A program made the translations under genes and the position numbers. Shown here one piece after another: positions 1 through 49,976 of a stretch of 49,976 nt of DNA. Origin of the DNA: Bacillota bacterium (GTDB lineage Bacteria; Bacillota; Sulfobacillia; JAJYWN01; JAJZPE01); the NCBI GenBank assembly GCA_036504675.1, contig DASXUT010000190.1, positions 1 to 49,976 on the forward strand, read 5' to 3'. Under the pieces are notes generated by a model, which was not told where the DNA came from, made no database searches, and saw only the letters and a list, made by a program, of their open reading frames with translations. The stretch's first letter is position 1. Each line of letters starts with the position of its first letter.

Positions 1-497
1 GTCAGGAAGACATCACCCAGAAAGTGGTCCAGCTCGGGGCGGATTACTACGTCTTGAAGCCGTTCAACCTAGACGTCCTCATCAACCGCATCCGTCAACT
101 GGCCAACCAGCACGGGGCCGCTCCCGTCCATCAGACCAGGACCAAGAGCATGGACTTGGAGGTCACCAACGTCATCCACGAGATCGGCATCCCCGCCCAC
201 ATCAAGGGTTACCTCTATCTGCGCGAGGCGATTCTGATGGTCATCGGGCGGGTGGAACTGCTGGGGGCGGTGACCAAGGAACTCTACCCGACCATCGCCG
301 CCAAGCACGACACCACTCCGAGCCGCGTCGAGCGGGCCATCAGGCACGCCATCGAGGTGGCCTGGAACCGCGGCAACTTCGACGTCATCAACGCCCTCTT
401 CGGCTACACGGTCAACCACGACCGCGGCAAGCCGACCAACTCTGAGTTCATCGCCATGGTCGCCGACAAGCTGCGGATGGAGAGCAAGGCTTCCTAG
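1..497 (+). CDS. spo0A: Sporulation response regulator Spo0A, C-terminal part (5' end outside window)
   Basis: This is the master transcription factor of sporulation entry. The reading frame is open from base 3, so the start lies upstream of the window. The first visible residues ([15 protein letters not shown]) are the end of the receiver domain, including the conserved Lys-Pro of the phosphorylation site region. The rest is the Spo0A DNA-binding domain: [19 protein letters not shown], then [17 protein letters not shown], the recognition-helix segment that binds 0A boxes. The C-terminus ([13 protein letters not shown]) is intact. A strong hairpin with a T-run follows, so this gene ends its transcription unit. 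Identity is secure; only the 5' part is missing. Confidence 0.97.
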
Positions 498-543
498 GCC
501 TGGGCGGCGACCCGGGCATCGAGGATTAGGGTGATCATGAACA

Positions 544-577
544 GGGCGGCTCCTGGTTTTCGGGGGGCCGCCCTTTT
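544..577 (+). terminator. Rho-independent terminator after spo0A
   Basis: GGGCGGC at 544-550 pairs with GCCGCCC at 567-573 and is followed directly by TTTT. It separates spo0A from the downstream envelope operon. Confidence 0.8.
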
Positions 578-648
578 GCGTGCCGACGGGAATTCGCGGC
601 CGTTCCCGCGGGCCATCAGCGAGCGGTCCGACCGGACATACTAAAGCC

Positions 649-1776
649 ATGAGTGTCAAGGGTTTGGCCAGGGTTGGTCCACGGACCAAGGATCTGATCC
701 GGCGACTTGGACCGCGTGAGATCGCCATCATCGCTCACCCCGACCTCGACCCGGTGGCCGCCGCGTCCCTGGCGGCCGTCCCGGTGGTCGCGGTGATCAA
801 CACCTGCCCGTCGGTCACCGGGCGATACCCGAACCACGGGCCGGAGGAGTTGCTGCGGCGCGGCATCCCTCTCCTCGACTGCCCGGGTCAAGGGCTCTTG
901 GAGCGGGTCCACGACGGGGATGCCATCGAGATCGTGGGGGATGAGGTCGTCCGGGGCAATGAGGTCCTCGCCGCCGGGACGTTGGTCACGACGGGATTCG
1001 TCGCCAAGGTCGGCGCCGGTTCGCACCCCGACCGCCAGCCGTTCTTCGAGCGCTTCGTGCTCAACACCGTCGACCACGTCCATAAGGAGCTGGATTCGTT
1101 CCTGAAGGACCTGCCCGTGCCGAACCTGATGACGCCGCTGAAGGATCGGCCGGCGGTCGTCGTCGCCAGGGGGGATGGGTATCTGGACGACTTCAAGGCC
1201 CTCCGGCCGTATATTCGGGCCGCCAGACCGACGGTGATGACCGTCGACGGAGCCGCCGACGCCCTCCTGGAGCTCGGGGTGAGGCCGCACGTCATCCTCG
1301 GGGACATGGACAGCGTCAGCGACCGAGCCCTGGCCGGCGGGGCGGAGCTGGTCGTCCATGCCTACCCGGACGGGCGCGCCCCGGGGCTGGCCAGGGTGCG
1401 CCGTCTGGGCCTCGGGGCGGCCGTTTTTTCGGCCCCCGGGACCAGCGAGGACGCCGGTCTACTGCTGGCCTACGAAGCCGGGGCGCGCCCCATCGTGGCC
1501 GTCGGGACCCACTCCAACCCGGTCGACTTCCTCGACAAGGGGCGCCCCGGGATGGCCAGCACCTTCCTGGTCCGGCTGAAGGTCGGCCCGGTGCTGGTCG
1601 ATACCCGCGGCCTGTCCCGCCTGCGCCCGTCGGACGGCGGCCTGCCCGCCGGGTACCTGGCCGGCGTGATTGCCGCCGGATTGGTCCCCCTGGTCGTGGT
1701 GACGGCCCTGTCCCCGTCGGCCAGGTCGGTCCTTCATGTCCTGAGTTCGCACCTCCGGATGGTCCTCGGCTTCTGA
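649..1776 (+). CDS. steA: SteA-like protein (putative cytokinetic ring protein)
   Basis: A 375-residue protein. The middle carries a thiamin-pyrophosphokinase-like nucleotide fold with the acidic motif ILGDMDSVSD near residue 217. A hydrophobic segment lies close to the C-terminus (about residues 325-350: AGVIAAGLVPLVVVTAL), consistent with tail anchoring in the membrane. In Actinobacteria SteA and SteB are linked to the cytokinetic ring; Firmicute homologues next to a MctB-like gene are named by that analogy. The reading frame is open further upstream, but the ATG at 649 is chosen because the family similarity (LIRRLGPREIAIIAHPDLD) starts soon after it and upstream residues look non-coding. 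The Shine-Dalgarno sequence is weak. It is first in an operon with the next three genes. Confidence 0.8.
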   Translation: MSVKGLARVGPRTKDLIRRLGPREIAIIAHPDLDPVAAASLAAVPVVAVINTCPSVTGRYPNHGPEELLRRGIPLLDCPGQGLLERVHDGDAIEIVGDEVVRGNEVLAAGTLVTTGFVAKVGAGSHPDRQPFFERFVLNTVDHVHKELDSFLKDLPVPNLMTPLKDRPAVVVARGDGYLDDFKALRPYIRAARPTVMTVDGAADALLELGVRPHVILGDMDSVSDRALAGGAELVVHAYPDGRAPGLARVRRLGLGAAVFSAPGTSEDAGLLLAYEAGARPIVAVGTHSNPVDFLDKGRPGMASTFLVRLKVGPVLVDTRGLSRLRPSDGGLPAGYLAGVIAAGLVPLVVVTALSPSARSVLHVLSSHLRMVLGF

Positions 1777-1804
1777 TGGGCACGGTAGTAGGGGAGGGGA
1801 GGGC

Positions 1805-2674
1805 TTGAGCGACCAGCGGTCGCTGGTAATCACGGTCATCTCCATGTTCCTGGCCCTGGGCCTCGGCCTCCTGATCGGCGGGACGATGCTTGGCGAAGGG
1901 GCCATGGTCAGTCAGCAACGCGGGGTGATCAGCCGGCTGGAGGTCGACACGGCCAGGTTGAGCGAGGAAAACAAGCTTTTTGGGGCCCGCTTGATCGCCG
2001 CCGAGAACGCCCTCCGGGTCTACCGGGAGTTCGGAAGGCGGGCCCTCCCGCGCCTGATCGACGGTCGCCTTGCCGGACGCTCGGTGGCCGTGGTCGTCCT
2101 CGACAACGGGGCCCTCATCGATGAGCCACTGGCCGCCATCCGTCGGGCCGGGGCGGAAATCGCCTCGCTGACGACGGTGGTCGACGGGCTGGACCTGCGG
2201 CCGGCCGAGCGGCGGCGGGCGATCGCCGACTACGTCGGCCCGGCCGCCGCCTCGTTGACCGACCTCACCGGCCGGGCAGCCGACCTCCTGGCCGGCGCCC
2301 TGGCCGAAGCCGACCTCGATGACCTGGCTTTCCTCGAAGAAGCCGGGTTGATTCGTCGCTCCGGCGCTTATGTCCGGCCGGCTCGGCTGGTCCTGGTGGT
2401 CGGGGGCGACCACGATGGCGGGCGGAACACCGCCACCGTCGACGATCGGTTGCTGACCGGACTGGCCGGCCGGGGGGTTCGGGTGGTCCTGGCCGAGCGT
2501 TCGGACGTCGAGGTGTCAACCGTCGAAGTCGGGCAGCGTCGGGGCATCCCGACCGTCGACAACCTGGAGACGGCGCCCGGCCAGGCGGCCGCGGTCTATG
2601 CCTTGGCCGGCGAGGCCGGAGACTACGGGCAGAAGGCGACGGCCCGCGAGGTGGTGCCACAGCTTGGCCAGTGA
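1805..2674 (+). CDS. steB: SteB/MctB-like membrane-anchored protein (annotated as copper transporter family)
   Basis: A 289-residue protein with one N-terminal membrane helix (about residues 8-30, VITVISMFLALGLGLLIGG) followed by a coiled-coil-like stretch (SRLEVDTARLSEENKLF) and an extracytoplasmic alpha/beta domain. This is the architecture of the MctB/SteB family, described both as a copper-related outer protein in mycobacteria and as the SteA partner. The start is TTG at 1805 with a purine-rich Shine-Dalgarno (GGGGAGGGGAGGG) just upstream. It lies directly after the steA homologue and overlaps the following glycosyltransferase by 11 bases, so the pair is probably cotranslated. A role in envelope or division is inferred from context; the copper link is untested here. 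Confidence 0.75.
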   Translation: MSDQRSLVITVISMFLALGLGLLIGGTMLGEGAMVSQQRGVISRLEVDTARLSEENKLFGARLIAAENALRVYREFGRRALPRLIDGRLAGRSVAVVVLDNGALIDEPLAAIRRAGAEIASLTTVVDGLDLRPAERRRAIADYVGPAAASLTDLTGRAADLLAGALAEADLDDLAFLEEAGLIRRSGAYVRPARLVLVVGGDHDGGRNTATVDDRLLTGLAGRGVRVVLAERSDVEVSTVEVGQRRGIPTVDNLETAPGQAAAVYALAGEAGDYGQKATAREVVPQLGQ

Positions 2675-3356
2675 GGTGGGGGTGGATCGGGTCTCGGTGG
2701 TCATCCCGGCGGCCGACGAAGCCGCGACCGTGGCCGACACGGTCCGGGCGGCCCGCGGGCTACCCGGGGTTACCGAGGTCGTCGTCGTCGACGATGGTTC
2801 GCGCGATTGCACCTGTGGTCGGGCGCTGGCCGCCGGGGCCCGGGTCATCCGCAGCCGGGTCAACCGGGGGAAGGGCTGGGCGATGGACCGCGGTTGGCGG
2901 GAGACCGCCGGCGGGACCGTCCTCTTTCTCGACGCTGATCTCGGGGCCGCCGCCGCCGGGGCCGACGTCCTCCTCGAACCGGTCCGGGCCGGCCGGGCCG
3001 ACCTGTCCATCGCCACTTTCCGGCGGCTACCCAACGCCGGCGGCCTCGGCTTGGTCGTCCGCTTGGCCAAGCTGGGGCTGATGAAGCTCGTCGGCTTTGA
3101 GACGGTCGACCCTCTCTCCGGCCAGAGGGCGGTGGCCCGCCGCGTGCTCGAGGCCATCGGCGGGCTGGAGGCCGGCTTCGGGGCAGAAGTGGGAATGACC
3201 ATCGACGCCGTCAGAAAGGGCTTTCGAGTGGTCGAAGTGCCCACCGCCATGACCCACCGGCTGACCGGGCGGTCATGGCGGGACGTCCGCCATCGCGGCC
3301 GCCAACTGATGGATGTCGCCGCCGCCCTGGTCTGGCGGGTGAGAAGGGAGGGATGA
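2664..3356 (+). CDS. Family 2 glycosyltransferase
   Basis: A 230-residue GT-A fold enzyme of the dolichol-phosphate-mannose-synthase/DPG-synthase type, expected to transfer a sugar from a nucleotide donor. The nucleotide-binding motif VVVVDDGSRD is near residues 38-47 and the metal-binding DXD-like motif FLDADLG near residue 90. Start: TTG at 2664 overlaps the end of the preceding gene; GTG at 2676 or 2682 is also possible. The frame extends upstream to 2598 but those residues precede the family fold. ATGA-type overlap with the next gene implies translational coupling. Acceptor and donor cannot be read from sequence. Confidence 0.85.
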   Translation: MASEVGVDRVSVVIPAADEAATVADTVRAARGLPGVTEVVVVDDGSRDCTCGRALAAGARVIRSRVNRGKGWAMDRGWRETAGGTVLFLDADLGAAAAGADVLLEPVRAGRADLSIATFRRLPNAGGLGLVVRLAKLGLMKLVGFETVDPLSGQRAVARRVLEAIGGLEAGFGAEVGMTIDAVRKGFRVVEVPTAMTHRLTGRSWRDVRHRGRQLMDVAAALVWRVRREG

Positions 3357-4270
3357 CCATGATCATCGCCGTAACCCTGGCCGAAAACGGTCTGACCCTG
3401 GCGGTCCTGGTGGCTTCCTTCGTTCTGGGGGTCCTCCTGGTGCCGTCCCTCGACGGCCTCCTGAGTCGAGCCAACCTGGCTAGGCCGAACTACCGCGGGC
3501 GACCGGTGACCATCGCCGCGGGCCTGGCCGTCCTCCTGGCGGCGGTGGTGGCCATGGCCATTCCCGGCCTGCCATTCCTGATGGGACGCGAGCCCGTCCC
3601 CGGGGCACCGGTGGGCCTCGACCTTTTCGCTTTCCTCTTCGGGACCTCCCTGACCGGCCTGGTCGGCCTCCTGGACGACCTGGCCGGCGGCGGCCTCAGC
3701 CGCGGATTCCGCGGGCACTTCCGCGAGCTCGCCGGCGGCCGGGTGACCACCGGCCTCTTGAAGTTGCTGTTCATCGCCTTTGCGGCGGTCGGCGCCGGGG
3801 CGATGGCCGCCCGGGCCGGGGCCGGGACCAACCCCTACCTCGGAGCTTATTGGTTCGGGTTCGTCGCCACCGCCAACGCGGTCCTCGTGGCCGGGACGGC
3901 CAATCTCTTCAACCTGCTGGATGTCCGCCCAGGGCGGGCGTTCAAGGCCTTCCTCCTCTTCGGGCTGGCCTACTTCATCCTGGCCCGGCCGCCGCTCCAT
4001 GGTTACTTCCTGGCGGCGCCCCTGGGCGCTGGTCTGGCCGCCTTCCCGGCCGACCTGAGCGAGCGCTCGATGCTCGGGGACACGGGGGCCAACTTCCTCG
4101 GCTACGCCGCGGCCACGGCCATTGCCTTTGACGTCTCCCTGGTCCCCAAGCTGATCCTGGTGATCATCGTCCTGGTGGCCAACGTCGCCGCCGAACGAGT
4201 CTCCCTCGGCCGACTGGTCGAGGCCAACCGGCTCAGCGGATGGGTCGACCGCCTGGGCCGTCGCCGGTAA
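3353..4270 (+). CDS. MraY/WecA-like polyprenyl-phosphate sugar-1-phosphate transferase
   Basis: A 305-residue, very hydrophobic protein with about nine membrane segments. It carries the family's signature elements: the acidic pair in GLVGLLDDLAGG, the loop motif NLFNLLDVRPGRAFK, and SMLGDTGANFLG. Family members move a phospho-sugar onto undecaprenyl phosphate at the inner membrane face. It is shorter than MraY itself and sits next to a glycosyltransferase rather than in the mur cluster, so it is probably a paralogue for another glycan or teichoic-type polymer. The start ATG at 3353 overlaps the upstream stop (ATGA) and has GGGAGG just before it. Last gene of the operon. Confidence 0.8.
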   Translation: MTMIIAVTLAENGLTLAVLVASFVLGVLLVPSLDGLLSRANLARPNYRGRPVTIAAGLAVLLAAVVAMAIPGLPFLMGREPVPGAPVGLDLFAFLFGTSLTGLVGLLDDLAGGGLSRGFRGHFRELAGGRVTTGLLKLLFIAFAAVGAGAMAARAGAGTNPYLGAYWFGFVATANAVLVAGTANLFNLLDVRPGRAFKAFLLFGLAYFILARPPLHGYFLAAPLGAGLAAFPADLSERSMLGDTGANFLGYAAATAIAFDVSLVPKLILVIIVLVANVAAERVSLGRLVEANRLSGWVDRLGRRR

Positions 4271-4310
4271 ACGAGGTCTGGGCGGGCCTTTGGACGGCCG
4301 GGTGATTTCT

Positions 4311-4324
4311 TCCGAAGGTTCGGA
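4311..4324. promoter_or_regulatory. Perfect inverted repeat upstream of the amino-acid fermentation block
   Basis: TCCGAAGGTTCGGA is a 6+2+6 palindrome in the 211-base gap between the MraY-like gene and the first dehydrogenase. It is a candidate operator; no regulator is assigned. Confidence 0.3.
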
Positions 4325-4395
4325 GGAATCCTCGGAGGCGGCGGAGAAACCCTTTAGGGAACCGGTTCGACCTCGAAGCGGGGGCCGGATCGGGT

Positions 4396-4422
4396 AAGCC
4401 CACTAGTAAATAGTTGGGCTTT
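4396..4422 (+). terminator. Possible terminator hairpin after the envelope operon
   Basis: AAGCCCA (4396-4402) pairs with TGGGCTT (4415-4421), loop CTAGTAAATAGT. The T-run is short (TTAT), so efficiency is uncertain. It could instead be part of the dehydrogenase 5' leader. Confidence 0.4.
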
Positions 4423-4481
4423 ATCCGTTTGTCCCGCTGTTTTCGACTGTCCGGACGACTCTCAAGGGGGGGGGGACGCCA

Positions 4482-5552
4482 GTGGGGATCTTCGATGAAA
4501 TGGCCAAGCTTGGGCACGAACAGCTGATCTTCTGTCATGATCACCCGTCGAAGCTGAAGGCCCTGATCGCCATCCACGACACGACCCTTGGACCGGCCCT
4601 CGGCGGCTGCCGAATGTGGCCCTATCAGAAAGAAGAAGAAGCCTGGATAGACGCTTTGCGACTAGCCAGGGGGATGACCTACAAGTCCGGGGTCTCCGGC
4701 TGCGACTACGGCGGCGGCAAGTCGGTCATCTGGGCCGACCCGGCCAAGGACAAATCAGAAGAGCTCTTCCGCGCCCTCGGGCTTTACATCGAAGCGTTGA
4801 ACGGGCGCTTTATTACGGGTACGGATGTTGGGACCAAGTCGGCCGATTTCGTCTGGTCGCTGGCCGAGACGGACAACATCGTGGCCGCCCCCGAGGAATA
4901 CGGTGGGAGCGGCGACTCATCGATCATCACCGCCTTTGGCGTCTGGAAAGGGATCAAGGCGGCGGTCAAGGAGGGCTTCGGCAGCGACACTCTGCAGGGC
5001 CGGAGGGTGGCCCTCCAGGGGCTCGGGAAGGTCGGCTCACGGCTGGCCAAGTATCTGGCCGACGACGGCGCCGAGTTGATCGTCTGCGACACAAACCCCG
5101 GCTATGTCACTGAGGTCCAGGCGAAGGTCCAGGTCCGAACGGTCAAGCCGGAGGAGATCTACGACGTCCCGGCCGACGTCTTCTCGCCCAACGCCCTGGG
5201 GGCGGTCATCAACGACTCAACCATCCCCCGCCTCAAGGTCAAGGTCGTCGCCGGGGCGGCCAATAACCAGCTGGACGAACCCCGCCACGGCAGGGTCCTC
5301 TGGGAGAAGGGGATCGTCTACGCGCCCGATTACGTCATCAATGCCGGCGGCCTGATCCAGGTGGCCGACGAGTTGATGGGCTTCAACCGCGAGCGGGCCT
5401 ATCGCAAGGCCGCCGCCATCTACGACGCCCTGGAACGGATCTTCGCCGTCTCCCGCGAGAAGCGAATCCCGTCGGCCGAAGCGGCCGACCTCCTGGTCGA
5501 GGAGAAAATCAGGCAGCGCGGGCAGCTGAAGGCGATGTGGCTACCGCGCTGA
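4482..5552 (+). CDS. Leu/Phe/Val dehydrogenase-family protein (diverged paralogue)
   Basis: A 356-residue NAD-dependent amino-acid dehydrogenase, expected to deaminate an L-amino acid to its 2-oxo acid plus ammonia and NADH. N-terminal Glu/Leu/Phe/Val dehydrogenase signature: [11 protein letters not shown], then DYGGGKSVI with the catalytic-region Lys. The Rossmann domain follows (ALQGLGKVGSRLAKYL, about residues 185-200). The end matches the family ([18 protein letters not shown]). The substrate loop differs from the second copy at 7757: SGCDYGGGK instead of AGLNLGGGK, and GSGDSSIITAFG instead of [11 protein letters not shown]. Specificity may therefore differ. GTG start at 4482 follows an AAGGGGGGGGGG Shine-Dalgarno. 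It leads a run of co-directional genes for branched-chain acid metabolism. Confidence 0.88.
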   Translation: MGIFDEMAKLGHEQLIFCHDHPSKLKALIAIHDTTLGPALGGCRMWPYQKEEEAWIDALRLARGMTYKSGVSGCDYGGGKSVIWADPAKDKSEELFRALGLYIEALNGRFITGTDVGTKSADFVWSLAETDNIVAAPEEYGGSGDSSIITAFGVWKGIKAAVKEGFGSDTLQGRRVALQGLGKVGSRLAKYLADDGAELIVCDTNPGYVTEVQAKVQVRTVKPEEIYDVPADVFSPNALGAVINDSTIPRLKVKVVAGAANNQLDEPRHGRVLWEKGIVYAPDYVINAGGLIQVADELMGFNRERAYRKAAAIYDALERIFAVSREKRIPSAEAADLLVEEKIRQRGQLKAMWLPR

Positions 5553-5570
5553 GAAGAAGGAGCCGTGACG

Positions 5571-6674
5571 ATGGCTGATGCCCGATCGGGCCTGCGGGTC
5601 CTGGTCATCAACCCCGGGTCCACCTCGACCAAAGTGGCCGTCTACGAGGACGACCGCCCTCTTTTCGCGGGCAAGGTCGACCATCCGGCGGAAGAGCTGG
5701 CTGCCTATGGGAGCATCGCCGGACAGGCCGAGCTGCGGCGCCGAGCTGTCCTGGACCTCATCGAGCGGGCCGGGGTCGACCCGGCCGGCCTGAAGGCGGT
5801 GGTCGGCCGGGGCGGGCTCCTGAAGCCCCTCCCCAGCGGGACCTACGCGGTCGACGAGGCCATGGTGGCCGACCTCGGGCGGGGCGAACGCGGTGAGCAC
5901 GCGGCCAACCTCGGCGGATTGGTCGCCAGGGAGATCGCCGCTCCTCTGGGCCTACCCTCCTACGTCGTCGACCCGGTGTCGGTCGACGAGTTCGAGCCGC
6001 TCGCCAGGCTGTCGGGACTGCCGGAGATCGAGCGGCAAAGCCTCCTCCACGCCCTGAACATCAAGGCCGAGGCCAGACGGGCGGCGGCCGAGATCGGCCG
6101 GCCCCTGAACCAGTGCAACCTGATCGTCGCCCACTTGGGTGGGGGCATCTCCGTCTGCCCTCTGGCCAAAGGACGAATGGTCGACGTCAACAACGCCAAC
6201 GAAGAGGGTCCTTTCTCACCGGAACGGGCCGGCGGGCTGCCCTCCGCCTCCCTGGTCAGGCTGTGCTTCTCCGGCCGCTACGACCAGGCTGGCTTGCTCA
6301 GACGATTGACCGCCGGCGGCGGGATGGTCTCCTACCTGGGGACCAACGACTGTCAGGTGGCCGAGGAGCGGGCCGGGGGCGGAGAGGCCCGCGCCGCCCT
6401 GGTCCTCGAGGCCATGGCCTACCAGGTCGCCAAGGAAATCGGGGCGATGGCCACCGTCCTTTTTGGTAGGGTCGACGCGGTGGTCCTGGCCGGTGGCCTG
6501 GCCCGGTCGAAGCATCTGGTCAACCTGATCAAGGCCCGGATCTCCTTCATCGCCCCGGTCTTGGTCTATCCGGGCGAGGACGAGCTGGCCGCCCTGGCGG
6601 CCGGAGCCCGGCGGGTCCTGACCGGCGAGGAGCCGGCCAAGAGTTATACCGACGCCACAACCCCGGGAGTATAG
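5571..6674 (+). CDS. buk: Butyrate kinase (branched-chain acyl kinase)
   Basis: A 367-residue member of the ASKHA acetate/butyrate kinase family. It converts acyl phosphate plus ADP to the carboxylic acid plus ATP. Phosphate-binding start VLVINPGSTSTKVAVY, then VVGRGGLLKPLPSGTY, the HLGGGISV motif and VLAGGLARSKHLV are all present. Length fits the family. Start: AAGGAG at 5557-5562 is 8 bases from ATG 5571 but only 2 from GTG 5565, so ATG is preferred. It is followed by phosphate butyryltransferase two bases after its stop, the usual partner enzyme. With dehydrogenases and VorDBAC nearby, isobutyryl, isovaleryl and 2-methylbutyryl phosphates are likely substrates. Confidence 0.93.
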   Translation: MADARSGLRVLVINPGSTSTKVAVYEDDRPLFAGKVDHPAEELAAYGSIAGQAELRRRAVLDLIERAGVDPAGLKAVVGRGGLLKPLPSGTYAVDEAMVADLGRGERGEHAANLGGLVAREIAAPLGLPSYVVDPVSVDEFEPLARLSGLPEIERQSLLHALNIKAEARRAAAEIGRPLNQCNLIVAHLGGGISVCPLAKGRMVDVNNANEEGPFSPERAGGLPSASLVRLCFSGRYDQAGLLRRLTAGGGMVSYLGTNDCQVAEERAGGGEARAALVLEAMAYQVAKEIGAMATVLFGRVDAVVLAGGLARSKHLVNLIKARISFIAPVLVYPGEDELAALAAGARRVLTGEEPAKSYTDATTPGV

Positions 6675-6676
6675 CC

Positions 6677-7579
6677 ATGTCGATCAGCAATTTTGACGAA
6701 GCCATCGCTCTGGCCGCCCGGCGCGGTCCCCGGCGGGTCGCCGTGGCCGCGGCCGCCGATCGGATGGTCATGACCGCCCTCGGCCAGGCAACGAAACTCG
6801 GGCTCGTCTCGCCCGTAATGGTGGGGGATGCTAGGAGCATCCAAGAACTGGCCGGAGAGGACGAAGCCTGGTCCGGCCGGCGGCCGCGAGTGGTCGATTG
6901 CCCCGATCCACAGCAGGCGGCCAGGCTGGCCGCGGAGATGACCGGCCGCGGCGAGGCCGACATGATCATGAAGGGCCACCTGGCGACGGGGGACTTCCTC
7001 CGGGCCATCCTCGAACCGGCCGCCGGCCTACGCCGGGGAGGGCTCCTCAGCCACATCGCCGTTATCGGTCTGCCGGCCTATCCCAAGCTGCTCTTCGTCA
7101 CCGATGGTGGGTTGAACGTCGACCCGAACCTCGACCGCAAGGCGGCCATCCTCCGCAATGCCGTGGATGCCCTGGTCAAGCTGGGGACGGCGAGCCCGAA
7201 GGCGGCCTGTCTGACGGCGGCCGAGGAGGTCAGCCCGGGGATCCCGGCCACGACCGATGCGGCGGCCCTGGCCGAACGGGCGGGGCGCGGGGAATTCCTC
7301 CCGGCCGAGGTCGAAGGCCCAATCGCCCTCGACGTCGCTTTGTCGCCCGAGGCGGCGGCGGTCAAGGGACTCCAGTCCCGGATCGCCGGCCAGGTCGACA
7401 TCCTCCTGGCTCCCTACATGGAGGTCGCCAACATCCTCGTCAAAGGCCTGATCTACCTGGCCGGGGCGAGGGCGGCCGGGGTCGTCGTGGGGGCGGCGGC
7501 GCCGGTGATCATGCTTTCCCGCGCCGATACCCCCGACACCAGGCTCAATTCGCTGGCCATTGGCTCCCTGCTCGGATGA
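6677..7579 (+). CDS. ptb: Phosphate butyryltransferase
   Basis: A 300-residue phosphotransacylase-family enzyme that exchanges CoA for phosphate on butyryl- or branched acyl-CoA, giving the acyl phosphate used by butyrate kinase. Family features: ADMIMKGHLATGDFLRAIL near residue 95, then LLFVTDGGLNVDP and the C-terminal GAAAPVIMLSRADT. Length is typical of Ptb and shorter than bifunctional Pta. ATG at 6677 lies two bases after buk. The order buk-ptb is the reverse of the classical clostridial ptb-buk. Confidence 0.93.
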   Translation: MSISNFDEAIALAARRGPRRVAVAAAADRMVMTALGQATKLGLVSPVMVGDARSIQELAGEDEAWSGRRPRVVDCPDPQQAARLAAEMTGRGEADMIMKGHLATGDFLRAILEPAAGLRRGGLLSHIAVIGLPAYPKLLFVTDGGLNVDPNLDRKAAILRNAVDALVKLGTASPKAACLTAAEEVSPGIPATTDAAALAERAGRGEFLPAEVEGPIALDVALSPEAAAVKGLQSRIAGQVDILLAPYMEVANILVKGLIYLAGARAAGVVVGAAAPVIMLSRADTPDTRLNSLAIGSLLG

Positions 7580-7756
7580 GCAAAGCCCGCCAAGGTCGAT
7601 CTGATGTAAACGACGACGTCCCAGCTTGGTGCAGTCCAAATGGGCGGTCGTCCTGGGGAGGGATGTCCTCCAGAGAGTCCTCGTGACCAGACTATCCGGC
7701 GCCATTTCCGTGACCCTCGAAAGCTAGCAGTTCCCCCCGTGGGGAGGAGGAAAGCC

Positions 7757-8830
7757 ATGGAAATCTTCTCATACATGGAGAGGTACGCCTATGAGCAGTT
7801 GGTTTTTTGCTATGACAAGACCTCCGGGCTGAAGGCCATCATCTGCATCCATAACACGACTCTCGGGCCGGCCCTTGGCGGTTGCCGCTTCTGGACCTAC
7901 CCCAACGAGGACGCGGCCATTCTCGATGCCCTCCGCCTGGCCCGGGGCATGACCTACAAGTCCGCCGTGGCCGGGCTCAATCTCGGCGGCGGCAAGTCGG
8001 TGATCATCGGCAACCCGCGAGCCGACAAATCGGAGACCCTCTTCCGGGCCTTCGGCCGCTACCTGGAGAGCCTGCAGGGGCGGTACATCACCGCCGAGGA
8101 CGTCGGCACGACGGTCGCCGACATGGACATCATCCACCAGGAGACCGAATTTGTGGCCGGGGTGTCCACCAGGACCCAGGGCGGCTCCTCGGGCGACCCC
8201 TCGCCGGCCACGGCCTTCGGCTGCTGGCGGGGGATGAAGGCCTGCGCCCGCGAGGTCTGGGGGGACGAGGGCCTGTCCGGCAAGACCGTCTCCGTCCAGG
8301 GCGTCGGCAACGTCGGCTACCACCTGGCCCGCCACCTCCACGACGAGGGGGCCAAGTTGATCGTCGCCGATATTAATGACCAAAACCTCGAGCGAGCTGT
8401 CAAGGAGTTTGGAGCTACGGCCGTGAATACCGAGGAGATTTATGGGGTCAAGGCCGACATCTTCGCCCCGTGCGCCCTGGGAGCCATCCTCAACGACGAG
8501 ACCATCCCGCAGCTGAAGGTGCAGATCATCGCCGGGTCGGCCAACAACCAGCTCAAGGAGGAGCGGAACGGGGACGAACTGGAGAGCCGCAGCATCCTTT
8601 ATGCGCCCGACTACGTCATCAACGCCGGCGGGGTGATCAACGTCGCCGATGAGTTGCACGGGTACAACCGCGACCGGGCAATGAGGAAAGTGGCCGGGGT
8701 CTATGACAACGTCGCCAAGGTCATCAAGATGGCCAAGGACCGGCACATCCCAACCTACAAGGCGGCCGACCTGGTGGCCGAGGAGCGGATCAGCAAGATC
8801 GGGGAACTCCACAAGAAGTTTATCCCGTGA
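7757..8830 (+). CDS. Leucine dehydrogenase
   Basis: A 357-residue NAD-dependent branched-chain amino-acid dehydrogenase, very like characterised Bacillus leucine dehydrogenases. Motifs: [27 protein letters not shown] (active-site Lys), [17 protein letters not shown], and a Rossmann segment [15 protein letters not shown] near residue 185. ATG at 7757 follows GGGGAGGAGG. The open frame upstream to 7640 is not conserved-looking and precedes the Shine-Dalgarno. The 177-base gap before it may hold a second promoter for the vor half of the cluster. GTGA overlap with the ATPase gene downstream indicates translational coupling. The product feeds 2-oxoisocaproate and related acids to VorDBAC. Confidence 0.93.
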
Positions 8831-9552
8831 ACGGCGTCGCGGGCCCCATTCTCAACGCCCCCTTCGAGCGCCGGTTGGCGTTGCGCCGGGTGACCATTCT
8901 CTTCGGCGCCTACGGCAGCGGCAAGAGCGAGATCGCCCTCAACCTCGCTACTCGCCTGCGTCAGGGGGGCTACGACACGGCCCTGGTCGACGCGGACTTC
9001 TACAAACCGCTGTTTCGTTCGGGGCAGTTCCGGGGGTCCATGCAGAGGCGGGGAATCAGGGTCATCCTGCCCCCCGGCGAGTTGGCCGGGGCGGACATGG
9101 CCGCCCTGCCGTCGGATATCTATGGGGTCCTCGAAGGCGGCCCGAACGTGGTTTTCGACGTCGGCGGGGAACAGGGGGCCAGGGTCCTGGGGGCGATGGC
9201 CGGGCGTTTCCGCCCCGGCACCTATGAGGCCTTCCTGGTGGTCAACACCCGCCGGCCGGGGGCCGACACGGCCGAGGGGATCGCCTCGACCGCCGGGCGG
9301 GTGCAGGCCGCGGCCCGATTGCCGGTGACCGGTCTGGTCGCCAACACCAACCTCGGTGAGGCCTCCACCGTCGAGGTGGCCATTGAGGGCTACAAGTTGG
9401 TCAGCGAGGCCGGTCGGCGGCTGACGCTGCCGGTGGCCTTTGCCGCCCTGGACGAACGATTGGTGGACAGACTCTCCCGGGATGACTTTCCGGTGCCCGT
9501 GCTGACCGTCCGGCGTTTCCTCCTGCCCCCCTGGGAGCAGGAGGACGAGTGA
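8827..9552 (+). CDS. P-loop ATP-binding protein of the vor operon
   Basis: A 241-residue SIMIBI-type P-loop protein. The Walker A motif GAYGSGKSE is near residues 27-35, a MinD/ParA-like [10 protein letters not shown] near residue 56, and a Walker B-like [16 protein letters not shown] near residue 111. It begins with GTG overlapping the leucine dehydrogenase stop by four bases and is followed by the ferredoxin subunit gene, so it is firmly part of this operon. I do not recognise a named function. Possible roles are metallocentre insertion or protein assembly for the Fe-S/TPP oxidoreductase, inferred from fold and position only. Confidence 0.75.
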
Positions 9553-9592
9553 CCGGGCTCGGTCGATGTCTCGCTCAAAGGGGGGATGCGGT

Positions 9593-9841
9593 TTGGAGAC
9601 GAAGACGACCCCGCAGAAGAAAGTGGTCTTTGACGAGGAAAGGTGCAAGGGCTGCGAGCTCTGTGTCGCCGCCTGTCCCAAGGGGATCATCCGCCTGGCC
9701 GACCACTTCAACTCAAAGGGCTTCCATCCGGCCTCCGTCGTCGACGATGACCAGGCCAAATGCACTACCTGCCTGCTTTGCGCCAGGATGTGCCCGGACA
9801 CGGCGATCGAGATCTTCCGCCCCGAGCGGGTGGCAAAGTAG
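9593..9841 (+). CDS. vorD: 2-oxoacid:ferredoxin oxidoreductase delta subunit, 2x[4Fe-4S]
   Basis: An 82-residue ferredoxin-type subunit. Two CxxCxxCxxxCP clusters are visible: CKGCELCVAACPKG and CTTCLLCARMCPDT. It passes electrons from the TPP catalytic core to external ferredoxin. Start: AAAGGGGGG at 9577-9585 is well spaced from TTG 9593, whereas the upstream ATG at 9566 would sit before the ribosome-binding site. First of the four genes vorD-B-A-C. Confidence 0.9.
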   Translation: METKTTPQKKVVFDEERCKGCELCVAACPKGIIRLADHFNSKGFHPASVVDDDQAKCTTCLLCARMCPDTAIEIFRPERVAK

Positions 9842-9854
9842 GGAGGGGAGCTCT

Positions 9855-10955
9855 TTGGCTGAGCAGATCCTGATGAAGGGCAACGAGGCTATCGCCGAGG
9901 CCGCCATCAGGGCCGGTTGCCGGTTCTTTGCCGGCTACCCGATCACCCCGCAGAACGAGATCCCGGAATACATGGCGAAGAGGCTCTTCGAGATCGGCGG
10001 GAGTTTCATCCAAGCCGAGAGCGAAGTGTCGGCGATCAATATGGTCTACGGCGCCGCGGGCACCGGGACGCGGTCGATGACTTCGTCGTCCAGCCCGGGC
10101 ATCAGCCTGAAGCAGGAGGGCATCTCCTACATGGCCGGGGCCGAGTTGCCGGCCCTCGTCGTCAACATGGTCCGGGCCGGCCCGGGGCTCGGCGGCATCC
10201 AGCCGGCCCAGGGCGACTACTTCCAGGCCACCAAGGGTGGCGGCCACGGCGACTACCGGATGGTCGTCTTCGTGCCGGCCTCGGTCCAGGAGATGATTGA
10301 CCTCATCCGCCACGAGGTCTTCGAGATCGCCGAGCGCTATCGGAACCCGGTGATGCTGTTGGGCGACGCCATCCTCGGCCAGATGATGGAACCGGTGACC
10401 CTCCCCGACCCGGTCGATCCAAAGTCGCTGCCCCAGAAGACCTGGGCGACCACGGGGACCGGGGGCACCCGCAAGCCCAACGTGATCAACTCTCTCTTCC
10501 TCGACCCGGAGCTCTGCGAGAAGCACAACTTCAGGCTCCAGGAGAAGTACCGCCAGATGGCCGAGCGCGAGGTGCGCGTAGAGGAGCTGAACATGGACGA
10601 CGCCGAGATCGTCCTCACCGCCTATGGCACTTCGGCCCGGGTGGCCATCTCGGCGATGAAGCGGGCCCGCGCCGAGGGGCTCAAGGTCGGGATGATCCGG
10701 CCCATCACCGCCTGGCCGTTCCCCGGCGAGCCCTTCCGCCGGGCGGCCGAGCGGGTCCGGGCCTTCCTCGACATCGAGATGTCGGCCGGGCAGATGATCG
10801 AGGACGTCCGCCTGGCGGTCATGGACCGCGCGCCCATCTACTTCTACAACCGGATGGGCGGGATGGTCCCGACCCCGAAGGCGGTCCTCGAGGAGATCAG
10901 GAAGATCGACCAGATGGTCAAGCGCGACGAGCTCGGGGGGAGGTCGGGGGTATGA
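9855..10955 (+). CDS. vorB: 2-oxoacid:ferredoxin oxidoreductase alpha subunit (VorB type)
   Basis: A 366-residue pyrimidine-domain subunit of a 2-oxoisovalerate/2-oxoacid:ferredoxin oxidoreductase. N-terminus [20 protein letters not shown] followed by [14 protein letters not shown] is the typical start of the subunit, and [19 protein letters not shown] is conserved. The C-terminal transketolase-like domain includes [16 protein letters not shown] start at 9855 after GGGAGGGGAG; the longer upstream frame runs antiparallel to no evidence and overlaps vorD, so it is discarded. ATGA overlap with the beta gene. Choice of Vor rather than Kor is by association with leucine dehydrogenase and Ptb-Buk. 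Confidence 0.9.
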
Positions 10956-11767
10956 GCGTCAAGGTCTTCGAGCGCCCCAAGGCGCTATCTGACGTCATCT
11001 TGCACTACTGCCCCGGGTGCACCCACGGGATCATCCACCGGTTGGTCGCCGAGTCCATCGATGAGCTCGGGGTCCAGGAGAAGACCGTCGGCGTGGCCTC
11101 CGTCGGCTGTTCGGTGTTGGGCTACAACTACTTCAACGTCGACTTCCAGCAGGCCGCCCACGGGCGGGCCCCAGCGGTGGCCACCGGGATCAAGCGTTGC
11201 CTGCCCGACCGGGTCGTCTTCACCTACCAAGGCGACGGGGACCTGGCTTCGATCGGCACGGCTGAGGCCGTCCACGCCGCCATGCGCGGGGAGAACATCA
11301 CCATCATCTTCGTCAACAACGCCATCTTCGGGATGACCGGCGGCCAGATGGCTCCGACCACCCTCATCGGCCAGACGACGACGACCTCACCGGGCGGCCG
11401 CAAGCCCGAACGAGCCGGCCGGCCCATCCGCATCTCCGAGATGCTCTCGCAGCTTGAAGGGGCGGCCTACATCGCCAGGGTGGCCACCTTCAACGCCACC
11501 CAGGTGGCCCGGGCGAAACAGGCGATCAAGAAGGCTTTCCAGACCCAGGTCGACGGGAAAGGGTTCGCCCTCGTCGAGATCCTCTCCACCTGCCCCACCA
11601 ACTGGGGGATGACCCCCAACGAGGCCCTCAAGTGGCAGGAGGAGAACATGCTCCCGGTCTATCCGCTGGGCGAGTTCAAGATCGAGCCAGGGCTGCCCCG
11701 GTCGTCCGGGGCCGCGGGCTCAGCGGCTAAGACGACGGTCCCGACGCGGGAGGTGAAGACGGAGTAA
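10952..11767 (+). CDS. vorA: 2-oxoacid:ferredoxin oxidoreductase beta subunit (TPP-binding)
   Basis: A 271-residue TPP-domain subunit. The motif GDGDLASIG, followed about 25 residues later by [17 protein letters not shown], is the TPP/Mg site. The N-terminal [13 protein letters not shown] is the family's conserved cysteine region. ATG at 10952 overlaps the alpha-subunit stop, and its own TAA overlaps the next ATG by one base, so alpha, beta and gamma are tightly coupled. It decarboxylates the 2-oxo acid and forms acyl-CoA with the other subunits. Confidence 0.92.
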
Positions 11768-12330
11768 TGACCGACATCGAATGCATCTTCGCCGGCTTTG
11801 GCGGGCAGGGCGTGATGATGATGGGCCAGCTCTTGACCTACGCGGCCGGCATGGTCGAGGGCAAGAAGGTCAGTTACATGCCCGCCTATGGGCCGGAAAT
11901 GCGCGGCGGGACGGCCAACTGCACGGTCGTCATCTCGGATGAGAGTGTCGGCTCGCCGGTGGTCACCGACCCGAACGCCGTGGTCGCCATGAACCAACCG
12001 TCCCTCGAAAAGTTCGAGCCGATGCTCAAGGAGGGCGGGGTGCTTATCGTCAACTCCTCGCTGATCGGGATCAAGGCCAAGCGTAGCGACGTCCGGGTCT
12101 ACTACGTCCCGGCCAACGAGATCGCCACGGGACTCGGGAACGACCGGGTGGCCAACATGGTCGCCCTGGGGGCACTGGTCGAGGCGACCGAGGCGGTGAA
12201 GATGGACTCCATCGTCGAGTCCCTCAAGAAGGCCCTGCCGCCGCACCGGCATAACCTCATCCCGTTGAACAAGGAAGCCCTTGAGCGCGGGGCGGAAGCG
12301 GTCCGCAAGACGGTCGGCCAGCCGGCCTGA
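11767..12330 (+). CDS. vorC: 2-oxoacid:ferredoxin oxidoreductase gamma subunit
   Basis: A 187-residue gamma subunit of the POR/VOR family. The N-terminal [19 protein letters not shown] and [19 protein letters not shown] are diagnostic. This subunit helps form the CoA-site interface. It is the last gene of the fermentation operon; a very strong terminator starts 24 bases after its stop. Confidence 0.92.
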
Positions 12331-12353
12331 GGGCCTCGGTAAGCTGAGACAGC

Positions 12354-12393
12354 GAGACCCGGGTTGACCCTTCGGTCATCCCGGGTCTCTTCC
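12354..12393 (+). terminator. Strong Rho-independent terminator after vorC
   Basis: GAGACCCGGG (12354-12363) pairs with CCCGGGTCTC (12380-12389), with the stem continued by TGACC/GGTCA and a CTTC loop. TTCCT follows. This closes the amino-acid fermentation operon. Confidence 0.9.
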
Positions 12394-12454
12394 TAATCCC
12401 AGGGCTCTTGGGACCGGATTGGGACCGGACGGCGGGCGACCGCCCGCGGGCGCC

Positions 12455-12493
12455 AAAGTGCTAGCACCAAGTTCTAGTATCAAGTTCTAGTAC
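12455..12493 (+). repeat. Three tandem 13-bp units upstream of DUF3866 gene
   Basis: Units at 12455-12467, 12468-12480 and 12481-12493. The last two are CAAGTTCTAGTAT and CAAGTTCTAGTAC (12 of 13 identical); the first is degenerate (AAAGTGCTAGCAC, 9 of 13). The CTAG core recurs every 13 bases. They lie 85 bases before the chosen GTG, a plausible operator or leader position. Confidence 0.6.
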
Positions 12494-12577
12494 CGCCAGA
12501 TAGCACCCGGCCGGCGACCCCTGGGCAGACTATCTGACCGGGTGGGCCGCGTCAATGGTCCGCCCGGGGGCGGAGCC

Positions 12578-13726
12578 GTGTACGGAGCGAAGGTCGTCAC
12601 CACAAGGGTTTCGCGAATCCTCGAGGGCTGGCCGGGAGTGGTCCTGGTCGCCCTGGATGGATTGGACCGACCAGGCCTGGTTTACCCGGAGGTCGTCGGG
12701 GCGGTCCGCGCCGGGGACCTGGTGGCGGTCAATACCACCGCCGCCGACCTCGGGCTCGGGACGGGGGGCTATCATCTCGTGGCCGCCCGACTGGGTGAAC
12801 TGGAGTCCGGTGGGGAACCCGCTCCGCCCCCCGGCCACCTCATCAAGTGGCGCTACACGCCGTCCCAGGTGGCCTGCTTGACCGTGGAGGAGACCGAGCA
12901 CCCGGGGGCCCGGGCGGTGAGGGAGTTCGGCGGCCTGGAAGGGATACCGGTGGTCGCAGCCGAACTCCACAGCCAGGTACCCGCGGTGGCGGCCGGGCTC
13001 AGGGCGGCCTGGGCGGGGCCCGGGGCGCCGGACTCGGGGGGACCGGGGCGGGATTCAGCGACCCGGGAGCGCCGCTTGATCTACATCATGACCGACGCCG
13101 GGGCCTTGGCGGCGAGGTTCAGCCGGCTGATCGGGGCGATGAAAGAGGCCGCTCTGATCGATGCGGTGATAACGGTCGGCCAGGCCTTCGGGGGCGACGT
13201 CGAAGCGGTGACCCTCCATTCGGGGCTGGCTGCCGCCCGCGCCTACCTCGGGGCCGACGCGGCCATCGTGGCCATGGGCCCCGGCGAGGCCGGTACCGGG
13301 ACGCGGTTGGGTTTCTCCGGCTTGTCCCAGGGGGAGGCCCTCAACGCGGCCTGGTCCCTGGGCGGGCGGCCGGTGGCCGCGGCCAGGATCAGTTGGGCCG
13401 ATCCCAGAGGCCGGCACCGGGGGGTCAGCCACCATACCTTGACGATGATGGAGGTCTCCGCGCTGGCCCCGTCGACCCTCGTCCTCCCGGAACTGCCGGC
13501 CCCGCTGGCGGCAGAAGTGCTGGCGGCCCTGGCGGGGTTGCCGGAACGCCACCGCGTCGCGGTGGCCGATGGCCGGCCCGCCCTGGACTGGTTGGCGCAC
13601 AAAGGAATCCGGCCGTCGACGATGGGTCGGGGGATCGAGGACGACCGCCCGTTCTTCCTGGCGGCCGGCGCGGCCGGCGCCTACGCGGCCGGGCTCTGCG
13701 CGGCCGGGCTCACCTCGGCCACCTGA
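12578..13726 (+). CDS. DUF3866 family protein
   Basis: A 382-residue protein matching the DUF3866 family of Firmicutes, of unknown function. Conserved-looking features include GTGGYHLVAARLG, HLIKWRYTPSQVACLTVEE, the central YIMTDAGALAARFSRLIGAM, and glycine-rich AIVAMGPGEAGTGTRLGFSG. Many Firmicutes carry it close to a Nudix hydrolase gene, as here. Start is uncertain: GTG 12578 has GGGGGCGGAG immediately upstream and fits the usual short N-terminus, but GTG 12542 in the same frame is possible. Gly/Pro-rich linker near residue 145 looks non-globular. Confidence 0.75.
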   Translation: MYGAKVVTTRVSRILEGWPGVVLVALDGLDRPGLVYPEVVGAVRAGDLVAVNTTAADLGLGTGGYHLVAARLGELESGGEPAPPPGHLIKWRYTPSQVACLTVEETEHPGARAVREFGGLEGIPVVAAELHSQVPAVAAGLRAAWAGPGAPDSGGPGRDSATRERRLIYIMTDAGALAARFSRLIGAMKEAALIDAVITVGQAFGGDVEAVTLHSGLAAARAYLGADAAIVAMGPGEAGTGTRLGFSGLSQGEALNAAWSLGGRPVAAARISWADPRGRHRGVSHHTLTMMEVSALAPSTLVLPELPAPLAAEVLAALAGLPERHRVAVADGRPALDWLAHKGIRPSTMGRGIEDDRPFFLAAGAAGAYAAGLCAAGLTSAT

Positions 13727-13913
13727 TCACCGGAGCACGCCCCGCGACCCAGGCCTCGAGGACCTCCGCCAGGAACGGCTCAACACCCGGCGGCTTCGGC
13801 TCGCCCCCCGGACGCCCGGACCACAGCTGTCTCTGGTCCCTCAACCAGGCCCGCAGGTCGGCGACCCGGCCGCGGAAGGACAGGCAGCTGCGGCGGGTGA
13901 CGATGACATACAC
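13710..13913 (-). CDS. Small MciZ-like protein (candidate FtsZ-ring inhibitor)
   Basis: A 67-residue protein on the minus strand, in the gap between the DUF3866 and Nudix genes and overlapping the former's 3' end by 17 bases. GTG start with GGGAGGG seven bases upstream on the minus strand, a convincing ribosome-binding site. Residues LSFRGRVADLRAWLR followed by a later VLEAWV resemble Bacillus MciZ (hydrophobic strand, G-K/R-x-W/x-x-h-R-x-x-L, then a W-containing helix), although this protein is longer. In B. subtilis mciZ also lies next to nudF. MciZ blocks FtsZ filament growth in the mother cell. The homology is by eye from a short sequence, so moderate confidence. Confidence 0.55.
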   Translation of the reverse strand: MYVIVTRRSCLSFRGRVADLRAWLRDQRQLWSGRPGGEPKPPGVEPFLAEVLEAWVAGRAPVIRWPR

Positions 13914-14039
13914 GGCGCGTCCCTCCCAGAGGATGGAAGCGCGCCTATTCTATGCAAGAGTCGCGGGCTTTACGCCCAAGGTAGGTCTACGCCGGGTGGG
14001 AGACGCATCTCCCCCGGGGGTTGGGAGGAGGAGCGCCGG

Positions 14040-15083
14040 ATGAGCCGATCAAGGCCGGCCGAAAGGTGCCTGGAGACCAGGGAGGTCTACCGGGGGCGGG
14101 TGGTCAACCTGAGGGTCGACCGGGTCCGCCTGCCCGGACGTCGGGAGACCACCCGGGAGGTGGTCGAGCACCGAGGGGCCGTGGTCATGCTGGCGGTGGA
14201 CGAAGCGGGAAGGGTGGCCTTCGTCAGCCAGTATCGCTATGCCGCCGGTCAGGAACTCCTGGAACTGCCCGCCGGAACACTGGAGGAAGGGGAAGACCCG
14301 GACGCGGCCGCCGCCAGGGAGCTGGCGGAAGAGATCCGGTTCGCCCCGGACAGGTTGGAGAAGCTCGGCGAGTTCTTCAGCGCGCCCGGTTTCTGCACTG
14401 AGCGGCTTCACCTGTACCTGGCGACCAGCCTTCGCCCGGCCGAGGCCGAAGCTGACGAAGACGAGCGAATCGAGGTCGTCTGGGCGGCGCCCGAGGAGGC
14501 GGCGGAGTGGGCTCGTGAAGGGCGCATCCGTGACGCCAAGACCCTGGCCGGGTTGCACCTCCTGGCCCTGAGGTCCGGGGCGATGATGGACGCCGCCCGA
14601 TATTCGGCCGTCGTCCCGTACCTCGTCCTCGGCCTGCTGGAGCGCCACCCGAGGGTCTGGGCCAGGCTTCGCGACTATGCGGCGCAGGCCGAGGGCCACC
14701 ACAAGCCTAGACGAAGCAACCTGAACCGGCTTGCCCAGCGGTCTCCCCGGAGGCCGATGGGCCGACACCCGACCCGGCAGATGATCGTCTTCCTCGTCCG
14801 CAACGCCTCCAAGCAACTGAAACTCGGGTCGGAGGCCGACCCGAACGACCGCCGGCTTCAAGAGGCGGCCAGGGTGATGGACCTGGTCCAGATGGAACTG
14901 CGGACGAAAAGGGCGAGGGAGGCGGTGGGGGAGGCGGAGTCCCTCTTCACCGCCGATTTCCTCAAGGAGTTGGAGCGCCTGCTCTGGTTGCCCACCCGAG
15001 GAGATCTGCCGGCTCCCGAAGGCCTCCTGCGCCGCCCCTATGAGCGCGAACCGGCTCAAGAGAGGCTGTTCGATCTGACATGA
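14040..15083 (+). CDS. Nudix hydrolase (ADP-ribose pyrophosphatase type) with C-terminal extension
   Basis: A 347-residue protein. Residues 1 to about 180 are a NudF-like Nudix domain: FVSQYRYAAGQELLELPAGT then the Nudix helix G-x5-E-x7-RELAEEIRF. The Gly normally near the end of the Nudix box is Arg here. The ADP-ribose hydrolases of this family are usually about 180-200 residues, so the remaining 165 residues are an extension, mostly charged helices (QMIVFLVRNASKQLKLGS, AARVMDLVQMELRTKRAR). ATG at 14040 has GGGAGGAGGAG upstream; the open frame further upstream is antisense to the MciZ-like gene. ATGA overlap with the endonuclease Q-like gene. Confidence 0.85.
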   Translation: MSRSRPAERCLETREVYRGRVVNLRVDRVRLPGRRETTREVVEHRGAVVMLAVDEAGRVAFVSQYRYAAGQELLELPAGTLEEGEDPDAAAARELAEEIRFAPDRLEKLGEFFSAPGFCTERLHLYLATSLRPAEAEADEDERIEVVWAAPEEAAEWAREGRIRDAKTLAGLHLLALRSGAMMDAARYSAVVPYLVLGLLERHPRVWARLRDYAAQAEGHHKPRRSNLNRLAQRSPRRPMGRHPTRQMIVFLVRNASKQLKLGSEADPNDRRLQEAARVMDLVQMELRTKRAREAVGEAESLFTADFLKELERLLWLPTRGDLPAPEGLLRRPYEREPAQERLFDLT

Positions 15084-16348
15084 CCGACGCCGTCACCGAC
15101 AACATGACCGGGCATCGTGGGGCTTCCCGGCCCGTCCTGTCCCCGTACTACGCCGATTTCCACATCCACGTCGGCTGCTCGGCCGACGGCCGCTGGGTCA
15201 AGGTCTCCTCGGCGGCCGACCTCACCGTCGAGAACATCGCCCGGGAGGCCGCCGACCGCAAGGGGCTGGACCTGGTCGGCGTGGTTGACTGCCAGACCGG
15301 TCCGGTCCTCAAGGACCTGAAGGACCTCGTCGCCCGCGGCCGGCTCGAGCCCATGAAGGGCGGCGGATTGAGGTTCGACGGCCGCCTGACCATCCTGCCC
15401 TTCGCCGAACTCGAGGTGGGTTGCGGCCGCCACGACCCCGCGCCGGGGAAGCCGGCCGGTTCGGCCCACTTCATCGCCGCCGTGGGGACCATCGAACAGG
15501 CCGAGGCCTTGGCCGGCAAGCTCCGCGGGCACGTCTCCAACCCCGACCTCAGCACGCAGCGCCTCTCCCTGACCCCCCGGGAGCTACTGGACATCGTCGC
15601 CGGCCTGGACGGGCAACTCATCCCGGCCCACGCCTTCACTCCGTACAAGAGCCTCTACGGCAACTGCGCGGATTCCCTGCGCCAGGTCTTCCCGGAGGGG
15701 ACAGGGGGCCGGGTCCCGGCCATCGAACTCGGCCTGTCGGCCGATACGGCGATGGCCGACCGCCTGCGCGAACTCAGCGGCCTGACCTTCCTCAGCGACT
15801 CCGACGCCCACTCGTTGCCGAAGATCGCCCGGGAGTATAACCTCATGGACCTGGCCGCTCCCACCTACGACGAGGTGATCATGGCCCTCCACCGCCGGGA
15901 CGGTCGGCGGGTGCTGGCCAACTATGGACTCGACCCGCGGCTGGGGAAGTACCACCGGACCCATTGCGATGCCTGTGAGTTGACCGTCGAGGAGCTCCCG
16001 CCGGTGCATGTCTGCCCGCGTTGCGGGAGCCGCCGGGTGGTCCTCGGGGTCCTTGACCGCCTGACTGAGATCGCCGACCGTGAGCGGGGCGAGAGCCCCC
16101 CGCACCGACCTCCATACCATTGGCAGGTGCCTCTCGAGTACCTGCCGGGGCTGGGCCCGAAGACGATGGAGCGACTATTGGCCGCTTTCGGCACCGAGAT
16201 GGCCGTCACCCACCGGACCGGTCCGGCGGAACTGGCCGAGGTGGTGGGGGAGAGGATGGCCGGGACGATTATCAAGGCCCGCCAGGGCGACCTGGCCCTC
16301 ACCGCCGGTGGCGGCGGGAGGTACGGTCGGGTCAAGGCCGGCGAGTAG
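15080..16348 (+). CDS. Endonuclease Q-like protein (PHP-domain, zinc ribbon, HhH)
   Basis: A 422-residue protein of the endonuclease Q family, which cleaves DNA beside deaminated bases. N-terminal PHP-like metal site YYADFHIHVGCSADG; further ligands in PAHAFTPYKSLYG and FLSDSDAHS. A zinc ribbon CDACELTV...CPRCGSR is at about residues 296-317, and the C-terminal helix-hairpin-helix segment YLPGLGPKTMERLLAAFG near 355. The start ATG overlaps the Nudix stop. The family name is established for archaea and Bacillus; the exact activity in this organism is inferred. Confidence 0.85.
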   Translation: MTDAVTDNMTGHRGASRPVLSPYYADFHIHVGCSADGRWVKVSSAADLTVENIAREAADRKGLDLVGVVDCQTGPVLKDLKDLVARGRLEPMKGGGLRFDGRLTILPFAELEVGCGRHDPAPGKPAGSAHFIAAVGTIEQAEALAGKLRGHVSNPDLSTQRLSLTPRELLDIVAGLDGQLIPAHAFTPYKSLYGNCADSLRQVFPEGTGGRVPAIELGLSADTAMADRLRELSGLTFLSDSDAHSLPKIAREYNLMDLAAPTYDEVIMALHRRDGRRVLANYGLDPRLGKYHRTHCDACELTVEELPPVHVCPRCGSRRVVLGVLDRLTEIADRERGESPPHRPPYHWQVPLEYLPGLGPKTMERLLAAFGTEMAVTHRTGPAELAEVVGERMAGTIIKARQGDLALTAGGGGRYGRVKAGE

Positions 16349-16370
16349 GGCTGGACATAAAGGCCAGCCC
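16348..16370 (+). promoter_or_regulatory. Hairpin between endonuclease Q-like gene and spoIIM
   Basis: GGGCTGG (16348-16354) pairs with CCAGCCC (16364-16370). The loop and right arm contain CATAAAGGCCAG (16356-16367), repeated exactly upstream of xerD. No T-run follows, so it may be a regulatory site, weak terminator or part of a sporulation promoter. Confidence 0.35.
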
Positions 16371-16404
16371 GGAAAAATAAGGATGGAGGAGAAGCGCGCG
16401 AGGG

Positions 16405-17058
16405 GTGAGCGGCTTGTCCTTCATCGGCCGATTCCGAGAGGGCGTCTTCGACTATTTTCGCAAGAACGTCGCCCTCTATTTCTTTGTCATCTTGCTCTTC
16501 GCCCTCGGAGTGGTGGCCGGCTCGCTGACCATCAAGGCCCTTGGACCCGATCAGAAGCGGGAACTCATCGACCACCTGCAGGTCTTCCTGCGGGGCCTGG
16601 GACATACCGGACAGACCGTCGACCCTCAGGAGGTCATGCGGCGGGCCGACGGGGTTCACCTGAAGACGGCCGTCCTCGTCTGGGTCCTTGGGGTGACCAT
16701 CATCGGGCTCCCCGCGGTGGTGGCGGTCATCTTCGTCAAGGGCTTCGTCATCGGGTTTTCCGTGGGCTTCCTGATTGAGCAGATGGGCCTGTCCGGCCTG
16801 GTCTTCTCGATTTTCGCCATCTGGCCCCAGAACCTCGTCGCCGTCCCGGCCTTCCTGGTCATCGCCGCCTCGTCCATCTCCTTCTCCTGGCTGCTGTTGA
16901 TGAACCGGCTGGCCCATCGAAAGACCCCGTGGTTCGAGGAGTTCAGCGCCTACACGGTGCGCTGCCTGGCGATGACCGCCCTCCTGATGGTGGCCGGGAT
17001 GCTCGAGGGCTACCTGACGCCCGTCCTCATGCGCCTCGTGTCGCAGGTCCTCGGCTGA
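16405..17058 (+). CDS. spoIIM: Stage II sporulation protein M
   Basis: A 217-residue membrane protein with about five hydrophobic segments, starting YFFVILLFALGVVAG near residue 25. SpoIIM is part of the DMP machinery (SpoIID-M-P) that thins peptidoglycan and drives forespore engulfment; SpoIIM is its membrane anchor. Length and family elements (FVKGFVIGFSVGFL, IWPQNLVAVPAFL) match. GTG start at 16405; TTG a few codons later is possible. Its position upstream of the xerD-deoB-punA region matches the Bacillus order. Confidence 0.92.
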   Translation: MSGLSFIGRFREGVFDYFRKNVALYFFVILLFALGVVAGSLTIKALGPDQKRELIDHLQVFLRGLGHTGQTVDPQEVMRRADGVHLKTAVLVWVLGVTIIGLPAVVAVIFVKGFVIGFSVGFLIEQMGLSGLVFSIFAIWPQNLVAVPAFLVIAASSISFSWLLLMNRLAHRKTPWFEEFSAYTVRCLAMTALLMVAGMLEGYLTPVLMRLVSQVLG

Positions 17059-17208
17059 GGCTGCCGCCCCTTGCGGGTCGCCCTTTGCCGCGGAAGGCGA
17101 CTGGACAAGCTACCCCCCGGGAGAAGGAATTTTCCCAACCTTGGCTAAGTTAGGTCATGGCCGGTTCGGGCGGGGTTAAAGTCTGACGTCACCGGGGAGG
17201 CTGGCGAC

Positions 17209-18327
17209 ATGCTCATTGGCGTAGCAAAAGAGATCAAGAACAACGAGAACCGGGTGGCCATGACCCCTGCCGGGGTGGCCGCGCTGGTCAAGGCGGGCCA
17301 CAAGGTGGCCGTCGAGAAGGCGGCCGGAGTCGGCAGCGGGATCTCCGATAAGGACTACGCCGCCGCCGGGGCCGAGATCTGGGACGACAAGAAAAAGCTC
17401 TTCGACGAGGCCGACCTGATCGTCAAGGTCAAGGAGCCGCTGGCGCCGGAGTACGGACTCTTCCACACCGGCCAGATCCTCTTGACCTACCTGCACCTGG
17501 CCCCCGAGCCGGAGCTGACCAGGGCCCTGATGAAGAAGAAGGTCGCCGCGGTGGCCTACGAAACGGTCCAGCTCGGTGACGGCTCGTTGCCCCTCCTCAG
17601 CCCGATGAGCGAGATCGCCGGCCGGATGGCCCCGCAGATCGGGGCCCACTTCTTGGAGAAGCCGCAGGGCGGGCGGGGAGTGCTATTGGCCGGCGTGCCG
17701 GGGGTGCCGCCGTCCGAGGTGGTGATCGTCGGCGGCGGGATCGTCGGGACCAACGCCGCCAAGATGGCCACCGGCCTCGGGGCCAGGGTGACCATCCTGG
17801 ACATCAACGTCGACCGCCTGCGTTACCTCGACGATATCTTCCACGGGCACCTGACGACCCTGATGTCCAACAGCTTCAATATCGCCGCCGCGGTCAAGCG
17901 GGCCGACCTGTTGATCGGCGCCGTGCTCGTCCCCGGGGCGAGGGCCCCGCGGCTGGTCACCGAGGAGATGGTCAAGGCGATGAAGACCGGCGCGGTCATC
18001 GTCGACGTGGCCATCGACCAGGGGGGGTCGATCGAGACCATCGACCGGGTGACGACCCACTCCGACCCGACCTATGTCAAACACGGCGTGGTCCATTACT
18101 CGGTGGCCAACATGCCGGGGGCCGTCCCCCGGACGTCGACTTTCGCCCTGACCAACGCCACCCTACCATACGCCCTGCAGTTGGCCAACAAGGGCCTCAA
18201 GAAGGCGGTCAAGGAGAACTCGGCTTTGGCCAAGGGGATCAATGTCCTGAACGGCAAGGTCACCTATGAAGCCGTGGCCGCGGCTCACGGGCTCGACTAC
18301 CACCCGCTGGAGGGAGTCCTGAAGTAG
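17209..18327 (+). CDS. ald: Alanine dehydrogenase
   Basis: A 372-residue NAD-dependent enzyme interconverting L-alanine and pyruvate plus ammonia. Substrate/catalytic residues are in [23 protein letters not shown] and YLHLAPE (the conserved Lys and His). The Rossmann motif [20 protein letters not shown] is near residue 170. Length is typical. ATG at 17209 with GGAGG ten bases upstream. It is flanked by spoIIM and a terminator, hence monocistronic. In other spore-formers alanine dehydrogenase supports sporulation on amino acids, a plausible context here. Confidence 0.95.
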
Positions 18328-18360
18328 GGACTGAACGCCGGCGAGTCAAGAGAGAAGCAG

Positions 18361-18395
18361 GGGGCCTTCCCGGGCGGCCGGGGAGGCCCCTTTTT
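18361..18395 (+). terminator. Rho-independent terminator after ald
   Basis: GGGGCCTTCCCGG (18361-18373) pairs with CCGGGGAGGCCCC (18378-18390) with one G-T pair; TTTTT follows. Confidence 0.9.
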
Positions 18396-18467
18396 CGCCG
18401 TCGTGGTTCTACCGCCGTGGCTGGTTCCGTAAAGTCTTAACGGAAGATAGGAGGGGAGGAGAGCGGG

Positions 18468-18758
18468 TTGGCGCGGGGGGCAAGGCGGCCAAACCGGGTG
18501 ACCGAGGCCGAGGAACGGCCCGCGGGGGCGGGTCTGAGGCTCCTGCGGATTCTGCTTATCCTCGTCGTCCTCGGGCTGGTCCTGCCGAGGCTCTTGGGGG
18601 CGGTGACCGATTACATCTTCCCCTCCGCCGGGCAGACCGCCCTGGCGGGGGTCGAGCCGGTGACCAGCCAGGTGATCGTCGCCGAGCGGACGGTCTATCA
18701 CGGCTGGCTGGCCGGCGTCGTCATCTGGTGGCAAAGCCTGCAGCGGGGCAGGGAGTAG
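18468..18758 (+). CDS. Small single-span membrane protein upstream of xerD
   Basis: A 96-residue protein with a basic N-terminus and one strong membrane helix (LLRILLILVVLGLVLPRLL, about residues 25-43), then a short outer or inner tail. TTG start with AGGAGGGGAGGAG upstream, one of the best ribosome-binding sites in the region. I recognise no domain. In B. subtilis the small membrane gene yqzK (DUF4227) stands just before xerD; this is the positional counterpart, but sequence similarity cannot be judged by eye. Confidence 0.6.
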   Translation: MARGARRPNRVTEAEERPAGAGLRLLRILLILVVLGLVLPRLLGAVTDYIFPSAGQTALAGVEPVTSQVIVAERTVYHGWLAGVVIWWQSLQRGRE

Positions 18759-18795
18759 GGCCGTCCTTCCTTCCTTAGAAATTTCCACCGACAAA

Positions 18796-18820
18796 AGGAG
18801 TTTCAGGAATTATGTAGAAT
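18796..18820 (+). promoter_or_regulatory. Candidate sigma-H promoter upstream of xerD
   Basis: AGGAGTTT at 18796-18803 resembles the sigma-H -35 (AGGAWWT) and GTAGAAT at 18814-18820 resembles its -10 (RnnGAAT), spacing 10. The surrounding stretch is unusually AT-rich for this genome. Confidence 0.45.
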
Positions 18821-18837
18821 GGATTATGTCGTATAGC

Positions 18838-18891
18838 CCGGCCCGCCGGGATGCCCCCCGTCAGGGGGCCCAGCCTGCGGAGCCGGGCCGG
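18838..18891 (+). ncRNA. Structured leader element upstream of xerD
   Basis: CCGGCCC (18838-18844) pairs with GGGCCGG (18885-18891), enclosing a second hairpin GCCCCC/GGGGGC. It lies 14 bases downstream of the candidate -10, so it would be in the 5' untranslated region. Function unknown. Confidence 0.35.
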
Positions 18892-19015
18892 TCGTCCGAA
18901 GGGGATGGCCCTTGGCCCTCTGCATAAAGGCCAGTCCTTCGAGGGAAGCTTGACGAGTGAACGCGGTCCAGACGTCCAATGAAGCCGACCAGGGCTTCGG
19001 ATAGGAGAGTCCGGG

Positions 19016-19903
19016 ATGAAGAAGCTGATCGGTGACTTCATCGATTACTTGAGTGTTGAGCGGGGTCTGGCCCTCAACACCCTCGAGTCATACGGCCGCG
19101 ACCTGCGGCAGTACTCGGACTTTCTGGACAAGGGGCGGTTCGCCTCGGTCGAACAGGCTACCCGGGCGACGATAATCTCGTACCTTCTGTTTCTGGAGAA
19201 GCAGGGGAAGGCGACGGCGACCATCGCCAGGCGGCTGGCCGCCCTGAAGTCGTTCTATCAGTTCCTCGCCAGGGAGAAGATCCTTGACCGCGACCCCACC
19301 GCCAACCTGGAATCACCCAAGCTGGAGAAGCGGTTGCCCAAGGTCCTTTCGGTCAAGGAAGTCGACCAGCTGCTGAGGCAACCCAACCCGATCACCCCGC
19401 CCGGCCTCCGCGATCGGGCCATGCTTGAACTCCTTTACGCCACCGGCATCCGGGTCTCCGAACTGGTCAACCTCAATCTCAGCGACATCAACCTTGAGAT
19501 GGGTTACGTCCGCTGCATCGGCAAGGGTTCCAAGGAGCGCATCGTTCCGCTCGGTTCGGTGGCTCAGCGGAGCGTCCAGGAGTACCTCCAGCGCGGCCGG
19601 AGCCGCCTCGTCAAGAGCGGGGAGGAACAATCCCTCTTCGTCAATCACCACGGCCGGCGTCTGACCAGGCAGGGGTTCTGGAAGATCGTCAAGAAGTACG
19701 CCAACGACGCCCGGATCGATAGAGAGATCACCCCGCACACCCTGCGGCACTCCTTCGCCACCCACCTCCTGGAGAACGGGGCCGACCTGCGCTCAGTCCA
19801 GGAGATGCTCGGACACGCCGACATCTCGACGACCCAGATCTACACCCACATCACCAAGGGCCGCCTCAAGGAGGTCTACGCTAAGACCCATCCGCGGGCC
19901 TGA
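19016..19903 (+). CDS. xerD: Site-specific tyrosine recombinase XerD
   Basis: A 295-residue tyrosine recombinase resolving chromosome dimers at dif with XerC. N-terminal SAM-like core-binding domain (SVERGLALNTLESYGRDLRQY), then the catalytic domain with Arg in LYATGIRVSEL, His-x-x-Arg in TPHTLRHSFATHLL, His in MLGHADISTTQ and the nucleophile Tyr in IYTHI. ATG at 19016 preceded by AGGAG. Location between a small membrane gene and deoB matches the Bacillus xerD locus, which supports XerD over XerC or a phage integrase. Confidence 0.94.
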   Translation: MKKLIGDFIDYLSVERGLALNTLESYGRDLRQYSDFLDKGRFASVEQATRATIISYLLFLEKQGKATATIARRLAALKSFYQFLAREKILDRDPTANLESPKLEKRLPKVLSVKEVDQLLRQPNPITPPGLRDRAMLELLYATGIRVSELVNLNLSDINLEMGYVRCIGKGSKERIVPLGSVAQRSVQEYLQRGRSRLVKSGEEQSLFVNHHGRRLTRQGFWKIVKKYANDARIDREITPHTLRHSFATHLLENGADLRSVQEMLGHADISTTQIYTHITKGRLKEVYAKTHPRA

Positions 19904-19927
19904 GCCACCCATCCGCGGGCCTGAGCC
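19886..19927 (+). repeat. 21-bp tandem duplication spanning the xerD stop codon
   Basis: Two identical 21-bp units (19886-19906 and 19907-19927), each beginning ACCCATCCGCGGG and ending CCTGAGCC. The duplicated part includes the last codons and stop of xerD, so the second copy is untranslated. Confidence 0.9.
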
Positions 19928-20011
19928 CGGGGCCCCGGCGAGCACCATTGAGTACCCGACTTCCTGGCCCACCCGGCTACGGAAGTCTTTTCGCGTCAGG
20001 GGGGGTGCCCC

Positions 20012-21235
20012 ACGACCCAGACCAATCCAACGGCCGACCGGCGGTCGGAGCCCATCCACCGGGTCATCCTGATCGTCCTCGACAGCTGCGGCATCGGGGC
20101 CTTGCCGGACGCGGCCGATTACGGCGACGAGGGCTCGAACACCATCGGCAACCTGTCCAGGGCCCGAGGCGGCCTGCGCCTGCCGAACCTCGGGTCGATG
20201 GGGCTCGGCCGCCTGACCGAGGTGACCGGCGTCCCACCGGTGGAGCCGGGCCGGGCCACGGCGGCCTTCGGCCGGATGGCCGAACTCTCCCCGGGCAAGG
20301 ACACCATCACCGGACACTGGGAAATGGCCGGGATCATCCTCGACCGGCCGATCAAGACCTACCCGCACGGCTTTCCGCCGGAGGTCATCGAACCGTTCGA
20401 GAAGGCCATCGGCCGCAAGGTCTTGGGCAACATCGTCGCCTCCGGGACCGAGATCATCAAGGAACTCGGCGAGGACCACATGAAGACGGGCCGGCCGATC
20501 GTCTACACTTCGGCCGACAGCGTCTTCCAGATCGCCGCCCACGAAGAGGTTGTCCCCCTGGAGCTTCTGTACCATTGGTGCGAGATTGCCAGAAGCCAGC
20601 TGACCGGGGAGCACGTCGTCGGGCGGGTCATCGCCCGACCCTTCCTGGGACGGCCGGGAAGCTTCACCCGGACCGAGAACCGCCACGACTACTCGCTCAA
20701 GCCGCCCCACCAGATGCTCCTCGACAACATCGTCGAGGCCGGCCTGCCCGTCATGACCGTCGGCAAGATCATCGACATTTTCGCCGGCCAGGGGGTGACC
20801 GCGCAGCGCAAGACGGGCAACAATGCTGAGGGCATCGAGGCCACCCGGGAATACATCGCCGAGGGTGGGCCCGGGCTGATCTTCACCAACCTGGTCGACT
20901 TCGATATGCTCTACGGTCATCGCAACAACGTCGAGGGGTACGCCGAGGCCCTCGAGGAATTCGACCGCCGCCTGCCGGAACTGCTGTCGGTCACACGGCC
21001 GGGGGATTGCCTCTTCATTGTCGCCGATCACGGCTGCGACCCGACCACGCCGAGCACCGACCACTCCCGCGAATATACGCCCCTGCTCGTCTGGGGAGGG
21101 GCCGTCAAGGCCGGCACCGACCTCGGGACGCGCCGGACGATGGCCGATGTCGGCGCGACCATCGCCGAGATGCTGGCCGTCCCACCGATTGGCATCGGCA
21201 CCAGCTTCGCCCGGGATGTCCTGGGCCAAACGTAG
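20012..21235 (+). CDS. deoB: Phosphopentomutase (non-canonical start)
   Basis: Interconverts (deoxy)ribose 1-phosphate and 5-phosphate in nucleoside salvage; two-Mn alkaline-phosphatase-fold enzyme. Motifs: [17 protein letters not shown] (metal Asp), DTITGHWEM (phosphoacceptor Thr), [20 protein letters not shown] (metal ligands). The first in-frame ATG/GTG/TTG is TTG 20102, which would delete the VLDS metal ligand, so translation must begin upstream. In-frame candidates are ACG 20012, six bases after an AGGGGGGG run (407 residues), or ATC 20054 (393 residues, the usual family length). A sequencing error between GTG 20005 and this frame is the alternative. Followed by punA and pdp in one operon. 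Confidence 0.88.
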
Positions 21236-21250
21236 GAGGCTGATCACCTC

Positions 21251-22123
21251 GTGGACCAGGTGCTACTGAGGGAACGAATCAACGAAGCGGCCGGCTTTAT
21301 CAAAGGCCGGGCCGGCGGCGAGGGGCTCCCCCGGACGGTGGAGCCGGAGGCCGGGGTGATCCTCGGGTCGGGCCTCGGCCCGCTGGCCGAGGAGGTCGAG
21401 AATCCGCTGGTCATCCCGTACGGCGAGATCCCGCACTTCCCGGTATCGACGGTGGTCGGCCACGCCGGCCGCCTCCTCATCGGCCGGCTGGCGGGCCGCC
21501 AGGTGGCCGTGATGCAGGGCCGGTTCCACTACTATGAGGGCTACTCCTTGGACGAGGTGACCTTCCCCGTCCGGGTGATGAAGGCTCTGGGGATCAGGGC
21601 CCTCATCGTCACCAACGCCTCCGGCGGGATCAACCCGGAGTTCGAGGCGGGTGACTTGATGCTGATCACCGATCACATCAACCTGGTCGGTGACAACCCG
21701 CTCCGCGGCCCGAACGACGCCGATCTGGGACCGCGCTTCCCGGACCTGTCCGAGGCTTACGACCCCGTCCTGAGGGCCGCCGCCCACAGGGTCGCCCAAG
21801 CTGAGGGCCTGATTCTTCGAGACGGCGTCTATGTCGCCCTCAGCGGCCCGACCTACGAGACACCGGCCGAAGTCTCCTTCGTCCGCTCCATCGGCGGCGA
21901 CGCGGTCGGGATGTCGACCGTCCCCGAGGCCATCGTCGCCAGGCACGCCGGCCTGAGGCTGTGCGGGGTGTCTTGCGTGACCAACGTCCACCGGCCGAAG
22001 GGTGATCCCAGGCGGCGGGAGGTCAGCCACCGAGAGGTCATCGAGGTGGCCAACCGGGCCGGCTCCGACCTCAGCCGCCTGATCCAGGGCCTACTGAGGG
22101 CCGACTGGGAGGAGAGAGGATGA
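21251..22123 (+). CDS. punA: Purine-nucleoside phosphorylase
   Basis: A 290-residue trimeric-type PNP that splits inosine and guanosine into base plus (deoxy)ribose 1-phosphate, the substrate of DeoB. Motifs: [13 protein letters not shown] (phosphate), [31 protein letters not shown] and VGMSTVPEA. The C-terminal part reads [13 protein letters not shown] where many relatives have an Ala/Gly-rich stretch, a small oddity. GTG start at 21251 with AGGAGG 11 bases upstream. Overlaps pdp by ATGA. Confidence 0.93.
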
Positions 22124-23436
22124 GCGTCTACCGGCCCTACGACCTGATCCTGAAGAAACGGGACGGTGGGGTCCTGACCGCCGAGGAGATCCGGCACCTG
22201 GTGAACGGCTTCGTCGCCGGCGAGATCCCCGATTACCAGATGTCCGCCTTCCTGATGGCCGTCTTCTTCCGGGGCATGGACGAGGCCGAGACGGCCGCCC
22301 TGACCATGGCCATGGCCGAGTCCGGCCAGATCCTGGACCTCAGCCGGATCGCCCCGAACGCGGTCGACAAGCATAGCACCGGCGGGGTCGGGGACAAGAC
22401 CTCGCTGGTCCTGGTTCCCCTGGTGGCGGCCTGCGGGGTGCGGGTGGCCAAGATGTCCGGCCGCGGCCTGGGCCACACCGGCGGGACCATCGACAAGCTC
22501 GAGTCCTTCCCGGGCTTTCAGACCGCCCTCACGCGGCGGCAGTTCGTCGACAACGTCACCCGGGTCGGCCTGGCCATCACCGGGCAGACCGGCGAACTGG
22601 CCCCGGCCGACGCCAAGCTCTACGCCTTGCGCGACGTGACGGCGACGGTTGACTGCATCCCGCTGATCGCCTCCAGCGTCATGAGCAAGAAGATCGCCGG
22701 CGGGGCCCGGGGCATCGTCCTCGACGTCAAGGTCGGCGGCGGGGCCTTCATGACCACCCAGGCGCGGGCCGAGACCCTGGCCCGGACGATGGTCGCCATC
22801 GGCCGTTCGGTCGGCCGCCGGACGGTGGCCGTGATCTCCAACATGGATGAGCCGCTCGGGCGGGCGGTGGGCAACGCCATCGAGGTCCGCGAGGCCATCG
22901 ACACCTTGACCGGGCGCGGCCCGGCCGATCTGACCGAGCTGTGCCTGACCATCGGCGCCGAGATGCTCATCCTGGCCGGGGCGGCGCCCGACGCCACCGC
23001 GGCGCGGGCCGCCCTGTCCGAAGCCCTGGCTTCGGGGACGGCCCTCGGCAAGCTCAGGGCGATGGTCGAGGCGCAGGGCGGCGACCCGGCCTACGTCGAC
23101 GACCCCGACCGGCTGCCCAAGGCCTCCTCGAGCGAGCCGGTGGCGGCCCCCGCCGACGGCCACGTTCAGGCCATCGAGGCCAGGGAGATCGGCCTGGCGG
23201 CGATGCAACTGGGGGCCGGACGGGCGAAGAAGGGCGACCCGGTCGACCTGGCCGTGGGTATCGTCTTGAAGAAGAAGGTCGGCGATGAAGTGCGGGCCGG
23301 CGAGCCCCTGGCGGTGGCCCTGACCAATCGGGCGGAGGCCGTCCCGACGGCCGTCGAGCGCGTCAGGGCCGCCTTTCGGATCAGTGCGGAGCCGGTTACG
23401 CCGCGCCCACTGATCACCGGGATCATCAGGGAGTAA
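22120..23436 (+). CDS. pdp: Pyrimidine-nucleoside phosphorylase
   Basis: A 438-residue dimeric enzyme that phosphorolyses uridine and thymidine. Signature [20 protein letters not shown] and [17 protein letters not shown] lie at about residues 85-125; the lid domain and the C-terminal PYNP domain ([16 protein letters not shown]) are complete. ATG overlaps punA's stop after GAGGAGAGAGG. Last gene of the salvage operon. Confidence 0.95.
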
Positions 23437-23462
23437 GACTACAGGGCAATGGGGCAATGAAG

Positions 23463-23504
23463 AGGACCGGCCCCCCGCGATTGGCGGGGGCCGGTCCTGC
23501 TTGT
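23463..23504 (+). terminator. Terminator between convergent pdp and bioY
   Basis: AGGACCGG (23463-23470) pairs with CCGGTCCT (23491-23498), the stem continuing through CCCCC/GGGGG. TGCTTGTTT follows on the plus side. The U-tract on the minus side is poor. Confidence 0.8.
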
Positions 23505-24074
23505 TTAGATGGATGGGGACCCATCCTGGGTCGGCAAGCGCCGGAGGATTGCCGCCGCCAGCCAGGCGGCCAACGCCATCTTGGCCACGTCCCAGGGCAG
23601 GAAAAGCAGACAACCCCGGATGATCGCCGCGCTCAGGGAGAGCGGGGCACCAACCACCTTGTTGAGGATTAGATAGAGGTAGGGGACACCGATGGCATAG
23701 GTGGCGGCCAGCCCGGCCAGCGCGGCGGCGAAGAGACGCCAAAACCCGGGCTTGGAAGGGCCGCGGCCGCGGCTGAGCGTGCCTGCCACATAGGCCCCGG
23801 CGGCCAAGCCCAGCAGGTAGCCGAAGGTCGGACTAACCACGTAGCCGACCCCGCCGCCGTTCGAGAACACGGGGACACCGACCAGGCCGGTGATAAGGTA
23901 TCCGATCTGGGACGCCAGCCCGAGCCGCGGGCCGAGCAAGAGTCCCGACCACATGGCGAACAGAACCTGCAGGGTGAAGGGTACCGGCGGAACAGAAACG
24001 CGGATGAACGCCCCGGCGGCGGTCAAGGCCGCGAACAGCGCCGCCAGCACCAGGCGCTGGGTGCGGGTGGGCAA
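23505..24074 (-). CDS. bioY: Biotin transporter BioY (ECF S component)
   Basis: A 189-residue membrane protein with about six hydrophobic helices, the substrate-binding unit of an ECF-type biotin transporter. Family features: GAFIRVSVPPVPFTLQVLF near the N-terminus, LLLGPRLGLASQIGYLITGL, FGYLLGLAAGAYVAG and a C-terminal LPWDVAKMALAAWLA. The start is TTG 24074: AGGAGG lies seven bases upstream on the minus strand. The ATGs further upstream would place the Shine-Dalgarno inside the gene. No ECF ATPase genes are near, so it works with shared or distant EcfAAT, or alone. It interrupts the pdp-dacF order seen in Bacillus. Confidence 0.92.
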   Translation of the reverse strand: MPTRTQRLVLAALFAALTAAGAFIRVSVPPVPFTLQVLFAMWSGLLLGPRLGLASQIGYLITGLVGVPVFSNGGGVGYVVSPTFGYLLGLAAGAYVAGTLSRGRGPSKPGFWRLFAAALAGLAATYAIGVPYLYLILNKVVGAPLSLSAAIIRGCLLFLPWDVAKMALAAWLAAAILRRLPTQDGSPSI

Positions 24075-24335
24075 AGGGATCGCCTCCTGATAAACCACAA
24101 GGATCCCATTCATGATGGCCACCGCCCGCGAGAACACACAAGGTCGGATCCAGGCGGTGAGGAATCTGGACTCAGAAAGTCCAGCTTATCCGCTTAGGAT
24201 CATACCCACAGGGTTTTCGCCAGTCAAACACTTTTTTTGGACCGGTGACCACCCGGAAGGCCGGGTCCGGCATGTCTGGGAGCCGCCCCAAATATGGATT
24301 ACCGAGTCAGCGTCATTCCGGATGGAGGTGGACAG

Positions 24336-25556
24336 ATGCGGGCGCGCGGGATTCGATCCGGCCTTGCCGCGGTGTTGTCCTTGGCCCTGATCGCCTCCGG
24401 GGCGATGGTGGCGGCGGCCGGTCCGGCGGCGGCCCTGAACGCGCCGACCGCGGCCATAGCCACGCTCGGGAAGAGCCTGGAGATCAAGGCGCCTTCGGCC
24501 ATCCTTGTGGACGCCGGGAGCGGCCAAGTCCTCTTCGAGAAGAACAGCCATGAACGGCGGGCCATCGCCAGCATGACCAAGCTGATGGCCCTGGAGTTGG
24601 CTTTTGAGGCCATCGAAACCGGCAAGGTCTCCTTGCAGGACAAGGTATCCGCCAGTTCGGGGGCTTACCGGATGGGCGGTGCCCAGATCTGGCTGGCCCC
24701 GGGTGAGCAGATGCCCTTCGAAGACATCCTCCGGGCGGTGGCCATGCAATCGGCCAACGACGCCTCGGTGGTTGTCGCCGAGCACGTCGCCGGCAGCTTG
24801 GAGAGCTTCGTGGCGATGATGAACCAACGGGCCAAGGAACTGGGGATGCTGGACACCCACTACCAGAACCCGCATGGCATCGACGAGGCGGATCACTACA
24901 GCTCGGCCTTTGACCTGGCCGTCCTGGGCCGGGAGGCCGTGAGGCACTCGAAGCTCCTCGAGTTCACGTCGACCTGGGAGACCCGCATCCGGCCCGATCC
25001 GGTCAGCGGCAAGGGGCGGACCTGGCTGATCAACACCAACCGGTTACTGGTTCAAATGAAAGGGGTCGACGGGCTGAAGACCGGCTTTACCAACAACTCC
25101 GGCTACTGCCTCACGGCGACCCTCAAACGCGGCGACCTGCGGTTGATCTCAGTGGTCATGGGAGAGACCGAGGGCAAGCTCCGTTTCGATGAGTCGGCGA
25201 AGTTGCTCAGCTTTGGCTTCGCCAACTACTCCGGGGTGCCGGTCACCAAGAGCGGCGAGAAACTGGGCTCCGTCACCGTCCAGCGAGGCCTGGTGGAGAA
25301 GGTCGACGCGGTGGCCAAGGCCGACTTCTCGGTCGTCGTCCCGAAGGGCCAGGAGAGCGGCCTCAAGCGGGAGGTCCGACTGGCCAGGAGGGTGACCGCG
25401 CCCGTCCTCAAGGGTGCCCACCTAGGAACCTTGACCCTCACCCGTGACGGCCAGGAGGTCGGCCGGGTGGACCTGGTGGCGGCGGCCTCGGTCAAACGCA
25501 TCGGTTACTTCCGGTTGATTGGCCGGTTGACCGTGATCCTGCTAAGGGGGGACTGA
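24336..25556 (+). CDS. dacF: D-alanyl-D-alanine carboxypeptidase DacF (sporulation PBP)
   Basis: A 406-residue serine peptidase trimming the terminal D-Ala of peptidoglycan; DacF homologues set cross-linking in the spore cortex. Signal peptide (LAAVLSLALIASGAMVAAAG), then the three active-site motifs SMTK (about residue 79), SAN (about 138) and KTG (about 247), and the C-terminal beta-rich domain ending in a hydrophobic helix. ATG 24336 has GGAGGT seven bases upstream; ATG 24294 does not. As in Bacillus it precedes spoIIAA, but a terminator and a new promoter separate them here. Confidence 0.92.
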   Translation: MRARGIRSGLAAVLSLALIASGAMVAAAGPAAALNAPTAAIATLGKSLEIKAPSAILVDAGSGQVLFEKNSHERRAIASMTKLMALELAFEAIETGKVSLQDKVSASSGAYRMGGAQIWLAPGEQMPFEDILRAVAMQSANDASVVVAEHVAGSLESFVAMMNQRAKELGMLDTHYQNPHGIDEADHYSSAFDLAVLGREAVRHSKLLEFTSTWETRIRPDPVSGKGRTWLINTNRLLVQMKGVDGLKTGFTNNSGYCLTATLKRGDLRLISVVMGETEGKLRFDESAKLLSFGFANYSGVPVTKSGEKLGSVTVQRGLVEKVDAVAKADFSVVVPKGQESGLKREVRLARRVTAPVLKGAHLGTLTLTRDGQEVGRVDLVAAASVKRIGYFRLIGRLTVILLRGD

Positions 25557-25601
25557 CCGGACCCGCCAACCCCGGCTTGCCCGGTTCCCCAAACCCCGTC
25601 G

Positions 25602-25630
25602 CCCCGGCCTTGGCCGGGGTTCTCCTTTTT
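25602..25630 (+). terminator. Rho-independent terminator after dacF
   Basis: CCCCGGCC (25602-25609) pairs with GGCCGGGG (25612-25619), two-base loop; TTCTCCTTTTT follows. Confidence 0.8.
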
Positions 25631-25634
25631 CTGG

Positions 25635-25663
25635 AAGGGTTTACCGGGCGCTCCGGCGAATGA
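25635..25663 (+). promoter_or_regulatory. Candidate sigma-H promoter of the spoIIA operon
   Basis: AAGGGTTT (25635-25642) resembles the sigma-H -35 and GGCGAATGA (25655-25663) the RnnGAATww -10, spacing 12. In B. subtilis the spoIIA operon is transcribed by sigma-H with Spo0A~P, so the match is in the expected place. Confidence 0.6.
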
Positions 25664-25680
25664 TAAGAAGCTGATGCGCG

Positions 25681-25896
25681 ATGCGGGTTGACCAGGAGGT
25701 TCCCAGCAGTCCACACCTGGCCCGCGGCGGCACCGGTATCGTCCTGACTCCCTTCCTCGAGGGGATGAGGGCGGCCGGGGTGCCGATTGACGATGTCCTG
25801 GCGGCTCTGGGCAAGGATGGCGGCGACGGCGCTGCCGGGGGCGACCCCGCCCGCCGCGGCGAAGAAGACGGCGATCCACAGGTGGAGGTGCGTTGA
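25681..25896 (+). CDS. Possible small protein coupled to spoIIAA
   Basis: A 71-residue frame starting at ATG 25681, just downstream of the candidate sigma-H promoter, with TTGA overlap onto the spoIIAA start. The first half (GIVLTPFLEGMRAAGVPIDDVLAAL) looks globular; the rest is Gly/Asp/Arg-rich. There is no clear ribosome-binding site. It may be a leader peptide, a real coupled gene, or chance in a GC-rich genome. Confidence 0.3.
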   Translation: MRVDQEVPSSPHLARGGTGIVLTPFLEGMRAAGVPIDDVLAALGKDGGDGAAGGDPARRGEEDGDPQVEVR

Positions 25897-26234
25897 AGCA
25901 AATGAAGATAGAGCAGGAAGTGCGCGGCCGGACCCTGATCATCCGGCTCGGCGGGGAGCTCGATGTGAAGACCGCCCCCGAGTTCCGGGAGACGACCGAG
26001 GCCGCCCTGGAGCGACATGCCCCCAACCATCTCCTCATCAACCTCGACGGGGTCTCCTTCATCGACAGCACCGGACTGGGGGCCATCCTCGGCCGTTACC
26101 GCCGGATCCAGCAGGGCGGGGGCCGGATGTCGCTGGTCGCCCCGTCCCCCAATGTCCGGCGGGTGATGGAGCTGTCCGGGATCTTCAAGATCATGCCCGC
26201 CTATCGCTCGGAAGAGCGGGCCCTCGAAGGGTAG
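25893..26234 (+). CDS. spoIIAA: Anti-sigma F factor antagonist SpoIIAA
   Basis: A 113-residue STAS-domain protein. Unphosphorylated SpoIIAA binds SpoIIAB and frees sigma-F in the forespore. The phosphorylated serine is in VSFIDSTGLGAILGRY, matching the Bacillus FMDSSGLGVILGRY; GGELDVKTAPEF precedes it and ELSGIFKIMP follows. Start: TTG 25893 lies three bases after GGAGGT, ATG 25902 twelve bases; either is possible. The N-terminus differs by only three residues. Confidence 0.95.
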   Translation: MKQMKIEQEVRGRTLIIRLGGELDVKTAPEFRETTEAALERHAPNHLLINLDGVSFIDSTGLGAILGRYRRIQQGGGRMSLVAPSPNVRRVMELSGIFKIMPAYRSEERALEG

Positions 26235-26244
26235 GTGAGGGTGT

Positions 26245-26712
26245 TTGACCGAGCCCTTCAAGAACCACGTCAAACTCGAGATGGAGGCCCTGCCGGACAA
26301 CGTCGCCCTGGCCCGGGTCACCGTCGCCTCCTTTGCCACTCAACTTGACTTCACCCTCGAAGAGGTCGAGGACATCCGGGTGGCCGTCTCCGAAGCGGTC
26401 ACCAACGCCGTGGTCCACGCCTACGACGGCGGTCCGGGGACGGTGGTGATCGAGGCCGGCCACGATGGAGAGGCCTTGACCCTGACCATCCTCGATCACG
26501 GCCGCGGCATCCCCGACGTCGCCCTGGCGAGACAGCCGGCCTACACCACCGACCCCGAGCGGATGGGGCTCGGCTTCGCGATCATGGAGTCCTTCAGTGA
26601 CGAGCTCGACGTGACCTCGGCCCCGGGCCGCGGGACCACGGTCCGGATGGTGAAGCGCCCACGGGCGGCCAGAGCGCATGGGGGGAACCCGGCCGATGCC
26701 CGGCCCGTCTGA
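26245..26712 (+). CDS. spoIIAB: Anti-sigma F factor / kinase SpoIIAB
   Basis: A 155-residue GHKL-fold kinase that binds sigma-F and phosphorylates SpoIIAA. N-box VAVSEAVTNAVVHAY near residue 50, G1 box LDHGRGIPD near 90, G2 region RMGLGFAIMESF near 110. It begins TTG 26245, ten bases after spoIIAA, and runs about 10 residues longer than the Bacillus protein, overlapping sigF by 17 bases. The Arg/Ala-rich tail comes from this overlap. Confidence 0.95.
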   Translation: MTEPFKNHVKLEMEALPDNVALARVTVASFATQLDFTLEEVEDIRVAVSEAVTNAVVHAYDGGPGTVVIEAGHDGEALTLTILDHGRGIPDVALARQPAYTTDPERMGLGFAIMESFSDELDVTSAPGRGTTVRMVKRPRAARAHGGNPADARPV

Positions 26713-27427
26713 GCCGAGCCTCCTCGACCGGGCCAAGAGCGGCGACGCGGGGGCCCGGGAGGCCTTCGTCCGCCAGAACCTCGGACTGGTCCACTGCGTC
26801 GTCAGGAGGTTCTGCCCGCGGGCTTCCCCGACCGAGGCCGAAGACGTCTTCCAAGCCGGCTGCCTCGGGCTTATGAAGGCCATCGAAGGCTTCGAGCCCA
26901 GCTTCGGCACGCAGTTCTCGACCTACGCCGTGCCGACCATCCTCGGCGAGATCCGCCGTCACCTGCGCGAGGGCGGGCCGCTGAAGATCAGCCGCTCGGT
27001 GCGGGACCTGACGACGCGGGTCCGGCGGGTGGCGGCGGAACTGATGGGCAAGTTCGGGCGCGAGCCGACGGTCGCCGAGATCGGCGAGGCCTTGGGTGAG
27101 AACCCCGAGGACATCGTCGCCGCGCTGGAGAGCCTGAACCCGGTGGCTTCGCTGGACGCCGCTTCGACCGATCGGGAGGACGACCGGACCCTTGGGGACA
27201 AATTGAGCTCCCCGGGGGCCGAGGACGAAGAGGCCTTCCTCGACCGCGTCGCCGTCCGCGAGGCCCTGACCCGCCTGCCCGAGAGGCAGCGGGAGATCGT
27301 CTACTGGCGCTTCTTCCGCGATCGCAGCCAGCAACAAGTGGCCGCGCTGGTCGGGCTGTCGCAGGCGCAGGTGTCGCGGCTCGAGCGGGACGCCTTTCGA
27401 CAGATGCGGCAGCGGCTCGAGGCCTGA
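26696..27427 (+). CDS. sigF: RNA polymerase sigma factor sigma-F
   Basis: A 243-residue sigma-70-family factor, the first forespore-specific sigma. Region 2 is complete (EDVFQAGCLGLMKAIEGFEP, FSTYAVPTILGEIRRHLRE), region 3 follows (REPTVAEIGEALGENPEDI), and region 4 ends with an HTH (QQQVAALVGLSQAQVSRLERD). ATG 26696 is preferred because GGGGGGAA lies upstream inside spoIIAB; ATG 26678 is an alternative. Third gene of the spoIIA operon; a large terminator follows. Confidence 0.94.
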   Translation: MPGPSEPSLLDRAKSGDAGAREAFVRQNLGLVHCVVRRFCPRASPTEAEDVFQAGCLGLMKAIEGFEPSFGTQFSTYAVPTILGEIRRHLREGGPLKISRSVRDLTTRVRRVAAELMGKFGREPTVAEIGEALGENPEDIVAALESLNPVASLDAASTDREDDRTLGDKLSSPGAEDEEAFLDRVAVREALTRLPERQREIVYWRFFRDRSQQQVAALVGLSQAQVSRLERDAFRQMRQRLEA

Positions 27428-27488
27428 AGCGGGCGGACCCTGGTCCGCCGGGGTCCGATTCCGATGATTACCCGAGGGCGCCAATAGA

Positions 27489-27542
27489 GCCCGGCGGCCC
27501 GCCGGCGAAGGTCCGGCGGAAGCCCGCCGGGCCTGCTTTTTT
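27489..27542 (+). terminator. Rho-independent terminator after sigF
   Basis: GCCCGGCGG near 27489 pairs with CCGCCGGGC near 27532, enclosing a second stem GCCGG/CCGGC. TGCTTTTTT follows. Confidence 0.85.
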
Positions 27543-27586
27543 GGGCTCTTGGTGGACGACGCCATTGCTGGCAGGCCGGACCAACG

Positions 27587-27616
27587 GCATAACGGCTTTA
27601 CTGCCAGAGCATAATA
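27587..27616 (+). promoter_or_regulatory. Candidate sigma-G promoter of the spoVA operon
   Basis: GCATA at 27587-27591 and CATAATA at 27610-27616, spacing 18, fit the forespore sigma-G consensus (GnATR, CATnnTA). spoVA is sigma-G-dependent in B. subtilis. The first gene starts 32 bases downstream. Confidence 0.6.
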
Positions 27617-27647
27617 AACCCACGTCAGGCAGCGGAGGGTATGAACC

Positions 27648-27836
27648 ATGACCGTCCAACCCACCCCCAGGACCTCCCGGCTGATGACCGCCCTGGTCAT
27701 CGTCAGCCTGATCCTCGTCGCCCTCCTTTGGGCGGCCGCCTACATCCGATCGGAGCCGAAGGTCCCGCGGCGGACCACCATCATCAGGCTCGACCGAAGC
27801 GTTTCCCATCGCGGCCTGGTCCGGCGGTTCGATTGA
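27648..27836 (+). CDS. Small single-span membrane protein, first gene of spoVA operon
   Basis: A 62-residue protein: short polar N-terminus, one helix (LMTALVIVSLILVALLWAAAY, about residues 12-32), then a basic tail (KVPRRTTIIRLDRSVSHRG). ATG 27648 has GGAGGG eight bases upstream; ATG 27641 in another frame gives an unlikely His/Pro/Arg-rich product. It stands directly behind the candidate sigma-G promoter, where spoVAA/spoVAB are found in Bacillus. No family recognised. Confidence 0.65.
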   Translation: MTVQPTPRTSRLMTALVIVSLILVALLWAAAYIRSEPKVPRRTTIIRLDRSVSHRGLVRRFD

Positions 27837-27882
27837 CCCGCCGGTGGCATCGACATCACATGGACAGGGAGGCTGAGCGCAA

Positions 27883-28221
27883 GTGACTGTGGTGAAGGTA
27901 TTGGAGCTCGTCGGGGAGTCCAAGAACAGCTGGCAGGAAGCGGCTTCGAACGCGGTGACCGAGGCCGCTCGGACGGTCGACCACATCACCGGGGTCGAGG
28001 TCATCAACTGGACCGCGGCTGTCAGCGGGCAGGAGATTAAGGATTACAAGGCCAACGTCAAGGTCGCCTTCGTGGTCGACGGGAACCGCCAGGGTCAGGG
28101 ACAGAGTCAGGGACAGAGCCAGAGCCAGGGTCAGGGACAGAGTCAGGGCCAGGGACAGAGCCAGAGCCAGGGTCAGGGCCAGGGTCAGGGCCACAGCCCG
28201 AGCCAGAGATCGCCTTTCTGA
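27883..28221 (+). CDS. Dodecin-family protein with Gln/Gly/Ser-repeat tail
   Basis: A 112-residue protein. Residues 1-68 are a dodecin fold (VVKVLELVGESKNSWQEAAS, EAARTVDHITGVEV, KANVKVAFVVD), the small beta-wrapped helix that assembles into hollow dodecamers. Where flavin-binding dodecins have a stacking Trp, this one has Glu (GVEV), so flavin binding is doubtful. Residues 70-103 are a low-complexity tail built of GQ and SQ pairs, unknown in standard dodecins. GTG start at 27883 after GGGAGG. It lies between the small membrane gene and spoVAC, so forespore expression is likely. Confidence 0.8.
   Translation: MTVVKVLELVGESKNSWQEAASNAVTEAARTVDHITGVEVINWTAAVSGQEIKDYKANVKVAFVVDGNRQGQGQSQGQSQSQGQGQSQGQGQSQSQGQGQGQGHSPSQRSPF
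28088..28199 (+). repeat. Low-complexity hexamer repeats inside the dodecin tail
   Basis: Repeated CAGGGx and CAGAGx hexamers (CAGGGTCAGGGACAGAGT and variants) encode alternating Gln-Gly and Gln-Ser. Units are near-identical at the DNA level, implying recent slippage or selection on the protein tail. Confidence 0.85.
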
Positions 28222-28245
28222 CGTCCGGTCCGGCACGACCGCATC

Positions 28246-28704
28246 ATGACCACCGCAACGAAGGAACAACAAACCTCTTACACACGCCTGTTGAAGAAGC
28301 ACCGGCCCAACCCGCCGGTGCTCCGCAATGCCCTGGCTGCCTTCATCACCGGTGGGGCCATCAGCGCCATCGGCCAAGTGGTGATGAGCTTCTTCCTCGG
28401 GCGCGGACTGCTGCCGGCGGAGGCGACCGTCTGGACCGCCGGGGCGATGATCTTCCTCGGCTCTCTGCTTACGGCCATCGGGGTCTATGACCTCATCGGG
28501 CGGTGGGGAGGGATGGGGGCGGCTTTGCCCATCACCGGATTCGCCAACGCCGTCGTCTCGCCGGCCATGGACTTCCGGCGGGAAGGATGGGTGCTCGGGC
28601 TGGGGGCCAAGATGTTTGTCATCGCCGGCCCGGTGATCGTCTTCGGCGTCGTCACGTCGGTCGTGGTCGGTTTGGCCCGCATCCTCCTGTGGGGAGTGCG
28701 CTGA
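28246..28704 (+). CDS. spoVAC: Stage V sporulation protein AC
   Basis: A 152-residue membrane protein, part of the SpoVA channel that moves dipicolinic acid into the forespore and out at germination; SpoVAC of B. subtilis behaves as a mechanosensitive channel. About four hydrophobic helices (NALAAFITGGAISAIGQ, VWTAGAMIFLGSLLTAIG) and the conserved GMGAALPITGFANAVVSPAM. ATG 28246 lacks a clear ribosome-binding site. It is in frame with, and 24 bases after, the dodecin stop, so reinitiation is possible. Confidence 0.95.
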   Translation: MTTATKEQQTSYTRLLKKHRPNPPVLRNALAAFITGGAISAIGQVVMSFFLGRGLLPAEATVWTAGAMIFLGSLLTAIGVYDLIGRWGGMGAALPITGFANAVVSPAMDFRREGWVLGLGAKMFVIAGPVIVFGVVTSVVVGLARILLWGVR

Positions 28705-28731
28705 CGCGAAAATTCGGGGGGGTGACGGAAG

Positions 28732-29757
28732 ACGGCTCCGAACCGGATCGGCCAGGGGACTCTGAGATTCCGGCGGCGCCCGGTGATCGTCGCCACGGCG
28801 GCCATCGCCGGGCCCGATGAGGGGAAGGGCCCTTTGGGCCCGGAGTTCGACGAGATCAAGAAAGACCGGCTTCTCGGGCTGGGGAGTTGGGAGAAGGCCG
28901 AGTCGCAGATGCTTCGGGAGGCCATCATCATGGCCATGTCCCGCGGCTCCTCCGACGAATGCCAGATCGACCTGCTGTTCGCCGGCGACCTCTTGAACCA
29001 GATCATCTCGGCCGACTTCTGCCTCCGCGAGTTCAGCACTCCTTTCATCGGCCTCTACGGGGCCTGCTCGACGATGGCGGAAAGCCTGATCATGGCGGCC
29101 ATGGCCGTCGATGGCGGTTACGCCGACCGGGCCGTCGCCGCGACGTCCAGCCACTTCGACACGGCCGAGCGGCAGTTCCGCTACCCCATCGAGCACGGCA
29201 GTCAGCGGCATCCGACGACCCAGTGGACGGCCACCGGGGCCGGGGCGGTGGTGGTCGCCGCCTCCGGCCGGGGACCGGTGGTCGCCGCGGCGACGGTCGG
29301 CGTGGTCATCGACTACAAGCAGAAGAACATCAACGACATGGGCGGGGCGATGGCTCCCGCCGCCGCCGACACCATCATCAGGCACCTCCGGGCCACCGGG
29401 CGGCGGCCCGAGGATTACGACCTCATCGCCACCGGGGACCTGGCCGCCGTGGGCCATCCCGTGGCGGCGGAGCTGATCGAGCAGGCCGGCTTCCGCCTGG
29501 GCGACCGATTCAAGGACTGCGGCCTGATGCTCTATGACCGCAAGAAGCAGGACGTCCACGCCGGCGGCAGCGGGTGCGCCTGTTCGGCCCTGGTCTATTG
29601 CGGGCACATCCATAAGCGTCTCGAGCGAGGGGAAGCCAAGCGAGTCCTGCTGGTCGGGACGGGGGCGCTCTTCAGCCCGACTTCCACCCAGCAGGGAGAG
29701 TCCATCCCGAGCATCGCCCATGCGGTGGAGATCGAGGCGGGAGGCGAGGGAGGATGA
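28732..29757 (+). CDS. spoVAD: Stage V sporulation protein AD (non-canonical start)
   Basis: SpoVAD is a thiolase-fold protein that binds dipicolinic acid. Family segments: FAGDLLNQIISADFCLRE, YGACSTMAESLIMA, SSHFDTAERQFRYPIEHG, GGAMAPAAADTI. The first canonical start is GTG 28783, which has no ribosome-binding site and loses the conserved N-terminal strand. Residues encoded upstream (RIGQGTLRFRRRPVIVATA) still align with the family, and the frame is open back to a stop at 28723. ACG 28732 lies nine bases after a run of seven G (28716-28722) and gives 341 residues, the normal length. CTG 28762 or a sequencing error are alternatives. Confidence 0.9.
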   Translation, partial: TAPNRIGQGTLRFRRRPVIVATAAIAGPDEGKGPLGPEFDEIKKDRLLGLGSWEKAESQMLREAIIMAMSRGSSDECQIDLLFAGDLLNQIISADFCLREFSTPFIGLYGACSTMAESLIMAAMAVDGGYADRAVAATSSHFDTAERQFRYPIEHGSQRHPTTQWTATGAGAVVVAASGRGPVVAAATVGVVIDYKQKNINDMGGAMAPAAADTIIRHLRATGRRPEDYDLIATGDLAAVGHPVAAELIEQAGFRLGDRFKDCGLMLYDRKKQDVHAGGSGCACSALVYCGHIHKRLERGEAKRVLLVGTGALFSPTSTQQGESIPSIAHAVEIEAGGEGG

Positions 29758-30113
29758 TGAAGGTAGTGATGGCCTTCGTCATCGGTGGCGGTCTCTGCGT
29801 CCTCGCTCAATTGGTCCTCGACCTCGGGCGGGTCACGCCCGCCCACGTCCTGGTCGGAGCGGTGGTCATCGGGGCCATTCTGAGCGGGTTCGGGCTCTAC
29901 AGCCCGCTGGTCCACCTGGGCGGGGCCGGCGCCACCGTACCCCTCCTCGGTTTCGGGCATTCTCTGGTTCAGGGGGTCCTCCGGGATTTCACCCTCCGCG
30001 GCTGGCCGGGCCTCCTGACCGGCGGCTTTTCCGCCGCCGCGGTAGGTCTGTCGACGGTAATCATCCTGGCCACCCTGGCCGCCCTGGTGACCCGGCCGAA
30101 GCGGAAGTACTAG
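29754..30113 (+). CDS. spoVAE: Stage V sporulation protein AE (AEB, short membrane form)
   Basis: A 119-residue membrane protein of the SpoVA channel, paralogous in fold to SpoVAC: VVMAFVIGGGLCVLAQLVLD, then LGGAGATVPLLGFGHSLVQG. ATG at 29754 overlaps the spoVAD stop. About four hydrophobic helices. The position after spoVAD is standard. Confidence 0.93.
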   Translation: MMKVVMAFVIGGGLCVLAQLVLDLGRVTPAHVLVGAVVIGAILSGFGLYSPLVHLGGAGATVPLLGFGHSLVQGVLRDFTLRGWPGLLTGGFSAAAVGLSTVIILATLAALVTRPKRKY

Positions 30114-30161
30114 AGCACTGGCCCCGGCGAGGGTGGAGCCGGGGCGAAGGCGCTGTGGCAC

Positions 30162-30551
30162 ATGATTGAACTCGACCTATTCGGATTGCTCCTCACCGCG
30201 GTCGTCGTCGGCCCACGCCAGGCGCACCTGGTCGTCCTGGCGTCCTTGCTTCAGGAGGCCCTCCGCGTCCTGGCCGCCGTGGCTTTGCGCCACGACCTCC
30301 TGGCGGTGATGGCCGGCGGGGCCTTCGGGGCGACGGCGGCCGAAGGTCTCCCGCCCCTCGTCCTCGGGCTGGCCGGGCCGGCCCTGCTGGCCCTGGTGGC
30401 CCTGAACCTGGTCCACGGGCGGGAACGGCTGGCCGAGATCATCACCCCCTGGCGCGAGAGTGGTTATCCCTTCGCCGCGGTGGCCCTCCGACTGGCCGTC
30501 CTGACGGCGGCCATCGTCGTCTCCATCAGCCTCGGGGGTGGCGGACCCTGA
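30162..30551 (+). CDS. Unknown membrane protein inside the spoVA operon
   Basis: A 129-residue, Leu/Ala-rich protein with about four hydrophobic segments (LFGLLLTAVVVGPRQ, LPPLVLGLAGPALLALVALN, LAVLTAAIVVSISLG). It lies between the two SpoVAE-type genes, where B. subtilis has none. ATG 30162, weak ribosome-binding site (GGCGAAGG). I do not recognise a family. Hydrophobicity and operon position suggest a forespore-membrane partner of the channel, which is inference. Confidence 0.6.
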   Translation: MIELDLFGLLLTAVVVGPRQAHLVVLASLLQEALRVLAAVALRHDLLAVMAGGAFGATAAEGLPPLVLGLAGPALLALVALNLVHGRERLAEIITPWRESGYPFAAVALRLAVLTAAIVVSISLGGGGP

Positions 30552-30580
30552 ACAAACACAATGAACCTTGGAGTGACATC

Positions 30581-31207
30581 ATGGAACGGACGGACAAGCA
30601 GAAAGCGGGCAAGAAACGGGTCATCCTTGTCACCGACGGCGACCGGGTGGCCGAGAGGGTCATCGAGATGGCCGCCAAGAAGCTCGGGCTACGGACCATC
30701 TCGCGGTCCGGGGGCAACCCGACCCCGATCTCCGGCAAGGAGATCGTCGACCTGATCATGGAGGCGCCCAAGGACCCGGTCCTGGTGATGGTGGACGATC
30801 GTGGGAAGTCGGAGAAGTGGAAGGGCGAGCGCGCCCTGGAGCGCATCGCCAAGGACCCCAAGATCGAAGTCCTCGGAGTGGTCGCCATCGCCTCCCACAC
30901 CCATGACGCCAACGGGAGCCACGTGGATGTGTCGGTGACCGCCAAAGGGGAATTGGTCGACGGGCCGGTCAATAAGGAGGGCGTGCCCGATGAGAAGCAT
31001 GGGCGACTCAAAGGCGACACCGTCGACGTCCTCGAGGACCTGACCATCCCGGTCATCGTCGGCGAGGGCGACCCGGGGAAGCAGGACGGCGCCGACTGGC
31101 TCAGTAAGGGGGCCCCGCTGACGATGAAGGCCATCGAGGAGATCCTCCGACGGAACGACATCGAGGCCGAGGGCCTGTCGGGCCGGGTGGATCCGGGGGA
31201 ACATTGA
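30581..31207 (+). CDS. spoVAEA: Stage V sporulation protein AEA
   Basis: A 208-residue soluble protein of the SpoVAE N-terminal type. Start KKRVILVTDGDRVAERVIE and the segments LRTISRSGGNPTPISGKEIV and VVAIASHTHDANGSHVDVSV are typical, ending in TIPVIVGEGDPGKQDGAD. In Bacillus this soluble protein accompanies the SpoVA channel in the forespore. ATG 30581; ATGA-type overlap with the next gene at its end couples the activase genes to spoVA. Confidence 0.92.
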   Translation: MERTDKQKAGKKRVILVTDGDRVAERVIEMAAKKLGLRTISRSGGNPTPISGKEIVDLIMEAPKDPVLVMVDDRGKSEKWKGERALERIAKDPKIEVLGVVAIASHTHDANGSHVDVSVTAKGELVDGPVNKEGVPDEKHGRLKGDTVDVLEDLTIPVIVGEGDPGKQDGADWLSKGAPLTMKAIEEILRRNDIEAEGLSGRVDPGEH

Positions 31208-32256
31208 TGGTGACGGACGTCGCCAGGCGGAGACCGATCCGCGTCGGCGTTCCAAGGGCCCTCCTCTACCACGAATACGCCGCCCTCTGGACGGCTTTCC
31301 TGGCCGGCCTCGGGCTGGAGGTGGTCGTCTCCGACCCGACGTCGAAGTCCATCGTCGACGCCGGGGTGAAGGAGGCGGTCGACGAGGCCTGCCTGCCGGT
31401 GAAGGTCTTCTACGGCCACGTCATCGACCTCCGCCGCAAGGGAGTCGATTACATCTTCCTGCCGCGGGTGGTCGCGGTCGAGCGGCGGGCCTACTCATGC
31501 CCGAAGCTCCTCGGGCTGCCCGACATGATCAGGCACACGGTCAAGCCATTGCCGCCGCTCATCGACGAGACCGTGAACGTGGCCAGGAAACCGCGGCAGA
31601 TCTATGGCGCGCTGTGGCGGGCGACGGCGCCCTTCACCCGCAACCCGTGGACGTTGGCGAGGGCCTGGCGCCGGGCGCTGCGGGCCCACCGGGACTACCG
31701 GGAGCGGCTGTTGGCCGGTTGGATCCCGGGCGGGGGGAAGGCGGGGGACCGGGGGGGGACGGAGAGCCCGGGCGTCCACGACGGAGACCCCTCGGACCGC
31801 CTGACTATCGGCGTCCTCGGCCATCCCTACAACGTCTACGATCGCCACATCAGCCTCGACCTGCTCGGGAGGCTCGAACGGTGGGGGGTCAGGGTGGTCA
31901 CGGCCGATTCCGTCCCGACCGAGGTGGCCAGGGCCGAGACGGACCGGTTGCCGAAGGACCTCTTCTGGTCGACGGGCCGGAAGATCCTCGGCTCGGGGCT
32001 GCACTACCTCAACAGCCGCTCGGTGGACGGGCTGATCCATCTGGTCTCCTTCGGCTGCGGGCCGGACTCGCTGGTCGGGGAGTTGGTCCAGCGGAAGGCG
32101 GCCCGCCTGGGGACGGTGCCTTTCCTCCTGCTCACCCTGGACGAGCATTCCGGCGAGGCCGGACTGGTGACCCGGATCGAGGCCTTCATGGACATGGTCA
32201 GGCAGCAGCGGAGGGCCGGCGGGGGGCCGGTCGGGGAGGGTGGGAACGTCGGATGA
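31204..32256 (+). CDS. Acyl-CoA dehydratase activase-related protein (DUF2229/HgdB-like), copy 1
   Basis: A 350-residue protein of the 2-hydroxyacyl-CoA dehydratase component family fused in other organisms to activases. Starts IRVGVPRALLYHEYAALWTA. Candidate Fe-S cysteines are in VDEACLPVKVFYGH, AYSCPKLLGLPDM and SFGCGPDSLV. The C-terminal LTLDEHSGEAGLVTRIEAF is shared with the next gene, so the two are paralogues. ATG overlaps the spoVAEA stop. A Gly-rich insert (GGGKAGDRGGTESPG) near residue 178 looks like a linker. No catalytic dehydratase subunits are nearby. Confidence 0.8.
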   Translation: MMVTDVARRRPIRVGVPRALLYHEYAALWTAFLAGLGLEVVVSDPTSKSIVDAGVKEAVDEACLPVKVFYGHVIDLRRKGVDYIFLPRVVAVERRAYSCPKLLGLPDMIRHTVKPLPPLIDETVNVARKPRQIYGALWRATAPFTRNPWTLARAWRRALRAHRDYRERLLAGWIPGGGKAGDRGGTESPGVHDGDPSDRLTIGVLGHPYNVYDRHISLDLLGRLERWGVRVVTADSVPTEVARAETDRLPKDLFWSTGRKILGSGLHYLNSRSVDGLIHLVSFGCGPDSLVGELVQRKAARLGTVPFLLLTLDEHSGEAGLVTRIEAFMDMVRQQRRAGGGPVGEGGNVG

Positions 32257-33383
32257 AGGTCACCTTTCCCCACATGGGCACTCTCTGGGTGGCCGCCAAG
32301 GCCATCCTCGAGGACCTCGACCTGGAGGTCGTCGTCCCGCCCAGGCCGACCACCCGGACGATGAACCTCGGGGTCAAGCACTCACCCGAATTCGCCTGCC
32401 TGCCGCTGAAGCTGTGCGTCGGCAACTACCTCGAAGCCTTTGAGCGCGGGGCCGACGCCATCGTCATGGCCGGCGGCATCGGTCCCTGCCGGTTCGGCTA
32501 CTACGCCCAGGTCGAGCGGGAGATCCTCAACGACCTCGGGTACTCGTACCGGATGATCGTCCTCGAGCCGCCCAAGGGGCACCTCTCGGACCTTGTCAAC
32601 GAGATCAAGGGCTTTACCGGCCAGCGTTCGCTGCGCCGGATCTATCAGGCCGCCCTGTTCGGCTATCGGAAGCTGGGGGCACTCGACGCCATCGAGCGTC
32701 GGACGAACCAAGTCCGGGTGGACGAGGCGGCCCGCGGGGGGACCGGCCACGCCGTACAGAAGGCGACGGCCCTCATCGACCGGGCGGCGTCGATGGACGA
32801 TCTGAAAACGGCCCTCGCCCGAGGCCTTGAGGTCCTCGATCAGGTCCCGCGCAAGGAATCCGGCGACCCGCTCAAGATCGGCCTCGTCGGCGAGGTTTAC
32901 ATGCTCCTCGAACCCTACGTCAACCTCGATATCGAGCGACAGTTGGGGGAGATGGGCGTCCTCGTCGAGCGTCACGTCTACCTGACCGACTGGGTCCGCA
33001 GCCATCTGACGGCCGACTTCCTCCGGTTCGATCACGAGCGGGAGATGCGTCAGGCCGCCAAGCCCTACCTCGGGCACTGGGTCGGCGGGCACGGGGTGGA
33101 GACCATCGGGAATTCCGTCCTCTACGCCCGCCGGGGCTTCGACGGGGTCATTCAGGTGGCCCCGCTGACCTGCATGCCCGAGATCGTCGCCCGCAGCCTG
33201 CTGCCGGTGGTCAGCCAGGACCACGGGATCCCCTTCCTGTCGCTATTCCTCGACGAGCACGCCGGTGAGGCCGGCCTCCGCACCCGCCTGGAGGCCTTCG
33301 TCGACCTCCTCGAACGCCGGCGGGAGCAACGCCGGCGGCGGGCTTCAACCCTTTCTTTGGAGGTGGCCGGACATTCGCGGTAA
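32253..33383 (+). CDS. Acyl-CoA dehydratase activase-related protein (HgdB-like), copy 2
   Basis: A 376-residue relative of the preceding gene. Candidate iron-sulfur cysteines: FACLPLKLCVGNYLE, GGIGPCRFGYYAQVE, PLTCMPEIVARSLLP. Shared C-terminal LFLDEHAGEAGLRTRLEAF. Members of this family bind a [4Fe-4S] cluster and receive an electron from an ATP-driven activase such as the next gene's product. ATG 32253 overlaps the upstream stop; the long frame upstream to 31497 is a shadow of the previous gene. Confidence 0.8.
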   Translation: MKVTFPHMGTLWVAAKAILEDLDLEVVVPPRPTTRTMNLGVKHSPEFACLPLKLCVGNYLEAFERGADAIVMAGGIGPCRFGYYAQVEREILNDLGYSYRMIVLEPPKGHLSDLVNEIKGFTGQRSLRRIYQAALFGYRKLGALDAIERRTNQVRVDEAARGGTGHAVQKATALIDRAASMDDLKTALARGLEVLDQVPRKESGDPLKIGLVGEVYMLLEPYVNLDIERQLGEMGVLVERHVYLTDWVRSHLTADFLRFDHEREMRQAAKPYLGHWVGGHGVETIGNSVLYARRGFDGVIQVAPLTCMPEIVARSLLPVVSQDHGIPFLSLFLDEHAGEAGLRTRLEAFVDLLERRREQRRRRASTLSLEVAGHSR

Positions 33384-34386
33384 GCCAGCCTACTTGGGAG
33401 TCGACGTCGGTTCGGTGAGCACGAACCTGGTCCTCCTGGACGAGGACGAGAAGGTCCTCGAGGCCCTTTACCTGAAGACCGGAGGGCAGCCGGTGAAGGC
33501 CGTCCAGGAAGGTCTGGCCCGGTTGAGTGAGGAGGCCGCCGGGGAGGTCCGAGTGGTCGGCGTCGGGGCGACCGGCAGTGGGCGCCAACTGACGGGGGTG
33601 GTGGTCGGGGCGGACATCGTCAAGAACGAGATCACCGCCCATGCCGTGGCCGCCCTGCAGCGTTTCCCGGGCGTGCGGACGATCCTCGAGATCGGCGGGC
33701 AGGATTCCAAGATCATCATCATCCGCCAGGGGGTGGTGGTCGACTTCGCCATGAACACCGTCTGCGCCGCCGGGACCGGCTCCTTCCTCGACCGGCAGGC
33801 GGCCAGGCTCGGGGTGGCCATCGAGGACTTCGGCGCCCTGGCCCTCCAGTCCGAGCACCCGGTGCGGATCGCCGGGCGCTGCGCCGTCTTCGCCGAGTCG
33901 GACATGGTCCACAAGCAGCAGATGGGCCACACCACCGAGGACATCACCCGCGGACTGTGCCAGGCTCTGGTTCGCAACTTCCTGAACAACGTGGCCAAGG
34001 GCAAGGAGATCCAGCCGCCGGTGGCCTTCCAGGGCGGGGTGGCGGCCAACGTCGGCATGCGTCAAGCTTTCGAGGAAGCGCTGGCGATGGAGGTGAACGT
34101 GCCGACGTACTTCGGGGTCATGGGGGCCATCGGAGCGGCCCTCCTGGCCAAGGAGGAGATGGCCAGGCGACCTCGACAGACGTGCTTCCGTGGCTTCGAG
34201 ATGAGCCGGACGGACTTCCGCACCACCAGCTTCGAATGCGACGGCTGTCCAAACCACTGCGAAGTCATCGAGATCTACTTGAACGCCATCCTGGCCGCGC
34301 GTTGGGGCGGTCGATGCGACCGCTGGGATCAGCTCGAGCGAAGCCACTTGGTCGCCGGTGGAAAACAGCTATTGACGTCACTCTGA
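33373..34386 (+). CDS. BadF/HgdC-type ATPase activase (ATT start)
   Basis: A 337-residue ASKHA-fold activase that couples ATP hydrolysis to low-potential electron injection. ATPase motifs YLGVDVGSVSTNLVLLDED and GVGATGSGRQL; the family cluster-ligand region NTVCAAGTGSFLDRQA and GRCAVFAESDMVHKQQ; then FQGGVAANVGMRQAF. An extra C-terminal cysteine group CDGCPNHCEV is present. No ATG/GTG/TTG lies between the ribosome-binding site and the fold. GGAGGTGG (33359-33366) is six bases from ATT 33373, giving MRGKPAYLGVDVGS. TTG 33397 lacks a ribosome-binding site and trims the strand. Overlaps the upstream gene by 11 bases. Confidence 0.88.
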   Translation: MRGKPAYLGVDVGSVSTNLVLLDEDEKVLEALYLKTGGQPVKAVQEGLARLSEEAAGEVRVVGVGATGSGRQLTGVVVGADIVKNEITAHAVAALQRFPGVRTILEIGGQDSKIIIIRQGVVVDFAMNTVCAAGTGSFLDRQAARLGVAIEDFGALALQSEHPVRIAGRCAVFAESDMVHKQQMGHTTEDITRGLCQALVRNFLNNVAKGKEIQPPVAFQGGVAANVGMRQAFEEALAMEVNVPTYFGVMGAIGAALLAKEEMARRPRQTCFRGFEMSRTDFRTTSFECDGCPNHCEVIEIYLNAILAARWGGRCDRWDQLERSHLVAGGKQLLTSL

Positions 34387-34400
34387 GCAGGCGTTATCAT
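34372..34400 (+). promoter_or_regulatory. Sigma-A-type promoter of lysA
   Basis: TTGACG (34372-34377) and TATCAT (34395-34400), spacing exactly 17, lie at the very end of the activase gene. The predicted transcript start is near 34407. This separates lysA from the sporulation operon. Confidence 0.75.
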
Positions 34401-34406
34401 TGACGC

Positions 34407-34510
34407 AAGGCTGAGTGGGACAAGTCGGATTGCTTCGGCGCGGTCGCGACCCTTGCGACGACGGCTCAGCGAATGACTTGACCGGTCGGTTTCGGCCGGT
34501 TTTTCATTTT
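34407..34510 (+). ncRNA. Structured leader with terminator upstream of lysA (attenuator or riboswitch candidate)
   Basis: About 100 bases between the promoter and lysA. GCTGAG (34410-34415) pairs with CTCAGC (34465-34470) around an inner hairpin region (GGTCGCGACC, 34442-34451). CAAGTC (34421-34426) can also pair with GACTTG (34475-34480). This is followed by the terminator ACCGGTCG-GTTT-CGGCCGGT at 34481-34500 and TTTTCATTTT. The layout suits transcription attenuation. It does not show the length or conserved bases of the lysine riboswitch or a T-box. Confidence 0.5.
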
Positions 34511-34537
34511 ACCGAACAAACAGGCGGGGGGAGAACG

Positions 34538-36013
34538 TTGAGGAAGACCGAGGTTCTGGCCAAGAAGCGGATCGGTACGTCCCCCGAGGACGACCGGCCG
34601 CCCAGTCGACGGAACGGACCCGCTGACGTCTTTCTGCTGCCCGGCCAGACGGTCGGGGAGAACGGGCACCTTCATCTCGGCGGTTGTGACGCGGTCGAAC
34701 TGGCCCGCAAGTACGGGACCCCGCTGTATGTCATGGATGAGGCCGTCATCAGGGAGCGCTGCCGCGAGTATACCTCCGCCTGCCGACGCCACTATCCCGA
34801 GGATCCGGGTATCCTTCCGGCCTATGCCAGCAAAGCCTTCTTGAACATGACCATGGCCCGGATCGCCGCCCAGGAAGGCCTCGGGCTTGACGTCGTTTCC
34901 GGGGGCGAGCTGCACACGGCCGTCGAGGCCGGTTTTCCGACCGATCGGATCGTCTTCCACGGCAACAACAAGACCCCGGCCGAGCTGAAGCTCGGGATCG
35001 AGGTCCAAGTGGGCCGCTTCATCGTCGACAACCTTGAGGAACTCGAGCTCCTCGAAAGCCTGGCGGCCGGGAGCCGGGGCGCGGTTAAGCCCAAGGTGCT
35101 CCTGCGGGTGACCCCCGGGGTCCAGGCCCACACCCACGATTATGTCAACACCGGCATCGAGGACTCCAAGTTCGGGTTCACCCTCCGCGGCGAGCAGGCC
35201 CTCCGGGCGGCCGCCCGGGCCGCGTCCTCGGCGAACCTGGTCCTGACCGGATTCGCCGCCCACATCGGCTCGCAGATCCTCGAGACTGAGCCGATGGGCA
35301 TGGTCGGACGGGTGATGGTCGAATTCGCCGCCGAGGTTCGGCGGAGGATCGGCTTTGTCGCCAGCGAACTCGACCTGGGAGGTGGCCTCGGGGTTCGTTA
35401 TGTGCCAACCGACGACCCACCGTCGATGGACGACTTCATCGGGATGGCCGCCACCACTGTCCGACAGGAGGCCGAACGACTCGGCCTGCCGTTGCCCGGA
35501 CTGATCTTCGAGGTCGGACGGGCGATGGTCGCCGAGGCCGGCACGACCCTCTACACCGTCGGCGGCGTCAAGCACATCCCCGGTATCCGCACCTACGCCT
35601 CGGTCGACGGGGGCATGACCGACAACCCGAGATTGGCTCTGTATGGGTCGAAGTACATGGCCGTCCTGGCCGACCGGGCGGATCGAGCTCACCATCGGAC
35701 CTACGCCATCGCCGGCCGCAACTGCGAATCCGGGGACATGCTCATCTGGCGGGCCAAGCTGCCGACCCTCAAGGCCGGCGACACGTTGGCCGTCCTGTGC
35801 ACCGGCGCCTACAACTACTCGATGGCCAGCAACTATAACCGGGTCCCCATCCTGCCGGTCGTGCTGGTCCACGACGGCCAGGCCGACCTCATCGTCAAGG
35901 GGCAGACCTGGGCCGATATGACCGCCAACGACCTCCTTCCGGCGCGCTTTGCCGAGCGCAACCTGCGGTTCGCCTCGGCGGGGGCGGCCGGACGTCGGGC
36001 TGGGGCCGATTGA
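34538..36013 (+). CDS. lysA: Diaminopimelate decarboxylase
   Basis: A 491-residue PLP enzyme converting meso-diaminopimelate to L-lysine. PLP lysine in LPAYASKAFLNM, His in GFAAHIGSQI, glycine loop ELDLGGGLGVRY, substrate cysteine in GRNCESGDML, and GAYNYSMASNYNR near the end. The N-terminus carries about 40 residues more than usual (KKRIGTSPEDDRPPSRRNGP), probably disordered. TTG 34538 has GGGGGGAG five bases upstream. Its place after spoVA repeats the Bacillus spoVAF-lysA order; it is separately promoted. Confidence 0.94.
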   Translation: MRKTEVLAKKRIGTSPEDDRPPSRRNGPADVFLLPGQTVGENGHLHLGGCDAVELARKYGTPLYVMDEAVIRERCREYTSACRRHYPEDPGILPAYASKAFLNMTMARIAAQEGLGLDVVSGGELHTAVEAGFPTDRIVFHGNNKTPAELKLGIEVQVGRFIVDNLEELELLESLAAGSRGAVKPKVLLRVTPGVQAHTHDYVNTGIEDSKFGFTLRGEQALRAAARAASSANLVLTGFAAHIGSQILETEPMGMVGRVMVEFAAEVRRRIGFVASELDLGGGLGVRYVPTDDPPSMDDFIGMAATTVRQEAERLGLPLPGLIFEVGRAMVAEAGTTLYTVGGVKHIPGIRTYASVDGGMTDNPRLALYGSKYMAVLADRADRAHHRTYAIAGRNCESGDMLIWRAKLPTLKAGDTLAVLCTGAYNYSMASNYNRVPILPVVLVHDGQADLIVKGQTWADMTANDLLPARFAERNLRFASAGAAGRRAGAD

Positions 36014-36141
36014 GCAGGGAGTTTGTCGACTACTACGCGGCTCTTGCGACGCGCTTTCTTCAGTCTGGAGGTGTCGTCCCGGCGGTTCGCGTTTTGACTT
36101 TGCGTCGGCAATCGGGTAAAATGAGCTACAGCGGTTGTGTT

Positions 36142-36213
36142 GGGCGGTTGGCTCAGTGGTAGAGCGCTTGACTCACATTCAAGAGGTCGCTGGTTCGATC
36201 CCAGTACCGCCCA
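36142..36213 (+). tRNA. tRNA-Val (anticodon CAC)
   Basis: A 72-base cloverleaf. The acceptor stem GGGCGGT pairs with ACCGCCC, the D-arm is GCTCAGTGGTAGAGC, the anticodon stem CTTGA/TCAAG holds loop CTCACAT with anticodon CAC, and the T-arm is CTGGTTCGATCCCAG. The CCA end is not encoded (A then CAAG). Single gene, followed by a terminator. Confidence 0.95.
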
Positions 36214-36221
36214 CAAGCAGA

Positions 36222-36265
36222 GAAGCCGCGCTACGGAGGGGTTTCCGGGCGCGGCTTCTTCGTTC
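36222..36265 (+). terminator. Terminator after tRNA-Val
   Basis: GAAGCCGCGC (36222-36231) pairs perfectly with GCGCGGCTTC (36249-36258), followed by TTCGTTCC. The rest of the interval up to 36384 shows no supported gene. Confidence 0.75.
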
Positions 36266-36383
36266 CTCGGGCCATGTGGGAAGGGGTCGGACACGAAATT
36301 GCACACGCTTTATCCCTTCGGCTTGCCGACCCGCGACAGCACTATGTCTTCGACCCTTGCCGCCGCGTCCGTCTGCATCGACT

Positions 36384-36497
36384 TCAGCGCCTTTGGTCAA
36401 AGACAGGATGTCCTCGAGAACCACATCCATCACGGCAACGGCGTACCAAAAAAGCGAAGGCCGCGATAAGGACGAGCAGCAAGATGAGTGCTGTCAA
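36384..36497 (-). CDS. Possible 37-residue membrane peptide downstream of creatininase gene
   Basis: On the minus strand 38 bases after the creatininase stop, a TTG (36497) with AAAGGGG eight bases upstream opens MTALILLLVLIAAFAFLVRR plus a short Cys/Arg-rich tail. One membrane helix is clear. Too short for certainty; it may be a real small membrane protein or the remains of a longer frameshifted gene, since the next frame stays open for a further hydrophilic stretch. Confidence 0.25.
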   Translation of the reverse strand: MTALILLLVLIAAFAFLVRRCRDGCGSRGHPVFDQRR

Positions 36498-36534
36498 TCT
36501 GGCGACCCCTTTCTGCTCTTAACGCTTTACCATC

Positions 36535-37299
36535 CTACCGCTCCATGAAATCCCTGAGGTATTCCGCGATCCGGTCCAAACCGGTCTCAACCAGCGCCTT
36601 CCCCATTTCCGGGGCGGCCTTGGTCGCGTCGCCAAGGGCCCCGTTTTCCGTGCCCTCGTCGAAGAAGCGCGCCTCCGCCACCCACGGCCACTTGTCTATC
36701 CGCTCCTGCACCGCCCCGACGATCTTGCCCGGCGTCAGGGCGTCTTTCCTTATCGCCCGCGGGTAGAGGTGCAGCATCACGGACATCTCCCCCTCGCAGG
36801 AGTGCCCGTTGACGGGGGACTTGACGTGCTGGTCGTAGACGTCGGAGACCGCGTCGTACGGGACGGTCGCCCAGGCCGCCAGGCACCCCAGCTCGTGCCT
36901 GACCCGGTTGTTGATGATGGTGAGAGCGGCCGTGTTGCCGCCATGTCCGTTGGCGAAGAAGAACCGCCGAATGCCGTGGGCTTGGAGCGACCGGACCATG
37001 TCCATCAGCACGGCGACGAGGGTCTCCGGCTGGAGCGTGATCGTCCCCGGGAACCGCATGTGGTGGCTGGACACGCCGATGGGGATCGCCGGGGTCACCA
37101 GGGCGTGAGGGAAGAGCCTCTCCCCGAGCAGCTTGGAGAACTCCCTCGACCCGGCCGTGTCCATCTCGAAGGTGGCGTGCGGCCCGTGCTGCTCGGTCGA
37201 GTCGACCGGGATGATGGCCAGCTTTACCTGGGGCAACGCCTCCTTAACCTCAGGCCAGGTCAGGTCGTGCAGGTATAGGCACTTTCCGACTTCGGACAT
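36535..37299 (-). CDS. Creatininase-family amidohydrolase
   Basis: A 254-residue metal-dependent hydrolase of the creatininase family, whose members open cyclic amides (creatinine, formamido-pyrimidines and others). Metal ligands are visible in VDSTEQHGPHATFEMDT (Glu, His, Asp), FFANGHGGNTA (His) and GHSCEGEMS (Glu). Length is normal. The start is ATG 37299, with AGGAG eight bases upstream; GTG 37308 overlaps the ribosome-binding site. The substrate cannot be assigned; no cofactor or purine genes adjoin it. Confidence 0.88.
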   Translation of the reverse strand: MSEVGKCLYLHDLTWPEVKEALPQVKLAIIPVDSTEQHGPHATFEMDTAGSREFSKLLGERLFPHALVTPAIPIGVSSHHMRFPGTITLQPETLVAVLMDMVRSLQAHGIRRFFFANGHGGNTAALTIINNRVRHELGCLAAWATVPYDAVSDVYDQHVKSPVNGHSCEGEMSVMLHLYPRAIRKDALTPGKIVGAVQERIDKWPWVAEARFFDEGTENGALGDATKAAPEMGKALVETGLDRIAEYLRDFMER

Positions 37300-37434
37300 C
37301 AGAGCCACTCCTCAATTTACCGATTGGCCACCACGAGGGCCCCATTTCCAGGTGACGACCGGGATTTCCTGCCCCTGGAACCAGCACGGAGGGGTGAGCG
37401 TCTAAGACTCTAGACACTCCCTCAGGAGGTTTGG

Positions 37435-38511
37435 ATGAGACGGTTCGCCCTACTCGTCGCCGCGTTCCTGGCTGTCTCCTTAGCCCTAGCAGGCTGCGGT
37501 TCTCGCCTTCCCCTTCAAGAGAACGCCGACCGGGTCCTCCTGGTGGATGAGACCTACGGCTGGCTCCTGACCGGTGAGACCGCCCAGGATTTCCTCCGGT
37601 TGCTCCGTTCGGCCGAGGCCGGGCGGGTGAAAGACCCGCCGCTCCTTACCAACTATTCAGTGCGCCTGGTCATCGCCGACGGGTTCGGCGGCCCAGGCCA
37701 GGTCATCCTGTACGACGCGGCCCACAAACTCATCTCGTACAAGGGACTGACCTACCGACTGTCTCAGGAGTTGCCTCGCCCTCAGCCGCAGGACGGCGTT
37801 CATTTCTTCGCGGTGGGGAGCTACGGTTTGAACGCGTTGGCCAACGCATGGGTCGCGGTGAAGGCCAAGGACAAAGGGGCGGTTATCGGCCTCGACGGCC
37901 TCTACGCCGGCGCCAAGGTCCTGCTCGTGAGCATGGGGGAACAGACCACCGCCGGCTATACGGTGGACCTCATGAACGCCCATTACGATCAGGGCACCTG
38001 GCGGTTACTGCTCGAATACCGCAGGCTGCCGGAAGACGCCGCCACTGATGGCGTCAGGCCCATCCCGACCTTCGTCGCCACCTTCGACGGGACGGAGAAG
38101 GTTGAGGTCTACGAGGTGGGGGAGGCCGGCGGCCAACCCAAGCTCGTCGGCATGCCAATCGAGGAGGAGAAGGTTCAGCCCCCGAAACCTCCTAACGTCG
38201 TGGAGCTCACAGGTATCTGCCGAAACCTCATCGACGAGTACCTGCGAGACCTCAAGTCCGCCGCAGTGGATGAGAGCCGCCGCCTGATAGACTACCGCAT
38301 CGACACGGTCAAGTTCGAGTATGAATGGCCGGCCACCGGGCGGCTGACCTTCTACGTCGAGTTCTCCGTCCTGCCGGCCAACAAGAGCGGCTGGATGGCC
38401 GGGAACGGCCAGGAAGGACCCGACGGTTGGATCCTGAAAAAGACCTTCTTTGTAGACATGGAGGGCGCCGGCACCGACTATCACATCACGGGCATGGGCA
38501 CGAGCCCATGA
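37435..38511 (+). CDS. Secreted lipoprotein with PrcB-like C-terminal domain
   Basis: A 358-residue exported lipoprotein. Signal peptide with lipobox LALAGC at about residues 16-21. The N-terminal 110 residues (ADRVLLVD, DFLRLLRSAEAGR, QVILYDAAHKLISY) are paralogous to the lipoprotein on the opposite strand at 38882-39910. A central segment TAGYTVDLMNAHYDQGTWRL resembles PrcB_C domains, which occur in secreted protease-complex proteins. The C-terminal half is unassigned. ATG 37435 with AGGAGG five bases upstream. Divergent from the creatininase gene. Confidence 0.7.
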   Translation: MRRFALLVAAFLAVSLALAGCGSRLPLQENADRVLLVDETYGWLLTGETAQDFLRLLRSAEAGRVKDPPLLTNYSVRLVIADGFGGPGQVILYDAAHKLISYKGLTYRLSQELPRPQPQDGVHFFAVGSYGLNALANAWVAVKAKDKGAVIGLDGLYAGAKVLLVSMGEQTTAGYTVDLMNAHYDQGTWRLLLEYRRLPEDAATDGVRPIPTFVATFDGTEKVEVYEVGEAGGQPKLVGMPIEEEKVQPPKPPNVVELTGICRNLIDEYLRDLKSAAVDESRRLIDYRIDTVKFEYEWPATGRLTFYVEFSVLPANKSGWMAGNGQEGPDGWILKKTFFVDMEGAGTDYHITGMGTSP

Positions 38512-38539
38512 CGGAGCGCCCCTCATGCAACACAGCAAT

Positions 38540-38573
38540 GGCCCGGCAGAACTTGCTGCCGGGCCGTTGTCTT
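38540..38573 (+). terminator. Terminator after first lipoprotein gene
   Basis: GGCCCGGCAG (38540-38549) pairs with CTGCCGGGCC (38556-38565), followed by GTTGTCTT. Confidence 0.75.
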
Positions 38574-38609
38574 CCTGTCACGCTAGCCTTGACCGATGGT
38601 GGGATTCGC

Positions 38610-38885
38610 CTACGTGTACTTCTTTAGGACCTCATCAGGCAGATAGATGACGTACTTGCACAGCATGTCGCCGCTCAGGACCGACTGCGTGACCTCGCCG
38701 TCAAGCTCCCGGCCCCTTTGGATCAGATTGCGGAGGCGCATCGCCATCTTGAAGGAGGACACACGAAGAGCAAGATCGTCGTGGAAATCCTGAGGGGTAA
38801 TCGCGAGTCGCCAACGCCAGACCTTTGAAGCCATGGCCGAGAGCCATGGCTTCTTTGCGCTTCCGTATGGCTGTTCCACGGTCAA
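38610..38885 (-). CDS. Doubtful 91-residue frame downstream of second lipoprotein
   Basis: TTG 38885 overlaps the lipoprotein stop (TTGA), which favours coupling, but residues 10-22 are encoded by a perfect hairpin (38827-38853), as is typical of a frame running through a non-coding structure. The C-terminal part (MRLRNLIQRGRELDGEVTQS) has coding-like composition and could start at an internal ATG. No family recognised; a Spo0E-like assignment was considered and not supported. Confidence 0.25.
   Translation of the reverse strand: MTVEQPYGSAKKPWLSAMASKVWRWRLAITPQDFHDDLALRVSSFKMAMRLRNLIQRGRELDGEVTQSVLSGDMLCKYVIYLPDEVLKKYT
38827..38856 (+). terminator. Perfect hairpin near the end of second lipoprotein gene
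   Basis: GAAGCCATGGC (38827-38837) and GCCATGGCTTC (38843-38853) are exact complements, with TTT on the plus side and AAA on the minus side. Could stop transcription in the plus direction, or be a bidirectional or weak terminator. Confidence 0.45.
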
Positions 38886-39910
38886 TCCGAAAGCGAAAAG
38901 GCCCCCAAAGGCTTATCCTCGTAAGTAGAGCGAAGCGTCTTGCCGTCTATGGTCATCTCCCATTGCACTAACACGATGCGGCTCGCGTGTTTGGCTGGGA
39001 TCATGGCCCTAGCGATGCCACCTTCCACTACGGCGTCGACAGTGAACGTTCCTGTCGCGCCTTCGCGGAGGGGCGTGTAAATGAACCGGACGTTCGTTGC
39101 CCCCTCTGGTATGGAGACTTGAAACGGGAGTGGGGCCGAGAAAGGCTCGCTGGGATAATCCAGCTGCCAGGTCGTAAGGAGAAGCCCTTCGGATAGGTCG
39201 GGGAGTGGTTCCAACCCACCTTTCCCAGGATCGCTCAGTTCAAGGATCTCGACATCGGCCTTCTTCGGAAATACCATGGCCAGTTTGCCTGTGTCTCTTT
39301 GCCAAAAGAAGCGCCAGGAAACGTCGGGAAGCCCTTTGAGGCCGGCGAGGTTCCAGGACTTCGCGACAGAGACTTTCCACTTATCGCCGTCCACGCTTAG
39401 CCCAACAAGGTGATAGCTAAAGGGTGCGGATCTCCCCGGGTTCAGCACCAGGACCTTGGCGTCCCTTCCCCAGAGCAGTTCCTGACTCGGCTGATCGCTA
39501 TAGTAGAGGGCTGTCGCCGTATTGCCGGCATCCCCGGAGATGCGATTGAGATTAGTCTCGACCGTGGTTCCACCCTTGACTGGTGAGCGCAGCTCATAGA
39601 CCCGTTTGTTGTCGGACAGGAGGTTCTGCGCCGGGTCATAAACGAAGGTGGCCTTCGGAATCAGACTGTCACCCACAAACAAGCTGATGGTCCCAAGGAG
39701 CGGCTGGTCTGGTACTGTCTTCTTTATAGAGCTGGCTCTGCGCAGCAAGGAAATGACGTCGGCCGCCTCTTGGCCGCCCATGACCGTGACCCTATCGGCC
39801 AAGACCACCATGACCCTGTCGACTTTCCCAGGGATTTCAGGCCCAGCCGAGCAGCTCATCAAGAAGGCTGTCAGGACACTGACGATCGCAATGAGGATTC
39901 CACGTCTCAT
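38882..39910 (-). CDS. Secreted lipoprotein, paralogue of 37435-38511
   Basis: A 342-residue lipoprotein with signal peptide and lipobox LMSC near residue 20. The N-terminal region (VDRVMVVLADR, DVISLLRRASS, ATFVYDPAQNLLSDNK) follows the same pattern as the lipoprotein transcribed toward it, including charged DRV, LLR-x-A and YDxAxxLxS positions. A later segment (APFSYHLVGLSVDGDKWKV) resembles the PrcB-like part. Function unknown. ATG 39910. Codon use is less GC-biased than in the housekeeping genes, fitting the accessory zone. Confidence 0.7.
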   Translation of the reverse strand: MRRGILIAIVSVLTAFLMSCSAGPEIPGKVDRVMVVLADRVTVMGGQEAADVISLLRRASSIKKTVPDQPLLGTISLFVGDSLIPKATFVYDPAQNLLSDNKRVYELRSPVKGGTTVETNLNRISGDAGNTATALYYSDQPSQELLWGRDAKVLVLNPGRSAPFSYHLVGLSVDGDKWKVSVAKSWNLAGLKGLPDVSWRFFWQRDTGKLAMVFPKKADVEILELSDPGKGGLEPLPDLSEGLLLTTWQLDYPSEPFSAPLPFQVSIPEGATNVRFIYTPLREGATGTFTVDAVVEGGIARAMIPAKHASRIVLVQWEMTIDGKTLRSTYEDKPLGAFSLSD

Positions 39911-40021
39911 TCGTCTTCCTCCATCGGTCAGCTTCGTCGAGGGTGGTCAGACGCACCTTCACCTGAACTAGACGAGGAACAAAGGAAACGGGTTCCATCA
40001 TCATCTGTGTCCCGTGCACCC

Positions 40022-40295
40022 TCAATGTCTCCTCGGGGTCAGTTTGGATGTCGTCTTACAGTCGTGAAAGAACTCGATCAGCCCGTGGTCCAGCGTGGTA
40101 TACTCATTCAGCACCTCGGAGTAGAAAGACGTCCCGAGAACGCGGTGGGAATTCGCGTAGCCTTTGAACGGGGATCCGTTGGTCGCTCCCGCTTCGACGA
40201 GGGCCCCTTGGGCGTCCACGGGAGCATAGTGGGGGTAGAAGTCGGCGATCTGGTGGGCGAGCCACCCACAGGCGACCGCCAGCTCCCTCGGCGAG
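40022..40295 (-). pseudogene. Fragment of a zinc-dependent phospholipase C-like protein cut by an IS
   Basis: About 90 C-terminal codons remain on the minus strand, running out of the IS left end. Residues AVACGWLAHQIADFYPHYAP resemble the zinc-site helix of PF00882-type phospholipase C domains (GWLxHxxAD...H). The stop is at 40022. No N-terminal half is found on the other side of the element, so the gene is lost, not just interrupted. Confidence 0.5.
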
Positions 40296-40364
40296 TGGAC
40301 TTGACCCGCTTTCGTGGACAACCCTACACTTGGGGTGTAGAGAAGTCCAGAAAGGGTGGGGTCC

Positions 40365-40664
40365 ATGCCAAGAAGCCATCCCCCGTATCCCGCTGAGTTC
40401 CGGGCCCAAGCTGTTGAACTGGTACGGACGAGCGGCAAGTCGATCCTGGAGGTCGCGAGAGAACTGGGGATCTCGGGCGAGGGGCTGCGTCGATGGGTGC
40501 GCCAGGCCGAAGCCGATGCCGGTCGTGGCCGGCCGGGCGACCTGACCACCGACGAGAAGGCCGAGCTGCACCGCCTGCGTCGGGAGATCAAGGTGCTGCG
40601 CGAAGAGCGCGAGATCCTAAAAAAAGCCGCGGCCTTCTTCGTGGGGGAGAGCGAGACCCGGTGA
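40365..40664 (+). CDS. IS3-family transposase OrfA
   Basis: A 99-residue DNA-binding protein: HTH (SILEVARELGISGEGLRRWV) followed by a leucine-zipper-like helix (ELHRLRREIKVLREEREILK). Near the end, seven A (40619-40625) in frame CTA AAA AAA form the usual -1 slippery site producing the OrfAB fusion. ATG 40365 is chosen; GTG 40356 is possible. GTGA overlap with orfB. Confidence 0.92.
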   Translation: MPRSHPPYPAEFRAQAVELVRTSGKSILEVARELGISGEGLRRWVRQAEADAGRGRPGDLTTDEKAELHRLRREIKVLREEREILKKAAAFFVGESETR

Positions 40665-41542
40665 GCCGGTACCGGTTCATCGAGGTGGAGAAGGCGGATC
40701 ATGCGGTTTCGCTCATGTGCCGTGTACTGACGGTCTCACGGGCCGGATACTACGCCTGGCGGCAGCGTGGTCTGTCACATCGGGCCCGGAAGGACTCGGC
40801 CTTGATGGAGCGAATCCGCTCCATCCACCGGGCCAGCCGAGGGACCTACGGGGCGCCCAGGGTGCGCGCCGAGCTTGCCATGGAAGGCGTGGCCACCTCG
40901 CGGAAGCGTATCGCCCGGCTGATGCGGGCGAGCGGTCTCAGCGGCGTCCGCCGCCCACGGCGCCGGGTACGGACGACGATCGTCAACCCCGCCGCGCCGG
41001 TCGCCGCCAACCTGGTGGCCCAGAACTTCGTGGCCGAGGCTCCAAACCAGCTCTGGTTCGGAGACATCACCTATGTGCCGACCCAACAGGGCTGGCTGTA
41101 CCTGGCGACGCTCATGGACTGCTACGCGCGGCGCATCGTAGGCTGGTCGATGGCCGACCACCTGCGCACGGAGCTCGCCCTGAGCGCTCTGGACATGGCC
41201 ATACGGCGTCGCCGCCCTCGGCCAGGCGAACTGGTGCACCACACCGACCGTGGCTGCCAGTACACTTCGTCGGTCTACCAGGCGGCCCTGGCCGGCGCCG
41301 GGATCACCGCCTCGATGAGCCGGAAGGGCGAATGCCTTGACAACGCGGTGGCGGAGAGCTTCTTCGCGACGCTCAAGGCGGAGCTGATTGAGAGGCGGAC
41401 CTGGCGGACGCGGGCCGAGGCGACGCAGGCGGTCTTCGAATGGGTCGAGGTCTTCTACAACCGCCAGCGGCTACATTCCGGCCTCGGCTACTCATCCCCC
41501 ACGGAATACGAAGAACGGGTTCGAGCAGAGAAGGTAGCGTAA
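40661..41542 (+). CDS. IS3-family transposase OrfB (DDE catalytic subunit)
   Basis: A 293-residue integrase-core protein. Helix region SRAGYYAWRQRGLSHRARKD and HTH_21-like YGAPRVRAEL, then DDE residues in WFGDITYVPT (D), HHTDRGCQYTS (D) and NAVAESFFATLKAE (E). GTG 40661 overlaps the orfA stop; the active form is probably OrfAB made by -1 frameshifting. The frame is intact, so the element may still be active. Confidence 0.93.
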   Translation: MSRYRFIEVEKADHAVSLMCRVLTVSRAGYYAWRQRGLSHRARKDSALMERIRSIHRASRGTYGAPRVRAELAMEGVATSRKRIARLMRASGLSGVRRPRRRVRTTIVNPAAPVAANLVAQNFVAEAPNQLWFGDITYVPTQQGWLYLATLMDCYARRIVGWSMADHLRTELALSALDMAIRRRRPRPGELVHHTDRGCQYTSSVYQAALAGAGITASMSRKGECLDNAVAESFFATLKAELIERRTWRTRAEATQAVFEWVEVFYNRQRLHSGLGYSSPTEYEERVRAEKVA

Positions 41543-41669
41543 GAAGAACCAAGCGCAAATCTGTCTACGAAACCGGGGCAAGACCAGCGGCCTCCCCAGC
41601 CTCCCCTGTGGTGTGGAGGCTTATTTCATGCCCAAGAGGCCCGCCCAACTCTCGGTGGCCGCCACCTCC

Positions 41670-41706
41670 AAAAAAGAGAAGCCCTCCGGACAGAGTCTCG
41701 GAGGGC
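41670..41706 (-). terminator. Orphan minus-strand terminator
   Basis: Read on the minus strand, GCCCTCCG and CGGAGGGC form an 8-bp stem followed by TTCTCTTTTTT. No minus-strand gene is visible upstream of it, so it may mark a lost gene or an unannotated RNA. Confidence 0.6.
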
Positions 41707-41715
41707 ACATGTCAA

Positions 41716-41760
41716 CAGTCTGAAGGCTGATGATCCGGAGGATCATCAGCCTTCAGGCTG
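41716..41760. repeat. Long perfect inverted repeat
   Basis: Arms 41720-41736 and 41740-41756 are exact 17-base complements (left arm CTGAAGGCTGATGATCC) around a GGA loop, extended by CAGT/GCTG to 21 pairs with one G-T. No T-run follows, so it is not a simple terminator. Confidence 0.8.
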
Positions 41761-42112
41761 CTATCTCCGTGCCCCTACTGTGTCTTCTCGCGGGGGGCGG
41801 GTCATCTCCGGCAGCTACGAACCCGTTGCCGCACGAATCATGTCGACAAATAGCTAACAAAATAAGCCAACAATAGGGAGGAAATGGTGCGAGGTGGAAG
41901 AAGCCCCCAATTGGCGAGGAAGCGACAGCCTATGACAGAAAGAGTCTCTTCCACGACTCTCAGGGAGGTGATGCCACGACAATCTTTAGTGTTGGATAGT
42001 TGCTCCGGAACGACCCCATGAACAACGAAGCATATTTCTAGTGCTGAAGGGAGGTGCCCCGACAAGACGGATTGAGCTCTTTGAGCGGAATGCTGTGAAG
42101 GAGGTATTCGAC

Positions 42113-42679
42113 TTGAGAGCGAAAAGGCTGCTGGGTCTCCTCATTGCTGTCCTGTTGATTGCCTTTGCGGCAACGCCCGCAAGCGCCTATTACTATACCG
42201 GCATACACTGGCCGTATGTCCAGCACCAGAAAACACTGATCTACTATAACCCGTACCCTCAAGGCCAGCCGGCCGTAGTCACCGAGATAAACAGCGCAGC
42301 TAACTCGTGGAACGGGGCCGGCGCAAACTTCCAGTTTGTCATCCAGGCGGGCGGCCCGAACTCATGGGGGGCTGCTTCTTTGGATCCCCAGACGGGAGCC
42401 GAAACACAGTACTGGTACGACATTAACAATATCGTCCTGCAGGCAATAACAAACTTCAACACCAACGTGACCTACTCTACCAATGGCGCTCCCAACACTC
42501 TCGACATTCAGTCTGTTGCCGTACATGAGTTTGGCCACTGGCTTGTCCTTGGCCATGCTTCAGCAACAGACGCTGTGATGCTTCCCACAATCGGATTGGG
42601 CGTCATCAGGCGCCAACTTACCTCCGACGACGTCCTCGGGGCAAAGGCCGCCTACCCGCAGAATCCGCCCATGCCTTAG
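42113..42679 (+). CDS. Secreted matrixin-like metalloprotease
   Basis: A 188-residue exported protein. Signal peptide LLGLLIAVLLIAFAATPASA ends near residue 24. The zinc motif VHEFGHWLVLGHAS is the matrixin form HExxHxxxLGH, with a Met-turn in TDAVMLP shortly after. The prodomain is absent. TTG 42113 lies eight bases after AAGGAGG; GTG/ATG starts upstream would put the signal peptide internal. Followed by another secreted protein 22 bases later, probably an operon. Substrate unknown. Confidence 0.85.
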   Translation: MRAKRLLGLLIAVLLIAFAATPASAYYYTGIHWPYVQHQKTLIYYNPYPQGQPAVVTEINSAANSWNGAGANFQFVIQAGGPNSWGAASLDPQTGAETQYWYDINNIVLQAITNFNTNVTYSTNGAPNTLDIQSVAVHEFGHWLVLGHASATDAVMLPTIGLGVIRRQLTSDDVLGAKAAYPQNPPMP

Positions 42680-42701
42680 GTGACAAAGGAGGGATCCTGC
42701 A

Positions 42702-43280
42702 ATGAGAAAAGCGCTGTTGGTCGCGGCGGTATTGGTGCTAATCGTTTCCGCTCTGGCCGGGCAAGCGTTCTGGAGCAACTCAACGGTGTCTGAACAGGGG
42801 GGCCCGCCCTCGGCCTTTGTCAGCGTCAGCAGTCTGAGGCTGGATCTCAGCATCCCGCAGTACGTGTCCTACGCGGACGCAATAGTCCGAGGGAGGGTGA
42901 CCGGAATTGGACCCGGCTCATGGAACACCCCCGACGGGCATAAACCGAGCTCTCCCGACCCCTTGGCGGCGATCTCGGCTCCGGTTCATCTGAAAGTGAC
43001 GGCCGTGCTCAAGGGGAACGTGGGCGTCGGCAATGATCTCACCTTCGCCCAGATGGGCGGCACGGCGGACGGTGTAACACAGGTCTTTGCCGATGAGCCG
43101 ACGTTTAACGTCGGCGAGGACGTGATCGTATTTCTGCGCCCCTCAGCCAAGAAGGTCGGCCTGATTGACATCAGCGGTAAGTTTGTCATTGGTCAGGACG
43201 GCTCTGCCAGGAACAGCGTAACCAATAGTGTCTTCCGCATGGAGGACCTGGTGAAGCAGGTACAGGCCGCCACAAAGTGA
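42702..43280 (+). CDS. Secreted protein paired with matrixin
   Basis: A 192-residue exported protein with an N-terminal signal peptide (ALLVAAVLVLIVSALAGQAF). The body has a beta-rich pattern seen in secreted proteins next to matrixins: YADAIVRGRVTGIGPGSW, VHLKVTAVLKGNVGVGND, NVGEDVIVFLRPS. No named domain. ATG 42702 with AAAGGAGGG upstream. It may be a partner or substrate of the protease; this is inferred only from adjacency. Confidence 0.7.
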   Translation: MRKALLVAAVLVLIVSALAGQAFWSNSTVSEQGGPPSAFVSVSSLRLDLSIPQYVSYADAIVRGRVTGIGPGSWNTPDGHKPSSPDPLAAISAPVHLKVTAVLKGNVGVGNDLTFAQMGGTADGVTQVFADEPTFNVGEDVIVFLRPSAKKVGLIDISGKFVIGQDGSARNSVTNSVFRMEDLVKQVQAATK

Positions 43281-43582
43281 GACAATCAGCGCAGGCCATC
43301 AGTCAAGGACTTACGGAATTCTCGCTGAGTTGCCTCTCCACGGCGGCAATGGGAGCCCTTTAAGAGGGCTGGCCGTCTGATGCAGTAGGCCAAGGCCAAA
43401 GTGCCAAAAGCTCGAAAGAGAGCTCCCGTTTCATCTGGTCACGCCTCTGAACGCCTCAAACCAGAAAGCTTTGACATCCCTGAACATTGCTACCTTGAGT
43501 AGCCCGCCCTCCCGAACCGGGAAGGCGGGCTTCGTTATTGTGAGGGGTTGACGCTCCTTCGTTGTCAAAGGAGGGGTTCCTC
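43281..43582 (+). other. Leader-like interval before the truncated membrane gene
   Basis: About 300 bases with several hairpins (AGCCCT/AGGGCT near 43351-43367; GAGAGCTC region near 43419) and a terminator at 43501-43531. No open frame is supported. The arrangement of structured region, terminator and ribosome-binding site suggests a regulated leader; I could not match it to a known riboswitch class. Confidence 0.35.
43501..43536 (+). terminator. Terminator upstream of the truncated membrane gene
   Basis: AGCCCGCC (43501-43508) pairs with GGCGGGCT (43524-43531), with an inner CCCG/CGGG stem, then TCGTTATT. It either ends the secreted-protein operon or acts as a leader terminator. Confidence 0.65.
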
Positions 43583-44122
43583 GTGCTGAAAGCCTTGTCG
43601 CGCCTCTTCGACATCCCGTTCCCGAAACCCGCCCGGCGCGTCTTCTGGAGCGTCGTCGCGGCGGCCCTGGGCGTCTCCGCATGGGCATTCAGGGGCTTCC
43701 ATTTCCGCTACGTCCCCGCCATCCTGTTCTGGGGGATCCTGGCCGGCTACTTCGACGCCACGGTCGACTCCGACGGCAAGGTGACCTGGGGGGGCGGCGG
43801 CGCCATCTACACCTTCGTCCTTGTCACCTACCCGCCAGCGGTGACCGCCGGCGTCACCATCCTCGGCAACCTCATCGTCCAGCACCACCTGGTGCCCCAC
43901 CGGACGCCCGTCCGCTCTTTGGTCAAGCGGGTCTATAACGTCAGTCAGCTGCTCGTCTGCACGACCGTCGCCAGGTTGTTCTTCACGGCCTTTGGTGACC
44001 GTTCCCCCTGGGCTTTTCCACTTCGGACGAGAACTGGAAATCCACAGCATGCACTCATTCAGGACCCAGACCAAACGAGGGGGGACAAATGTAACTTAGC
44101 AGGCATCAAAAACGCGTCTTGA
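43583..44122 (+). CDS. Truncated multi-pass membrane protein
   Basis: A 179-residue frame. Residues 1 to about 140 are coding-like with several hydrophobic segments (YVPAILFWGILAGYFDATV, AIYTFVLVTYPPAVTAGV, VYNVSQLLVCTTVARLFF). They resemble the membrane sensor part found before HD-GYP/GGDEF domains in Firmicutes (hydrophobic helices, basic loop, FNxxQ/YNVSQ). After about 43997 the sequence (RSPWAFPLRTRTGNPQHALI) loses that character and no signalling domain follows, so the 3' part was probably removed by a deletion or insertion. GTG 43583 follows AAAGGAGGGG. Confidence 0.5.
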   Translation: MLKALSRLFDIPFPKPARRVFWSVVAAALGVSAWAFRGFHFRYVPAILFWGILAGYFDATVDSDGKVTWGGGGAIYTFVLVTYPPAVTAGVTILGNLIVQHHLVPHRTPVRSLVKRVYNVSQLLVCTTVARLFFTAFGDRSPWAFPLRTRTGNPQHALIQDPDQTRGDKCNLAGIKNAS

Positions 44123-44373
44123 CAATGGGGTCCACTTGGAAAAGCCAGTCCGGCAAGGGTTTGCCGGACTGGCTTTTTTGTGTCCCTTAATGGGTCGCCT
44201 CTCGACGTCAGGAACCGGTCAGGAACCCGCGCTAGCCGACCTTGTGGGCGGCGTATACTTGTTCCTCACAGGAAGGTGCAGGAACTGCCAGTGGCCCTTG
44301 TCTTTTCCGACCGACTGCGGGTTATTGCCGAGCGAATGGCCGCCTGAAAGGCCTACGTCACCGACCGATCCGA
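44123..44373. other. Interval with possible mobile-element remnant and terminator
   Basis: Contains the terminator at 44140-44179 and then about 190 bases with no supported gene before the PucR stop. Bases just left of it, read on the minus strand from 44133, begin TGGACCCCATTGTCAAGACG, which looks like an insertion-sequence end without its partner. Confidence 0.3.
44140..44179 (+). terminator. Strong, near-symmetrical terminator
   Basis: AAAAGCCAGTCCGGCAA (44140-44156) pairs perfectly with TTGCCGGACTGGCTTTT (44161-44177) and the T-run continues. The A-run on the other side makes it potentially bidirectional. Confidence 0.9.
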
Positions 44374-46104
44374 TCACTCCTCGCCCGGCGGCGAAGCCGG
44401 CGGCGGATCGGTCGCTCCGTCGTCGGAGACGGGCTGCATCAGCTTGCGGACGAGGACGAGAAGGAATAGGAGGAGGCGTTCCCGCGGCTGGCGAGGGTCA
44501 AGGCCGGTGAGATTCCGGATCCGGTCAAGCCGGGCGCGGAGGGTGTTCCGGTGGACAAACAGCTGCTCAGCGCTTTCCTTGGTGTGCCCTCCCGAGTCGA
44601 GGAAGACCCTCAGGGTGTGATAGAGGTCGTCGGGGTTGTCGACGACCGGCCCGAGGACCCGATCGATGACTTCGCGAGTCTCGGGCCGCTCCCGCAAGTC
44701 CCAGAGAAGGCGATAGGGAGCCAGCTCATCGATGCTGACGACTCGGCCGGGATCGAGGAAAACCTCGCTGAGCCGAAGGGCTTGCTCCGCCAAGGAGAAG
44801 GAGTACGCGAACTCCTTGGGTCCCAGGGACATCCGGCCGACGCCGAAGATCACCCGGCGCTGCATCACGGGGCTCAAAGGGGTCATGGCCCGGCTCAGCA
44901 CCGCCACGGCGTCAAGCGCCCGCTGCCGTGCGCCGGCCGCCGGCAGGAGCCCGAAAAGCAGGCTGCCGCGACGGCCGATGACGGCCCTGGGCTCCACAGC
45001 CAATATGTGCTTCTCGACCTCGGCCGCGTCCCGAAGCAGCTCGGTGTCCGACGCTTTGCCCCCTTGCGGCCCTCCCGCGGCGTCCGCGGGGAACTCGAGA
45101 ATCCGGCCGACGAAGGCGGTGTGTGGCGAGCCGATGCTCCAGCCGTAGTAGCGGCCGGTGACTTCGATATCCGCCGCGGCCTGCCGTTCCCCCGAAAGCA
45201 GCTCAAAAAGGAAGGCGTCACGCCTTTCGCGGTAACCCTCGCTCTCCGCATATCGGTTCCCCAAGGCCAGGACGGCCGCTGCCCCAGCGACCTGGACGAG
45301 GCCATCCCGCGACAGCGGGACGGTCCCTTCTCGCACCAGGATGAACGAGGGCGGTTGGCCGTGGTTGACGACGGGAACGACGACGGTGGATCCCGCCGAC
45401 GTCTGGACCCGGGAACCGCCCCAATTCTCTCCGGCGATCGGGGCACTGAAGACTCCCTCGCTATCACCGGCCGAGATCCTCGCGGCCGCCTGGCTAACCT
45501 CTTCCTTGCTGAAGGCGGCTCCCGGCACCCCTCGGGGGGTGCTCTGGAAGAGGATCGTCTCCATCGTCGAGTTGACCATGGCGACCGGTCGACTGATGTC
45601 CGCGGCCAGGTCGCGGAGGAGTTCCGAAGGCGAGGCCCCCGCCAGGAGAAGGTTGACGAACCGCTCCCGGACCCGGTGGGTCAAGTCCAGGAACTTCGTT
45701 TCCTGTCGCCCCAGCCGATGCAGCACGCAGTCAATGACTTTCGACCATCCCCAGTCGCTCGGGACCTCGAGCAGCGGCAGGCCGACCTCATCGGCGGCCT
45801 TCACGGTCGCCTCTGACAGGCCCTGCGGGAAGTGGCTTAGCTTAATTCCGAGGGCCGCCGCTCCGCGGGCGGCCACAGACCTGACCAGCTCGACATCCGA
45901 AATCTGGTTGACGAGGAAGAAACCGCTACCCAGGACCAGTTCTCCGCCCTTCAGCCAATTGCCGATGTAGGGCGTGTCCATGACGGTGACCGCCCGGATC
46001 GGGCGGTCGATTGCCTGGATGCCTGCCAGTAGCTTCAGTCCCTCGAGTTCCGGTTCGCCGAGAAGGGAACGGATCGTCAGTTCTTCGATTGGCTCACTAT
46101 GCAT
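44374..46104 (-). CDS. PucR-family transcriptional regulator
   Basis: A 576-residue activator-type protein. The N-terminal PucR domain (TIRSLLGEPELEGLKLLAG, RAVTVMDTPYIGNWLKGGEL) spans about residues 8-130, a central region follows (GAF/CdaR-like by position), and the C-terminal HTH is EQLFVHRNTLRARLDRIRNL. PucR relatives sense purine-degradation or amino-acid catabolites. ATG 46104 is preferred because the domain starts about 10 residues later; the frame runs to 46149. Transcribed away from the permease-carbamoyltransferase-hydrolase genes, so it is their likely regulator. Confidence 0.88.
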   Translation of the reverse strand: MHSEPIEELTIRSLLGEPELEGLKLLAGIQAIDRPIRAVTVMDTPYIGNWLKGGELVLGSGFFLVNQISDVELVRSVAARGAAALGIKLSHFPQGLSEATVKAADEVGLPLLEVPSDWGWSKVIDCVLHRLGRQETKFLDLTHRVRERFVNLLLAGASPSELLRDLAADISRPVAMVNSTMETILFQSTPRGVPGAAFSKEEVSQAAARISAGDSEGVFSAPIAGENWGGSRVQTSAGSTVVVPVVNHGQPPSFILVREGTVPLSRDGLVQVAGAAAVLALGNRYAESEGYRERRDAFLFELLSGERQAAADIEVTGRYYGWSIGSPHTAFVGRILEFPADAAGGPQGGKASDTELLRDAAEVEKHILAVEPRAVIGRRGSLLFGLLPAAGARQRALDAVAVLSRAMTPLSPVMQRRVIFGVGRMSLGPKEFAYSFSLAEQALRLSEVFLDPGRVVSIDELAPYRLLWDLRERPETREVIDRVLGPVVDNPDDLYHTLRVFLDSGGHTKESAEQLFVHRNTLRARLDRIRNLTGLDPRQPRERLLLFLLVLVRKLMQPVSDDGATDPPPASPPGEE

Positions 46105-46487
46105 AGTCGCCACCGCCGAGTCATGAAAGTTAGCTCTAGCTGCACTCAAGCACTCCGGACGGGTCTTTCATCGCGCGTGGGCGGGAGAACACCCTGATGA
46201 CCATTATGCCACCAAATGGGACGCCATTGCACTGTCCACTTTGCACAGATAGCGGTCGAAATCAGTGTGCCCCCTTTCGACCAGTTCAGAACTACAATTA
46301 CTTCTGGACGGCCGAACGGTCGGAACAAAGACCAAGGTCCTTGGGGGAGTGCCTATCGAGGTGATAGTGTCGATTGGAACTGGTCGGTTGAGTCGGCTGA
46401 TGACACAGACGTGGTCGCCGCAAAGTCCGCAGGACTCGACAGAAAGCGAAAGCCCCCAATCATGACGAGGAGGCGAACCCAGTCATC
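46105..46487. promoter_or_regulatory. Divergent control region between PucR regulator and permease
   Basis: About 380 bases without a supported gene, less GC-rich than the surroundings. It holds the inverted repeat GGTCGAAA/TTTCGACC (46254-46261, 46275-46282), a repeated TTGCAC (about 46228 and 46241) and a GTTCAGAAC palindrome near 46284. These are candidate operators for the regulator. Confidence 0.45.
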
Positions 46488-47882
46488 ATGTCATCCCAAA
46501 TCAAGGAACCTGGTCTGCAACGATCGATCTCCTTTTTTGGCCTCATCGCCCTCGGCTTAGGCGGTATCTGGGGTACCTCGTGGTTGCTCGTTTCCAGCAC
46601 CTGGATGAGCGTTGGCGGCGGCGTCGTCAACGCACTTTTGGCTTGGGTCCTGGTCCTTTTCCTGGAGCTGCCGCTGGTCCTGGCCTATCGCCAGGCCGTA
46701 CCGATGTTCCCGCAGGCGGAGGGCGAGATGTCTTACTCGGCCGCCGCTTTTGGCCAACTGGCCGGCTTCATCGCAGGCTGGTTCGGCATCCTTGTGAACA
46801 TGATTGTCTGCGCCTATGAAGTCGTGTCCATCGTCCGGATGGTCGAATTCCTTCAGCCCTCGGTCACCAAGTGGTACTGGTACAAGATAATGGGCTCGCC
46901 AGTCGGCATCATCACCATCGCCATCGGATTGGCCCTCGTGATCGGGATCACAGTCCTCCACTACCGGGGGGTCAGGCTGTCCTCAACGTTCCAGAACATC
47001 ACCAGCACGACCCTGATGATCCTGGTGGGCGTCGGGGTTATCCTTGCCTTCAGCATGGGGACCTTCAAGAACTTCCAGCCCCTCTTCGGCAAACCGGCCT
47101 GGGTGGGGATCATTGCCGTGGCGACGATGCTGCCGTTCTCCCTTGCCGGGTGGGAGACCATCGCCAAGGGAGCCGAGGAAGCTAAGGAAAAGGGCAGCAG
47201 CGCCGGCCGGACCGTGCCCATCGCCTGGTCCGTCGGCTGGATCGCCTACACGCTGTCACTGATCGCTACCGGCCTGGTCATGTCCTGGCAAGCCGGCGCG
47301 GAGGCCGACATTCCCTTCGCCACCGGGCTGAACACGTTGACCGGCACCAACCTTCCCGGGATCCTGTTGATCGTTACCGCCATCATCGGTGTCGTCGGTG
47401 TCTACAACGCCCTGTTCTACGGGGTCACCCGGCAGATGTTCGGCATGGCCCGGCGCGGGCTGCTGCCGGCCGGCCTGGCCAAGGTGCACCCGAAGTACGG
47501 GACGCCGGTCAACGCCATCCTCCTGACAACGGCGGTCATGGTCATCTCGCCGTTCATCGGCCGCAAGTTCCTGATCCCGCTCGTTGACGCGGCGTCGTTC
47601 GCCTACATCATCCTTTGGGGCGGCACCTTCCTCAGCATTGAAGTGCTGCGGAGGAAGCTCGCGGCCAAGGGCCAATTGGTGCCGGCTTCCGGCGGCATCG
47701 TCGTCCGACTCCTGGGCTACATCTCGATAGTCTTCTTCATGGTCGCGATGCTGTACCCGAAGAGCCCCGGGGCTCTGATCTGGCCGCTTGAACATATCAT
47801 CCTGGCCGGCCTGGTCGTTCTAGGACTGGTCCTGTACTCCCTTAGGAGCAACAAGACCCTTGACATTGCTGGGGCAGACTGA
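46488..47882 (+). CDS. APC-family amino-acid/polyamine permease
   Basis: A 464-residue, highly hydrophobic transporter with about 12 predicted helices. The helix-1 motif LIALGLGGIWGTSW and the helix-6 region LPFSLAGWETIAKGAEEAKE, followed by FYGVTRQMFGMARRGLLP, are typical of the APC superfamily. ATG 46488 is 15 bases from GAGGAGG, a rather long spacing. It heads the transporter-carbamoyltransferase-deiminase operon; a guanidino or ureido amino acid, or an exchange with the amine product, is the likely cargo by context. Confidence 0.88.
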   Translation: MSSQIKEPGLQRSISFFGLIALGLGGIWGTSWLLVSSTWMSVGGGVVNALLAWVLVLFLELPLVLAYRQAVPMFPQAEGEMSYSAAAFGQLAGFIAGWFGILVNMIVCAYEVVSIVRMVEFLQPSVTKWYWYKIMGSPVGIITIAIGLALVIGITVLHYRGVRLSSTFQNITSTTLMILVGVGVILAFSMGTFKNFQPLFGKPAWVGIIAVATMLPFSLAGWETIAKGAEEAKEKGSSAGRTVPIAWSVGWIAYTLSLIATGLVMSWQAGAEADIPFATGLNTLTGTNLPGILLIVTAIIGVVGVYNALFYGVTRQMFGMARRGLLPAGLAKVHPKYGTPVNAILLTTAVMVISPFIGRKFLIPLVDAASFAYIILWGGTFLSIEVLRRKLAAKGQLVPASGGIVVRLLGYISIVFFMVAMLYPKSPGALIWPLEHIILAGLVVLGLVLYSLRSNKTLDIAGAD

Positions 47883-47970
47883 GGAGTGAGCGCCGACCAG
47901 GCACTGACCCGCCTGCCCTGACGGCAAGCCTACACCAGCCGGCAACACCACCATACGGGAGGTAAGGCAA

Positions 47971-49014
47971 GTGAAGACTATCTCACTCCGCGGTCGCGAT
48001 TTCATCACCCTCATGGACTTCAGCCGTGAGGAAATCGAGACCATCCTGGACACGGCCAAACAGCTCAAGCTTGATCGGGCCAATGGCATCCACAAGCACA
48101 CGCTTCAGGACAAGACCATCTTCCTGCTCTTCTACAACCGGTCGCTGCGTACCCGGAACAGCTTCGAGGCCGGGATCATGCAGCTCGGTGGGCATGGACA
48201 CTACCTCGACTCGGACAAGGTCTACACCCCGGCCATCGAGGGCATGGAGAAGGCCTTCGTGACCGAGCGTGTATGCGACGTGGCCCGGGTCCTCAGCCGC
48301 ATGGGCGAGGCCATCGCCATCCGCATTTTCGGTGACCCGGTCGGCTGGAAGCACGGCGCGGGCAACGAGTACATCCGCGAGTTCGCCAAGTGGGCCGACA
48401 TCCCCGTCATCAACATGGAAGACGACCGGTTCCACCCCTGCCAGGGCATGGCCGACCTGCTCACCATGCAAGAGAAGTGGGGCAGCCTGGCCGGACGCAA
48501 GGTCGTCGTGTCTTGGGCCTACTCTCCCAGCAAGAAGAAGCCTGTCTCCGTGCCGCACAGCCTCATGGTCGGCTGCAGCCTCCTCGGGGCGAACGTGGTC
48601 TTTGCCCACCCGAAGGGCTTCGAGTTGGAGCCCGGCGTCATCGCCCGGGCCAAGGAAAACGCCGCCCGCTACGGCGGCTCGTTCGAGGAAACCACCGACA
48701 TGCGGGAAGCCTTCCGCAAGGCCGACGCGGTCTACCCGAAGAGCTGGCCGAGCCTCGAGTTCCTGCCGCCGGTCGTCGCCAAGCCCGACTTCGAGGGCAT
48801 GGATAAGCTCTTTGAGCCCAACCGCGACTGGAAGGTCGACGAGAAGATGATGAGCCTCGCCAAGCGGGACTGCCTCTATATGCACTGCCTGCCGGCCGAC
48901 CGCGGCTACGAGGTCACCGACGCCGTCATGGACGGTCCGAACTCGGTTATCTTCGATGAGGCCGAGAACCGGATGCACGCCCAGAAGGCGATCATGTCCC
49001 TGACCATGCGGTAA
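47971..49014 (+). CDS. Ornithine/putrescine-type carbamoyltransferase family (YgeW/AOTC-like motifs)
   Basis: A 347-residue transcarbamylase. The carbamoyl-phosphate loop reads SLRTRNSFE (about residues 57-65) where ordinary ornithine carbamoyltransferases have STRTR, as in N-acetyl-/N-succinylornithine enzymes. The second motif is FHPCQGMADLLTM instead of HPTQ, and a WAYSPSKKKPVSVPHSLM segment resembles knotted YgeW-type proteins. The C-terminal MHCLPADRGYEVTDAVMDG and FDEAENRMHAQKAIM are intact. Catabolically it would phosphorolyse a ureido compound to carbamoyl phosphate plus an amine. GTG start with GGAGG upstream. Confidence 0.85.
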   Translation: MKTISLRGRDFITLMDFSREEIETILDTAKQLKLDRANGIHKHTLQDKTIFLLFYNRSLRTRNSFEAGIMQLGGHGHYLDSDKVYTPAIEGMEKAFVTERVCDVARVLSRMGEAIAIRIFGDPVGWKHGAGNEYIREFAKWADIPVINMEDDRFHPCQGMADLLTMQEKWGSLAGRKVVVSWAYSPSKKKPVSVPHSLMVGCSLLGANVVFAHPKGFELEPGVIARAKENAARYGGSFEETTDMREAFRKADAVYPKSWPSLEFLPPVVAKPDFEGMDKLFEPNRDWKVDEKMMSLAKRDCLYMHCLPADRGYEVTDAVMDGPNSVIFDEAENRMHAQKAIMSLTMR

Positions 49015-49059
49015 CAAGCGCCACCCGCTCAACAAATTCACGAGAGGAGCGAGGATTCT

Positions 49060-49905
49060 ATGGCTCAGTACAACTCGCACGGCAAGCTCCGCCGGGTTCT
49101 CCTCTGCCCGCCCACGTACTACAAGGAACTGCCGATCAGTGAGATCGCCCACCGCAGCATGGATGAGGGCGACCCGGTCAAGATTGACGTCGCCAAGAAG
49201 ATGCACGAGGAACTGGTTCAGGCCCTTACCGAGGCCGGCGTGGCCATCGAATGGGAGAAGGCCATCGAGGATCATTGCTGGCAGGTTTATACCCGGGACT
49301 TCGGCGCGAGCACCCCAGGTGGTCCGCTTATCGGGAAGTTCAAGTATGAGCAGCGTTGGGGCGATGAGGAAGCGGCCATCGAGGCCTTCAACCGCATCGG
49401 CGTCAAGGTGCCCGGTCGCGTGACCAGGGGCGCCGTCGAGGGCGGCGACTCATGGCAAATCGACGAGCACACGCTGGTCATCGGCTCGGGCAACCGCTCC
49501 ACCCTGCGCGGCATCGAGAACGCCGCCGAGATCATGAAGCCCTTCGACGTCGAGGTTATGCCGGTCGAGTTCCTGGCCAAGTGGAACCACCTCGACATGA
49601 TCTTCTCCGTGGTGGCCGACAAGCTCGCCATCATCTGCGAAGAGGGCGTTCCCCCGACGTTCACCAAGTGGCTGGCCAACCACGGCTGGAGGACCATCGC
49701 CGTGCCCCTGGGGGAAGTCCTCAAGACCGGCTGCAACGTCCTCGCCCTTGGCGACGGAAAGGTCCTCTCCTTTGAGGAGAACAAGATCGTCAACGACATG
49801 CTGAGGGCGGAAGGCTTCACCCTCTATACCCCGCACCTGCGCGAGTTCACCAAGATGGGCGGGGGCCCGCACTGCCTGACCTTCGAGATCGAGCGCGATC
49901 GGTAA
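49060..49905 (+). CDS. Amidinotransferase-fold hydrolase (arginine deiminase/DDAH type)
   Basis: A 281-residue guanidino-modifying enzyme. Start KLRRVLLCPPTYYKELPIS, catalytic-site residues in QVYTRDFGAS (Asp), GGDSWQID, KWNHLDMIFSVV (His) and the nucleophile Cys in GGGPHCLTFE (about residue 271). It is shorter than agmatine deiminase and close to the DDAH/arginine-deiminase-like size. The reaction expected is hydrolysis of a guanidino group to a ureido group plus ammonia or an amine. ATG 49060 with GAGGAG upstream. It follows the carbamoyltransferase, which would consume its ureido product. Confidence 0.85.
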   Translation: MAQYNSHGKLRRVLLCPPTYYKELPISEIAHRSMDEGDPVKIDVAKKMHEELVQALTEAGVAIEWEKAIEDHCWQVYTRDFGASTPGGPLIGKFKYEQRWGDEEAAIEAFNRIGVKVPGRVTRGAVEGGDSWQIDEHTLVIGSGNRSTLRGIENAAEIMKPFDVEVMPVEFLAKWNHLDMIFSVVADKLAIICEEGVPPTFTKWLANHGWRTIAVPLGEVLKTGCNVLALGDGKVLSFEENKIVNDMLRAEGFTLYTPHLREFTKMGGGPHCLTFEIERDR

Positions 49906-49914
49906 GTCAAAATG

Positions 49915-49961
49915 CCCCGGTGGACCGGCGGCTGGTGAGAGATCAGCACCCGGAACCGGGG
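49915..49961 (+). other. Hairpin at the window end
   Basis: CCCCGGT (49915-49921) pairs with ACCGGGG (49955-49961), with an inner GCTG/CAGC stem. There is no T-run. It could be a leader for a gene beyond the window. Confidence 0.3.
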
Positions 49962-49976
49962 AGAATAGTGGCGAAA

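Follow-up and report, generated by a model that had tools for sequence, protein, structure and literature searches.

The SpoVA proteins carry Ca-dipicolinate into the forespore and out again at germination, and one of them, SpoVAD, binds dipicolinate. Loading and release of this compound are understood mainly from Bacillus, and in B. subtilis the operon has the order spoVAA-AB-AC-AD-AEb-AEa-AF. Dodecins, by comparison, are proteins whose roles are loosely understood. Those that hold flavin (from Halobacterium salinarum, Halorhodospira (2vxa), Thermus, Mycobacterium tuberculosis (Rv1498A) and Streptomyces) share a beta-alpha-beta-beta fold and a core of about 66 residues. In the H. salinarum protein we take the flavin-holding residues, from what is known of archaeal dodecin, to be W36, which stacks on the flavin, and Q55, which contacts it. 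The flavins in dodecins are sandwiched between symmetry-related Trp residues (PMC7414021). The calcium dodecin Rv0379 (SecE2; 3onr) of M. tuberculosis is of another type, with no stacking Trp and a basic residue at the Gln position.

The window (the whole stretch analysed, 49,976 nucleotides of a contig from a bacterium of the Sulfobacillia) contains a spoVA operon that resembles its B. subtilis counterpart in that spoVAC, spoVAD, spoVAEb and spoVAEa lie directly 3' of spoIIA-sigF, with a promoter motif of the sigma-G type, but it is headed by a small membrane protein and a dodecin. The B. subtilis control genome has no dodecin, whereas SpoVAA was not found in the source genome. All of the genes concerned are on the forward strand. 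The upstream group consists of dacF (24294-25556; D-Ala-D-Ala carboxypeptidase, named from gene order and from homologues that tblastn places in the same position in relatives), spoIIAA (25893-26234) and spoIIAB (26245-26712), both open reading frames with homologues in relatives, and sigF (26678-27427; Pfam sigma-70 regions 2, 3 and 4). The spoIIA operon is closed by an intrinsic terminator (27509-27541, that is 27509-27534 plus a T-run) in which 11 base pairs, nine of them GC, are followed by GCTTTTTTGG. On its 3' side there is an exact match to the sigma-G consensus, GCATA-N18-CATAATA (27587-27616), and then the gene for a 62-residue single-pass membrane protein (27648-27836), with GGAGGG about 9 nt 5' of its ATG. 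The dodecin gene, which starts with GTG, follows (27883-28221) and leads into spoVAC (28246-28704; PF03862, E=1e-34), spoVAD (28783-29757; PF07451, E=1e-140), spoVAEb (29754-30113; SpoVAC_SpoVAEB family, E=1.3e-26), an unnamed reading frame for a membrane-like protein of 129 residues (30162-30551) and spoVAEa (30581-31207; SpoVAE, PF14097, E=5.6e-72). The initial annotation of this DNA had described a spoVAC-AD-AE operon that begins with a small membrane protein and a dodecin behind a sigma-G-like promoter; the reading frames and the Pfam matches, which place spoVAC, spoVAD and spoVAE in this order, bear out the gene order, and the promoter motif is a perfect match. The 129-residue protein has no Pfam or NCBIfam match, and homologues of it were seen at three of the other loci (L032, L044 and L102).

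This arrangement is widespread. With few exceptions, 30 dodecin loci from relatives of the same class are preceded by sigF, followed by spoVAC-spoVAD, or both. A sample of 250 genomes of the phylum, each at least 90% complete, contains 146 with the dodecin and 218 with SpoVAD, and SpoVAD is present in 145 of the 146 dodecin-positive genomes (Fisher p=1.6e-12, a value that is not corrected for shared ancestry). A further search of the phylum, centred on Caproiciproducens, brought back these genomes again and contributes no independent data. The reverse does not hold, as 73 of the 218 SpoVAD-positive genomes lack the dodecin, and together with its absence from B. subtilis this indicates that the dodecin is not essential to the SpoVA channel in general. 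Within the family of the source, one genome (G002, 97% complete) gave no match to the dodecin and its congener (G001) did; the difference may represent either a loss or an assembly gap. At 78 of 105 places, distributed over 33 families, spoVAD follows the dodecin on the same strand at a distance of 0-3 kb (median 597 nt); the 105 places are a sample, since they come from genomes among the best SpoVAD matches listed. A scan of named genomes with SpoVAD returned two loci only. The median distance from the dodecin stop codon to the predicted spoVAC start is 56 nt (75 loci). Of 99 non-redundant loci that were fetched, a biased sample in that they were partly picked as linked, 76 have spoVAC/AD downstream and a further 12 have sigF upstream and/or spoVAEa downstream of the dodecin. 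The neighbourhood is thus not peculiar to this assembly, a point that the initial annotation had left to a search of related genomes, and its recurrence across dozens of families rules out a unique or chance arrangement.

Promoter sequences point in the same direction. Strict matches to the sigma-G and sigma-F consensus sequences of B. subtilis were sought within 420 nt upstream of 100 dodecin genes. Sigma-G sites were found in 13 of these regions (shuffled sequences gave a mean of 1.5 and a maximum of 4, and the antisense strand 1) and sigma-F sites in nine (0.76 expected; antisense 1). A site of the sigma-G type is also present upstream in the closest relative (L032). The picture of a forespore-type spoVA operon headed by a dodecin and a membrane protein, which had been put forward from the one sequence, therefore gains from a promoter motif that is enriched across relatives. 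Some 80 of the 100 regions have no strict match to either consensus within 420 nt, so that control by forespore sigma factors is supported for the group rather than locus by locus.

The 62-residue protein has no Pfam or NCBIfam match; its transmembrane helix is followed by a Pro-containing motif. Thirty reading frames with a transmembrane helix were found in the spacers upstream of dodecin genes, and the motif after the helix is present in 23 of the 30 compared with 14 of 154 other transmembrane reading frames (p=6e-14). The motif was composed after the candidates had been viewed, and cross-validation consequently carries more weight. Profiles built from two thirds of the family recovered held-out members at E values down to 1e-10, and unrelated reading frames reached about 0.09 at best; the better matches outside the family (L039 and L077) proved to be further reading frames upstream of a dodecin. 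The protein of the source genome was recovered at E=3.5e-7 from outside the training set, which may have included its relative from L032. To judge by these sequence profiles, the small membrane protein is a member of a conserved, unnamed family that occupies the same place in the operon.

It had been suggested that the two leading genes stand in place of spoVAA and spoVAB. As far as the source genome is concerned, the absence of SpoVAA stands, but SpoVAA is equally absent from 238 of the 250 phylum genomes. In four of the 12 genomes that encode it (G098, G110, G146 and G271) it is found together with the dodecin. At two loci (L058 and L077) SpoVAA and SpoVAB lie between sigF and the dodecin, and the order at the second of these is sigF, a small protein, SpoVAA, SpoVAB, dodecin and spoVAC. 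Given this rarity and coexistence, replacement of SpoVAA/AB by the dodecin is not supported, and we have rejected it.

The dodecin itself is a clear member of its family. Residues 3-66 form the core and match PF07311 over the complete profile (1-64 of 64) with 78.6 bits against a cut-off of 22.5 (E=4.3e-22). The AlphaFold model shows the beta-alpha-beta-beta fold with pLDDT values of about 93-98 in the core block, and the top 29 Foldseek matches to this model are all dodecins, among them 2vxa with a TM-score (by target length) of 0.92 and 32% identity. The protein very probably assembles into the usual cage of twelve subunits; the model is that of the monomer, and the dodecamer, like the forespore expression, ligand and site of action considered below, is something that we infer. 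Alignment to the H. salinarum dodecin places Gly37 at the position of the stacking W36 and Lys56 at that of Q55, with Glu39 opposite the ordinary E38. The initial annotation had read the stacking Trp as Glu, which is off by two residues, but its doubt about flavin storage appears well placed, since both positions are replaced. These replacements are uniform: in 100 of these dodecins the W36 position is occupied by Gly in 99 and by Glu in one, and the Q55 position by Lys in 91 and by Arg in nine. Gly37, Asn42, Thr44, Lys56, Glu39, Trp17 and Asn58 are among the least variable positions of the alignment. Flavin binding has thus probably been lost. Uniform substitution across 100 sequences suggests that the pocket was kept but repurposed, because a decaying pocket would drift whereas this one is fixed for other residues, and from residue conservation it seems probable that the cage has a ligand different from flavin.

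Loss of the Trp is seen elsewhere in the family. Dodecins encoded on plasmids of the haloarchaea Natronococcus sp. AD-5 and Haladaptatus pallidirubidus also have Gly at the Trp position and Lys/Arg at the Gln position and retain Thr44, although they come from organisms that do not form spores and the present protein is encoded in a spoVA operon. Other Trp-less dodecins, with Ser instead, are found in Peptoclostridium, Allomeiothermus and Microvirga. Trp loss is therefore not restricted to spore operons, and the two haloarchaeal copies exclude the Gly/Lys signature as a spore-specific one. The Haladaptatus copy (these plasmid dodecins are our loci L141 and L142) adjoins two genes for universal stress proteins.

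The C-terminal tail of Gln-Gly and Gln-Ser that had been noticed on this dodecin exists, and comprises 46 residues beyond core residue 66 (28081-28218), mostly Gln with Gly or Ser. It is encoded by a degenerate CAGGGN/CAGAGN DNA repeat (28088-28208) and has no secondary structure in the AlphaFold model, where confidence is lower than in the core. The emphasis formerly laid on a cage decorated with twelve such tails is misplaced. Beyond the Phe/Tyr of the core, the dodecins of 104 other loci continue for 6 residues in the median and for 21 at most, compared with 49 here when counted alike, which rules out the tail as a point of general interest. The tail is a repeat expansion confined, among the genomes sampled, to the source genome, and is probably not central to function.

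Set beside the observed gene content and order, co-occurrence and conservation, promoter motif, residue replacement and predicted fold, our preferred reading, which we think reasonably probable, is that a non-flavin dodecin subfamily made in the forespore belongs to the spoVA operon of many sporeformers other than Bacillus and works with the Ca-dipicolinate channel. The gene would be transcribed in the forespore from a promoter of the sigma-G type (sometimes of the sigma-F type), in most cases along with spoVAC-AD-AE and in many with the gene for the small membrane protein. In the mechanism that we favour, the dodecamer would be located in the nascent core or on the side of the SpoVA complex that faces the forespore. 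There it could bind or buffer the cargo of the channel, either dipicolinate through a cationic Lys/Arg pocket or Ca2+, or alternatively cap the SpoVA proteins, and would thereby assist the loading of Ca-dipicolinate, perhaps with the small membrane protein as its tether. For a co-transcribed cage whose pocket is cationic and has no Trp, binding of dipicolinate or Ca, or capping of the SpoVA complex, is plausible. Assignment of dipicolinate or Ca as the ligand, taken by itself, is tentative. Equally speculative is the fuller version of the mechanism, in which the non-flavin dodecamer binds Ca-dipicolinate (or Ca) and acts with the small membrane protein to gate the SpoVA channel or to feed it; Bacillus would carry out this function differently.

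It is also conceivable, although somewhat unlikely, that the cage has no small-molecule ligand and serves as a structural scaffold, its 12 termini and conserved surface organising SpoVA membrane proteins or forespore proteins. Conservation of Trp17, co-location with the membrane protein and tolerance of an extended tail in the source genome would suit such a role, but the pocket positions Gly37, Asn42, Thr44 and Lys56 belong to the best conserved of the protein, which speaks for a site that binds a ligand and against a bare scaffold. A calcium dodecin comparable to Rv0379, binding Ca2+ and buffering or delivering it while Ca-dipicolinate accumulates in the forespore, is an unlikely identity for the protein. 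Rv0379 (3onr) is the second-best sequence match in the PDB and shares Trp17 and the lack of the stacking Trp, with Arg at the Gln position. The acidic residues differ, however, conserved Glu8, Glu12 and Glu39 being Asp, Thr and Arg in Rv0379. M. tuberculosis is not known to have a spoVA operon.

We think it very unlikely that the gene is a bystander with no part in the spore, a dodecin for general stress or for a cofactor that ancestral gene order has left standing between sigF and spoVAC, even though its haloarchaeal relatives with a similar signature occur in non-sporeformers and 11 of the 99 fetched loci have neither sigF nor spoVA genes adjoining the dodecin. The near-exclusive occurrence with SpoVAD, the tight spacing within the operon and the forespore-type promoters argue against this, and some of the relocated copies adjoin a GerA-family gene. 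Part of the gene order may nevertheless be passively inherited. The tree of the 66-residue core is too short to settle most forks, and in it the spoVA-linked and unlinked copies are intermingled. In one unlinked example (L073) the dodecin lies away from spoVAC and near genes for a membrane-dipeptidase-like protein, a holin-like protein (PF04020) and a GerA-family protein, which occupy the region from about 280 to 2130 nt past the start of the dodecin in the orientation of that gene; two further loci (L089 and L091) resemble it by eye, and L070 has such neighbours as well. Use of an ordinary flavin-storage dodecin in spores is highly improbable, since, despite the common fold and a closest structural match (2vxa) that was solved with riboflavin, both flavin-holding residues are replaced in essentially all 100 sequences and the scores of the protein against the two NCBIfam dodecin equivalogs fall short of the cut-offs (44 against 100 bits for NF041389 and 43 against 75 bits for NF043052).

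The initial annotation knew of no description of such an arrangement. In agreement with this, a search of open-licence papers found no relevant report linking dodecins with spores, sporulation, spoVAC, the spore coat or endospores, a result that does not amount to proof of novelty. As far as can be searched, the arrangement is real, widespread and undescribed as a system, while annotation pipelines may already label the genes "dodecin family protein" and a specialist browsing genomes could have noticed them. That many spoVA operons begin with a dodecin, often accompanied by a small membrane protein, suggests that the machinery for loading or emptying the spore has a part that has been overlooked. 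If most other sporeformers carry both genes, this part would have escaped notice because B. subtilis has no dodecin. The dodecins would in turn be linked to a clear biological process, and would have a defined subfamily of the non-flavin type.

On the 3' side of spoVAEa in the window there is a pair of genes related to DUF2229 and 2-hydroxyacyl-CoA dehydratase activases (31204-33383). Several families are represented among 11 further non-redundant loci at which DUF2229 homologues follow the dodecin within the stretch fetched (L032, L034, L035, L038, L070, L072, L073, L075, L078, L087 and L089).

Follow-up and report, generated by a model that had tools for sequence, protein, structure and literature searches.

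Why should genes for an ATP-driven, low-potential electron system stand at the end of a spoVA operon? In the window, the whole stretch of 49,976 nucleotides that was analysed, genes A (31207..32256), B (32253..33383) and C (33373..34386) follow spoVAEA on the plus strand. An earlier note had described this trio as coupled to spoVAEA, and its coordinates and families for A, B and C were borne out, except that A opens at the ATG at 31207 and not at a TTG at 31204. As an overall explanation, we consider it probable that the trio is a low-potential Fe-S reductase or dehydratase, driven by ATP, which anaerobic endospore formers make in the forespore.

Judged from their sequences, A and B are distant relatives of the HGD-D family that are not filed under it. 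Both match PF09989 (DUF2229; gathering score 29.4), A with E 8e-50 and 169.9 bits and B with E 1.5e-10 and 41.5 bits, and each has a weak HGD-D tail; the Pfam gathering score of HGD-D (28.4) was reached neither by A (21.2 bits) nor by B (24.9 bits). No NCBIfam HAD equivalog model was reported for either protein, and both stay below the NCBIfam cut-offs for HAD, BCR and DCCP. The predicted structures, modelled as single chains with a pLDDT of 88.8 (A) and 92.1 (B), matched HadBC, BzdNO, MbdON and DCCP in Foldseek with a probability of 1.00. The VIA Z score was 15.5 for A against 7yzm_A (272 residues aligned, rmsd 4.3) and 15.8 for B against 3o3n_B (293 aligned, rmsd 4.3). The D-component fold with its two alpha/beta domains spans residues 7-332 of A and 1-355 of B (Z 15-16); in both models, the fold known from the catalytic subunits of 2-hydroxyacyl-CoA dehydratases, benzoyl-CoA reductases and double-cubane proteins is complete.

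Exactly three cysteines are invariant in A (C62, C98 and C284, in 77/77 alignment rows) and in B (C49, C79 and C307, in 81/81), so that each protein has the conserved cluster cysteines of a subunit of this superfamily. A profile comparison aligned C307 of B with the family's third cysteine, and the remaining two were paired with family cysteines by motif, judged by eye. A double-cubane [8Fe-9S] cluster requires six ligands, and a double-cubane enzyme is ruled out by the three invariant cysteines in each of A and B. The earlier note had seen an activase trio without a dehydratase. It is correct that no annotated HGD-D gene lies nearby, but A and B share that fold themselves, and an activase lacking its enzyme is excluded by the catalytic-subunit fold of the two models. 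Thus, no component need be missing.

The third protein, C, is a BadF/HgdC-type ATPase (archerase) that matches A and B. It exceeds the cut-offs of TIGR00241 (E 2.3e-54; 184.6 vs 125.4 bits) and of BcrAD_BadFG (PF01869, E 1.3e-49; 169.6 vs 31.5 bits). C131 and C170, invariant in 75/75 rows, align with the cysteines of HgdC (1hux) and MbdQ and fall within the motifs CAAGTG and C-VFAE, which C and HgdC have in common; C therefore has the two cysteines of a dimer-bridging [4Fe-4S] cluster, and it additionally carries a C-terminal CxxCxNxC...C. At the position of its relatives' starts C has no ATG, GTG or TTG. Translation likely starts at the ATT at 33373, a few bases past GGAGGTGG, and the two nearest relatives have an ATC at the corresponding position. 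According to the models, the three proteins together appear to make up a complete low-potential electron machine, powered by ATP and of a known enzyme class.

The trio closes a longer operon on the plus strand. A terminator-like hairpin 3' of sigF (27509..27534) fits in position, although the region contains 4 terminator-like sites vs 4.7 expected from shuffles, so that the hairpin is weak evidence by itself. It is followed by a match to a sigma-G-type promoter pattern, GCATA-N18-CATAATA (27587..27616), and the first ORF past this promoter is a putative gene for a small protein of 62 aa with one TM segment (27648..27836). Next come a dodecin with a Gln/Gly/Ser repeat tail (27883..28221; PF07311, E 4.3e-22), spoVAC (28246..28704; PF03862 and TIGR02838, E 3.6e-48, just missing the cut-off of 164 with 162.9 bits), spoVAD (28783..29757; PF07451, E 9.9e-141), whose true start is probably upstream, and spoVAEB (29754..30113; PF03862 and TIGR02839, E 2.5e-36, just missing the cut-off of 131.1 with 124.4 bits). 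An unclassified small membrane protein (30162..30551), with zero Pfam or NCBIfam matches and with relatives in the spoVA/trio loci L006, L103, L146 and L152, precedes spoVAEA (30581..31207; PF14097, E 5.6e-72; NF052647). The genes of the trio had been said to be joined by ATGA-type junctions; this is true of A and B, which overlap by 4 nt, but spoVAEA and A share a TGATG with an overlap of 1 nt, and B and C overlap by 11 nt. Downstream of C are a terminator-like hairpin (34480..34501) and lysA (34556..36013; TIGR01048, E 2.7e-130), the start of which is uncertain, its ORF opening at 34415. A riboswitch or other known RNA controlling lysA or the trio was considered and rejected, since the Rfam scan returned the tRNA at 36142-36213 alone.

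The promoter search used a sigma-G consensus with the gpr promoter as internal control. Only two sites in the whole 3.28-Mb genome match the strict pattern, one before gpr and the other heading the operon with the trio at its end, so that this operon begins as a member of the sigma-G regulon would; 100 shuffles of the window gave 0 matches. In relatives, a strict site directly upstream of A was found at 13/73 loci vs 1/724 control ORFs. The loose pattern was present at 15/73, counting only upstream sites and dropping L014; an earlier count of 16/73 took in that locus and sites extending into A. The search for sigma-70-type promoters in the window gave none before A; the sole site of this type in the vicinity of the trio is situated at the end of C, ahead of lysA. 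The promoter at the operon head is thus of the forespore type, which speaks against a separate vegetative promoter, and the sequence evidence very probably links the trio to the forespore.

The neighbourhood in relatives is not random either. The loci examined were those of the 80 best among 192 confirmed relatives; in 63 of the 73 with sufficient flank, the trio lies just downstream of spoVA genes, usually spoVAF, and it is near spoVA in 55/87 genomes among those with both places listed. The conserved order is sigF-(dodecin)-spoVAC-AD-AEB-AEA-AF-A-B-C. The order and spacing of the trio are preserved in most of the 80 loci, which far exceeds chance; at L080, an apparent gap between A and B and the corresponding one between B and C stem from a second copy of B. 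Among the relatives with the trio is Moorella thermoacetica (locus L075). Some record titles (Actinobacteria, Armatimonadetes and Deltaproteobacteria MAGs) conflict with the placement in the B tree and may be mislabelled. Synteny and promoter together support the earlier proposal that an ATP-driven low-potential electron system is tied to the spoVA operon, and they suggest that the formation or awakening of anaerobic spores includes a redox step not yet described.

The distribution was surveyed in 398 genomes of the phylum, with carriers scored on B alone and unlinked paralogues counted in; the counts are not phylogenetically independent, and the Fisher values ignore relatedness. SpoVAD is present in 269/279 carriers of the trio marker and missing from 10. 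Among genomes without a strong COX1, the marker was found in 268/311 with SpoVAD vs 10/57 without it, and it occurs in 1/30 genomes with a strong COX1 (aerobic oxidase), where the cut between strong and weak was placed post hoc in the broad interval left empty between best E values of 1e-146 and 1e-87. All 29 genomes with only weaker COX1-like matches, this one included, carry the marker (29/29). The trio is not essential to sporulation as such, since it is absent from 43/311 SpoVAD genomes without a strong COX1.

On the reading we prefer, sigma-G RNA polymerase would transcribe the dodecin-spoVA operon in the forespore down to the trio, its three final genes. C would form a homodimer with a bridging [4Fe-4S] cluster and, hydrolysing ATP, send single low-potential electrons into an A-B heterodimer, in which each subunit would hold one [4Fe-4S]-type cluster with an open site on its three cysteines. 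A-B would then perform the chemistry, either a reduction or a reductively started dehydration, and anaerobes might use the product in their spores, either for maturing the core or for restarting low-potential metabolism at germination. More tentatively, anaerobic endospores might possess a dedicated redox starter, deposited in the forespore along with the DPA channel; at germination, it would use the first ATP to drive electrons below ferredoxin potential and thereby re-reduce metal centres or a key metabolite oxidised through dormancy and oxygen.

A version of this explanation that differs in the substrate, with A-B-C re-reducing the oxidised metal centre of another protein in the germinating spore, is possible at about the same tentative level. 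ATP-driven activators are known for corrinoid proteins and methyl-CoM reductase, the trio is almost confined to spore-formers without a strong aerobic oxidase, and C reaches 133 bits against TIGR03286 (methanogenesis marker 15), albeit far below the cut-off of 456; however, the loci read show no metalloprotein partner that is a conserved neighbour of the trio. Less likely is a metabolic passenger: an enzyme of vegetative cells, for example one related to lysine or CoA, that happens to lie between spoVA and lysA and is transcribed in the forespore by mere read-through. The housekeeping gene lysA does lie downstream in 28/63 judgeable loci, and a second, unlinked trio in this genome adjoins an aldehyde ferredoxin oxidoreductase; since unlinked trios exist, the machine is not a spore device only. 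Nevertheless, lysA adjoins the trio less often than spoVA does, so that lysA was rejected as its partner, and even the loose sigma-G-type pattern was found before lysA in 0/29 cases. Strict sites also precede A at L017 and L023, where no spoVA gene visibly adjoins (less than 1 kb and about 7 kb of upstream sequence, respectively), and the presence of the trio follows SpoVAD.

An ordinary 2-hydroxyacyl-CoA dehydratase of amino-acid fermentation would explain the fold, the three-cysteine pattern and an ATPase as in HadBC/HadI, but is very improbable: the only good HGD-D pair of the genome, HadBC-like and with its own BadF ATPase, is on a separate contig (C159), A and B score far under the HAD models, and the inspected neighbours of the trio include no recognisable CoA ligase or transferase. 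Equally improbable is that the trio replaces dipicolinate (DPA) synthase or helps to make DPA, since, although it adjoins the DPA channel genes and 53/279 carriers have no dpaA-like match, such a gene (E 1e-20) was found in 226/279, this genome included (the curated family cut-off is passed by 81/398 genomes, with this one just below), and the last DPA step is an oxidation, not a low-potential reduction.

Spore biology is founded on Bacillus plus a few clostridia, and the trio is easy to overlook because sporulation gene lists start from B. subtilis. With its place in the spoVA operon, its forespore-type promoter and its presence in most anaerobic spore-formers sampled from the phylum, it would fill a gap in the spore programme of anaerobes, and it raises the question whether the maturation or awakening of such spores depends on low-potential chemistry driven by ATP. 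The uncharacterised family DUF2229 would gain a physiological setting, and a redox starter, if true, would add to spore revival a step absent from aerobic model spores. No published link of this enzyme class to spores was found in the literature searched, which lay mostly outside subscription journals; in the accessible parts of PMC3533761 the spoVA genes are named in a gene table and the words activase, dehydratase and BadF are absent (see also PMC3844878, PMC2530871 and PMC7306483).

Among known systems, HgdAB/HgdC and HadBC/HadI (3o3m, 1hux, 4eht) have the same subunit folds, three cysteines per subunit and an ATPase with two cluster cysteines, but A and B are only 12-14% identical to them over aligned residues, the trio is located in a spore operon and C has an extra C-terminal tail with four cysteines. 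Class I benzoyl-CoA reductases (BzdNO 8s02, MbdONPQ 9gai) share the fold of both subunits, and MbdQ is the best PDB match of C by sequence (E 4.9e-53), but A and B are without the double-cubane cysteine set, and no aromatic-degradation genes were recognised beside the trio; six cysteine ligands are given for BzdN in an excerpt of PMC11971306. Like the proposed trio system, DCCP is an enzyme with an unclear physiological role that receives electrons by ATP-driven transfer (PMC11971306). A and B share the fold of DCCP/DCCP-R (6eno, 7yyl) with Z 14.9-15.5, and the C-terminal end of A matches DCCP by sequence (E 1.2e-5); however, DCCP has six cysteines per double cubane, whereas A and B are two different proteins with three each. 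Single-chain BadF-BadF-DUF2229 fusions with a B-like end, about 1450 aa long, combine BadF, DUF2229 and the B-like end and amount to a fused trio. In B. subtilis, spoVAA-AF are followed by lysA and controlled by sigma-G, and this species is not known to have such a trio. The same spoVA genes and a downstream lysA are found here, but the trio intervenes between them.

The genes of the trio, A (31207-32256), B (32253-33383) and C (33373-34386), all on the plus strand, stand in the order spoIIAA-spoIIAB-sigF, dodecin, spoVAC, spoVAD, spoVAEB, small membrane protein, spoVAEA, A, B, C, lysA. The earlier note had read them as two HgdB-like proteins and a BadF/HgdC ATPase, coupled to spoVAEA by ATGA-type junctions. 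The genes and the coupling held, but the junction types had to be corrected: the overlaps are 1 base (spoVAEA/A, TGATG at 31205-31209), 4 bases (A/B, ATGA at 32253-32256) and 11 bases (B/C). The small membrane protein (30162-30551; in the B-containing loci of relatives 7591-7962 on the minus strand of L152, 5901-6293 of L006 and 1-414 of L103) adjoins spoVAEB or sits directly before A. It had no match in Pfam or NCBIfam and is possibly a further SpoVA-associated component. The dodecin (27883-28221) carries a long Gln/Gly/Ser repeat tail of about 43 residues; in many relatives, too, a dodecin is located between sigF and the spoVA genes.

At the conserved start of C the window contains no ATG, GTG or TTG. 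The window has ATT at this place (33373), the two closest relatives, L005 and L006, both have ATC, and in all three GGAGGTG precedes the codon by a few bases. In L005 an in-frame stop lies three codons upstream of the ATC, leaving no ordinary start of C in between. Judging from these sequences, AUU or AUC appears to be the start codon of C; this kind of start is shared by three relatives, each time behind a strong Shine-Dalgarno sequence, and would hold C below the levels of A and B. The start region of spoVAD (28696-28783) likewise lacks ATG, GTG and TTG before the conserved N-terminus; an in-frame ATC is found at 28747, and the explanation is either a sequence error or a further start of the AUH kind.

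The trio belongs to a known enzyme class, and its domains already have names. In Pfam, A is a DUF2229 protein (169.9 bits), B a weaker one (41.5 bits), both with an HGD-D tail below threshold, and C is a BadF-type ATPase; A and B are homologous (hhalign E 4.2e-36). AlphaFold models of A (52 family members as input, pLDDT 88.8) and B (54 members, pLDDT 92.1) were confident and matched (R)-2-hydroxyisocaproyl-CoA dehydratase, benzoyl-CoA reductases and the double-cubane protein in the PDB over nearly the whole chain (Foldseek probability 1.00), with VIA Z values up to 15.8 for B (first unrelated row 10.6) and 15.5 for A (9.7). Three cysteines are invariant in A (77/77 rows) and three in B (81/81), and C contains both bridging-cluster cysteines of the ATPases HgdC and MbdQ. 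A-B-C is therefore a complete electron-activator-plus-enzyme set. C also has an extra C-terminal tail of four cysteines (C289, C292 and C296 in 75/75 rows, C315 in 74/75). Single chains of about 1450 aa exist in which BadF, BadF, DUF2229 and a B-like end are fused, which supports a physical partnership of these parts.

The synteny with spoVA and lysA, which the earlier note had suggested surveying, was examined by scanning one genome per species with B. Among the best 80 of 192 confirmed relatives, seven loci had too little upstream DNA; spoVA genes were located within 6 kb upstream of the trio on the same strand in 63 of the other 73, and lysA downstream in 28 of the 63 loci judgeable for it. 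The nearest spoVA gene at the linked loci was spoVAF (GerA family in Pfam, two examples) in 52, spoVAEB in eight and spoVAEA in three. Among the linked loci are those of Desulfotomaculum-type genera, Moorella, Thermincola, Heliobacterium, Syntrophomonas and Halobacteroidaceae such as Orenia and Natroniella. Two loci of Halobacteroidaceae have a gene for a metal transporter of the ZIP type (L058 6761-7483, by Pfam; L070 6783-7493, by resemblance) between spoVAF and A, perhaps hinting at a metal need. In a sample of 398 genomes of the phylum, 87 genomes had both places among the matches listed; in 55 of them B followed SpoVAD on the same strand at a distance of 2.4-11.3 kb, and in the remaining 32 it was not so placed, in many because B and SpoVAD are on different contigs. 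In the tree of B, unlinked copies were of two kinds, one nested inside the linked group (Desulforamulus), the other a separate clade (100/99 support) including the window genome's own second copy, a diverged A-B-C trio adjoining aldehyde ferredoxin oxidoreductase (L144 on contig C7).

The pattern GHATA-N18-CATAMTA, which we take to be sigma-G-type from the B. subtilis consensus, occurs twice in the genome (3.28 Mb), and its reversed control not at all. One is upstream of the spore protease gene gpr (PF03418), a sigma-F/sigma-G gene in B. subtilis. The other (27587-27616) follows a terminator-like hairpin behind sigF and precedes the dodecin-spoVA-A-B-C run, whose end is marked by a terminator-like hairpin at 34480-34501; the first gene after this promoter is a 62-aa ORF with one TM segment (27648-27836). 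In relatives, strict sites occurred within 300 nt upstream of A at 13 of 73 loci; of the 724 other ORFs with 200 aa or more, a single one, spoVAEA, had such a site. The loose pattern was found before A (16/73) and spoVAC (6/35), and not before B (0/80), spoIIAA (0/32) or lysA (0/29). L017 and L023 have a sigma-G-type site though no spoVA gene was seen beside the trio. Forespore expression of the trio is predicted with high confidence.

B was present in 279 and SpoVAD in 337 of the 398 genomes (both 269, B only 10, SpoVAD only 68, neither 51). Thirty matched haem-copper oxidase strongly, with a best E of about 1e-146 or below; 26 of these contained SpoVAD and one B. Without such a match, B was found in 268/311 genomes with SpoVAD versus 10/57 without, and in all 29 genomes with only weaker oxidase-like matches. 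Thus, where a typical aerobic oxidase is lacking, the trio goes with spore formation. Since 43 SpoVAD genomes lacking a strong match have no B, it is widespread and not universal.

By analogy with the established chemistry of the family, ferredoxin or a flavodoxin would supply C with an electron, which C, hydrolysing ATP, would hand to A-B. There, a substrate bound at the open site of the three-cysteine cluster would be reduced or reductively dehydrated. Gene order, overlap and fusion support A-B as the probable partner of C; the HadBC-like (2-hydroxyacyl-CoA dehydratase) pair of the same genome has its own ATPase and thus does not need C. In the anaerobes' spore we favour either a reduction while the core matures or, at germination, a restart of low-potential metabolism driven by ATP; spores of Desulfotomaculum reducens reportedly reduce metals, a possible lead. 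A DPA synthase is disfavoured, since a dpaA-like gene is present as well in most carriers, among them the window's genome. We found no published report of the trio's sporulation setting in the literature searched, and the available part of a sporulation gene list (PMC3533761) contains spoVA genes and, within that part, neither of the words activase and dehydratase. The trio's biological role there is an interesting candidate.

In the crystal structure of the benzoyl-CoA reductase BzdNO, according to passages of PMC11971306, a double cubane is bound by six cysteines, and where the set comprises three cysteines there is one [4Fe-4S] cluster, carrying water or a hydroxy group as a ligand; both double cubanes are lost in 2-hydroxyacyl-CoA dehydratases. 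Going by three cysteines per subunit, A-B would resemble the dehydratases in its clusters. C resembles HgdC and MbdQ in its two bridging-cluster cysteines, the C-terminal four-cysteine tail being its own addition.
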